Source of the DNA: Candidatus Zixiibacteriota bacterium
GTDB taxonomy: Bacteria > Zixibacteria > MSB-5A5 > GN15 > FEB-12
NCBI GenBank assembly: GCA_024278935.1
Contig: JAJRSF010000066.1
Coordinates: forward strand, 1-40,782
Direction of reading: 5' to 3'
DNA: 40,782 nt
Part shown: piece after piece, positions 1-40,782 of the stretch
Position numbering within the stretch: position 1 is the stretch's first letter
Layout: every line of letters starts with the position of its first letter
The notes under the pieces: generated by a model
The model's input: the letters and a program-made list of their open reading frames with translations, nothing else
Told to the model about the DNA's origin: nothing
The model's database searches: none
Position numbers and translations under genes: made by a program

Positions 1-372
1 AAGACAAGATCAATCTCGGCACTTTTAAACCGAGCGATTTATCGAATTAGTTTAGATTTGCTTCCTGACCAAGCAACACTTGAGTTAAAAATTAAAGAAC
101 TTCTGGCGAGAGAAAAAATAGAAGTTGAACGACATAAGAAACGAGGGACGATTGTTATTGACCTTCGCTCGGCTGTCTATGCTTTGGAAATAAAAGAGAA
201 CGATTTGTATTTAACTCTTGGAATCGGTGAAGGTGGTTACGCCAAGCCCGGCGAAATTTTACAAGAAATGCTGGGGGAAGATTTTGATCGCTATATGATG
301 AATTTCTTCCACCGTTTAAATTTATACAGAGAAGAAGAAAACGGAAAAATATATTCTGCAATGGAACTTTAA
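1..372 (+). CDS. DUF2344 (radical SAM-linked) protein, C-terminal part
   Basis: The frame is open from base 1, so the gene starts outside the window; the TTG at 58 is internal. Seen: the partial product runs KTRSISALLNRAIYRI, then VERHKKRGTIVIDLR, then a GEGGYAKPGEIL block before the end. Known: this order (a SL.AALN-like segment, a VER.GKRG...DIR segment, then G..R/KP.EIL) is the C-terminal half of the DUF2344 family, usually about 230 residues and encoded beside or fused to a B12-type radical SAM protein. The molecular role of the family is not established. The stop is 4 bases before the ATG at 376 that I take as the natural rsmB start, so the two genes are probably co-transcribed. Confidence 0.8.
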   Translation, partial: KTRSISALLNRAIYRISLDLLPDQATLELKIKELLAREKIEVERHKKRGTIVIDLRSAVYALEIKENDLYLTLGIGEGGYAKPGEILQEMLGEDFDRYMMNFFHRLNLYREEENGKIYSAMEL

Positions 373-425
373 AATATGAATGAAAAAAAACAAATCAGAA
401 ATACGACAAAGTAAGAGCCGCTTGT

Positions 426-1733
426 GTGGTTGCCTTAGTTCTTTTAGAACAGGGTGAAACTCTTGAACAGGCGATTTACAAAGCAACATCAGAGTTAGAG
501 TTTCGAGCAATCGACAGGCGTTTCTTTTTACAACTTGTAAATGGTACAATAAAAATGCGTCGTCGTCTTGACCATGAAATCAAATTTTATCTGGCGAAAC
601 CATCTGCGGAACTTCCTGTAAAATTAAAAAATATCTTACGCCTTGGTTTCTATCAGCTTCATTTTACCGATAGGATTCCCGATGCTGCCGCTGTTTCTGA
701 ATCTGTAAACCTTGCTCATTTTATGACAGACCGTGGTAAAGCGAATCTTGTGAATGCGGTAATGCGTTCGGCTATCAGAGAGCCGGAAAAAGTTATTTTT
801 GCCAAAAAAGAAAAAGACCCGGTAAAATATCTTGGAGATTTTTATAGCTACCCTGACCATTTTGTAGAATACTGCATGAACGAGTTTGGCTTTTTAGCAA
901 CCAAAAATCTACTAGTTTATTATAATGAAGCACCTCGTGTGACGTATAGAGTAAATTTCTTAAAAGCAAAGCCTGATGAAGTCGCTCATCAACTTACCGA
1001 AGCAAATGTTGATTTCACATACGGAAAATATCTTCCTGAATTTCTGCGTATTGAAAGCGGAGGACTTCCGCTTGAGTCCGAACTTATTTCAACGGGGAAA
1101 GTATACGTACAGGATGAATCATCGGGGCTGCCTGTTCGCCTTATGAATCCACGTCCGGGCAATTCTGTGCTCGACATGACTGCTGCCCCGGGTGGCAAAA
1201 CTACCTACGCGGCTATTCGGATGCGTAACAAAGGTCGGGTCACTGCGATTGATAAAACACAGGAACGGCTTGAGATTTTGGTCGGTAACGCTGAACGGTT
1301 AGGTGTTAAAATTGTCTCACCGGTTATTTCGGATATGTATGATTTCAAAGGCGGACCGTTTGACCGTGTGCTTTTGGATCCGCCATGTTCAGGATGGGGT
1401 GCTGCCGGGAAACATTCTGATTTGCGTTGGGCGAAAACTTCTGAAGACACCACTAAACTCGCAAAAATTCAACAGTCGATGATTGGGCGGGCTTCAAAAC
1501 TTGTTAAACCGGGCGGGATACTTCTTTACTCTACCTGTACAATTATCAAAGAAGAAAACGATAATGTTGTCGAGCAATTCCTAGCAAAACATAAAGAGTT
1601 TGAAGTTGAGCATGCCAAAGAGTTCTTTTCCGAAGAAATTGTTACCGATAAAGGTTACGTAAAAACCTATCCGGCAGCCGGTAAACTGGATGGTTCGTTT
1701 TGTGTCAGATTAAAGCGAAAAGAAGGGGCTTGA
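426..1733 (+). CDS. rsmB: 16S rRNA (cytosine-967 C5)-methyltransferase RsmB, start region frameshifted
   Basis: SAM-dependent methyltransferase that makes m5C967 in 16S rRNA. Residues 1 to about 130 form the NusB-like RNA-binding domain. The SAM-binding motif LDMTAAPGGKT is at 249-259, and the two catalytic cysteines are C321 in DPPCSG and C371 in YSTCT. The GTG at 426 is the first possible start in this frame, but the frame encodes a good RsmB N terminus further up (YDKVRAACVVALV from 402). No ATG, GTG or TTG lies between the stop at 381 and 426. An ATG at 376 lies in another frame and reaches this one only if one A is added to, or the ribosome slips -1 on, the run of eight A at 383-390. The natural product probably begins MNEKKTNQKYDKV. 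Otherwise the gene looks intact and full length. Confidence 0.9.
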   Translation: MVALVLLEQGETLEQAIYKATSELEFRAIDRRFFLQLVNGTIKMRRRLDHEIKFYLAKPSAELPVKLKNILRLGFYQLHFTDRIPDAAAVSESVNLAHFMTDRGKANLVNAVMRSAIREPEKVIFAKKEKDPVKYLGDFYSYPDHFVEYCMNEFGFLATKNLLVYYNEAPRVTYRVNFLKAKPDEVAHQLTEANVDFTYGKYLPEFLRIESGGLPLESELISTGKVYVQDESSGLPVRLMNPRPGNSVLDMTAAPGGKTTYAAIRMRNKGRVTAIDKTQERLEILVGNAERLGVKIVSPVISDMYDFKGGPFDRVLLDPPCSGWGAAGKHSDLRWAKTSEDTTKLAKIQQSMIGRASKLVKPGGILLYSTCTIIKEENDNVVEQFLAKHKEFEVEHAKEFFSEEIVTDKGYVKTYPAAGKLDGSFCVRLKRKEGA

Positions 1734-1826
1734 TAATTTTTTGTTAAAACTTGCCTTTTTATCATTTTTTTTTCACTCTTGTGTATAAGATATATCAGAC
1801 AGACTAACAAAGCATAATGGTGAAAT

Positions 1827-2630
1827 ATGAATATACAAGCATCACGACTGAATAAAAACAGAAGCAGAAATTCTTTCTACTCAAATCTTTTCCCTGCAGG
1901 TTCAACCGCCCGAAAAATCATGTCGTTCGGCGGAATTCCATTTGTAGTTTTACTCATTCTCTATTTTATAATCAACTCAATTGTTATGCCGGTCATTACT
2001 CGACATGGTGAAGAATTTGCCCTGCCCGACTTTCAAGACCAGCGTCTGACCGAAGCACAACTTGGGATAAAAGATTTAAACCTCGCCTTTGAAATCAGTT
2101 CCGAAGAATATTCACCCGGCAAAGAAAAAGGTATTGTCTTAAACCAGTTTCCTATTGCAGGTACAAATGTCAAAGAGGGACGGGTTGTAAAATTTGTCGT
2201 TTCGCTTGGACAGAAAAATATAATTATCCCCGACCTTAGCGGTCTTTCGGTTCGGCAGGCAATGCTGAATTTAGAAACTGCCGGACTTGTTCTTGGCGAA
2301 ATTGCCTGGGCGTTTTCTGACACTCTTCCTGAAAAAGTTGTCGTCTTTTCGTATCCGAACCAGGGTGTTGAAATACCGATGGGGACTACTGTCAACCTGA
2401 TGGTTAACCGAGGGAGAGCATCGAACTTTACATTTATGCCAAAAGTTGTCGGTATGACTTTGGATGAAGCGACGGCTCTAATCGAAGATAAAGTTTTGAA
2501 AGTCGGTATCGTGACCTATCGCATTGATGAAAACTATCTGCCTGAAACTGTGCTTGAACAGTCGGAATCCGAGGGAACCGAACTTGATATCCGCACCGAG
2601 ATAGATCTGGTGGTCAGCACGACCGAGTAG
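1827..2630 (+). CDS. Membrane-anchored protein with three PASTA domains
   Basis: The 267-residue protein has a short basic cytoplasmic N terminus, one membrane segment at about residues 36-56 (GIPFVVLLILYFIINSIVM) and an outside part made of three PASTA domains (about 63-131, 132-198 and 200-267). Each has the typical pattern of P.....L..A, a hydrophobic middle and a final G..V.L.VS. PASTA domains bind peptidoglycan or muropeptides in serine/threonine kinases and penicillin-binding proteins. Here there is no kinase or transpeptidase domain, so this is a stand-alone PASTA protein, probably a cell-wall sensor or scaffold (inference). It sits 93 bp after rsmB and ends before a hairpin shared with the convergent gene. 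The ATG at 1827 follows a weak ribosome site (GGTGAA). Confidence 0.85.
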   Translation: MNIQASRLNKNRSRNSFYSNLFPAGSTARKIMSFGGIPFVVLLILYFIINSIVMPVITRHGEEFALPDFQDQRLTEAQLGIKDLNLAFEISSEEYSPGKEKGIVLNQFPIAGTNVKEGRVVKFVVSLGQKNIIIPDLSGLSVRQAMLNLETAGLVLGEIAWAFSDTLPEKVVVFSYPNQGVEIPMGTTVNLMVNRGRASNFTFMPKVVGMTLDEATALIEDKVLKVGIVTYRIDENYLPETVLEQSESEGTELDIRTEIDLVVSTTE

Positions 2631-2663
2631 GTGATGTAGGTTGTTTCCGTGTTCATAAACATA

Positions 2664-2696
2664 AAAAAGAGTCGGCTTAAAAAACCGACCCTTTAT
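2664..2696. terminator. Hairpin between convergent genes, probable bidirectional terminator
   Basis: GTCGG at 2671-2675 pairs with CCGAC at 2685-2689, and the pairing extends outward through A/T pairs with one mismatch. On the minus strand the stem is followed by a run of T, so it best fits the end of the secreted-protein gene at 2716-4899. On the plus strand it follows the PASTA gene with a weaker T tract. Confidence 0.6.
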
Positions 2697-2715
2697 ATTA
2701 TAAGTTCTTAGTTTT

Positions 2716-4899
2716 TTATTGGCATGCAGGTGGAGGAGGTCCATGTGAGAATATAAAGTTCACTAAAAAGACAAGGTCAGCAATATCAATACTCCAGTCA
2801 GCACTTATATCTCCTTCATCAAAACAAGGTGGTGCTGTTCCTGTATCAAATAGATATGAAACCAAGGTGACAAGGTCACTGATGTCTGTCTGTCCAAGAC
2901 TGTCGCCATCAAAATTCCCTCTGTTTAGGCAGCAGCTTCCGCTTCCTCCAACAATTGCGGTAGGGATTGAATTTATTCCATTAACAGCAGCAAAAGCTCC
3001 CACAAGTGTTCCTTCTCCTGTGTAATAGAACAAAGAATCTTGATAAAATACAGTATCACCATTTAAGTAGATATCTAACAGAACTCTTGTGTGACTACCA
3101 TCAAATGGTGTATCTGTAGAATCTTCTCCCCATCCCCAAGGTCTTAAGTCTCCTTCAAATACAAGATACACAGCTCGTAGAGAGTAAGGATAAGATAAAC
3201 TTACTTTTTTATTGATGGTATCTTGAGTAAATAGAACAGTATCAATAGCTGTCAAAGAAGATGGTGAATCAAGAGATTTAAAAAACTCACCATATACATA
3301 ACGCCAAATAAAAACATAATCATCTAAGGTCAGGGTTAAACTATCAGTGTTGACATCGGTAGCAAGGATTTGATTCTCCTGATCTACTGAAAAAACATCT
3401 TTACCAAAGGTAAAGTAATTCGAAAAAAGAATAGCGTCAGCTATTTCATAAGGGATGTCATTTAAGTTGATATCTCCTTTGTCATTAAAATGAGAGTAAG
3501 GTAAACATCCTTCAATAACCACACTGTTGTTAGCAAAATTAATTCTTCTTTGAACGGGTTGAGTTCCCACTATACACTCATCAGGCATGCCGGAGTTAGT
3601 TGGGAAGGTTGTATCTTCAATTATGTGGTTTGGAAAATCTGCGAGTACGTTTCTAGAAACAAAAGTTGTATCACCACCTGATGATGAAAACGAGTTATCA
3701 CCACAATCGTACCAATTGAAATATACCGATGCTCTACTGCACTCATAAAAAGGATCAGAAATAACTTGAAAATTAATATTCACCAAAGTTCCCTCAGTAG
3801 AAATGTTGCATAGCGAAGAATGGAATAGATCAGCAAAAGCTACAATTTTAATTTTATCTTCAGAGCAAGGTACACCCCCGCAGTCTGCATCTGAACCAAC
3901 AAAATATGCAAAGTGATTCCATTGGCAGCTGTCAAGTAATTCACCTTGTGTTATTGAAATAATGCTTAATACTGTGGTGTCATAAGATAATAATAATTCA
4001 AACCCGGCTGTTTCGAGAGGTGCTGCCCCAGGAGAAAAGTCAATAGTAACTAACGAAGTTCCACCTATAGCAGTACTTGAATCTACTTGATTGATTGATA
4101 TGAGAGCTGGCGGATAATACTGACCATCATCGGCAGTGACTATAGCCACTCCATTACCAGAAGGAAACACTGCATCCATCCACATACTATCATTAAAAAT
4201 CAATAGACCGGGAATGTAACTTGCAGTAATACTATGGCTGCTGTCATTTATATAAACAAAATCTCTAGTTTCATGCAATTCTTCCAAATTAACTCCAATG
4301 CCGATATCAAGAGCTACAGAAGCATTCGTAGTTATAAAAGGAACATTTTGTTCAATTATATTTAATGCATATGGGGGCTGGGAAGAAATACTATATCCAC
4401 TATTAAATACAAGATCATAAGAAGAATAATCTATATTTCCAATAGAATCAATATTTGAAAAGAAGATATTAGCAGAATCAAAATTCATACTATCAATCAA
4501 AAACCTGTAAGCAGTAAAAGTATCTTCCTTTTGCAGTGTTGTAGTTCTGTCGTGAGGAGCAAAGCAAATTTTGGCAGTAGAGTGATTTTGATAATTAGTT
4601 GCCCAATCAATCGTTTGTCTAAAAAGGTCCCATCCGGGATCAGTCATTTGACTGAATCGGTACATACCAAAAAAAGCAACAGGAAGGGTGCTATCTACAA
4701 TAATTATACCCCGATAGTATTCTTGATTTGTTGCTGTAAAATTAGATGTAGCTTGTTGATTCAAGAGTACTTCAAATTCTGTTTCATTTAAATCATCATT
4801 AATGTCATATGCGACTGAAACCTGATAACTGAAAAGAAAAAAGATGAATAAAAAATAATACGTAATGCTTTTAAGTACATTGGTAATTCTGTAAGGCAT
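2716..4899 (-). CDS. Secreted protein with cohesin-like domain and dockerin-type repeats
   Basis: A 727-residue exported protein. A signal peptide with hydrophobic core YYFLFIFFLFSY ends near residue 30. Residues 60-255 look like an alpha/beta domain of the amidotransferase-like type often seen in secreted FCB proteins (GIIIVDSTLPV, DLVFNSGYS); this is a weak call. Residues 263-380 are cohesin-like: a long beta sandwich with AGFELLLSYD and TLVNINFQV. Residues 470-545 hold a dockerin-like pair (GDINLNDIPYEIADAI, ATDVNTDSLTLTLDD). The C terminus 656-727 holds a second pair (NFDGDSLGQTDISDLV, GDISADWSIDIADLV) that looks calcium-binding. Cohesin-dockerin modules mediate surface assembly in other bacteria. 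Here both are in one chain, so the partner is unknown. A ribosome site (AGGAGG on the coding strand) lies about 5 bases before the ATG. Confidence 0.8.
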   Translation of the reverse strand: MPYRITNVLKSITYYFLFIFFLFSYQVSVAYDINDDLNETEFEVLLNQQATSNFTATNQEYYRGIIIVDSTLPVAFFGMYRFSQMTDPGWDLFRQTIDWATNYQNHSTAKICFAPHDRTTTLQKEDTFTAYRFLIDSMNFDSANIFFSNIDSIGNIDYSSYDLVFNSGYSISSQPPYALNIIEQNVPFITTNASVALDIGIGVNLEELHETRDFVYINDSSHSITASYIPGLLIFNDSMWMDAVFPSGNGVAIVTADDGQYYPPALISINQVDSSTAIGGTSLVTIDFSPGAAPLETAGFELLLSYDTTVLSIISITQGELLDSCQWNHFAYFVGSDADCGGVPCSEDKIKIVAFADLFHSSLCNISTEGTLVNINFQVISDPFYECSRASVYFNWYDCGDNSFSSSGGDTTFVSRNVLADFPNHIIEDTTFPTNSGMPDECIVGTQPVQRRINFANNSVVIEGCLPYSHFNDKGDINLNDIPYEIADAILFSNYFTFGKDVFSVDQENQILATDVNTDSLTLTLDDYVFIWRYVYGEFFKSLDSPSSLTAIDTVLFTQDTINKKVSLSYPYSLRAVYLVFEGDLRPWGWGEDSTDTPFDGSHTRVLLDIYLNGDTVFYQDSLFYYTGEGTLVGAFAAVNGINSIPTAIVGGSGSCCLNRGNFDGDSLGQTDISDLVTLVSYLFDTGTAPPCFDEGDISADWSIDIADLVFLVNFIFSHGPPPPACQ

Positions 4900-5018
4900 A
4901 ATTCCTCCTAGAAATCCTGTTTTCCTTTAACAATGTTTAATTACTTTTTAAGCATTAAAGAAGTATCATAGATATTAATCTTATCCCAGTATTGGTATTT
5001 TGATATGACTTGTACTAA

Positions 5019-5046
5019 AGTATATATAATAATTCTTTTTTGTCAA
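5019..5046 (-). promoter_or_regulatory. Sigma-70-like promoter for the cohesin/dockerin gene
   Basis: On the minus strand there is a perfect TTGACA (complement of 5041-5046), a 16-base AT-rich spacer and TATACT (complement of 5019-5024). It would start a transcript near 5012, giving a leader of about 110 bases to the ATG at 4899. Confidence 0.6.
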
Positions 5047-5123
5047 CAGCTTTATGGATAGAAGACTCTTTGGTTTGTCCCTTTTTAATACAACTAATTC
5101 TCAAACTTTGCGTATAGAATTTA

Positions 5124-5833
5124 ATGAATAAACTTTGGATAGAAACCGCCAACCTGCTCCGTCATTACAAACGGGGAGCGTCAACTGTTAAAGCTGTCGA
5201 TGGTGTCGATTTACAAATTTACCAAGGGGAATACCTTGCTATCGTCGGCTCATCGGGGTCGGGTAAATCTACGATACTCAATATGCTCGCCGGCTTAGAC
5301 ACGCCAACAGGCGGAACGGAGCATGTTGACTCGGTAGACCTTTTTCAAATGTCTAAAAAAGAGATAGCATCATATCGTGCCGATAAAATTGGCATGGTCT
5401 TCCAATCGTTTAATTTGATTCCACATCACACCGCTTTATACAATGTTGAGATGGCTCTTTTTTTGATAACACTCCAAAAAATGAACGCAGTTCAAAAGCA
5501 ACCGCTATGCTTGAGTCGCTCGGCTTAGGTGAACGTCTTGACCACAAACCTTCCGACTTGTCGGGTGGCGAACAGCAAAGAGTCGCAGTAGCTCGTGCCT
5601 TGGTGAAAGAACCACAAGTGCTTTTTGCCGATGAACCAACCGGTAATTTAGACCAAGAGAACACTAACCAGATAGCCAAACTTTTTTCTGACCTACACAA
5701 TAAAGGTCTGACGATTGTTATCGTGACCCATGATTTGCAATTTGCCAAGGAGAACGCTGACCGTATAATCCGTATGGACTACGGTAAAATAGTTGAAGTG
5801 ATAAAAAACGGAGGTCGTAATGAATCTGCGTGA
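5124..5833 (+). pseudogene. LolD/MacB-type ABC transporter ATPase, split by a one-base frameshift
   Basis: The ATPase partner of the FtsX-like permease that follows. Piece one (5124-5528) has Walker A GSSGSGKST and the Q-loop VFQSFNLIP. Piece two (readable from about 5465, in the frame ending at 5833) has the signature LSGGEQQR, Walker B VLFADEPTG and the switch histidine in VTHD. Joined, they give about 236 residues, the normal length for LolD-like subunits. The frames meet at the run of seven T at 5458-5464. One more T, or a -1 slip on T TTT TTG (5459-5465), reads ALFFDNTPKNERSSKA and continues without loss. Without that, the product is 134 residues, lacks the signature and Walker B, and cannot hydrolyse ATP. 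The 3' end overlaps the permease gene by 14 bases, as expected of a functional pair, so a sequence error or slippage is as likely as real decay. Confidence 0.85.
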
Positions 5834-7373
5834 TATGCTTTATATCTCAGTTGGTAATTTATGGCGGATGAAACTTCGTACGTTTTTGACGGCATCGGGT
5901 GTTGTCATTGCTATCGCTGCTTTTGTGTCGATGCTTTCATTTGGTGCAGGTATGCAGGAAAATATTGCATCGGAGTTTAATAAACTTGGACTGTTTAATA
6001 CAATGATTGTCTATGAAAAAAATGATACTTCCGATTTACCACATAGACAACAAGAGGATGATGATGCAGAAGAAATAAATGCCGATAGTACAGCCGACTC
6101 AACAGTAGTTCCCGATACAATTCTCGTCAGCGATACACTTATCAAACCGCTCGACAACGAAGCACTTCGTTTGCTTTCTGAAATCAAAGGAGTCAGCCTT
6201 GCCTACCCGTATGAATCTTTTGCTGTCACGATAACGATTGACGATTCTACCTATGAAACCGATGCCCAAGCTCTGCCGCTTGACGCCTACCAAACAAAAC
6301 TATACAGCAGGCTTACCTATGGTGAACATCTTAAGTCTGATAGCTTAAAAGAAATTCTTCTCACCGATGAATTTATCGAAGAGTTCGAAATTGCATTCCC
6401 TGATTCACTTATAGGCAGACAACTTATTATTTCTGCCAAGGCAGCATCGGTCGACAGCGGACTTGTAGCAATTATAAAATCGGATTCGTTTAATGTCATG
6501 GAGAGAATTAAAACTATAAAATTTGATTCGTTGACTAATAAAGATTACATCACGACCGTTTTGAAAACTGAAGCGAACGATGCTCTCCAGCGATTTATCG
6601 GCGGCTATATGAATGCCAATGAAATATTTTCTGACACCCTTACTATCGTAGGTGTCCTAGACAACGGAGGAAGTCGTCGCACTAGTAGCAAACCTGTTTT
6701 GATACCGATGTATCTTGCTGAACGGTTCAACAGCAAAGGTGCCGGTCGGGGAGCGATGGATATGTTGTCGATGGTTTCGGGCGGACAGCTTGATTTGTTT
6801 AATCAAGGGACAAATTCAAAATCATTCCCAAAAATTACGCTCAACATCGACCAAGGTGTCATGCACAAAAACATTGCCGACTCTGTTAAAGCACTCGGCT
6901 ACCGTCCCTTTTCATACGCACAGGAATTTGAAGAGATACAAAAATTCTTTTTCTATTTTGATATGGGCTTAGGACTGATCGGATTGATTGCTTTGATAAC
7001 AGCATCGCTTGGGATTGTCAACACTATGGTCATGTCAATTATTGAACGCAAACGCGAGATTGGAATTTTGAAATCGTTAGGCGCCGATGAGTTGTATATA
7101 AAACTTTTGTTTTTAACCGAGTCTGCGATGATAGGCACGATAGGTGCATCGGCGGGGATTCTGTTCGGTTGGTTGATCTCCCGCTTGGGTTCTTTTATCG
7201 CACAGTCGTTTATGGAAAAAGAGGGCGTCGATGCGGTCGAGTTGTTTACAATGCCAATCTGGTTAGTGCTGATATCTTTTGTGATAGGTCTTACGGTTGC
7301 TCTTATCGCAGGATATTTCCCGGCATCCAAAGCCGCCAAGGTCGACCCGGTCGAAGCCTTGCGAAGCGATTGA
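5820..7373 (+). CDS. FtsX/MacB-family ABC transporter permease
   Basis: The 517-residue inner-membrane subunit has a first membrane helix at about 20-42 (LTASGVVIAIAAFVSML), a long periplasmic MacB-PCD-like domain (about 45-380) and three C-terminal helices (about 383-410, 432-460, 475-500) followed by the family tail AAKVDPVEALR. This four-helix plan with a large outside domain is that of MacB and LolC/E. These proteins work mechanically on periplasmic substrates such as lipoproteins or peptides rather than moving them through the membrane. The substrate cannot be read from the sequence. The periplasmic domain has an acidic insert near residues 75-95 (QQEDDDAEE and neighbours). A strong GGAGGT at 5811-5816 precedes the ATG. 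The gene stops 5 bp from the convergent signal peptidase gene, with no terminator between. Confidence 0.88.
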   Translation: MNLRDMLYISVGNLWRMKLRTFLTASGVVIAIAAFVSMLSFGAGMQENIASEFNKLGLFNTMIVYEKNDTSDLPHRQQEDDDAEEINADSTADSTVVPDTILVSDTLIKPLDNEALRLLSEIKGVSLAYPYESFAVTITIDDSTYETDAQALPLDAYQTKLYSRLTYGEHLKSDSLKEILLTDEFIEEFEIAFPDSLIGRQLIISAKAASVDSGLVAIIKSDSFNVMERIKTIKFDSLTNKDYITTVLKTEANDALQRFIGGYMNANEIFSDTLTIVGVLDNGGSRRTSSKPVLIPMYLAERFNSKGAGRGAMDMLSMVSGGQLDLFNQGTNSKSFPKITLNIDQGVMHKNIADSVKALGYRPFSYAQEFEEIQKFFFYFDMGLGLIGLIALITASLGIVNTMVMSIIERKREIGILKSLGADELYIKLLFLTESAMIGTIGASAGILFGWLISRLGSFIAQSFMEKEGVDAVELFTMPIWLVLISFVIGLTVALIAGYFPASKAAKVDPVEALRSD

Positions 7374-7378
7374 TGAAT

Positions 7379-8209
7379 TTACTTTGGTATCATGCCAATT
7401 CGATTCCAATCATCACTCCAATAAATTGTTGAAACTTCTCCGAGAATTGATTCTTCTGAAACTAATCCCCAAGCACGGGAGTCAGATGAATTGTCTCGAT
7501 TGTCACCCATCATAAAAAAATAATTTTCAGGAATTATAATTGGACCATAGTTGTCAAAACTGTTTCGCCCACCTGCCATTCTTGGTTTTATTCGATTACT
7601 GGTAAATTTAACCGTCCCTAGTTCATCTTGTTTATTTCCGTTAATAAAAATAACTCTATCAATTATTTCAAGAGTGTCGCCAGGGATTGCCATACATCTT
7701 TTTATATATTTTATTTCTATATGAGGTGGATAAAAGATAACTATATCACCTCGTAGCGGAGAAGAGTCAACATATGCTTTTTTGTCTGCCCAAAAGAAAT
7801 CACCTACGATTATAGTATTTGCCATTCCCATAGATGGAACTTTAATTGCTTCAAACTTATCAACATAAAAATTTGTATGTGCTAAAACGATAAGAAATAT
7901 AATTGGATATAGAATATAGAAATACCATTTATTGTAAGATTGTAATTCAATTGCTTCTGTCTTCCGAGCTAATAAGTATGCGTCTATTATAAAGAATGGA
8001 TATGAACCAATTATAAAAAGAACAGGTATTATTACATTGAAGGGCATTATTGCCTCCATATAAGAGAAGTATAATATGATATTTAATCCTAAAAAGAACA
8101 CGACTACCTGTAACACTGCTCTTTTTAATTTTCCGCAGTATATTTGACCTAATCCAAAAGTTATTAATGATAACAACCCTGCGAGCAAAGGGTTTCTTTT
8201 CTTTTCCAT
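7379..8209 (-). CDS. lepB: Signal peptidase I with extra N-terminal membrane helices
   Basis: Serine endopeptidase that removes signal peptides from exported proteins at the outer face of the inner membrane. The catalytic serine is S126 in VPSMGMA, the general-base lysine is K170 in YIKRCMAIPGD, and the conserved GDNRDNSSDSRAWG box is near residues 235-250. Unlike short LepB forms, the first ~115 residues hold about four hydrophobic helices starting with LLAGLLSLITFGLGQIYCG, which resembles small GQ-Y type membrane domains; the catalytic domain then follows. The gene begins 12 bp after the stop of the secreted repeat protein on the same strand, with GAGGAAG as ribosome site, so they probably share a transcript. 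Confidence 0.92.
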   Translation of the reverse strand: MEKKRNPLLAGLLSLITFGLGQIYCGKLKRAVLQVVVFFLGLNIILYFSYMEAIMPFNVIIPVLFIIGSYPFFIIDAYLLARKTEAIELQSYNKWYFYILYPIIFLIVLAHTNFYVDKFEAIKVPSMGMANTIIVGDFFWADKKAYVDSSPLRGDIVIFYPPHIEIKYIKRCMAIPGDTLEIIDRVIFINGNKQDELGTVKFTSNRIKPRMAGGRNSFDNYGPIIIPENYFFMMGDNRDNSSDSRAWGLVSEESILGEVSTIYWSDDWNRIGMIPK

Positions 8210-8221
8210 ACTTCCTCTTCT

Positions 8222-10375
8222 TTACTCCTTATACCATAAAAACAATTCGGGTACAGTGCCGTCTTCGATGTCGATACCTACGCCAAAATTGTTAGCTCCG
8301 AAAGTTGAATCTGTCTTTGATGGTTGGAACCATAGACTATTATTTATAAATTTTGTAGAAACTGTTTCACTGCTATCGGTGAAGTCGATATATGAATCGT
8401 TACCACCAATATCAATAAATGCACCGAACGATTTTGCGTAGTAATAATATGGTGTCAGTTTCGACGGGAACTCATAGTCTGTGCGGTAAGTTGCTTCGCC
8501 AAGCCCGGGGGTTCCATCGCCAAGGTAATAAATATCATCACCACCGATGTCGATTAGAAATGCGTTGGAACGAATCTGCGAAAGCCCGATTGAAATCATT
8601 TTTGCTCTATATATGTCGTTGCCGTTTTTGTTAATCAAAAATGCGTTGGTGTAGTCCCATCCGAATCCAAGAGCGGCACCTGCTGTTTCAAAAAGTTCAT
8701 GCTTGTCGTTGCCGTCTTCATCTATAAGTATCCCGTTACAAAAATGTGCTCCCGAACCTTGAGTAAAATAACATGACTTATAAATATCGTCACCACGCCG
8801 GTCGATTGCAATCCCGGTGCCGAACCAGTAGCCAACGCCGAGTGACCAGTTGCCCGAGTAATAGTAGTCGTCACCGTTGATGTCGATAATCGCACCAAGT
8901 CCACCTGCCCAGGCGTGCCCATCGGAACCATCACCCCGTCTGCCAAACCCTGCACCCTGTGCTTCGTTGCCGTTGATTGTATGCTTGCTATGGTAGTCGC
9001 CACGGTTGACGATTTCTGAAAACGGTTCCGCTTTATATTTGTCGTTCCCACCACACGATGCACACACGCCAACACCTCCGCCGACTCCTCCGAGTCCCTG
9101 ACCCGAACCATGTATGTAGTAATCATCGTCGCCGACTCCATCAAAGCATAAACCAATTCCAAAATATCCGCACCCTTGTGATGACAGTTGAGATTTATAA
9201 ATGTCGTTTCCGCTTCGGTCATAGAGTACGCCAACGCCAAAGAGTCCTGCACCTTGTGCGAAGATAGAACCGTTATATTTGTCGTGACCATCCGAGTCAA
9301 GAACCAGCCCAACACCGAGAAGTCCGACACCTGTTGTAACGCTTGATTCGTTTGCGTCGCCGTAAATATCGTTACCGCCTAAGTCGAGTAGAAGCGAGAC
9401 TGGGTTTGTAAGCGATGCTGTTGCACCTGCGGAACCTCTATACAAATTATCATTTCCACAATCTATAATAAGCAGAGAGTTGGTGGCATTGTATCTGAGC
9501 AGTTTTTGTTTTGTCTTTGAAAAAATTGCAACTTTTCCAAATGGTGTGTCAAACTCAAGTGAAAAGTTTATTGGTATTTCAGATTTCAACTTTTGTAATT
9601 GTTGTTCGGCATGTTCAGCAGCAGCGGCAACTTTGAGAGCGGCGTAATGAAGTGAGGCATAATCTATAGTGTGAGCGATGTCGTCGATAGCAGGATAATA
9701 TTTGGTTCCATCGTTTTGTGTATCTGCTAAATCTCTAATTACAAAAACTTTCTGCATATCAGACAGGTCACATTTTCTGAAAGCAATGTTCCGCCACCTG
9801 ATTGATTCGGTCAAGTTGACTACAAGTTCGGCTAATACAATTTCAACCGAGTCAGGTAAAACTTTGACCGCATCCTGAATTGCTTTTTTATATGGAGGGT
9901 ACTCCGCAACAGTTCCAAAAGTCGAATATGATTCTACTTCACCAGCTAATGCGAACAACTGGTCTACTGCAGTTTGCAGAGGTGTATAAGAATTTGGAGC
10001 AGGTAATAAATTGGCAGAGTAGGAACGAAAACCACCAAGTTTTTTATCAACGCCTAAGTTGTAAACCAGTTTGTACAAGCCATCGGAATTGCTATCGGAG
10101 TAGATTGGGTCCATGTACAACTCAACCGTGTTCGCCATCACGGTCGCATAGTCGGGCAATTTCAACGGTTCGGCAAAGAGAGCATCAAATGAAGTCAGTT
10201 TATATTCTGTATCAAGCGGAAACCTGTTCCAGTACCCTTTTGGTTGATAGCCTAGATCAGCTTTTGTGAAGCCAACTTCGGTTAGTATCTTTTCTAAAAT
10301 ATCTTCTTTTTCTTCCGCATGCACAATCAGGGTAGTCATGCACAGAAACAAAACTAGTACGGCTATCTTTTTCAT
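8222..10375 (-). CDS. Large secreted protein with twelve D-x-G-(N/D)-D-x-Y repeats, function unknown
   Basis: A 717-residue exported protein with signal peptide (KKIAVLVLFLCMTTLIVHA). Residues 25-295 are a mostly helical, unrecognised region. Residues 300-665 carry about twelve copies of a motif like LxxDxGGNDxY, near 304, 330, 359, 385, 411, 442, 498, 525, 552, 582, 608 and 655. Between copies is a glycine-rich stretch of the form QGaGxfGvGvL. The spacing is mostly 26-30 residues. This strict repeat of a turn with Asp/Asn followed by an apolar strand fits a beta-solenoid, and the D-G-N-D turns could bind calcium as in RTX repeats; both are inference. There is no catalytic motif that I recognise. 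It lies in one transcription unit with signal peptidase I. Confidence 0.75.
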   Translation of the reverse strand: MKKIAVLVLFLCMTTLIVHAEEKEDILEKILTEVGFTKADLGYQPKGYWNRFPLDTEYKLTSFDALFAEPLKLPDYATVMANTVELYMDPIYSDSNSDGLYKLVYNLGVDKKLGGFRSYSANLLPAPNSYTPLQTAVDQLFALAGEVESYSTFGTVAEYPPYKKAIQDAVKVLPDSVEIVLAELVVNLTESIRWRNIAFRKCDLSDMQKVFVIRDLADTQNDGTKYYPAIDDIAHTIDYASLHYAALKVAAAAEHAEQQLQKLKSEIPINFSLEFDTPFGKVAIFSKTKQKLLRYNATNSLLIIDCGNDNLYRGSAGATASLTNPVSLLLDLGGNDIYGDANESSVTTGVGLLGVGLVLDSDGHDKYNGSIFAQGAGLFGVGVLYDRSGNDIYKSQLSSQGCGYFGIGLCFDGVGDDDYYIHGSGQGLGGVGGGVGVCASCGGNDKYKAEPFSEIVNRGDYHSKHTINGNEAQGAGFGRRGDGSDGHAWAGGLGAIIDINGDDYYYSGNWSLGVGYWFGTGIAIDRRGDDIYKSCYFTQGSGAHFCNGILIDEDGNDKHELFETAGAALGFGWDYTNAFLINKNGNDIYRAKMISIGLSQIRSNAFLIDIGGDDIYYLGDGTPGLGEATYRTDYEFPSKLTPYYYYAKSFGAFIDIGGNDSYIDFTDSSETVSTKFINNSLWFQPSKTDSTFGANNFGVGIDIEDGTVPELFLWYKE

Positions 10376-10474
10376 CTATTCGCTCCATGATATTTTTTCG
10401 TTTACTTTATCTAATTTACAACCTTTATTGGCACAAAGTCATCAAGAAGTTTTAAAAAAATAAAAGGAGTTATT

Positions 10475-11533
10475 GTGAAAAAATATCTGATTATTCTTTC
10501 TGCTTTACTGATCGTTGTCGGTTGTGGTAAAAAAGAAGCAGCCAAACAAGAACCGGTTAAGCCTGTTACTATAGTTGAAGGTGAGACACATTTTTCAAAT
10601 ACAAAACAACTTACCTTTGGCGGTGAAAACGCTGAAGCATATTTTTCATACGATGGTAGCCAACTTATTATGCAGTCAAAGCGTGATGGTGCCGAGTGTG
10701 ATGCTATCTATACCTTGAATGCTGATGGCTCCGATCTTAAAAAAGTTTCCTCAGGCAATGGCACAACAACTTGTTCATTTTTAGCACCCGATGGAAAGTC
10801 GATTATCTATGCCTCGACTCATTTGGGTGGTGATGCCTGTCCGCCAAAACCTGATATGTCTCGTGGTTATGTTTGGGCGTTATATAACACATACGATATT
10901 TTTGCCGCCGACCCTGATGGTTCTAATATCAGACAGTTAACAAGTGAAAAAGGCTACGATGCTGAAGCAGTTTATTCTCCTAAAGGGGATAAAATTATTT
11001 TCACATCAGTTCGTACCGGTGATTTGGAGTTGTTCATTATGAATCCCGACGGTTCCGAGGTTGAGCAGATTACCGATATGCCGGGCTACGATGGCGGTGC
11101 ATTTTTCTCAATCGACGGTGAGTCTATTGTATGGAGAGCATCACGTCCTGAAGGTGATGATTTAAAATCTTATCAGGAACTTCTTGCTGATGGGTTTATC
11201 CGCCCAAGCAAACTTGAACTTTTTGTTATGAACCTGAAAGACCGCAAACCTATTCAGTTGACTAACAATGGTAAGGCAAACTTTGGACCATATATGCATC
11301 CGAATATGAAAACGATTATTTTCTGTTCTAATATGGATGACCCAAAAGGTCGGAATTTTGATTTATACACCGTTGATATTGAAACCAAAGAAGTCGAACG
11401 GATAACTTATAATGACACCTTTGATGGGTTCCCAATGTTTTCACATGATGGCAAAAAATTAGTCTTTGCTTCAAACAGAGATAACAAAGTTCGTGGCGAA
11501 ACAAATATTTTCATCACCGACTGGATTGAATAG
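10475..11533 (+). CDS. TolB-like beta-propeller lipoprotein (PD40 repeats)
   Basis: A 352-residue lipoprotein: the signal peptide ends in the lipobox VVGC (cysteine 17), followed by a charged linker. Six PD40/TolB-type blades follow, each with a pattern such as FSYDGSQLIMQS, YSPKGDKIIFTS or FSHDGKKLVFAS, ending in a strand with D-G-S and I/V-x-x-I/L-T. The propeller probably faces the periplasm and binds a protein or glycan partner. It lacks the N-terminal domain of true TolB, so I do not call it tolB. AAGGAG precedes the GTG-free ATG by about 7 bases. It is divergent from the repeat protein (99 bp between starts) and ends in a strong terminator. Confidence 0.85.
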   Translation: MKKYLIILSALLIVVGCGKKEAAKQEPVKPVTIVEGETHFSNTKQLTFGGENAEAYFSYDGSQLIMQSKRDGAECDAIYTLNADGSDLKKVSSGNGTTTCSFLAPDGKSIIYASTHLGGDACPPKPDMSRGYVWALYNTYDIFAADPDGSNIRQLTSEKGYDAEAVYSPKGDKIIFTSVRTGDLELFIMNPDGSEVEQITDMPGYDGGAFFSIDGESIVWRASRPEGDDLKSYQELLADGFIRPSKLELFVMNLKDRKPIQLTNNGKANFGPYMHPNMKTIIFCSNMDDPKGRNFDLYTVDIETKEVERITYNDTFDGFPMFSHDGKKLVFASNRDNKVRGETNIFITDWIE

Positions 11534-11566
11534 ATTTAATTCTAACTATAGAATCTGTAATTGTAG

Positions 11567-11594
11567 GGAACAGGCTTGCCTGTTCCTTTTTTTT
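11567..11594 (+). terminator. Rho-independent terminator after the TolB-like gene
   Basis: GGAACAGG at 11567-11574 and CCTGTTCC at 11579-11586 form an 8-9 bp stem with a tiny loop, followed by eight T (11587-11594). It is preceded by AATTGTAGGG, the same lead-in as the terminator at 12444. Confidence 0.85.
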
Positions 11595-11684
11595 ATAGAA
11601 GAATTTGAATCTTCTTATGTCATGAGGGTATAAATAAATATAAACAGAAGTATCAATGTTATGAATAATTTTACTGGAGGAGTC

Positions 11685-12422
11685 ATGAAACTAATTACAA
11701 TCATCTTTACACTATTATTAACTTTTGGATTAGCACCACTGAACAATGCTCAACTAATTGAAAAAAATAAACTATCCGTGTATGGCAAAGTGAAAACATA
11801 TGCCAAAGCAGACCGTGTGAAAATATCTTTCTCTATAAACAGTTATGGGAAATCACTTGGAGTGGCATTTGATAAAGCCAAAAAACAAATGAATGAAATT
11901 TCTCAAAAGTTAAAAGCTCTAGGGTTAATCGATAAAAATATATCAACTTCATTTTTTACCAGTAGTGAAAATTATGGTAGTAAAGCATTCTTGTCTTCAA
12001 AAAAAGATTTTATTGCAATAATGTCAGCAAGTATTACTACTGAAGACTTAAATTTAATTGAAAAAATTCTTATAGCTATTAGTGAAAGTAAAATAAAGAG
12101 AGTTGATAAAATTTCTTTTGAGTTAATTAATCTGAAAGAGTTGAAAGAAAAAGCATTAAAAGAAGCTATTGAAAAAGCAAAACAAAAAGCTGTAATTATT
12201 TCAGAATCTTTAAATATAAGCTTTAGTAGTATAGTTGGATTTCAAGAATTGTTTAGTGATGGAAGTCGTTTTAACAAAAATCGTGAAAATTACTACCGAG
12301 AATTTAACTCTATTTCAGTGCGTGCTGCTATGGATATTTTACCAAGTAATGAAGGGGGATTCTTTGCCGAAGAGTTGAGTTTTGAAACTGAAGTTATGAT
12401 TACTTACGAAATTGCTGAATAG
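11685..12422 (+). CDS. SIMPL (DUF541) domain periplasmic protein
   Basis: The SIMPL/DUF541 fold is found in exported proteins of mostly unknown role; some members affect stress or oxidative damage tolerance. The signal peptide is KLITIIFTLLLTFGLAP, cleaved near NNAQ. The mature part shows the family signature: VYGKVKTYAKADRVKISFSI, a pair of long lysine-rich helices (LKELKEKALKEAIEKAKQKA) in the middle, and a closing strand EVMITYEI. I use ATG 11685 rather than the in-frame ATG at 11661, because GGAGGAG sits 4-9 bases before it and the signal peptide begins there. It is a single-gene unit between two terminators. It is lysine- and isoleucine-rich compared with its neighbours. Confidence 0.8.
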   Translation: MKLITIIFTLLLTFGLAPLNNAQLIEKNKLSVYGKVKTYAKADRVKISFSINSYGKSLGVAFDKAKKQMNEISQKLKALGLIDKNISTSFFTSSENYGSKAFLSSKKDFIAIMSASITTEDLNLIEKILIAISESKIKRVDKISFELINLKELKEKALKEAIEKAKQKAVIISESLNISFSSIVGFQELFSDGSRFNKNRENYYREFNSISVRAAMDILPSNEGGFFAEELSFETEVMITYEIAE

Positions 12423-12443
12423 ATATTATTAATTGTAGGGTAG

Positions 12444-12470
12444 CCCACCCCTTGGGGTGGGTTTTTTTTT
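12444..12470 (+). terminator. Rho-independent terminator after the SIMPL gene
   Basis: CCCACCCC at 12444-12451, loop TT, GGGGTGGG at 12454-12461, then nine T (12462-12470). The stem is perfect and GC-rich. Confidence 0.9.
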
Positions 12471-12536
12471 AGACAGTACTGTGGTCTGTCACTATATAGA
12501 TATATGATTTGATCTGTTTTTTGAAAGAAAATCTGT

Positions 12537-12764
12537 TTAAACTAATTCTTCATAATCAGAAAGCATTTCGTCGAACTCTTCCAATTCGTCAATTACGGCT
12601 AACTCATCCAATCGGAGCAAATCTAATTTCAGACGGCGGTCACGTTTGTTATGACGTTGCTCTTTTTGTTTTAATTTGTCGGGGGAGTAATCTTTTGACC
12701 GTTTAAATTTTAATTTTTTTGATTTACTCTTTGTAACTTGTAGCCCGTTGCTGCTGTCGTTCAT
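12537..12764 (-). CDS. Small highly charged protein, unknown function
   Basis: 75 residues. The first half is strongly basic (VTKSKSKKLKFKRSKDY, QKEQRHNKRDRR) and the last third is acidic (LDELAVIDELEEFDEML). It has no signal peptide, membrane helix or known motif. A good ribosome site (AGGAG on the coding strand, 12771-12775) lies 6 bases before the ATG, and a TATAAT box on the coding strand (complement of 12834-12839) lies further up; both support a real gene. The basic part could bind nucleic acid (inference). The plus-strand frame over the same bases is a shadow. Confidence 0.55.
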   Translation of the reverse strand: MNDSSNGLQVTKSKSKKLKFKRSKDYSPDKLKQKEQRHNKRDRRLKLDLLRLDELAVIDELEEFDEMLSDYEELV

Positions 12765-13114
12765 TTAAAACTCCTAAAAACTATGATAAACTCTTTTACT
12801 TATTGTAAACTTATCGACAATTTTATGAGTTATATTATACTTCAACATCCACATTGTTCAGTTATCGCACAGATAAATTTTGTCTAAATATTTATAAATA
12901 AATGCATATATATGAGTTCAAGTTCACTCTCTGCATACAAATGCTCACTTCTCATAAAAGACTACAGCTATCTTTTTTGAGCCAAGAGAAATTATAACCC
13001 AATGTATTACAGTCAGATAAGTCGTTCGTTTCAAAAAGAAACCGATTTCCCCACGTTTGGCAAAGCGGTTGCAGTAGACCTAGACAGATGAGAAAAACAA
13101 AAGTAGGAGACTTT
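12765..13114. other. 350-bp region between divergent genes, no gene seen
   Basis: Very AT-rich. It holds the promoter side of the small charged protein (TATAAT on the minus strand, 12834-12839) and the leader of the unknown gene starting at 13115. I see no convincing -35/-10 pair for the plus gene, no tRNA and no riboswitch consensus. A more GC-rich patch at 13040-13085 just before the gene may be structured. Confidence 0.4.
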
Positions 13115-13738
13115 ATGTTAGAAGGCAGATATCAACGAGGATTTTCACAAGAACGATTAGAAAGCACCAATGATCCAAAAATCCGTCATGATGAGCACGG
13201 CTATTATATCATGTCTTTGTCTGAAAACAGCAAAGTCTATTTTGATGATTTTTATCATTTTTTAGAATTAGCATATCAAAACGCAAACAACGAAAAATCA
13301 AAACTTTCTGAAAAACTGATGACCACAACAACGGAATTCAACGAATCAATCGCCTTTTATAGAGCAAAATCAGTCATTATTGACCTTCTGATGAAAAATA
13401 TCCGTCGTTTTTACACCGATGGTGCTAATTTAGGCATAATTATGACCCCGTGGTGTTTTGGTACTGTTATGCTTGAAAAAATCGAAGTTTACCGCGAAAG
13501 AATCAGTAAAGGGGAAGTGCAGGACTCGAATGTGCCTGATTATCCCTATTATGTAGTCAAATATATTGATGAGATCTATAAAATCGTCCTTTTAGAGCTG
13601 TTTGACTTCCCTGAAAAAGCATTCCAGATGCGTTGGCAGTATTCGGAACTTTTGAAAAAATACTCAAAAATTCTGACAAACATCTCAACATCACTGAATT
13701 CTGTGATGAGTACAATCAAAAATTATAATACACAATAG
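13115..13738 (+). CDS. Conserved-looking cytoplasmic protein, unknown function
   Basis: 207 residues with no signal peptide and no membrane helix. Residues 1-30 are polar (GRYQRGFSQERLEST), then a short beta pair (YYIMSLSENSKVYFDDFY), and the rest is predicted largely helical, with a coiled-coil-like part around NNEKSKLSEKLM. I do not recognise the family. ATG 13115 is chosen over 13088 because AGGAG (13105-13109) lies 5 bases before it. It is followed by hairpins and a strong terminator, so it is its own unit upstream of the HD-GYP gene. Codon use is like its neighbours. Confidence 0.65.
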   Translation: MLEGRYQRGFSQERLESTNDPKIRHDEHGYYIMSLSENSKVYFDDFYHFLELAYQNANNEKSKLSEKLMTTTTEFNESIAFYRAKSVIIDLLMKNIRRFYTDGANLGIIMTPWCFGTVMLEKIEVYRERISKGEVQDSNVPDYPYYVVKYIDEIYKIVLLELFDFPEKAFQMRWQYSELLKKYSKILTNISTSLNSVMSTIKNYNTQ

Positions 13739-13811
13739 TAAGCTCACACCCTAAGCTTTGGGTGCCTCAATAAAACGGGTATCATGCCCGGATTTTTACC
13801 CTCCTACAATA

Positions 13812-13843
13812 CCTTCTGAAGATCACTTCAGAAGGTTTTTTTT
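13812..13843 (+). terminator. Rho-independent terminator before the HD-GYP gene
   Basis: CCTTCTGAAG (13812-13821), loop ATCA, CTTCAGAAGG (13826-13835), then eight T. Two smaller hairpins precede it: CACCC/GGGTG near 13747-13764 and CGGG/CCCG near 13777-13791, the second followed by five T. Confidence 0.9.
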
Positions 13844-13926
13844 ATCAACCAAATTGCTGTTTCTGCCGATAAAGATATGAGAAATACAAATATCTTTAAA
13901 AGTTACTGTATAATGAAGAAAGCAAT

Positions 13927-14907
13927 ATGAGCCTTACTACTGAGACAAAAACAGATCAAAAATTTATACCAATCCAACTTGATTCTATACGAATTGATTC
14001 GGTTCTAAATTTTGATCTCTTTCTCAATATCAATAGAAATCTGGTTTTATACCGTTCCGCCGATTTGCCGTTTACTGACCGTACTCGTCAGAAACTACTT
14101 GAAAACTCGGTTGAAAAAGTATATATCACTTCTGAAAGTAAGCATAAATATCAGCTTTATATTGAAAAAAATCTCGACAAAATAATTCATGATCCGCTAA
14201 TCCCTGAACTTAAAAAAGCAGGTATTCTCTATGAGACTTCTACAAATTTAGTAGAGGATATTTTAAGCAGACCTACCTATGGTGAAAATATAAAACGGTC
14301 CAAAGAGCTGGTCGGTAATACGGTCAACTATATTCTCAAAGGGAAAGAAGCTTTTCATTCTCTTATGCAAATATCTTCGTTTGATTATTATACCTATACC
14401 CATTCGGTCAATGTATGTACTTTTGCGATAGCTTTGGCTCAACAGATGGGATTTTATGACAAAGAGTTTTTGTTTGAACTTGGTGTTGGAGCATTACTGC
14501 ACGATGTTGGTAAATCGAAAGTGTCGGAACGGATTTTACATAAACGTTCTGCGTTAAATTCAATCGAGTTTGAGATTATGAAAAAACATCCGAAGTGGGG
14601 CGATGAGCTGATGCGGGAAACCAATCAAATCCCGGAAGCATCGATGTATCCAATACTGCAGCATCATGAACGAGGAGACCATTCCGGTTATCCGAATAAT
14701 ATCGGTCTTAATGAAATGCATATATTCTCAAAAATCGTTGCAATCGCTGATTCATTTGATGCTATGACGACCGAACGGGTCTACCAGCGTGCCATGGATA
14801 CATTCCCGGCTTTAAAAGTTATGCTCTCTATCAAAGGGGCATATGATGACGAAGCTATGAAAGCATTTGTAGCTCTTATGGGACCAGATGGTCTCGATTC
14901 ATTTTAG
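13927..14907 (+). CDS. HD-GYP domain protein, probable cyclic-di-GMP phosphodiesterase
   Basis: 326 residues. Residues 15-95 form an N-terminal domain of the type often found before HD-GYP (IRIDSVLNFDLFLNINRNLVLYR, ending KVYITSES). The HD-GYP domain runs from about 125. Metal ligands are visible: H159 in THSVNV, H192-D193 in LLHDVGK, H221 in KKHP, H246-H247 in QHHERGD, and the GYP box at 254-256, where HSGYP replaces the usual GSGYP. K196 follows the HD. All catalytic positions are present, so hydrolysis of c-di-GMP is likely; there is no receiver domain. A TATAAT-like box lies at 13911, just before the start. No diguanylate cyclase is in the window. Confidence 0.88.
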   Translation: MSLTTETKTDQKFIPIQLDSIRIDSVLNFDLFLNINRNLVLYRSADLPFTDRTRQKLLENSVEKVYITSESKHKYQLYIEKNLDKIIHDPLIPELKKAGILYETSTNLVEDILSRPTYGENIKRSKELVGNTVNYILKGKEAFHSLMQISSFDYYTYTHSVNVCTFAIALAQQMGFYDKEFLFELGVGALLHDVGKSKVSERILHKRSALNSIEFEIMKKHPKWGDELMRETNQIPEASMYPILQHHERGDHSGYPNNIGLNEMHIFSKIVAIADSFDAMTTERVYQRAMDTFPALKVMLSIKGAYDDEAMKAFVALMGPDGLDSF

Positions 14908-15008
14908 CCTTACCGAGACAGATCTGTCCTTAATTTTACCCTAAAATAAAAAATCGCTTGTTTGCACTAAAAAAATGTTTTTGATTATTGTCATACCTAG
15001 GAGATATG

Positions 15009-15395
15009 ATGAAAAAAATTGTGCAAACCGATTTAGCTCCTCAAGCAATCGGTCCATATTCACAAGCGGTCAAAGTGACCTGTGCCGAAACTTTATACGT
15101 GTCGGGCAATATTCCGCTAGATCCAAAAACAATGGAAGTTGTTGGTGACACTGCTGTCGAACAATGCAAACTCGTAATGGATAATCTTGGTCAAGTGCTG
15201 AAAGCAGGCGGTGCCGAATATTCTCAAGTTGTAAAAACGACAATTTATTTAACAGATATGAATGATTTTGCTGCTATAAATGAAGTGTACGCATCGTATT
15301 TCAAAGAGAATCCACCGGCACGTGCTACTGTTGAGGTGAGCCGTTTACCAAAAGATGTCAAAATAGAAATTGATGCTATAGCTGTGTTAAGTTAG
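15009..15395 (+). CDS. ridA: RidA family enamine/imine deaminase
   Basis: 128-residue protein of the YjgF/YER057c/UK114 family, which hydrolyses reactive 2-aminoacrylate and related imines made by PLP enzymes. Conserved blocks: APQAIGPYSQAV, LYVSGNIPLDP, EQCKLVMDNLGQVLKAGG, TTIYLTDM, and the substrate-binding arginine in PPARATVEV, followed by L-P-K-D-V-K-I-E-I-D-A-I-A. Length is exactly typical. I place the start at the second of two adjacent ATGs: AGGAG (14999-15003) is 5 bases before it, and MKKIVQTDLAP matches the family N terminus. It stands alone, 102 bp before the bc-complex genes. Confidence 0.95.
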   Translation: MKKIVQTDLAPQAIGPYSQAVKVTCAETLYVSGNIPLDPKTMEVVGDTAVEQCKLVMDNLGQVLKAGGAEYSQVVKTTIYLTDMNDFAAINEVYASYFKENPPARATVEVSRLPKDVKIEIDAIAVLS

Positions 15396-15497
15396 TTGAT
15401 GTTGATATAAGTCAAGTTAATTTGTCTTGTTTTCATGCATCATCTGAAAATAAATTTATAAGAGTTAATAAAAGAGTAAAACAATAGAGGAGAAGTT

Positions 15498-15947
15498 GTG
15501 TCAGGAGAAAAATCACGTCGTGGTTTCCTTGAAGCAGCTTTGGGCGGTTCGGCTTTACTTGCAATGGCGGCGGTATTTTACCCGATGTATAAATATATCA
15601 CCCCACCAAAACTTGCAGAAGCAAAACTGTCACAGCTGAAACTTTCATTTTCCAGAGCGGATATTGAAGGTGAACCCAAGAAGGCGAAGTATTTTAAATA
15701 CGGACGTTCTATGGGGATTATTTATATTACAGAAACAAATGATTTAAAAGCAATGAGTGCAACCTGTACGCATCTTGACTGTACCGTACAGCATCGCCCT
15801 GACCTTGGCATATTGTGGTGTTCATGTCACAATGGTCGATACGGTTTGGATGGTTCCAATATCTCGGGTCCACCACCTCGTCCGCTTGATCCGTATCAAG
15901 TGAAAGAAGTTGGGGAAACTATCTTTGTAAGCAAAGGAGATAGTTGA
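15498..15947 (+). CDS. Rieske iron-sulfur protein of a cytochrome bc complex
   Basis: 149-residue quinol-oxidising subunit. The N terminus has a twin-arginine motif (SRRGFL, residues 6-11) and an anchor helix (SALLAMAAVFYPMY). The [2Fe-2S] ligands are in CTHLDC (C90, H92) and CSCHNG (C108, H111); C95 and C110 would form the usual disulfide. The family GPPPRPLDPY loop follows. The start is GTG after GAGGAG. The stop overlaps the cytochrome b ATG by one base (TGATG), so the two are translationally coupled. Short length and bacterial b6f-like spacing fit the Rieske proteins of menaquinol-oxidising complexes. Confidence 0.95.
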   Translation: MSGEKSRRGFLEAALGGSALLAMAAVFYPMYKYITPPKLAEAKLSQLKLSFSRADIEGEPKKAKYFKYGRSMGIIYITETNDLKAMSATCTHLDCTVQHRPDLGILWCSCHNGRYGLDGSNISGPPPRPLDPYQVKEVGETIFVSKGDS

Positions 15948-17056
15948 TGAGTGATAAAAATTTATCGGCAAAAATGTACGACTGGGTTGACAGCCGGTTT
16001 AAAATTTCTGCCTTAGTCGATTACATGGGTACAAAAGTTGTACCGACCCATTCGCATTCTATCTTTTACTATTTTGGTGGAATCGCATTGTTCCTATTTA
16101 TGATACAAGTCATTTCAGGAATATTACTTCTTATGTATTACCGTCCCGGTGCTGACTCCGCTTTTGAATCAGTACAATTTATTGTCTCGACCGTTTCATT
16201 CGGTTGGCTAGTGCGTGCTGTTCATTCATGGTCTGCGAATATAATGGTATTATTTGTATTCCTGCATATGTTTACTGTCTACTTTACAAAAGCATATCGC
16301 AAACCAAGAGAAATGACATGGCTCTCTGGTATGGGCTTATTTGCTCTTTCACTTTTATTCGGATTCTCAGGCTATTTGCTTCCATGGAACGAACTGGCAT
16401 ATTTTGCTACTCGTGTTGGAACAGGTATGGCAGGGGCAGTTCCGGTTATTGGTCAGGACTTGTTGATTATTATGCGTGGTGGTACCGAAGTTACCGGTGC
16501 AACTATCGGACGTTTCTTTGGTCTGCATGTTGCGATTCTTCCGGGTCTCTTCACAGTTCTTCTTTCAGCACATTTGATAATGGTTCAAAGACAGGGTATG
16601 AGTGAGCCGATTGAATGGGCAAACAAACCTGCTTCTGAAAAGAAATATATGAAGTTTTTCCCAAACTTCGTTTTGCGTGATTTATTAGTTTGGTTAATAG
16701 TTTTAAATGTTATTGCTGTCCTGGCAACATTCTTCCCGGATGGTATCGGCGTTATTCACTGGCCGCTCGGCGAAAAAGCCGATGCCTTTGCTCCACCTCC
16801 GGCGGTAATTCGTCCTGAGTGGTATTTCATGTTTGCCTTCCAGGCACTGAAGATGCTTCCAGCTCACATTCTCTTTTTAGAGGGTGAATTAGTTGGTATA
16901 ATTGTATTCTCGCTCGGTGGTCTTATTTGGGCAATCGTTCCGTTTATAGATAGAAAATCAGCAGTCGATCAAAAATCTAAACTGTTTACAGCTTTTGGAT
17001 ATTTTGTGTTGGCATTCATAATTTTTATGACCCTTTACGGTTACATGGTAGAATAG
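15947..17056 (+). CDS. Cytochrome b subunit of a bc complex
   Basis: Full-length cytochrome b (369 residues) combining the b6-like part (four helices with haem ligands in VHSWSAN, FLHMF, LHVAI and SAHLI) and the subunit IV-like part with the Qo-site PEWY motif (RPEWYFMFAFQALK) in one chain. It carries two b haems and the Qo and Qi quinone sites. The start is taken as ATG 15947, overlapping the Rieske stop by one base with AAAGGAG upstream. It lies directly between the Rieske and multihaem cytochrome genes and is therefore the core of a Rieske/cyt b/multihaem cyt c oxidoreductase, probably oxidising menaquinol (inference). Confidence 0.95.
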   Translation: MSDKNLSAKMYDWVDSRFKISALVDYMGTKVVPTHSHSIFYYFGGIALFLFMIQVISGILLLMYYRPGADSAFESVQFIVSTVSFGWLVRAVHSWSANIMVLFVFLHMFTVYFTKAYRKPREMTWLSGMGLFALSLLFGFSGYLLPWNELAYFATRVGTGMAGAVPVIGQDLLIIMRGGTEVTGATIGRFFGLHVAILPGLFTVLLSAHLIMVQRQGMSEPIEWANKPASEKKYMKFFPNFVLRDLLVWLIVLNVIAVLATFFPDGIGVIHWPLGEKADAFAPPPAVIRPEWYFMFAFQALKMLPAHILFLEGELVGIIVFSLGGLIWAIVPFIDRKSAVDQKSKLFTAFGYFVLAFIIFMTLYGYMVE

Positions 17057-17065
17057 GAGATGACA

Positions 17066-18304
17066 ATGTTTAAAAATATTTTTATCTGTCTCATGGTCTG
17101 TATGTTTTCTGCCGTAATGGTTTCTGCTGCTGAAAATAATTGTATGACCTGTCATGCAGATTTTGAAGATGACGACGGTCCTTCACATCTCATTTCTAAA
17201 GATGTGCATATTCAAAAAGGTCTCGGATGCGTTGATTGTCATGGTGGTGATCCATCGCTTGACGATATGGATGATGTCCGTGATTCAAAAGGTTACAAAG
17301 GTGTACCTGACTATAAAGATGTACCAAAGTTTTGTGCGAGCTGTCACTCTAACCCAGTTTATATGCATGACCATAACCCGTCATTGCCGACTGATCAGTT
17401 TGACAAATACAAAACTTCAATACATGGAATACAGCTTCTTTAAAAAAGTGATACCAAAGTGGCAAACTGTGTTTCCTGTCACTCGGTTCATCAAATTAAT
17501 ACTGCCAAGCTTCCGCATTCAAGCACTCATCCGCTGAATATTACCAAAACATGTGGTAAATGTCATAGTGATGAAACCTTGATGAATTCATATGGACTCG
17601 ACGCATCGCCGGTAGCTGACTATGAAGCATCGGTACATGGCACTGCTCTCTTTGAGCGTGGTGATCTTTCTGCTCCGGTCTGTAATGATTGTCATGGTAA
17701 CCATGGTGCCGCTCCTCCGGGTGTGAGTTCTCTGGTTGCGGTTTGTGGTACTTGTCATGCTATTGAATCTGAAATGTTTAATGCATCACCGCATAAAGAA
17801 GCATACGAGGAAACTGATTTCCCTATGTGTATGACTTGTCATTCAAATCATAAGATTTTAAAACCACAGGACAAATGGATTGGTACCGAAGAGCCTGCTC
17901 TTTGTATCGAATGTCATTCGGCTGATGATGGTACCAAAGGTTTAGAAACTGCCGCTGGTATTTCAAATGCTTTAAAATCTTTGGTTAAATCACAAGCTGA
18001 AGCTCAGGCTATACTTGATGAAGCGATTGAAAAAGGAATGGCAACAACCGATGTTGAGTTCACTATGAAAGAACTCAGACAGTCATTGATTCAGACTCGC
18101 ACAACTCTGCATTCATTTAATATTGATTCTGTTATGCCAAAAGCTGAAACCGGTATGAAACAGGCAGAAGATGTCAAAAAGAATTCAGCTGAATTAATTG
18201 AAGAATTCTATTTCCGACGCAAAGGTCTCGGAGTTACTTCACTAATTTTCACATTTTTAATTATTGGGCTCTATTTGATAATTAGAAAAGTAGAAAAGAA
18301 ATAA
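17066..18304 (+). pseudogene. Nine-haem membrane-anchored cytochrome c with an in-frame TAA
   Basis: Electron-accepting subunit of the bc complex. A signal peptide (FKNIFICLMVCMFSAVMVSA) precedes CxxCH haem sites, in order CMTCH, CVDCH, CASCH, then CVSCH, CGKCH, CNDCH, CGTCH, CMTCH, CIECH. A coiled region and a C-terminal membrane helix (LIFTFLIIGLYLII) follow. A TAA at 17441-17443 cuts the gene after haem site three. Both halves are in the same frame, and the codons between (KSDTKVANC) read as normal family sequence. A single change such as AAA to TAA explains it. The second half has only a GTG at 17459 with no ribosome site and no signal peptide, so it would not be exported by itself. ATG 17066 is 6 bases after AGGAG; ATG 17060 touches it and is unlikely. 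Confidence 0.85.
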
Positions 18305-18316
18305 ATCTAAACATAG

Positions 18317-18353
18317 AGAGATATGGGACATATTTTGTCTCGTATCTCTTTTT
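18317..18353 (+). terminator. Rho-independent terminator after the bc-complex operon
   Basis: A 13-bp stem (18317-18329 with 18337-18349, two G-T pairs), a 7-base loop and a T-rich tail separate the cytochrome operon from nuo. Confidence 0.8.
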
Positions 18354-18567
18354 ATTATAAATGGTTATATATATAAGTCTTCATTATTTTAATACGTATA
18401 AATAAGTAAATGATTCAAATCACGGCAATTATGAAATGATATTGGTAATTAACGACTTGAGCGAAAATAATTGTAAATAAAACTTGACAATTTTTATTTT
18501 TTTTGTTGTTTGCTTGAATTAAATTGTGAATTAAGTCACATAATGGTTTGTTGAAGAAGGTTGTTGT

Positions 18568-18924
18568 ATGGTTGCTGAATATTTATCGGTCTTAGTCTTT
18601 ATCTTTGTCGGAATTGGAATCGTTCTTTTTACGTTTTTCCTGTCAAAGCTCATCCGTCCTCATAATCCATATCCCAAAAAGAATGCCAACTACGAATGTG
18701 CTGAAGAGCCTATTGGTGATTCTTGGTTCCGATTCAATAACCGTTTTTATATATTTGCACTTATCTTTGTTATTTTTGATGTTGAAGCAGTCTTCTTGTT
18801 TCCATGGGCAGTCGCTTTTGGAGAACTTGGTTTATACGCTCTCATCGAAATGATAATTTTCATACTAATTCTATTCTTTGGTTTATTCTATGCCTGGCGT
18901 AAGGGAGCATTAAAATGGGTATAA
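18568..18924 (+). CDS. nuoA: NADH-quinone oxidoreductase-type subunit A
   Basis: First gene of an eleven-gene complex I operon. The 118-residue membrane subunit has three helices and the family loop NYECAEEPIGDSWFRFNNRFY, followed by FALIFVIFDVEAVFLFPW. The cysteine of the loop and the DVE of helix two are conserved. NuoA sits at the joint between the quinone module and the proton-pumping arm. The region of about 210 bp upstream, after the bc terminator, holds a TTGACA at 18484 without a clear -10 partner, and probably contains the operon promoter. The 3' end overlaps nuoB by 10 bases. Confidence 0.95.
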   Translation: MVAEYLSVLVFIFVGIGIVLFTFFLSKLIRPHNPYPKKNANYECAEEPIGDSWFRFNNRFYIFALIFVIFDVEAVFLFPWAVAFGELGLYALIEMIIFILILFFGLFYAWRKGALKWV

Positions 18925-19427
18925 TTAAGAAACTTCCGGTTTATTCGGAAAAAATCCCGGGCGGGGCTATTGTGACAACATCGGTAGAACAGGTGCTGAA
19001 TTTTGCGCAGGCAAAATCTCTCTGGTATCTGCTCTTTGGAACTGCTTGTTGCGCGATCGAACTTATGTGTACAGGAGCATCACGATACGATTTTGACAGA
19101 CTCGGTATGATCTTCAGAGCATCACCTCGTCAAGCCGATCTTATTATTGCTGCCGGTACAATTACGAAAAAGATGGCACCACGTCTTCGTACTCTCTACG
19201 ATCAAATGGCGGAACCTCGCTATGTTATCGCGATGGGTGGATGTACTATTAAAGGTGGTCCGTTCTATTATGATTCTTATTCAGTTGAAAAAGGTATCGA
19301 GCATATTATTCCTGTTGATGTTTTCATTCCGGGATGTCCGCCGAGACCTGAATCACTTCTTGAAGGTTGCTTAACATTACAAAAGCAGATTCAGCAACGC
19401 AAGCTAGGCGACTGGCAGGAAAAATGA
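18915..19427 (+). CDS. nuoB: Complex I subunit B (cluster N2)
   Basis: 170-residue peripheral subunit that holds [4Fe-4S] cluster N2, the last electron carrier before quinone. The ligands are the paired cysteines in GTACCAIELM, the cysteine in GGCTIKGG and the one in IPGCPPRPE. Residues around SRYDFDRLGM are also conserved. Length is typical. The nuoC start overlaps its stop (ATGA). Confidence 0.96.
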   Translation: MGIIKKLPVYSEKIPGGAIVTTSVEQVLNFAQAKSLWYLLFGTACCAIELMCTGASRYDFDRLGMIFRASPRQADLIIAAGTITKKMAPRLRTLYDQMAEPRYVIAMGGCTIKGGPFYYDSYSVEKGIEHIIPVDVFIPGCPPRPESLLEGCLTLQKQIQQRKLGDWQEK

Positions 19428-19894
19428 ACAACGAAGAACTAAAAGCATATATAGAATCTAACTATGCATCTCTTATGACTTTCTGTGAATCAGGTAAATA
19501 TGATTTGTGGTTTGAAGTAAAAGCTGATAATTTAGTCAGAGTTTGTCAAAAATTAAAAGATGATCCTGAGCTATTGATTGATTATTTCTGCAATCTTGGT
19601 GGTGTTGATACTACAGAAAATTTTGAAGCTGTATACAATTTAGCTTCCTCAAAGAAAAAAATTAGAATTGATCTTAAAGTTGTTCTCCCACATGAAAACC
19701 CATCAGTTGATTCGGTTCAGACGATATGGCCGGCGGCTAATTGGTATGAAAGAGAAATGTGGGAACTATATGGTATTCAGGTAAATAACCATGACAACTT
19801 GACTCGATTCCTTCTTCCAGATGATTGGGACCAAGGATATCCGATGAGAAAGGACTGGGACGCGCCTGATTTTATTCGTTTCCCTGACTTATAA
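19424..19894 (+). CDS. nuoC: Complex I subunit C
   Basis: 156-residue 30-kDa-type subunit, separate from NuoD (not a fused NuoCD). The hallmark block is at the C terminus: WPAANWYEREMWELYGI, then NLTRFLLPDDW and GYPMRKDWD. The start is the ATG overlapping the nuoB stop; an upstream in-frame TTG lies inside nuoB and is ignored. It packs against NuoB and NuoD in the connecting module. Confidence 0.94.
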   Translation: MNNEELKAYIESNYASLMTFCESGKYDLWFEVKADNLVRVCQKLKDDPELLIDYFCNLGGVDTTENFEAVYNLASSKKKIRIDLKVVLPHENPSVDSVQTIWPAANWYEREMWELYGIQVNNHDNLTRFLLPDDWDQGYPMRKDWDAPDFIRFPDL

Positions 19895-19896
19895 TA

Positions 19897-21000
19897 ATGA
19901 GTGACTTGAGAACTGAAGAATATGATCTGAATATGGGACCTCATCACCCGTCGACTCACGGTGTTTGCCGTTTGTTGTTGACGATGGATGGTGAAAGAGT
20001 TGTTAAAGTCGTTCCATATATTGGCTATTTACATCGTGCCATCGAAAAAATCTGTGAAAACAGATCCTATGCAATGTGTATACCTATGCTTGATCGGTTT
20101 GAATATGTAACTTCAATGTCTTGCAACCAGGTATTTTCACTCGCGGCTGAAAGGTTAGCAGGAATCGAAGTTCCTGAACGAGCTGAGTATCTCCGTGTTA
20201 TCATGCTTGAACTCAACCGTATCGCTTCGCATCTCATTTTCTTTGGAACTACTGCGATGGACATCGGTGCTTTGACTCCTTTCTTATATGCTCTTCGTGA
20301 ACGTGAAGATATTATTGACCTTTTTGAAATGACATGTGGACAAAGATTAACATACAATTATATTCGTATTGGTGGAGTATCAAAAGATATACCTGAAGAA
20401 TTTACACCTAGATGTCGTAAAACAATTGCTAATATCACTGAAAAAGTTGAAGAATATAAAAGACTTCTAAACGGTAACCCGATTTGGAAAATGAGAACTA
20501 TCGGTATAGGCAAACTTGATGCTGATCTTGCTTTAGCCTATGGTGCCTCGGGTCCTATTCTTCGTGCTTCAGGCGTTGACTATGATTTACGTCGTGATGA
20601 CCCATACTCAATTTATGATCGCTTCGATTTTAATATTCCAATATATCACAATGGTGATGTCTATGACCGTTACATGATTCGTCTTGATGAAATTCAGGAA
20701 TCATGTAAAATTGTCGGGCAAGCACTTGACAGTATAGTTGAAGGTCCTATTAAAGCAAAAGTATCACCGAATTTTAAACCACCGGCAGGTGAAACATATA
20801 CTCGTATTGAAAACTCTCGTGGTGAGATGGGTGTTCATTTAGTTTCTGATGGATCTAAAAAACCTTTCCGTTTGAAAGCTCGTGGTGGTTCATATCCTCA
20901 TCTGCAACTTCTCCCTGAAATTGCAACCAACTGTATGATCGCTGATTTAGTTGCGATATTTGCATCGTTTGATGTTATCCTTCCGGAGGTCGACAGATGA
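19897..21000 (+). CDS. nuoD: Complex I subunit D (49 kDa, quinone-binding)
   Basis: 367-residue subunit related to the large subunit of NiFe hydrogenases. The quinone-site hairpin NMGPHHPSTHGV is present with both histidines, followed by GYLHRAIEK and the ENRSYAMCIP region. The C-terminal block DLVAIFASFDVILPEVDR ends in the usual DxxR. Hydrogenase nickel-binding CxxC pairs are absent, so this is a true NuoD and not an Ech/Hyc-type subunit. The stop overlaps the nuoH start by four bases. Confidence 0.96.
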   Translation: MSDLRTEEYDLNMGPHHPSTHGVCRLLLTMDGERVVKVVPYIGYLHRAIEKICENRSYAMCIPMLDRFEYVTSMSCNQVFSLAAERLAGIEVPERAEYLRVIMLELNRIASHLIFFGTTAMDIGALTPFLYALREREDIIDLFEMTCGQRLTYNYIRIGGVSKDIPEEFTPRCRKTIANITEKVEEYKRLLNGNPIWKMRTIGIGKLDADLALAYGASGPILRASGVDYDLRRDDPYSIYDRFDFNIPIYHNGDVYDRYMIRLDEIQESCKIVGQALDSIVEGPIKAKVSPNFKPPAGETYTRIENSRGEMGVHLVSDGSKKPFRLKARGGSYPHLQLLPEIATNCMIADLVAIFASFDVILPEVDR

Positions 21001-22049
21001 TCGCAATCGGAATTACAGTTGCCTTAACAGAACTGCTCGGTTCGTTTGGTTTATCCGGCGGTTTACTCTCTGTCATTACATATACAATTTTAGCAGCCGG
21101 GACTTTTGGTCTGCTTTCTGTACTGGCTCTTTTCTTAGTATGGTGGGAAAGAAAAGTTGCCGGTCATATGCAACAACGGTTTGGTCCTATGCGTAATGGT
21201 TGGCATGGTTGGTACCAAACTTTGATGGATGGTTTAAAACTTCTGCAAAAAGAAGATATCTTAGTTGCCACTCGTGACAAAGTTGTCTTTTTCTGGGCGC
21301 CGGTTATGTGTTGTATCGCTGCCTTTGCGGCATACATTGTTATTCCGTTTGGTGATGGTCTTATTGTTGCCGACTTAAATATTGGCGTTCTCTATATAAT
21401 GGCGATCACAACTTTTACTGTCATCGCATTGCTTATGGCAGGTTGGGGTTCCAACAATAAATATGCACTCTTAGGTGGCATGCGTTCGGCGGCACAAGTT
21501 GTCTCGTACGAAGTACCAATGGTCGCATCGATTTTAGTTGTTGTCTTATACGCCGGTTCACTTTCGACTGTTGATATTGTTAATTCGCAATCCGGTAATT
21601 TTTTAAACTGGAATATATTTAGACTACCATTCGGACCTATCGCATTCATAACATTTTTAATCGCAGCAGTTGCCGAAGCAAACCGTACACCATTTGATCT
21701 TGCTGAAGCCGAGCAGGAACTTGTTGCCGGTTTTAATATCGAATACTCCGGTATGAAATTTGCGATGTTCTTCTTAGCCGAATTTATCAATCTCTTTACC
21801 GTCTCCGCTATTACTGTTATTTTATTCTTAGGTGGATGGCACGGCTTTGCTTTTATCCCAACATTTGTATGGTTCTTTATGAAAACTTTTGCGATTGTCT
21901 TTTTACTGATTATGGTCAGATGGACATACCCTCGTATGCGTGTTGATCAGCTTATGGAATTTGCATGGAAAGTTTTAGTTCCGATTACATTTTTAAATAT
22001 TATCGTAGCGGCTATTTTTAAACACTTTGGCTGGTACTGGGAGTTATAA
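20997..22049 (+). CDS. nuoH: Complex I subunit H
   Basis: 350-residue membrane subunit forming the quinone channel with NuoB and NuoD. Family blocks: WWERKVAGHMQQRFGPMRNG, GLKLLQKED, the acidic loop NRTPFDLAEAEQEL, and the arginine/tyrosine pair in RWTYPRMRVDQLM. About eight helices are seen. It follows nuoD directly; the usual nuoG gene, which normally lies between D and H in full operons, is missing. Confidence 0.96.
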   Translation: MIAIGITVALTELLGSFGLSGGLLSVITYTILAAGTFGLLSVLALFLVWWERKVAGHMQQRFGPMRNGWHGWYQTLMDGLKLLQKEDILVATRDKVVFFWAPVMCCIAAFAAYIVIPFGDGLIVADLNIGVLYIMAITTFTVIALLMAGWGSNNKYALLGGMRSAAQVVSYEVPMVASILVVVLYAGSLSTVDIVNSQSGNFLNWNIFRLPFGPIAFITFLIAAVAEANRTPFDLAEAEQELVAGFNIEYSGMKFAMFFLAEFINLFTVSAITVILFLGGWHGFAFIPTFVWFFMKTFAIVFLLIMVRWTYPRMRVDQLMEFAWKVLVPITFLNIIVAAIFKHFGWYWEL

Positions 22050-22052
22050 AGA

Positions 22053-22640
22053 ATGCTTGACTATATTAAAGGATTTATTGAACTGATAAAAGGTCTCGGG
22101 ATTACCGGGAAACATCTTGGTATGCATGCCGTTACTTTACAGTATCCTGAAGAAAAAGATGTTATGCCGGAACGCTCACGTGGTGTTGTGGTTCTGCTCT
22201 CTGATAAAGAAGACGGCTCTCTGAATTGTACTGGCTGTTTACTTTGTATGAAAGCATGCCCGACGGCGGCAATCATTATTGATGCACCAAGAGGTGAAGA
22301 TAAAAAGAGAGTACTTAAAAAATTCGAACTTGATTTTACTCTCTGCTGTTATTGTGGATTGTGCGAAGAAGCGTGTAATTTCTCTGCTTTAAAACTAACC
22401 GGTAAATATGAATACTCGACAGGTGATAAAGATGACTTGCTTTGGGATGTTAACAAACTGCAGGATGTTGGGCGTGATGTTGACTACGAAGACAAACGTC
22501 GGAAAAAAGTAGCCAAGAAACCGGCTAAGCCGGTTGTAGATGCTAATGCTAAAGTTGAAGATAAACCAGCGAAAGCTGTAGAAATTAAACCGACAGAGTC
22601 GGCGGATGATACAAAACCAAAAACCGAGGGAGAAGCATAG
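22053..22640 (+). CDS. nuoI: Complex I subunit I, ferredoxin-like, with long charged tail
   Basis: 195-residue subunit carrying two [4Fe-4S] clusters (N6a/N6b), ligated by CTGCLLCMKACP and by CCYCGLCEEACN; the second motif has N instead of the usual P after its last cysteine. In the absence of NuoE, NuoF and NuoG these clusters would be the electron entry point, possibly for ferredoxin. Residues from about 148 to the end are a low-complexity K/A/P/E-rich tail (RRKKVAKKPAKP, then DKPAKAVEIKPTES) that normal NuoI proteins lack. The tail might bind an electron donor (inference). Confidence 0.94.
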   Translation: MLDYIKGFIELIKGLGITGKHLGMHAVTLQYPEEKDVMPERSRGVVVLLSDKEDGSLNCTGCLLCMKACPTAAIIIDAPRGEDKKRVLKKFELDFTLCCYCGLCEEACNFSALKLTGKYEYSTGDKDDLLWDVNKLQDVGRDVDYEDKRRKKVAKKPAKPVVDANAKVEDKPAKAVEIKPTESADDTKPKTEGEA

Positions 22641-22645
22641 CAATT

Positions 22646-23248
22646 ATGGAATTTTTTGATAAAATAATTGAACTTATTGTAGCAGCTCCTGGAATTATAT
22701 TTACTGAACTCTCCACTCGACCTGTCTTCTGGCTTTTGTCTATGATGATGTTAGTCTCAGGGTTTCTGGTCGTCACTCTTAAAAATATCTTTCACTCCGC
22801 AATTTATCTGATCCTTTGTCTTTTCTCTGTTGCCGGTCTGTTTATTTTACTCCAAGCAGAATTTTTAGCCGCCGCACAGGTGCTTATATATGTCGGAGCA
22901 GTTGCGATTCTTATGATATTTGCGATAATGCTCTCGACCAATGTCTCCGGTAATAAAAGAATGACTACTCAAAACGGTCTGCCGGTTTCTATAATCTCAG
23001 CAGTCTTTGCTTTAGGAACTATCTCTTTTATTATTATGACAAAACTAAATGTTGTCATTAAAAATCCAGAGGGTGTCATTACCAAAGGTCTTTGGATTGG
23101 AAGTAAAGGGGAACTACCATTGGATAATATTATGTTGATTGGTAAATATATCATGACAGAATATATGCTTCCGTTTGAAGTTGTTTCGGTTCTGCTACTG
23201 GCTTCCATGATTGGTGCTATTGCTTTAGCAAGAAAGGAACGGTCATAA
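22646..23248 (+). CDS. nuoJ: Complex I subunit J
   Basis: 200 residues with five hydrophobic helices. The conserved segment is EFLAAAQVLIYVGAVAILMIFAIML in helix three, whose pi-bulge links the quinone cavity to the pump arm. A periplasmic loop (NPEGVITKGLWIGSKGELP) and a final helix (VVSVLLLASMIGAIALARK) are typical. It begins 5 bases after nuoI. Confidence 0.94.
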   Translation: MEFFDKIIELIVAAPGIIFTELSTRPVFWLLSMMMLVSGFLVVTLKNIFHSAIYLILCLFSVAGLFILLQAEFLAAAQVLIYVGAVAILMIFAIMLSTNVSGNKRMTTQNGLPVSIISAVFALGTISFIIMTKLNVVIKNPEGVITKGLWIGSKGELPLDNIMLIGKYIMTEYMLPFEVVSVLLLASMIGAIALARKERS

Positions 23249-23249
23249 T

Positions 23250-23549
23250 ATGGTTGCTTATCTTTCTGTTGCTGCCGTGCTATTTTCATTAGGTCTTTTT
23301 GGAGTGTTAACTCGCAGAAATATTATCGGTATTCTGATGTCATTAGAACTGATGTTTAACGCTGTGAATATAAATCTCGTAGCATTTAATAAATTTGTCT
23401 GGCCGGGTGAATTAACCGGTCAATTGTTTTCCCTGTTTATAATTGTTGTTGCCGCCGCCGAAGCTGTTGTCGGACTCGCTATTGTTCTTCTGCTCTATCG
23501 CAACTGGCAAGATATTACTAATGATAACATAAATGTGCTGAAGTGGTAG
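23250..23549 (+). CDS. nuoK: Complex I subunit K
   Basis: 99-residue, three-helix subunit homologous to MrpC. Two buried glutamates of the proton path are visible: in LMSLELMFNAVNINL and in AAAEAVVGLAIVLLLYR. The length is exactly typical. The start is one base after the nuoJ stop. Confidence 0.95.
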   Translation: MVAYLSVAAVLFSLGLFGVLTRRNIIGILMSLELMFNAVNINLVAFNKFVWPGELTGQLFSLFIIVVAAAEAVVGLAIVLLLYRNWQDITNDNINVLKW

Positions 23550-23558
23550 GATAGAAAA

Positions 23559-25637
23559 ATGACCGAACATGCATATCTTATAGTTTTACTCCCGCTCTTC
23601 TCATTTTTAACAATAGTTTTTGCCCTCCGTTGGAAAGAACAAGTATCGGCAGTTTTCTCAGTTGGTATGATTGCGACATCACTTATAATGTCTATCATGG
23701 TTCTCATAGAAACTTTGGGACACCAAGGCGACTATTACGCCGCCGCTTTTTCAATCGTAGAACTGGGTGCTTTTAAATTACAACTCGGAATGTTGATTGA
23801 CCCGCTTACGGCGATGATGCTTGTTGTGGTAACTTCGATTGGTACCTGTGTTGAGATTTATTCTATCGGATATATGAAAGATGATCCTCGGTTCAGCAGG
23901 TTCTTCGCTTACCTTTCTCTCTTCTTGTTCTCAATGCTCGGTTTAGTGATTTCTGATAATTTCTTTATGACATTTATATTCTGGGAACTTGTAGGCTTAA
24001 CATCATATCTCTTGATTGGTTTCTGGTTTGAGAAAAAATCAGCCGCTGATGCCTGTAAAAAAGCGTTCCTTACGACACGAGTGGGTGATTTAGGATTTAT
24101 CGTCGGCTTATTGATGATAATGTATTATTGCGGAACATTTAATTACGCCGAAGTATTCACTATGATCGGAGCCGGAGCGGTTCCATCCGGGATTGTTACA
24201 ATCCTCGCCATTGGCGTCTTCTGTGGTGCTGTTGGTAAATCAGCACAGTTCCCGCTTCATGCCTGGCTTCCTGATGCAATGGAAGGTCCTACACCAGTCT
24301 CGGCGATTGTTCACTCGGCTACCATGGTAGCGGCAGGTGTTTATTTAGTCGCTCGTACAATGTCAATTTTTATTGCCTCGGCTGAGGCTTCTATGGTAGT
24401 TGCGGTAATTGGAATAGCGACATCTTTGATGGCGGCAACGATTGCACTTGTGCAAGTTGATATAAAACGAATTTTAGCTTACTCAACAATTTCACAACTC
24501 GGCTATATGATTATGGCACTCGGTCTCTATGGTGTTGATACTGCCAACGGACATCATTCTCCTGGATTCTACGCCGGTACGTTCCACTTAATGACACACG
24601 CATTCTTTAAATCGCTTCTCTTTATGGGTGCAGGTTCGGTTATCCATGCTGTGCATACCAATGACATTATGGAGATGGGTGGTCTTTGGAAAAAAATGAA
24701 ATATACTGCACCGGTGTTTTTAATCGGTTCACTTTCTATTGCGGGTTTCCCTCTTACTTCGGGCTTCTTCTCTAAAGATGAAATTGTCGCAACAACATTT
24801 GGACATCCTGTTTTCACTGTCCTAACTTTACTTATCGCATTCATGACAGCATTTTATATGTGGCGTTTATGTTTCCTTACTTTCTTTGGCGAACCACGGG
24901 TTGCCCATCGTTATGAACATGCTCACGAATCTCCAAACACTATGACATATCCGTTGTTCTTCCTAGCCTTCATGGCGATCTTCGCCGGTTGGACAGGTAT
25001 CCCAGCACTCAAACATGGCTTCGCATCATTTGTCGCTCATGGTGAAGGGTATGTTCCGCATGCTGACTGGGTCAACTATATCGTTTCATCTATTGTAGGA
25101 CTAAGTGGTATCGGGTTAGCATATCTGATGTACATAAAAAAATCTATCTCTGCCGATAAAATTGCTGAAAAATTTAAACCACTTTATAATCTCTTCTGGA
25201 ATAAATGGTATTTCGATGAAATTTATCAAGCTGCTATCATTGACCCAATTATGACTTTTGGTCGTTGGATGTGGACGTTTGATGGAAAAATTATTGATGG
25301 TGCCGTTAATGGAATGGCTACCCTTACTATGTGGTGGGCGGATGTCAAGATGTGGATTGACAAGTGGATTATCGACGGTGCCGTAAATGGCGCCGGATTT
25401 ATTGTTCGCATGGCTGGGTCTGTGTTGAAATATTTACAGACCGGTCGCATGCAGTTCTATCTTATCTTAAGTATGATATTAGTAATCGTAATGATATTGT
25501 TAAAATTTGAAATTGCTCACATTAATATTGAATGGCCATCGATGACTGTAATATTTATTATTGCTGTTTTAGCACTATCGATAGCATCACGATTTGTTTC
25601 TGAAGATGCAAATCAGGAGTCCGAAAATGAAAAATAG
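23559..25637 (+). CDS. nuoL: Complex I subunit L (antiporter-like proton pump)
   Basis: 692-residue distal pump subunit. The key glutamate is in FWELVGLTSYLLIGFW, and the lysine paths are in KKAFLTTRVGDLG and GKSAQFPLHAWLPDAMEGPTP, followed by SAIVHSATMVAAG. The C-terminal lateral-helix region is present (WNKWYFDEIYQAAI). Two copies of IIDGAVNG near residues 572 and 603 suggest a small internal duplication there. NuoL is somewhat longer than the E. coli form. Confidence 0.96.
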   Translation: MTEHAYLIVLLPLFSFLTIVFALRWKEQVSAVFSVGMIATSLIMSIMVLIETLGHQGDYYAAAFSIVELGAFKLQLGMLIDPLTAMMLVVVTSIGTCVEIYSIGYMKDDPRFSRFFAYLSLFLFSMLGLVISDNFFMTFIFWELVGLTSYLLIGFWFEKKSAADACKKAFLTTRVGDLGFIVGLLMIMYYCGTFNYAEVFTMIGAGAVPSGIVTILAIGVFCGAVGKSAQFPLHAWLPDAMEGPTPVSAIVHSATMVAAGVYLVARTMSIFIASAEASMVVAVIGIATSLMAATIALVQVDIKRILAYSTISQLGYMIMALGLYGVDTANGHHSPGFYAGTFHLMTHAFFKSLLFMGAGSVIHAVHTNDIMEMGGLWKKMKYTAPVFLIGSLSIAGFPLTSGFFSKDEIVATTFGHPVFTVLTLLIAFMTAFYMWRLCFLTFFGEPRVAHRYEHAHESPNTMTYPLFFLAFMAIFAGWTGIPALKHGFASFVAHGEGYVPHADWVNYIVSSIVGLSGIGLAYLMYIKKSISADKIAEKFKPLYNLFWNKWYFDEIYQAAIIDPIMTFGRWMWTFDGKIIDGAVNGMATLTMWWADVKMWIDKWIIDGAVNGAGFIVRMAGSVLKYLQTGRMQFYLILSMILVIVMILLKFEIAHINIEWPSMTVIFIIAVLALSIASRFVSEDANQESENEK

Positions 25638-25664
25638 TAGTTTGATTCTGGAGGTATACAGATA

Positions 25665-27146
25665 ATGATTTTAAGTTCACTGATATTTATTCCTATTATC
25701 GGCATGATAATAGTGATGCTTCTTCCTAAAGAGAAAGAAGATCTCATACGTTATACAGCGGTTGGAATTTCTATTATACCTATGCTGGTTTCGTTTTGGC
25801 TCACCTATGATTATTTTGTAAACTTTTCCGGCTCTGCTGCGATGGCATACATGGAAGGTCCCTTCTCGTGGATTCCTTCATTAAATGTAAACTATCATTT
25901 AGGCGTTGATGGTATTTCTGTTCCGATGCTAGCTTTAACCGGGTTACTTACTACGATTTCTCTGATCGCATCGTTCTCTATTAAATTCCGTATTAAAGAA
26001 TACTCTGCTTTCTTCTTACTACTTGAAGCAGGCATGATGGGTGTATTTGTAGCTTTAGATTTCTTCCTCTTTTATGTCTTCTGGGAAATCATGTTAGTAC
26101 CTATGTATTTCTTAATCGGTGTTTGGGGTGGACCAAGAAAAGAATATGCTGCTATCAAATTCTTCCTCTACACATTATTCGGTTCGATCTTTATGCTTGT
26201 AGCGATTTTAATAATGTACTTTACATCGGATCCGCACACTTTAAATATGCTCGAACTTATTGAACATGGCGGAACACTTTCGTATACCCTGCAGATGGTC
26301 TGTTTTATCTTCTTCTTTATTGCTTTTGCTATTAAAGTTCCGGTCTGGCCGTTCCATACTTGGCTTCCCGATGCTCACGTGCAGGCTCCTACCGCCGTTT
26401 CAGTTATTCTTGCTGCCGTACTCTTAAAAATGGGTACCTATGCTATGCTTCGTATTAACTGGCCAATGTTCCCTGATGCTCTTCATTCGTTATCATTTTG
26501 GATAGCACTCTTAGGTGTTATCGGAATTATATATGGTGCCTTGGTTTCTTTGGCACAAAAAGATTTGAAAAAACTGGTCGCTTATTCATCGGTATCTCAT
26601 ATGGGATATTGTATGTTGGCACTGGCTGCTTATAGTTCGACAACTGCCATGGCAGGTGTCATGTTCCAAATGATCTCTCATGGTTTAATCACCGGTGCAT
26701 TATTCTTAATGGTTGGTGTCCTTTACGACAGAGCGCACACTCGTGAAATCGCTGCCTTTGGTGGCTTGGGTGCCAAACTTCCGGTGTATACTGCTTTGAT
26801 GCTGATGTTCTCAATGGCGGCATTAGGACTTCCGGGAATGTCAGGCTTTGTAGCTGAATTTATGATTTTTGTTGGTGCTTTCTCACAACTCAATCAGTAC
26901 TTAGTTGGTATTTCAGTCTTGGGTGTGGTCTTAGGTGCTGCTTATATGCTCCGCATGTTCCAAAATGTTTTCCTTGGCGAATTCAACATGGCCAAATGGG
27001 GTCACTTAACAGATATTAATGGTCGAGAACTTTTGATGGTTGTTCCGCTTGCGGTTTTAACTCTCGCTGTTGGTATCTATCCAAAACCTCTGACAGATTT
27101 AATGTCAGCTACTTTAGAAAACTTAGTTCAGATAATGTCAAGGTAA
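25665..27146 (+). CDS. nuoM: Complex I subunit M (antiporter-like proton pump)
   Basis: 493-residue subunit with about 14 helices. Glutamate in FWEIMLVPMYFLIGVWGG and lysine in KVPVWPFHTWLPDAHVQAPT are conserved, as is LLKMGTYAMLR. The quinol-side VAYSSVSHMGYC element is typical. GGAGGT lies 10-15 bases before the ATG. The gap to nuoL (27 bases) is the largest in the operon. Confidence 0.96.
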   Translation: MILSSLIFIPIIGMIIVMLLPKEKEDLIRYTAVGISIIPMLVSFWLTYDYFVNFSGSAAMAYMEGPFSWIPSLNVNYHLGVDGISVPMLALTGLLTTISLIASFSIKFRIKEYSAFFLLLEAGMMGVFVALDFFLFYVFWEIMLVPMYFLIGVWGGPRKEYAAIKFFLYTLFGSIFMLVAILIMYFTSDPHTLNMLELIEHGGTLSYTLQMVCFIFFFIAFAIKVPVWPFHTWLPDAHVQAPTAVSVILAAVLLKMGTYAMLRINWPMFPDALHSLSFWIALLGVIGIIYGALVSLAQKDLKKLVAYSSVSHMGYCMLALAAYSSTTAMAGVMFQMISHGLITGALFLMVGVLYDRAHTREIAAFGGLGAKLPVYTALMLMFSMAALGLPGMSGFVAEFMIFVGAFSQLNQYLVGISVLGVVLGAAYMLRMFQNVFLGEFNMAKWGHLTDINGRELLMVVPLAVLTLAVGIYPKPLTDLMSATLENLVQIMSR

Positions 27147-27152
27147 GAGAAG

Positions 27153-28673
27153 ATGAATCCGCAATTACCAATAGTAGATCTACTTGAAACTCTTCGGTTA
27201 ATGCTACCGGAACTGTTCCTCTTTTTGTGGGCATTAGTTGTTATCACTGTCGATCTCTTTTCATCTCGTAAAAATGATTCACTGGTTGGCTATACTGCTT
27301 TGGCAGGTATTGTTATTACCGGTGTGTTGCTTACTATCGCAGGTGATGGGGTCGCATTTGGAGCGATGTTTGTGAACGATCCATTCTCATTCGCCTTTAA
27401 GATTATTTTCTTAGGTACGGCGTTTATGGCTGTCGGCTCATCGTTTGGAATTACTAAACAAAAAATACAAAACCATCGTGGTGAATTTTACGGATTAATT
27501 CTTTTTTCCACTGTTGGTATGATGTTCTTGGCATCATCACATGAATTGGTATCACTCTATATCGGTTTAGAACTTACAACGATTCCACTTTTTGTCTTAG
27601 CTGCTTTTTATAAAGATGATAAAATGTCAGTCGAGTCAGGTATAAAATATTTTGTCATCGGTGCTTTTTCATCGGCAATGCTTTTATATGGTTTCTCATT
27701 CTTATATGGAATGACCGGTACGACCAACTTGGGTCAAATGTCTTTTAACCTTGCTGCGAATCATATAGCTCACCAAAGTTCTGGCTTTGTGATGATTATA
27801 GCCAATGTAACTATCTTGGCAGGTATTGGTTTCAAATTATCGCTACCACCATTTCATCAATGGGCTCCCGATGTATACGAAGGTGCTCCGACTCCGGTTG
27901 CGGCATTTTTGTCAGTTGGTTCCAAAGCGGCAGGGCTTGTTGCTTTCACAAAAATTTTCTTAATCGGTTTATGGGGTTATATTTCAATCGAGATGACTCC
28001 AAGTGATTGGGGACTGATGGTCGGCGTCATGTCTGCTGTTGCGATGATTATTGGTAACATCGTTGCGATTAGACAAACAAATATCAAACGTATGCTGGCA
28101 TACTCATCTATCGCTCAAGCAGGCTATATCATGATTGGTATGATTGCCTTAAACGAGCATGGTATCTCGTCGGTTGTCTTTTATACTTTTGTATATCTCT
28201 TTGCCAACATGGGTGCCTTTGCATGTGTGACTATATTTGAAGATAAAACAGGTACTACTGAAATAGCAAATTACAAAGGACTGGCACAGACATCACCATT
28301 CTTTGCGGCTCTGCTTGCTATATTTATGCTCTCACTTGCCGGGATACCTCCGCTTGGTGGATTCATGGCGAAGTATAAAGTCTTTGCGGCAGGTATTAAC
28401 CAAGCCTCGGCATTTAATGTTGATTGGTTGTACTGGCTTGTTGGTGTCGGACTGCTGACATCGGTATTCTCTCTCTACTATTATGTAAATGTTATTAAGC
28501 AGATGTATTTCACAAAAGATGCATCTATTTATAAAATGACATTTAATCCTCCGGTTTTAACTGTTCTCATTATTTGTTTTGTTGGTATTATGGTAACCGG
28601 TATCTACCCGGAACCTGTATTTGAATTTGCCAATAAAGTTTATTCTACTTTTGCTTTCTCTATCTTAAAGTAG
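27153..28673 (+). CDS. nuoN: Complex I subunit N (antiporter-like proton pump)
   Basis: 506-residue pump subunit next to NuoK. Family blocks: LYIGLELTTIPLFVL (glutamate of TM5), FKLSLPPFHQWAPDVYEGAPTP and SVGSKAAGLVAF, then RMLAYSSIAQAGYI. It is the last gene of the operon. No nuoE, nuoF or nuoG follows; the next gene has its own promoter. Confidence 0.96.
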   Translation: MNPQLPIVDLLETLRLMLPELFLFLWALVVITVDLFSSRKNDSLVGYTALAGIVITGVLLTIAGDGVAFGAMFVNDPFSFAFKIIFLGTAFMAVGSSFGITKQKIQNHRGEFYGLILFSTVGMMFLASSHELVSLYIGLELTTIPLFVLAAFYKDDKMSVESGIKYFVIGAFSSAMLLYGFSFLYGMTGTTNLGQMSFNLAANHIAHQSSGFVMIIANVTILAGIGFKLSLPPFHQWAPDVYEGAPTPVAAFLSVGSKAAGLVAFTKIFLIGLWGYISIEMTPSDWGLMVGVMSAVAMIIGNIVAIRQTNIKRMLAYSSIAQAGYIMIGMIALNEHGISSVVFYTFVYLFANMGAFACVTIFEDKTGTTEIANYKGLAQTSPFFAALLAIFMLSLAGIPPLGGFMAKYKVFAAGINQASAFNVDWLYWLVGVGLLTSVFSLYYYVNVIKQMYFTKDASIYKMTFNPPVLTVLIICFVGIMVTGIYPEPVFEFANKVYSTFAFSILK

Positions 28674-28688
28674 ACCATACCAAATAAT

Positions 28689-28717
28689 TTGACAATCTCT
28701 TCACATTCGGATATACT
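28689..28717 (+). promoter_or_regulatory. Sigma-70-like promoter for the DUF502/EIIA-CBS pair
   Basis: A perfect TTGACA (28689-28694), 17-base spacer and TATACT (28712-28717). Transcription would begin about 25 bases before the ATG at 28748. The first 11 bases (TTGACAATCTC) recur at 33863. Confidence 0.65.
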
Positions 28718-28747
28718 TGTATATATAATGTAACAAGGTGCATAGAT

Positions 28748-29377
28748 ATGTTTCATAAAATATTAAGCTCTGTCAAACGTCATTTCCTATCCGGTGTTTT
28801 GGTTGTTGTCCCATTTATTTTAACCTACATCGTTATGAAATTTCTGTTTGAAACAATCGATGGCATCCTACAACCTCTTATTACACATCTTTTCGGTTAT
28901 TCACTTCCCGGGCTTGGCTTAATAACAACAATTCTCATAATAATTTTAGCAGGAATTTTTACCAGAAACATTATCGGGGCAAAACTCTATCGCTTGGGAG
29001 ATTATTTTCTAGAACGTATGCCGATAATCCGCCCGATCTACTCTGCCGCTAAACAACTTCTTGAAGCAGTCACAAAACAATCGACCAATTCATTTAAAGA
29101 AGTCGTCCTTATTGAATATCCACGAAGAGGTGCCTACACCGTCAGTTTCCTCTCAAATAAATTTGAGATAGAATCCAAAGGAAAATACGCCTCGGTTTTT
29201 GTACCGTCGACTCCGACGCCGATTTCCGGGATGGTAATTATTGTACCGGTTGATGAAATTATTCCGCTTGAAATGACGGTTGAAGAAGGTGTCAAATTTT
29301 TAGTCTCAGGTGGGGTAGCATCGCCTGAAATTTTAAAAGTAAAAAAATTGAATGTAAATAAAGAGGGTCAGTCATGA
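28748..29377 (+). CDS. DUF502 family inner-membrane protein
   Basis: 209 residues with two membrane helices (about 13-33, SGVLVVVPFILTYIVMKF; and about 53-72, LGLITTILIIILAGIF). A soluble domain follows, with the family's MPIIRPIYSAAKQLLEAV, EVVLIEYPRRGAYTVSF, VFVPSTPTPISG and VEEGVKFLVSGG. The role of DUF502 is not settled; plant relatives (COV/LCV) act in trafficking. The stop overlaps the next ATG (ATGA), so the two products are probably made together. Confidence 0.9.
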   Translation: MFHKILSSVKRHFLSGVLVVVPFILTYIVMKFLFETIDGILQPLITHLFGYSLPGLGLITTILIIILAGIFTRNIIGAKLYRLGDYFLERMPIIRPIYSAAKQLLEAVTKQSTNSFKEVVLIEYPRRGAYTVSFLSNKFEIESKGKYASVFVPSTPTPISGMVIIVPVDEIIPLEMTVEEGVKFLVSGGVASPEILKVKKLNVNKEGQS

Positions 29378-30282
29378 AGCTTGCTAATCTTTTGATGGAA
29401 CGACGAATTAATATCGACCTCAAAGCTCGCACCAAAGAAGAAGCGATACTTGAACTATTAGAGCTGATAAAAAACGAGGGTGTCAATCTTGACTACGACA
29501 AAGTTCTGGAATCTGTAAAGAGTCGCGAAGATATCGAAAATACATCCTATGGTCACGGGTTTGCTTTTCCGCATGCACGTACCGATGCCGTCAATGAGCT
29601 CTATGTTCTCATAGGTCTTTCAAAATATGGGCTGGAGGGAAACACGCCCGACTCAATCCCGGTGCATGTTGTCTGTCTGCTTTTGACCCCGGCGACTATT
29701 GCCAAGCTGTATTTACAAACTCTCTCCGGGCTTGCTTGTTTTGGACGAGTTGATGGAAATCTTGATACAATTATGGCTGTCAAACAGCCATGCGATTTGG
29801 TCAAGCTGATTGCCGATGCCAATATTACGGTTGACAAAGAGGTGATGGTCAAAGATATCATGCGTCATTCAGTCGCTACGGTCACACAGGATGACACGCT
29901 GAAAGAAGTTGCCAACCGAATGTTCCATGACCGTTTGTCGGCACTTGCTGTTGTTGACGATGATAACCATCTGGTTGGTGTTATAAATGATCGCGACCTG
30001 ATAAAAGCAGCCCTGCCTGATTATAAATCGCTCATTTCGACTTTGAATTACTCGATGGATGTTGAACCGTTTGAAGAGTTACTGAAACAGGAAGATAAAA
30101 TCAAAGTGTCGCAGTTGTACCGTAAGGAATACGAAGTTGTCCAACCGGAGACACGTATAGTCGAGGTAGCCGCGATGATGATTTTTAAGGACTTTAGGAG
30201 AGTTTTCGTTACTTCTACGGACAATAAACTCGTCGGTGTCCTGCTGAGAAAAGATATAGTCAACATGGTAATTCGGGGGTAG
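29374..30282 (+). CDS. PTS EIIA-like domain fused to a CBS domain pair
   Basis: 302 residues. Residues 5-148 are an EIIA type-2 (fructose/nitrogen) domain; the phosphorylatable histidine is H67 in GHGFAFPHART. Residues about 157-300 are two CBS motifs (MRHSVATVTQDDTLKEVANRM...GVINDRDLI, and YEVVQPETRIVEVAAMM...LVGVLLRKDIV), which usually bind adenine nucleotides. No EIIB, EIIC, HPr or EI is in the window, so a regulatory rather than sugar-transport role is likely (inference). The CBS pair could make phosphorylation state respond to energy charge. It is coupled by overlap to the DUF502 gene. Confidence 0.85.
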   Translation: MKLANLLMERRINIDLKARTKEEAILELLELIKNEGVNLDYDKVLESVKSREDIENTSYGHGFAFPHARTDAVNELYVLIGLSKYGLEGNTPDSIPVHVVCLLLTPATIAKLYLQTLSGLACFGRVDGNLDTIMAVKQPCDLVKLIADANITVDKEVMVKDIMRHSVATVTQDDTLKEVANRMFHDRLSALAVVDDDNHLVGVINDRDLIKAALPDYKSLISTLNYSMDVEPFEELLKQEDKIKVSQLYRKEYEVVQPETRIVEVAAMMIFKDFRRVFVTSTDNKLVGVLLRKDIVNMVIRG

Positions 30283-30288
30283 TGGGAA

Positions 30289-31278
30289 ATGAAGTATATT
30301 AATAAAGCAATAGGCATATTATTATTTCTTCTATCATTTTCATCTGTCCTTCAAGCTGATTTAATGATTGGTGATTCAACAGAAATTATTTTTGCATCTA
30401 TTGATAAAGGGCGTGAGATAATTTCGGCAAAAGATGATTATATAACACGATTGAGTCCATTTGACCGCTCGGCCAAAATGAAGACTGATAAACTTGTAAC
30501 TGAGAGAGAGTTTAGAGACTTTTTGGGTAATAATGTTCTTTTGTGGCAAACAGATGAAATAGAAAGATTAACTAAAGCACTCAATAAAATAATAGAACCG
30601 GTTAAGTCTTTGGGTTTGCCATTTCCATCTCAGATTTACATTATAAAAGTTACTGGAAATGAAGAAGGTGGGGCTGCTTATACAAGAAGTAATGCAATTA
30701 TGTTAAGCCCTGAGTATTACTCTAAGGATAATGATGTCTTGTTACATTTAATCTGTCATGAACTTTTTCATATTCTTACAAGATCAATGCCTGAGCTTCA
30801 AGAAGAACTTTTTTCAGTAATTGGTTTTACAAAATGTAATGAAATTGAATTTCCTATTGAATTAACTACTCGAAAAATAACAAATCCAGATGCTCCTAAA
30901 AACGATCATTATATTCTGTTGCAAGTTGATGGGAAAGAGTGTATGGCAGTACCAATCTTATTTTCAGATACCGAAAATTACAGCCTTACTCGTGGAGGTG
31001 AATTTTTTAATTACCTCCAATTTGAGCTTCTTCAAATTGAACAAGATGATAATTTGAAAACAATGAAACCAGTGTATGATGATAAAAAACTAAAATTTAT
31101 TGATATGCGTAAAGCAACCGGCTTCTTTGAACAAATAGGGATGAATACAAAATATATCCTTCATCCTGAAGAAATTCTTGCTGAAAATTTTGCACTCCTT
31201 GTGTTGGATAAACAAGGGCTTAGGTCACCAGAAATTATCAATAAAATTAAAGTAGTATTGAATAAATATAAAATGTAG
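30289..31278 (+). CDS. Secreted zinc metallopeptidase (HExxH), family unassigned
   Basis: 329 residues. A signal peptide (NKAIGILLFLLSFSSVLQA) precedes a domain with the zinc-binding motif HELFH (157-161) in LLHLICHELFHILTRS. A glutamate in HPEEILAENFALLV (about 294-299) is a plausible third ligand, as in gluzincins. No other family signature is obvious. A ribosome site is weak, and it begins 6 bases after the EIIA-CBS stop, so it may belong to that transcript. Substrates are unknown. Confidence 0.75.
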   Translation: MKYINKAIGILLFLLSFSSVLQADLMIGDSTEIIFASIDKGREIISAKDDYITRLSPFDRSAKMKTDKLVTEREFRDFLGNNVLLWQTDEIERLTKALNKIIEPVKSLGLPFPSQIYIIKVTGNEEGGAAYTRSNAIMLSPEYYSKDNDVLLHLICHELFHILTRSMPELQEELFSVIGFTKCNEIEFPIELTTRKITNPDAPKNDHYILLQVDGKECMAVPILFSDTENYSLTRGGEFFNYLQFELLQIEQDDNLKTMKPVYDDKKLKFIDMRKATGFFEQIGMNTKYILHPEEILAENFALLVLDKQGLRSPEIINKIKVVLNKYKM

Positions 31279-31352
31279 GGAAGATTTTAGTGGGCGGCAG
31301 ATGCACCCTCGTCAGCCCCATTGCTTATAGTCATTCAACTCGAGAGAACCTT

Positions 31353-31859
31353 ATGCTTGGTCTAAATCGCGGCACAGTAAAACTCGTACCATATCAAAAA
31401 CAATGGCAAGATGAGTTCAATAAAGAAAAAAATCATCTCTTACAAATTCTTAATATAGAAATAGACATTGAGCATGTCGGAAGTACAGCTGTTGAGGATT
31501 TGATTTCAAAACCAATCATCGATATTTTATTAGGGCTTACCAAAAAGATAAACGCAGAATCAGTTTATAATAAATTGCTTGAACACGGTTACGAAGACAG
31601 GGGAGACAAAGGCATCTCCGGCGATCGTCTGTTTGCGAAAGGTTCCGAAGAATGTCGCACACACTATCTGCATTTTGTAGGCAAAGATTCTGAACGATGG
31701 AAGAACTATCTTTTGTTTCGTGACTATCTTTGTAAAAATAAATCTACTCGTGATGAATATGTAAAACTCAAGCAAGAGTTAGCCAAAAAATTTGCCAACA
31801 ATCGTGAAGCATACACAATAGCAAAATCAGAATTCATAGAAAAGCTATTCAAAAATTAA
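31353..31859 (+). CDS. GrpB/UPF0157 family protein (nucleotidyltransferase-like)
   Basis: 168 residues with the UPF0157 pattern: VKLVPYQKQWQDEFNKEK, then IEHVGSTAVEDLISKPIIDILLG, which resembles the G-S and D-x-D of the nucleotidyltransferase fold, and RTHYLHFVGKDSERWKNYLLFRDYL. The biochemical role of stand-alone members is not known. I use ATG 31353 rather than an upstream GTG (31290), because the upstream part (GGRCTLVSP) is not family sequence and comes from a palindrome-like intergenic stretch. Confidence 0.88.
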   Translation: MLGLNRGTVKLVPYQKQWQDEFNKEKNHLLQILNIEIDIEHVGSTAVEDLISKPIIDILLGLTKKINAESVYNKLLEHGYEDRGDKGISGDRLFAKGSEECRTHYLHFVGKDSERWKNYLLFRDYLCKNKSTRDEYVKLKQELAKKFANNREAYTIAKSEFIEKLFKN

Positions 31860-31862
31860 TTG

Positions 31863-31891
31863 TTGACAAGTAAACTGATCTTTAGTATTGT
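31863..31891 (+). promoter_or_regulatory. Candidate promoter for the thioredoxin-fold gene
   Basis: TTGACA (31863-31868), 17-base spacer, TATTGT (31886-31891). A 7-bp hairpin (TAGCAAT/ATTGCTA, 31899-31921) lies in the predicted leader of about 115 bases. Confidence 0.45.
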
Positions 31892-32013
31892 TAGAACGTA
31901 GCAATACTTTGTAAATTGCTAGGTGAGGACTTGTCATTGGTTACCAGAACATGATTATATATTTATGTAATAGACTATTTTGTTAGTATAAATAATTATT
32001 CTTGGGAGAAATT

Positions 32014-32652
32014 ATGTCTAAATTCAAAAACTTGTTTGAATCGATGTATGTGAAAGTTATTTTTATTGCTGTAACTCTCTTTATAGGTATATCTTCAGGC
32101 ATTTATGTCGGTTATGCATACATAGGAGCTAATGGTGAAGCAGTGAGTGACAATAATGCCACTACAGAAACTCATGGTGATCATTCTAATGGTGAGGGAA
32201 TTGATTTAGATGAACAATTTGTAAACTTTGGTGCTGGTGACTTATTCCCTTTAGAATCCTATGTTGATAAAAATAATAATAAAGGAAATTTTGAAAACCT
32301 TCTACAAAATAAAGCAACAATCTTTTTGTTTGTAAGTTTGACATGCACACCATGTCACGATATGCTTTTGTATTGGAATTTGAATATACAAGATAAGCTT
32401 AATAAAGATGTTCAAGTTGTTGTCTGTTTGCGGGAGAAAGATGGGGAGGTCCCGGTAGAGTTTATGGGGTTACTTGAAAACAAACAACTCGTTTTCTTTG
32501 ACGGAGATCATTGGAGTCTTCAATACGACATGGCTTTTTGGCCGACTATAATTGCGGTGGATGAAAGTGGTTTCGTTCGTAAAGTGCAATTAGGCTTTGA
32601 AAATTATATCCATTATGACATCGCTAATTACTTTTTTGTGCAAAATAAATAA
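32014..32652 (+). CDS. Membrane-anchored thioredoxin-fold protein with CTPC motif
   Basis: 212 residues: N-terminal anchor helix (VIFIAVTLFIGISSGIYVGYAYIG), a His/Asn-rich linker and a thioredoxin-like domain outside the membrane. The redox motif is C111-T-P-C114 in LFVSLTCTPCHDM, at the end of the first strand as in TlpA/ResA proteins, and a cis-proline is in FWPTIIAV. ATG 32014 follows GGGAGA; the in-frame TTG at 32002 is rejected. It is the nearest gene to the ten-cysteine secreted peptide 90 bp downstream and may reduce or oxidise it (inference). Confidence 0.8.
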   Translation: MSKFKNLFESMYVKVIFIAVTLFIGISSGIYVGYAYIGANGEAVSDNNATTETHGDHSNGEGIDLDEQFVNFGAGDLFPLESYVDKNNNKGNFENLLQNKATIFLFVSLTCTPCHDMLLYWNLNIQDKLNKDVQVVVCLREKDGEVPVEFMGLLENKQLVFFDGDHWSLQYDMAFWPTIIAVDESGFVRKVQLGFENYIHYDIANYFFVQNK

Positions 32653-32742
32653 ATTAGTTATAAGTTAATTGTTACTTTTTGGCCAAAGTAATTTAAACTG
32701 TAAGAGCTCTACACTCAAATGGATTTGAGAGGAGGTGAATTT

Positions 32743-33021
32743 ATGAAAATGTCCAAAATTCTTATGATGGTTTTTACATTTAGCTTTTTAGTAGGTATAG
32801 GTTTAATCTCTATTGCTCCTGCTACAGTACAAGCTGATGTTAATCCATGTTCTAATGATTGCTATATGATTAGCTGTTATTTTGATGCAAGTTGCAATCC
32901 TGTAACAGAAAGAATGCATCAAAAATGCTATCCGAGTGCTTTGGTGGCAAATCCTTGTCGAAGTCTTTACAACTGTACTTGTGTTGACATTGGTTGTGGA
33001 CCACTTTGTTTCTCTCTATAA
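32743..33021 (+). CDS. Secreted cysteine-rich peptide (ten Cys)
   Basis: 92 residues. A signal peptide (KILMMVFTFSFLVGIGLISIA) is cut after about residue 30 (VQADV). The mature ~60 residues contain ten cysteines at 36, 40, 45, 51, 62, 72, 78, 80, 85 and 89, an even number fit for five disulfides or a metal-binding site. I recognise no family. ATG 32743 has an excellent Shine-Dalgarno, GAGGAGGTGA (32729-32738), stronger than most in the window, suggesting high expression. The upstream in-frame ATG at 32719 has none. The neighbour upstream is a thioredoxin-fold protein; a small hairpin (32672-32691) lies between them. It ends before a terminator. Confidence 0.75.
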   Translation: MKMSKILMMVFTFSFLVGIGLISIAPATVQADVNPCSNDCYMISCYFDASCNPVTERMHQKCYPSALVANPCRSLYNCTCVDIGCGPLCFSL

Positions 33022-33048
33022 TAACATCACTGTCGTTATTAAAGATAT

Positions 33049-33080
33049 AGGCAAGAGCTAAACGCTCTTGCCTTATTATT
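33049..33080 (+). terminator. Rho-independent terminator after the cysteine-rich peptide
   Basis: AGGCAAGAGC (33049-33058), loop TAAAC, GCTCTTGCCT (33064-33073), then a T-rich tail. Confidence 0.85.
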
Positions 33081-33254
33081 CTTAACTCAATTTTCTAACT
33101 ATATTTCAAACAGTTTAATAAGATAAAATTCATCTTGAATCTCTCCTGAAAATGTCAGTTTTTAGCCCAATAATGGCTGTTTCAGATCATATCTCAATGA
33201 ATTTAACATTTAGTCGATATAAGTGACAGAAACTTTAAACTAAATAGAGACTTC

Positions 33255-33830
33255 ATGGATATTAAAGAGACTAAGGGGGATAATGCTAAAATATATTTTG
33301 TGAGTGCATTACTTGCGATAATAATTTTTATTATCGACTTGGAACTCCCACTTGGCGTTGCCGGTGGTGTACCTTATGTTATGGTGTTACTATTTACTCT
33401 TTGGTCCTCTAAAAAATCTATCACAATTCATTTTGCTATTATTTGTTCAGTTCTTACAATAATCGGTTTTTATTTCTCACCTTCCGGCGGTGAAGAGTGG
33501 AAAGTGCTGACAAACCGCATTTTGGCTCTATTTGCTATTTGGATAACAGCTATCCTTACTTTACAAAGAAAAGAAATTGAAAAAAACAGAGAAAAATATT
33601 TTTTGGAAAAAGAAGAAGCGTTCGCAAAAATAAAAATTCTCCAAGGTATTATTCCTATCTGTGCCGGCTGTAAAAATATCAGAGATGATAAAGGGGCATG
33701 GAGTCAAATGGAACTCTATGTGAGAGAAAATTCCGAAGCAGATTTTAGTCATAGCATGTGTCCCGACTGTGTCAAAGAACATTATCCCGAATTGGAATGT
33801 TCCACCGGTAAAACTGTTTCTGCAAAGTAA
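33255..33830 (+). CDS. Four-TM membrane protein with CxxC...CxxC tail, probable sensor
   Basis: 191 residues. Four hydrophobic helices (about 13-29, 34-50, 56-74, 88-104) resemble a small MASE-like membrane sensory module. A charged helix (RKEIEKNREKYFLEKEEAF) follows, then the tail IIPICAGCKNIRDDKGAWSQMELYV with a second CxxC in SMCPDCVKEHYPEL. The tail (C136, C139, C169, C172) is a recognisable module often placed after PAS or receiver domains in environmental bacteria; four cysteines suggest zinc. No kinase or cyclase domain is present. Signal and output are unknown. Confidence 0.75.
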   Translation: MDIKETKGDNAKIYFVSALLAIIIFIIDLELPLGVAGGVPYVMVLLFTLWSSKKSITIHFAIICSVLTIIGFYFSPSGGEEWKVLTNRILALFAIWITAILTLQRKEIEKNREKYFLEKEEAFAKIKILQGIIPICAGCKNIRDDKGAWSQMELYVRENSEADFSHSMCPDCVKEHYPELECSTGKTVSAK

Positions 33831-33862
33831 AATTTTATCACAAGAATTATCAAAATTTCTTT

Positions 33863-33891
33863 TTGACAATCTCGTCGAAAGTCCGTACCCT
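33863..33891 (+). promoter_or_regulatory. Candidate promoter for the exchanger gene
   Basis: TTGACA (33863-33868), 17-base spacer, TACCCT (33886-33891). It shares TTGACAATCTC with the promoter at 28689. It would give a very short leader (start codon at 33902). Confidence 0.35.
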
Positions 33892-33901
33892 AATCTTAAT
33901 T

Positions 33902-35115
33902 ATGTCGCATCAAAGAGAAAAATACAAAATCACGCCTGGTATTTATATTACCCTGATAATTGCAATTGCCTGCTCACTTCCGGGGCTTTATAACGGGTTT
34001 TCCCATGGACATTTATCACCGATTCTTGGTGTTTTCTTTTTTGGTGTTGCGATTTTTGCCGCCGCCTTTATGTTGTCATGGGCAGCCGAAGTTGTTCAGA
34101 TTGATATCTCCGAATCTCTGGCGGTTGCCATTCTCGCCCTGCTTGCGGTCTTACCTGAATATGCTGTCGATTTTGTTTTCACATGGAATTCCTATGGTGA
34201 CACTCCCGAAGCAATAGCCTCGCATCATTACGCTATTGCAAATATGACCGGTGCCAACAGGCTTCTGGTCGGTTTGGGATGGCCGTTTATTCTCTTTTTA
34301 TATGTCTATGTAAAACGGAAAAAAGAGATTGTCTTAGATCAAATCCAACGGGTTGACTTTTCTATCTGCTACTTGCATCATTGTATTCGATTACTATCCC
34401 GCTTAAGGGAGAGCTGAACCTTATAGACACTATCATCTTGGTGACTCTCTTTGGAGTGTATACTCGTCGTGCGGCACAGATGGAGACCGAAGAACCGGAA
34501 ATAGTCGGACCACCAAAACTTATCGCAAATATGCAGGATTTACCGCGTCGTATTACTACCGCTATTTTGTTTCTCTTCTCTGGTGGTGTTATCTTTTTTG
34601 TCGCCGAGCCGTTTACCGAATCACTGATACATCTTGGGGAAGCATATGACATTGACAAATTTCTGCTTGTCCAATGGCTTGCTCCGATAGCATCGGAATC
34701 GCCCGAATTTATTATCGCTGCGACATGGACAATGCGAGGTGCCGCGAACTCTGCTATCAAAGCACTGATCTCTTCAAAAGTGAACCAATGGACTTTACTC
34801 ATCGGAACTATACCGCTTGTCTATGCGATCTCCGGTGGTGTTATCGAACCGTTTGTGCTTGACAATAAACAACATCAGGAAATTTTGCTCACCGCTGCTC
34901 AATCTCTGTTTGCGGTGCTGATTATGATGAACTTAAGATTTACAAAAACTGAAGGCTATCTGTTGCTTATACTCTTTTTAGCACAGATGATTGTTGAGTC
35001 GATTCGATTTGAGATGATGATTGTCTATTTGGTATTAGCAGTGATTGTAGCTATTATGCATCGTAAGGATATTTTGCCTGCCGCGAAATTCGCTTTAAAC
35101 ATCAAGAAAAAGTAA
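33902..35115 (+). pseudogene. Sodium/calcium exchanger-family (CaCA) protein, frameshifted
   Basis: Cation antiporter-like membrane protein with about ten helices when both frames are joined (~404 residues). Piece one (33902-34417) includes a first alpha-repeat-like segment with LLAVLPEYAVDFVFTW. Piece two (frame ending at 35115) has the second, QWLAPIASESPEFIIAATWTMRGAANSAIKAL. The break is at the short T run 34358-34361. With one added T the protein reads VDFFYLLLASLYSITIPLKGEL and continues smoothly into the second piece. Unshifted, piece one ends in a 20-residue unrelated tail. ATG 33902 (SHQREKYKITPGIY) is preferred over the TTG at 33863. The stop lies inside the first 53-nt repeat. Confidence 0.8.
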
Positions 35116-35242
35116 CAGGCGTTGCCTGCTTTATAAAAATCACAGCTTATCTCTTATCGCAAAAGCATCAGGCGTTGCCTGATTTATAAAAATCACAGCT
35201 TATCTCTTATCGCAAAAGTAACAGGCGTTGCCTGCTTTATTA
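35108..35242. repeat. 53-bp tandem repeat, 2.5 copies
   Basis: Units at 35108-35160, 35161-35213 and a partial at 35214-35242. They are nearly identical except around AGTAAC/AGCATC and CTGC/CTGA. Each contains the palindrome CAGGC-GTT-GCCTG followed by TTTATAAAAATCACAGC and CTCTTATCGC. The changes in unit two (CATCAGGC...GCCTGATTT) keep the hairpin pairing. It lies between convergent genes, covers the last codons of the exchanger and may act in transcript ending. Confidence 0.9.
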
Positions 35243-35257
35243 CTAAATTATAATCAT

Positions 35258-35291
35258 AAAAAAACATCCACTAATAGTCTCAGCAGATGCT
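35258..35291 (-). terminator. Probable terminator of the phoU/NptA transcript
   Basis: On the minus strand GCATCTGCTGA pairs imperfectly (several G-T pairs) with TTAGTGGATGT, followed by seven T (complement of 35258-35264). Confidence 0.5.
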
Positions 35292-35318
35292 TTAAATTTA
35301 TTTTATAAAAGTGATTTA

Positions 35319-35993
35319 TCACTTACTACGTTTTTCTCTGGACCCGATCCGAGGGAACGGATTGACCATCGAACTAGCTATGTTTGACAAGTGAGCGTTG
35401 ATACGTTTTAAATATCTGGCATACATCGCAAGTACAACAGAGTCAGATTTAGTCAGCGATGAATCACTTTCTCTAATCAAATCATTTACAATTTTATCAG
35501 AAAGTTTACCGATTTCTTTTTCAGAATTTAAAATCTGTCTGCCTAGTTGTTTATCCTGATTTTTAAGTACTTCGATAATCAGCGGAAATTCATTGCCGAT
35601 AGTTTCTTCAATGCTGACAATGTCAGATTCAGCTTTTCCACCTTTGAGCATTTTTTTATGCATCGATGCTAAGCCGGCTATGTTTTTAGTATAATCACCA
35701 ATACGTTCAACGTCGATGACTATAGACACCAAAGCAAGCCCGGGTACTAAGTTTTGTGTTCCGGCAACAGAAAGATGTGTCAGTACATTACGACGTACTT
35801 CACGTTCGTACTTATTGATTTTCCGATCCATCTTTTTAATATCAAATGGAAGTTCATCCGAATTTGAATCGCGAAGAGTCTCTCTTGAAGCGGTATACAT
35901 TTTTTGGTCAAAATCCAACATGGTCAAAGTATGATCAAAAGCGATGTCGAGCAGATTTTCTGAACCAAACAGTTCTTTAAATTTATTAAACAT
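35319..35993 (-). CDS. PhoU-domain protein
   Basis: 224-residue all-helical protein with two PhoU helical bundles. The family metal-binding and charged segments are visible (KMDRKINKYEREVRR, VIDVERIGDYTKNIAGLA, YLKRINAHLSNIASSMVNP). PhoU proteins restrain phosphate uptake. This one follows the Na/Pi cotransporter gene by 18 bases on the same strand and probably regulates that transporter rather than a Pst system, since no pst or phoR/B genes are here. Ribosome site AGAAAT is weak. Confidence 0.9.
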   Translation of the reverse strand: MFNKFKELFGSENLLDIAFDHTLTMLDFDQKMYTASRETLRDSNSDELPFDIKKMDRKINKYEREVRRNVLTHLSVAGTQNLVPGLALVSIVIDVERIGDYTKNIAGLASMHKKMLKGGKAESDIVSIEETIGNEFPLIIEVLKNQDKQLGRQILNSEKEIGKLSDKIVNDLIRESDSSLTKSDSVVLAMYARYLKRINAHLSNIASSMVNPFPRIGSREKRSK

Positions 35994-36011
35994 TCTATTT
36001 CTCCGTTTTTA

Positions 36012-37169
36012 TTATCTATAAAAATAAATAATTGAACCCGGTATTATAAAGAATACAATCACTACATATAATATCGGTACGAACTTAGATTTTTGAGTTA
36101 AATAACTTAATTTTTCGGCCATCCAAATAGGGATTGCTTTTAACGGCCAGAAAATAGCTATACCGAAAACATTAAACATAAGATGAGAAAAAGCAAGAGC
36201 AATCGCAACATGTGAGCCGGTTACAAATGATGCTAGGAAAGCGGTGATAGTTGTTCCGACATTCGCTCCAAGTAAATATGGGTAGACTTGCACAATTGAA
36301 ATTACACCAGCTCCGATCAATGGTACCACAAGCGATGTTGTAATCGACGATGATTGCACAAAGGCTGTCAAAATTATTCCAAGAACAAAAGATAGTACAG
36401 GAGTGCGGAAAATATAGCGTTGGAAAAATTTCTCTACTTTTGAAAGTACTAATGATTTTAAAACTTTTACAATATAAAAAAGTGCTAGAAAGAGAAAGGC
36501 CATAGCAATAGCGGCAGAAATCACACCTGAGTCACCGGTCATGCTAATAATCCCATTTGATATTGGCTTGGTAATCATCTTTAACGGCGAGATAAATGTC
36601 ATACCACCAAAACCGGTAAACATAGATTCTAAATACTTTGCCGATTTTGATATGATTCCAAAATAAATTTCAAGCGGAAGTAGAACAGAGACTGCACAGA
36701 CATTAAAAAAGTCATGCAACATCGAGCCGGTAAATGCCCGCCTGAATTCCTCTCCTCGAGTGATATGTCCTAAGGATACTAAAATATTTGTTACCGATGT
36801 ACCAATGTTGGCACCCATTATCATAGGGATAGCAGCTTCAAAAGTCAGTATCTGGGTACCATCGATTAAACCGTCAGGACCGGAACCAACTGCGACAAGC
36901 CCAACAATAATCGAGGTTGTCGTTGAAGATGACTGCACGATTGCGGTGGTCATGACACCAATCATGAGAGCAATAACAGGATTTGATGTTGACTGGAAAA
37001 TAGCTTCGGCAAAGCCTTTGCCCATATGTTTAAAGGCACCGCCTAATAGTGTAATAGATAATATAAATAGATAGAGAAGTCCTAAGAGTAGAAAAATCTT
37101 AGCGACGATAACTTGCCAACCATGTTGGTCAACGGAATAATCTGATTTCAAGTTCGATGTGTCGGTCAT
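36012..37169 (-). CDS. Na+/phosphate cotransporter (NptA/PF02690 family)
   Basis: 385-residue inner-membrane transporter with inverted repeats, each carrying the substrate-binding QSSS motif: residues 79-82 (AIVQSSSTTTS) and 272-275 (AFVQSSSITTS). The GANIGTS and GANVGTT motifs that pair with them are also present. About nine helices. Bacterial members with C-terminal PhoU are common; here PhoU is a separate gene downstream, and the two overlap in role as a sodium-driven phosphate import and control unit. Confidence 0.93.
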   Translation of the reverse strand: MTDTSNLKSDYSVDQHGWQVIVAKIFLLLGLLYLFILSITLLGGAFKHMGKGFAEAIFQSTSNPVIALMIGVMTTAIVQSSSTTTSIIVGLVAVGSGPDGLIDGTQILTFEAAIPMIMGANIGTSVTNILVSLGHITRGEEFRRAFTGSMLHDFFNVCAVSVLLPLEIYFGIISKSAKYLESMFTGFGGMTFISPLKMITKPISNGIISMTGDSGVISAAIAMAFLFLALFYIVKVLKSLVLSKVEKFFQRYIFRTPVLSFVLGIILTAFVQSSSITTSLVVPLIGAGVISIVQVYPYLLGANVGTTITAFLASFVTGSHVAIALAFSHLMFNVFGIAIFWPLKAIPIWMAEKLSYLTQKSKFVPILYVVIVFFIIPGSIIYFYR

Positions 37170-37224
37170 TTATTCAATGTTTTAAAATGTTTCCGTTTCT
37201 TGCGAAGATTATAAGTAAGAGTAA

Positions 37225-37256
37225 ACAGTCTGTCAAGTGACAGACTGTCTTTTTTT
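37225..37256. terminator. Hairpin between M16 and NptA genes
   Basis: ACAGTCTGTC (37225-37234), loop AAGT, GACAGACTGT (37239-37248) and seven T on the plus side (37250-37256). On the minus strand, the direction of both flanking genes, only TTTACTCTT follows, so its strength for the M16 transcript is uncertain. Confidence 0.5.
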
Positions 37257-37262
37257 AGCTTA

Positions 37263-38483
37263 TTATAGTTTTTTCCCTGCAGTTGCAATTATGTAGCCAT
37301 CTGTTTTGAAGTAAGTCGCTGCGACTCTTCGGATATCAGCGATTGAAATGTCTGCCAGTTTTTTCAAATATGTTTGGTCATAACCGACAGATCGACCATA
37401 AAAATCATCTAATCCTAAATAATATGCCTGATTTATCGACGATAGCTTGGCAGACATCAATCGACCCCAAACTGAGTTTTTTGCTTTTTGTAATTCAGCA
37501 TCAGTAGGTCCATCAAGTTTTAACTTATCAATCTCAAGTAAAATACCATCAACCGCTTTTTGATAATTTTCTGATTGGGTTCCAATGACAGAATAGGTAA
37601 GCCCAAAATCATTTTCAAAACGTGACCCGGATCCAACAGAATATGCCAACCCTTGTTTCTCCCGAAGGTTCAAATATAAACGGGTAGAGAGAATCGATGT
37701 TGCGATTGAAATTGTAGAAGCATCGGGATGGCTTGCTCCCGGAAGAGTCGAACCGATATAAATTTGAATCTGTTCTTTGTCAAGTTCCGCATGCACCGCT
37801 GTTGTTTCAAAAATTGGTTCAGGTTTTTTTGGAGTTGTGTACTCGGCGTTCAAAGGAGCAAGACGTCCAAACCGTTTGAATACCCAAGCACGTACTTCAT
37901 CGATTGGTTTATTTGTCACAATAGAAATTATCATATTGTCAGGTGCGTAGTAGCGAGCATGATGACTCTTTAAATCGTCAACAGTTATCGATGCGATAGT
38001 TCGGGCAGTACCCATAATAGGTTTTGCATATTCGGCGTCACACAGTGTTTCATAAAAAAGTTTGCTTGCTTGTTTTTTTGGTGACGATGCGTTCCGTCCA
38101 ATAGTACCAAGCATAGAACGACGAACATTTTCGACTTCTTCATTTTCAAAAGATGGCAAGAGAACCATGTCAGCAAAAAGATTAAATCCTTTTTCGGCAA
38201 AGTCATCAATCGTTCCAAACTTCATAAACGAGAACGAACGTGAGGTATACCGATCATCGTATGGAATCCATGGGTTATCATAGAGGGTAACATTGGCACC
38301 AATTTTTGCTAAGTCCCTTGAAAGTTCCGATGCGTTCCGAGTTGCGGTACCTTTTTCAAGCAGACGATTTATAAAATCGGTTATACCTGCCTTGTCGGCA
38401 GCTTCGTTTGTCGAACGGTTTTTACCAAGCACGTTCATAGCAAATACACGGCTACTCGGATTTGATTTTATAATAAGAGTCAT
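37263..38483 (-). CDS. M16 peptidase module, zinc site lost; probably second half of a two-module protein
   Basis: 406 residues from the first ATG. It has the M16 fold with the C-terminal REKQGLAYSVGSGSRFENDFG region, but the zinc motif HxxEH is replaced by DFINR (GITDFINRLLEKGT), so it is not catalytic. Coding clearly continues 47 codons upstream of the ATG (LDK-like first strand KATYHSEKFDNGMTLIIKS; FDTAKFYNEATPF) to a TAA at 38625-38627, which is also the stop of the upstream M16 gene in the same frame. There is no start codon or signal peptide in between. It is most likely the inactive partner half of one fused protease, cut by a nonsense codon. Confidence 0.8.
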   Translation of the reverse strand: MTLIIKSNPSSRVFAMNVLGKNRSTNEAADKAGITDFINRLLEKGTATRNASELSRDLAKIGANVTLYDNPWIPYDDRYTSRSFSFMKFGTIDDFAEKGFNLFADMVLLPSFENEEVENVRRSMLGTIGRNASSPKKQASKLFYETLCDAEYAKPIMGTARTIASITVDDLKSHHARYYAPDNMIISIVTNKPIDEVRAWVFKRFGRLAPLNAEYTTPKKPEPIFETTAVHAELDKEQIQIYIGSTLPGASHPDASTISIATSILSTRLYLNLREKQGLAYSVGSGSRFENDFGLTYSVIGTQSENYQKAVDGILLEIDKLKLDGPTDAELQKAKNSVWGRLMSAKLSSINQAYYLGLDDFYGRSVGYDQTYLKKLADISIADIRRVAATYFKTDGYIIATAGKKL

Positions 38484-38624
38484 ACCGTTATCAAATTTTT
38501 CGCTATGGTAAGTCGCTTTATCTACGAGTTCAAAAGTTACCGATTCCGTCGATGGATAAGTTAGCGTTGCAAATGGCGTCGCTTCATTGTAGAATTTTGC
38601 CGTATCAAAAAATGTCTTGATAGT

Positions 38625-40007
38625 TTAATCATTCATTTCATACGGAACATATGGCTGTTCAGTTTCCAAAGCAGGTCTGACTGTTGTCGCAATATAATTT
38701 GGAACACTCAAATATTTTTTAGCCGCCGCTTGGGCTTGCTCCCATGTTACGCTATTTAGTTTATCAGAATATGTCTGCACAAAATCATAGCCGGCAGTCA
38801 TCATTGTTGGACCAACCATAAAACCTAAGTAATGAAGCTTTTCAGCTAGATAAATATTGTCAGTCTTTTCAGAAATCTTAATTCCATTGAGTGCTTCGAT
38901 ATCTGCTTGATGAGTTCCGACAGTCTTAAAGAAATCATTGATGACTGCGATAATAGCATCTTTGTTTTCTGCTTTGTCAGCAATGACAGAAATGTTTATC
39001 CGTGAAAAATCTTCGTACATACTCAAATAGATAGATGCTTCGGTAGCAAGTGGATCAGCTCCGCCTTTGAGTGCTTTCATCAGAGGAGAGATTTCATCCA
39101 TCGAGTAATACATACAAAGCAGATCAAGCGGGATATAATCTGCATCAGAATAAACAGGGGCATCAATTGAAAAATCAATATAGGTCGATTGAACATTGGC
39201 GATAGTGTCATATGTCACTTGAGCAGAGATAGGTTTGTAAACTGATGCTACAATTTCTTGTATTGTTGAATCGTTCGTTTTATAAGGAAGAGGGTTTACA
39301 GAACCAAAAACAGTCGCAATAGTTTTTTTCATCTCGGCAGAATCAAAATCACCAATGACAAGCATTGTCATATTTTCAGGGCGATAGTATTTTTTATAAT
39401 AGTCGACTATTGCTCCACGGGAGATATTTTCAATAAACGGTTTAAAGCCTAAAACCGGGCGACTATATTCGGTATCACCTAAAGTCTTGGCAGTTCTGAA
39501 ATTATCAGCTGCGTAGCCGGGGGAATCTTTTGCCCGGTTGATCTCTTCGATTACAACTTTCCGCTCTTTTGGTAGTTCTTCTTCTGGGATAATAGAGTTA
39601 AAAATCATATCTGCCTGAGTGGTCATACCAAAATCAATATATTGTTTCGGAAGCAGTACCAGATAAGCAGTCATATCTTTACGAGTAAAAGCGTTGATAT
39701 ACCCGCCTAAATCCCGAATCGAGCCGTCGATTTCGATACGGCTTTTATTCGCGGTACCGTCCAATAGAAGATGTTCTAAAAAATGTGTGATTCCATTTTC
39801 ATATTCGGACTCATATTTGCTCCCTGACTTAACAAAGACCATCGATGTTATCATTGGCGATGAATGGCTTTCTTTTAAGATTACCTTCATTCCATTATCA
39901 AGGGTATATGTTGTCTCTTGAGCAGAAACTGAGACGGTCAGGAGCATTGATAATATTGTGAAAATAAATGCGGATATTTTGTATTTATTTTGGAATTTTT
40001 GATACAT
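38625..40007 (-). CDS. M16 family zinc metallopeptidase, exported
   Basis: 460 residues with signal peptide (KISAFIFTILSMLLTVSVSAQ). The active inverted zinc motif is H75-F-L-E-H79 in GITHFLEHLLLDGT, and the distal ligand is E154 or E155 in ERKVVIEEINRAKD. The second M16 subdomain follows (MLVIGDFDSAEMKKTIATVFG). It is the catalytic module, expected to work in the periplasm on peptides. M16 enzymes act as active/inactive halves, and the downstream inactive module would be the natural partner, either fused or paired. It is divergently oriented to the small secreted protein at 40139. Confidence 0.9.
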   Translation of the reverse strand: MYQKFQNKYKISAFIFTILSMLLTVSVSAQETTYTLDNGMKVILKESHSSPMITSMVFVKSGSKYESEYENGITHFLEHLLLDGTANKSRIEIDGSIRDLGGYINAFTRKDMTAYLVLLPKQYIDFGMTTQADMIFNSIIPEEELPKERKVVIEEINRAKDSPGYAADNFRTAKTLGDTEYSRPVLGFKPFIENISRGAIVDYYKKYYRPENMTMLVIGDFDSAEMKKTIATVFGSVNPLPYKTNDSTIQEIVASVYKPISAQVTYDTIANVQSTYIDFSIDAPVYSDADYIPLDLLCMYYSMDEISPLMKALKGGADPLATEASIYLSMYEDFSRINISVIADKAENKDAIIAVINDFFKTVGTHQADIEALNGIKISEKTDNIYLAEKLHYLGFMVGPTMMTAGYDFVQTYSDKLNSVTWEQAQAAAKKYLSVPNYIATTVRPALETEQPYVPYEMND

Positions 40008-40138
40008 TGGAAATCTCCCGATTTTATGGCGGTTTCATTATTTTGTCTGATGGTAAGTTATTACAAGCCAAACAGTATGTCAACTTCGGAATAAATGAAT
40101 TGACTATTACGAGCATTATTATATATTTGAGGTCTATT

Positions 40139-40570
40139 ATGAGAAAAACAATTCACCATATTTTTATCAGCTTCAGATTACTTATTGTTTGCATAATCCT
40201 ATTTTCAATTATAGCCAATGGTGCTTTTGCCGGGCAGAGAGTTGAAAAACAGGAGGTAAATGAGTCTGTTTCGGTCGAAGAAGCAAAGCTGCAACAAGGA
40301 CCACCATCGCCTGATGAACTGCCTAACAATATGGAAACCTCAAGTAAGCCGAATACTGAACAACAGGCGTATCTCAAAGCTGTCCAGATTATCAAGACTG
40401 ACAATAATCAATCTCGTTATCGCTTAGATAAAGAAAAATCAAAACAAATCTTAAAAGAGTTTCTCAACTCTCATACTGAGAAGACTCTTGTTTCTACGAC
40501 ATCGCAAGTGCATTCTCGCTTAGGTCGTCTATTCAGATTAGTCGGTGCCAAACCCTCCGGTACCAGCTAG
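40139..40570 (+). CDS. Small exported protein, unknown function
   Basis: 143 residues with a signal peptide (FISFRLLIVCIILFSIIANGAFA). The mature part is polar, with an acidic Pro-rich stretch (QQGPPSPDELPNN) and a basic C terminus ending RLGRLFRLVGAKPSGTS. I see no motif or cysteines. ATG 40139 is used because GAGG (40129-40132) lies 6 bases before it and the signal peptide starts there; the frame open from 39968 overlaps the divergent M16 gene and is not coding. It precedes secD by 84 bp. Confidence 0.6.
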   Translation: MRKTIHHIFISFRLLIVCIILFSIIANGAFAGQRVEKQEVNESVSVEEAKLQQGPPSPDELPNNMETSSKPNTEQQAYLKAVQIIKTDNNQSRYRLDKEKSKQILKEFLNSHTEKTLVSTTSQVHSRLGRLFRLVGAKPSGTS

Positions 40571-40654
40571 CTATCATTTTTATCGCTTTAAAAATCAATC
40601 AAAAAACTAATAAATAACACACAATATAATAATGTAATACGAAAGGATTTTAAT

Positions 40655-40782
40655 ATGTCCAAAAGTAATTGGCGTATCATTGTTACTGCTATCTTGCTGG
40701 TAGCAGCCTGCTACGCATTTTGGGGAACGTTCGCACTCTGGACTATGAGTGATGCCGACAAAGCTGCCCTTCAGGAAAAAGA
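40655..40782 (+). CDS. secD: SecD, N-terminal fragment (runs off the window)
   Basis: The first 42 residues (MSKSNWRIIVTAILL, then FWGTFALWTMSDADKAALQEK) match the SecD start: a membrane helix followed by the periplasmic beginning, where SecD proteins have a YxxPTxxL/LYSM-like segment and S-P-E/D-E-K. SecD with SecF drives late protein export. AAAGGA (40642-40647) is the ribosome site. Only the start is visible, so the call rests on this short stretch. Confidence 0.7.
   Translation, partial: MSKSNWRIIVTAILLVAACYAFWGTFALWTMSDADKAALQEK

Follow-up and report, generated by a model that had tools for sequence, protein, structure and literature searches.

To our knowledge, oxidoreductases dedicated to one secreted peptide are known only in scattered operons. 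In the MauD/MauE system a dedicated thioredoxin-like protein serves an exported, Cys-rich protein that contains many disulfides, the small subunit of methylamine dehydrogenase (MADH). The NVEALA peptides of Bacteroides lie beside genes of the TlpA family, an association used here as a lead only. Sublancin carries a double-glycine leader, and its oxidoreductase BdbB is not TlpA-like. The sublancin operon of Bacillus subtilis (sunA-sunT-bdbA-sunS-bdbB) encodes an oxidoreductase together with a small secreted peptide, and this oxidoreductase forms the peptide's disulfides (PMC6391423). Among thioredoxin-fold proteins, SdbA of streptococci catalyzes disulfide bonds in secreted proteins (PMC5112981).

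The window analyzed here is a 40.8-kb stretch of DNA (40,782 nucleotides, contig JAJRSF010000066.1) from a Candidatus Zixiibacteriota bacterium, in which the gene of a TlpA/ResA-like thioredoxin is followed, after a gap of 90 nt, by that of an exported, ten-cysteine peptide (Table 1). The two genes probably constitute a dedicated oxidoreductase-substrate module, wherein the membrane thioredoxin forms or corrects disulfides in the neighboring peptide or, in relatives, peptides. The initial annotation of this DNA had described an anchored CTPC thioredoxin-like domain, a 92-residue exported peptide with ten cysteines, the strongest ribosome site of the area and a terminator, and each of these was borne out on re-analysis: the coordinates of both genes are right, the hydrophobic N-terminal helix of the enzyme is confirmed, and exactly ten cysteines follow the signal of the peptide.

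Table 1. Positions of the module in the window and of the longest peptide array in a relative
Feature	Position	Strand	Basis	Remarks
TlpA/ResA-like thioredoxin-fold protein	32014-32652	+	ORF and model	212 aa
Shine-Dalgarno of peptide gene, AGGAGGTGA	~32731-32739	+	anti-Shine-Dalgarno match	just 5' of the ATG at 32743
Exported peptide	32743-33021	+		92 aa; signal residues 1-31 (...ATVQA), ten Cys in the 61 residues that follow
Intrinsic-terminator-like hairpin, 3' of peptide gene	33049-33073	+		10 pairs, 6 G-C
L152 array (G022:C3)	L152:10420-13514			one thioredoxin gene followed by seven Cys-rich peptide genes in tandem

The enzyme belongs with the TlpA/ResA-like proteins by its thioredoxin fold, CxxC motif, cis-Pro proline and N-terminal anchor. 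Its structural model has a single hydrophobic membrane helix at residues ~11-40, a disordered linker (40-67) and then the thioredoxin domain, where pLDDT is mostly above 90; the predicted topology places the CxxC domain outside the membrane, anchored at its N-terminus. The CTPC motif occupies residues 111-114, and Cys111, Cys114 and Pro177 (of the cis-Pro region) are invariant in related thioredoxins. The nearest PDB structures to the model are of the DsbE/TlpA type, ResA, SdbA and Etrx2 (Z 14-15.5 over ~135 residues, 16-20% identity), and sequence-profile matches reach E values as low as 1.7e-07. The gathering cut-off of Redoxin (PF08534) is passed (30.2 versus 26.6 bits), which says little on function since that superfamily is broad. 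An assignment to ResA proper (NF002854) was rejected, with 15.4 bits against a curated cut-off of 170. Among the paired thioredoxins described below, the commonest CxxC motifs are CEPC, which is the ResA motif, CPPC and CQPC.

All ten cysteines of the peptide (residues 36, 40, 45, 51, 62, 72, 78, 80, 85 and 89) lie past the signal. Its Shine-Dalgarno is a perfect 9-nt anti-Shine-Dalgarno match, the longest among 23 window starts compared (the runner-up has 6), and the terminator stretch folds 6 s.d. below its own shuffles. When the window was scanned for ORFs of 40-170 aa with a signal and a Cys-rich composition, the only further ORF returned was one overlapping the cytochrome b gene. The structural model of the peptide, in which strands are predicted at 56-64 and 78-87, reaches only moderate confidence (pLDDT 77, pTM 0.44); Foldseek gave no known fold below E 3.5, which with a model of pLDDT 77 proves little. 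There was no match to the peptide among PDB sequences, nor any Rfam match at the locus.

Several other features of the window are recorded for completeness. Just past the terminator, a membrane protein (33255-33830) has a C-terminal CxxC...CxxC arrangement (ICAGCKNIRDDKGAW...MCPDC) and no Pfam family above cut-off. Beyond it, a pair of ORFs (33863-34417 and 34381-35115) that overlap in different frames resemble halves of one membrane transporter, possibly through a frameshift or sequencing error, and an ABC-transporter ATPase at 5124-5528 ends early (134 aa) ahead of a permease gene at 5820, again with a possible frameshift. Upstream of the module, an exported protein with an HExxH motif (CHELFH; 30289-31278) is a putative metallopeptidase. 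Complex I genes A to N, with E, F and G not between them as judged by ORF reading only, occupy 18568-28673 and are preceded by a cluster with Rieske/cytochrome b and multihaem cytochromes.

Linkage of the two genes has been followed across the phylum. A starting search of 146 genomes with both window proteins returned adjacent pairs in G022 (at two sites, one of which has two peptides), G052 and G042. The flanks of nearly every thioredoxin relative hold a small exported Cys-rich ORF; most such peptides were missed by sequence search because they are too unlike one another. A profile built from 15 thioredoxins matched in 69 of 132 genomes of the phylum, and in an initial set of 62 thioredoxins, each flanked by 400 nt or more on either side, a candidate peptide within 1.3 kb was present on the enzyme's own strand in 55, versus none (0/62) on the opposite strand. 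All 16 of the best-scoring thioredoxins of this set with enough flank have a peptide, and two seemingly peptide-less loci (L069, L072) proved to carry a four-Cys version.

A wider set, including weaker relatives, comprises 89 distinct thioredoxins of 150-310 aa from 61 genomes, with the peptide sought on the same strand within 400 nt. By this measure 73 have an adjacent peptide, which lies downstream in 62 and upstream in 11, at a median gap of 61 nt, and these pairs are spread over 56 genomes of several families and orders, so that the pairing read at first from a single locus does recur in relatives. Five of the 16 thioredoxins lacking a peptide stand at a contig end (L031, L101, L113, L119, L122), and approximately eleven with enough flank lack one by the criteria used; L039 (200 bits), without a peptide of its own, is the first of two tandem thioredoxins, the peptide coming after the second. 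In control TlpA-like proteins of other phyla, a comparable ORF was found at no more than 1 of 31 loci, and that one is a different-looking 138-aa protein. The difference between 73/89 and <=1/31 gives a Fisher p of ~1e-15, a count uncorrected for the shared ancestry of the genomes. Similarity of the enzyme is also correlated with that of the nearest mature peptide (Mantel rho 0.26, reached by 0 of 500 permutations), as is expected of partners, though simple vertical descent of the gene pair would produce the same correlation.

That a generic TlpA protein happens to stand beside an unrelated small gene has a negligible probability. Its one point of appeal is the patchy presence of the pair within the genus, where close copies are lacking from the three other genomes: two of them (G002, G003) have no match and the third (G001) a distant version only (L117). 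Chance adjacency is rejected by the same-strand linkage throughout the phylum, without a single opposite-strand case, and by the controls from other phyla. It also sits poorly with a second, unlike pair in the genome from which the window comes (G000:C54, L108), made up of a CEPC thioredoxin and a 63-aa six-Cys peptide of another type. The most widespread recurrent neighbor of the pairs is an exported protein, presumably dockerin-like, which, as far as can be told, has no specific tie to the pair.

What the peptides have in common is their architecture and not their sequence. A short, basic N-terminus leads into ~20 hydrophobic residues, in which G-x-G and a proline are often present; these run up to an A-x-A-like end, and a further 30-70 residues follow. 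They fall into ~45 to 64 similarity clusters. None of those tested against Pfam and NCBIfam reaches a cut-off, weak matches to DUF1335, DUF6234, actinodefensin, Toxin_21 and others all being below it; a match to a known unrelated family, which would have undone the first reading of the peptide, was thus not found in Pfam, NCBIfam or the PDB. Mature parts average 15% Cys, 10% Gly, 10% Pro, 7% Tyr and 2% Lys, with a net charge of ~ -3; they contain little His (1.6%) or Met (1.3%), and Phe, Trp and Tyr together make up ~11%.

Among 81 peptides, 77 have an even cysteine count (4, 6, 8, 10 or 12) and 4 an odd one; with one vote per similarity cluster, 51 are even and 2 odd. Cysteines are also lost or gained in pairs. 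The two eight-Cys peptides of G042 are without both counterparts of window C62 and C80, residues that would come to lie opposite one another in an antiparallel pairing of the predicted strands 56-64 and 78-87, and members 5-7 of the L152 array have two extra cysteines (at the signal end and in a loop), both of which are missing in members 2-4. The even number and the paired changes favor disulfides over metal binding, and the cysteines of the peptides are accordingly read from their sequences as probably disulfide-bonded.

Two other uses of the cysteines deserve mention here. The peptide might be a small redox partner of the thioredoxin, an electron shuttle whose cysteines cycle between thiol and disulfide. 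Tight pairing and an even cysteine number would fit such a role, for which a conserved active pair is to be expected; spacings and numbers instead vary widely and the peptides diversify in arrays, making a shuttle very improbable. The strong ribosome site, suggesting more peptide than enzyme, also speaks against it without deciding the matter. Alternatively, the peptide might bind copper, zinc or iron through its cysteines while the TlpA-like protein maintains its thiols in the reduced state for loading, just as proteins of the TlpA/ResA type do for copper or haem sites. The TlpA/ResA/CcmG-type fold of the enzyme and the many CxC and CxxC spacings in the peptides are in keeping with metal loading. 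Metal sites have no need of evenness, which holds here whatever the total; spacings are not conserved between peptide families, and CxxCH occurs once in the 81. The composition is unlike that of metallothioneins, and a metallothionein-like candidate (aromatic-poor and Cys-only in composition) was rejected on the aromatic and Cys contents given above.

The supply of redox equivalents was also surveyed, and as a reducing supply it too is in keeping with the metal-binding reading. DsbD/CcdA-type membrane proteins are encoded in 59 of 61 genomes, including that of the window, whereas DsbB was found in 0 of 41 and VKOR in only 2 of 61, so that no known source of disulfides was detected. With an electron source nearly universal and DsbB and VKOR nearly absent, reduction or isomerization fits better than oxidation. 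The thioredoxin may be fed electrons and act as a reductase or isomerase, or thiols may be oxidized by a route that these models miss; a TlpA-like fold does not exclude oxidation, since the structural neighbor SdbA forms disulfides. On cysteine parity, spacing and composition, metal loading is judged improbable. Of the two products offered in the initial annotation, a disulfide peptide is favored and a metal binder disfavored. Its proposal of an oxidoreductase and substrate fares well as to the pairing and the disulfides, and we infer from the sequences that the enzyme acts on the adjoining peptide.

In some relatives a single thioredoxin gene is accompanied by an array of up to seven peptide genes (for example L152, L092, L094, L098 and L159). 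The L152 signals are nearly identical and the mature parts diverged (dN 0.21 versus 0.60). A general pattern like that of conotoxins, in which a conserved leader precedes a hypervariable mature part, was rejected, the signal being closer than the mature part in only 24 of 43 within-array pairs. Diversification in the arrays suggests a repertoire that faces varied targets. Two genomes of one genus have among their peptide arrays a protein with ATFSIVAHDSATGELGIAVASR (L158:11319-12350 and L159:5100-6176), which we take to resemble DUF1028.

As to the role of the product, and compatibly with a dedicated module, the peptides could be antagonistic in the manner of bacteriocins, with the thioredoxin as maturation enzyme as BdbB is for sublancin. 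The paralogues, the faster mature part in L152 and the existence of bacteriocin operons with dedicated oxidoreductases (PMC6391423) agree with this. Positive selection is unsupported in L152 because dS is saturated in the mature part, and the mean charge and low Lys content are not those of cationic peptides. No recurrent exporter, transporter, protease, modifying enzyme or immunity gene was found beside the pairs, although an immunity gene may lie at a distant site. A classical bacteriocin is disfavored by the acidic composition and by the lack of both an exporter and an immunity gene, and an antagonistic role is judged unlikely.

The module favored here, of enzyme and disulfide-bonded substrate, would work as follows. 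A TlpA/ResA-type thioredoxin would be anchored in the inner membrane, its CxxC domain lying on the outer side. The small peptide would be exported by its ordinary signal peptide and cleaved at the A-x-A-like site, whereupon the thioredoxin would form, reduce or reshuffle peptide disulfides until the correct knot is reached (five bonds from ten cysteines). The mature peptide would then function, either in the periplasm or beyond the cell, as a compact disulfide domain that withstands proteases. One enzyme would, in relatives, serve an array of different peptides. A more far-reaching proposal, which is tentative and somewhat doubtful, is that secreted disulfide-knotted peptides form a diversifying repertoire throughout the phylum, similar in style to the disulfide-peptide families of animals or plants, with each peptide folded by a membrane thioredoxin of its own that is linked to it; this would amount to a separate disulfide route without DsbB or VKOR and a new class of exported peptides.

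Systems of an oxidoreductase and a disulfide peptide are as such already known, BdbB and sublancin being an example (PMC6391423). What seems new to us is that the arrangement extends over a phylum, that its enzyme is TlpA-like, that its many peptide families are database orphans and that known disulfide sources are nearly absent. Recurrence of the pairing with very different peptides across the phylum points to a hitherto undescribed system that produces secreted, disulfide-knotted peptides. Nothing relevant on a thioredoxin-peptide pairing of this kind was found in a literature search that covered only a minority of subscription papers, and there was no mention of NVEALA in the literature searched. 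The pairs represent a large, as yet unexplored reservoir of disulfide-rich peptides from bacteria, and they raise the testable question of how disulfides form in bacteria with no detected DsbB and nearly no VKOR.

In comparison with the described systems, the NVEALA peptides (PF14055) are likewise small, signal-bearing and Cys-containing, but PF14055 had no match in 21 genomes of the group or in any of 19 peptides, while a control Bacteroides genome was positive. From MauD/MauE the locus differs in that no MADH large subunit or MauE was noticed beside the pair, and the window peptide is about half as long as the MADH small subunit, to which it is unrelated by Pfam and NCBIfam. With the sublancin operon it has in common an oxidoreductase gene stably linked to a peptide gene; it differs in lacking a leader-peptidase exporter and a glycosyltransferase, and in that the peptide bears an ordinary signal peptide rather than a double-glycine leader. 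The enzyme itself is like TlpA, ResA, StoA, CcmG (DsbE), Etrx2 and SdbA in thioredoxin fold, CxxC motif and membrane anchoring, and it is set apart from the TlpA/ResA group by being tied to genes for small Cys-rich peptides instead of cytochrome c or sporulation genes.
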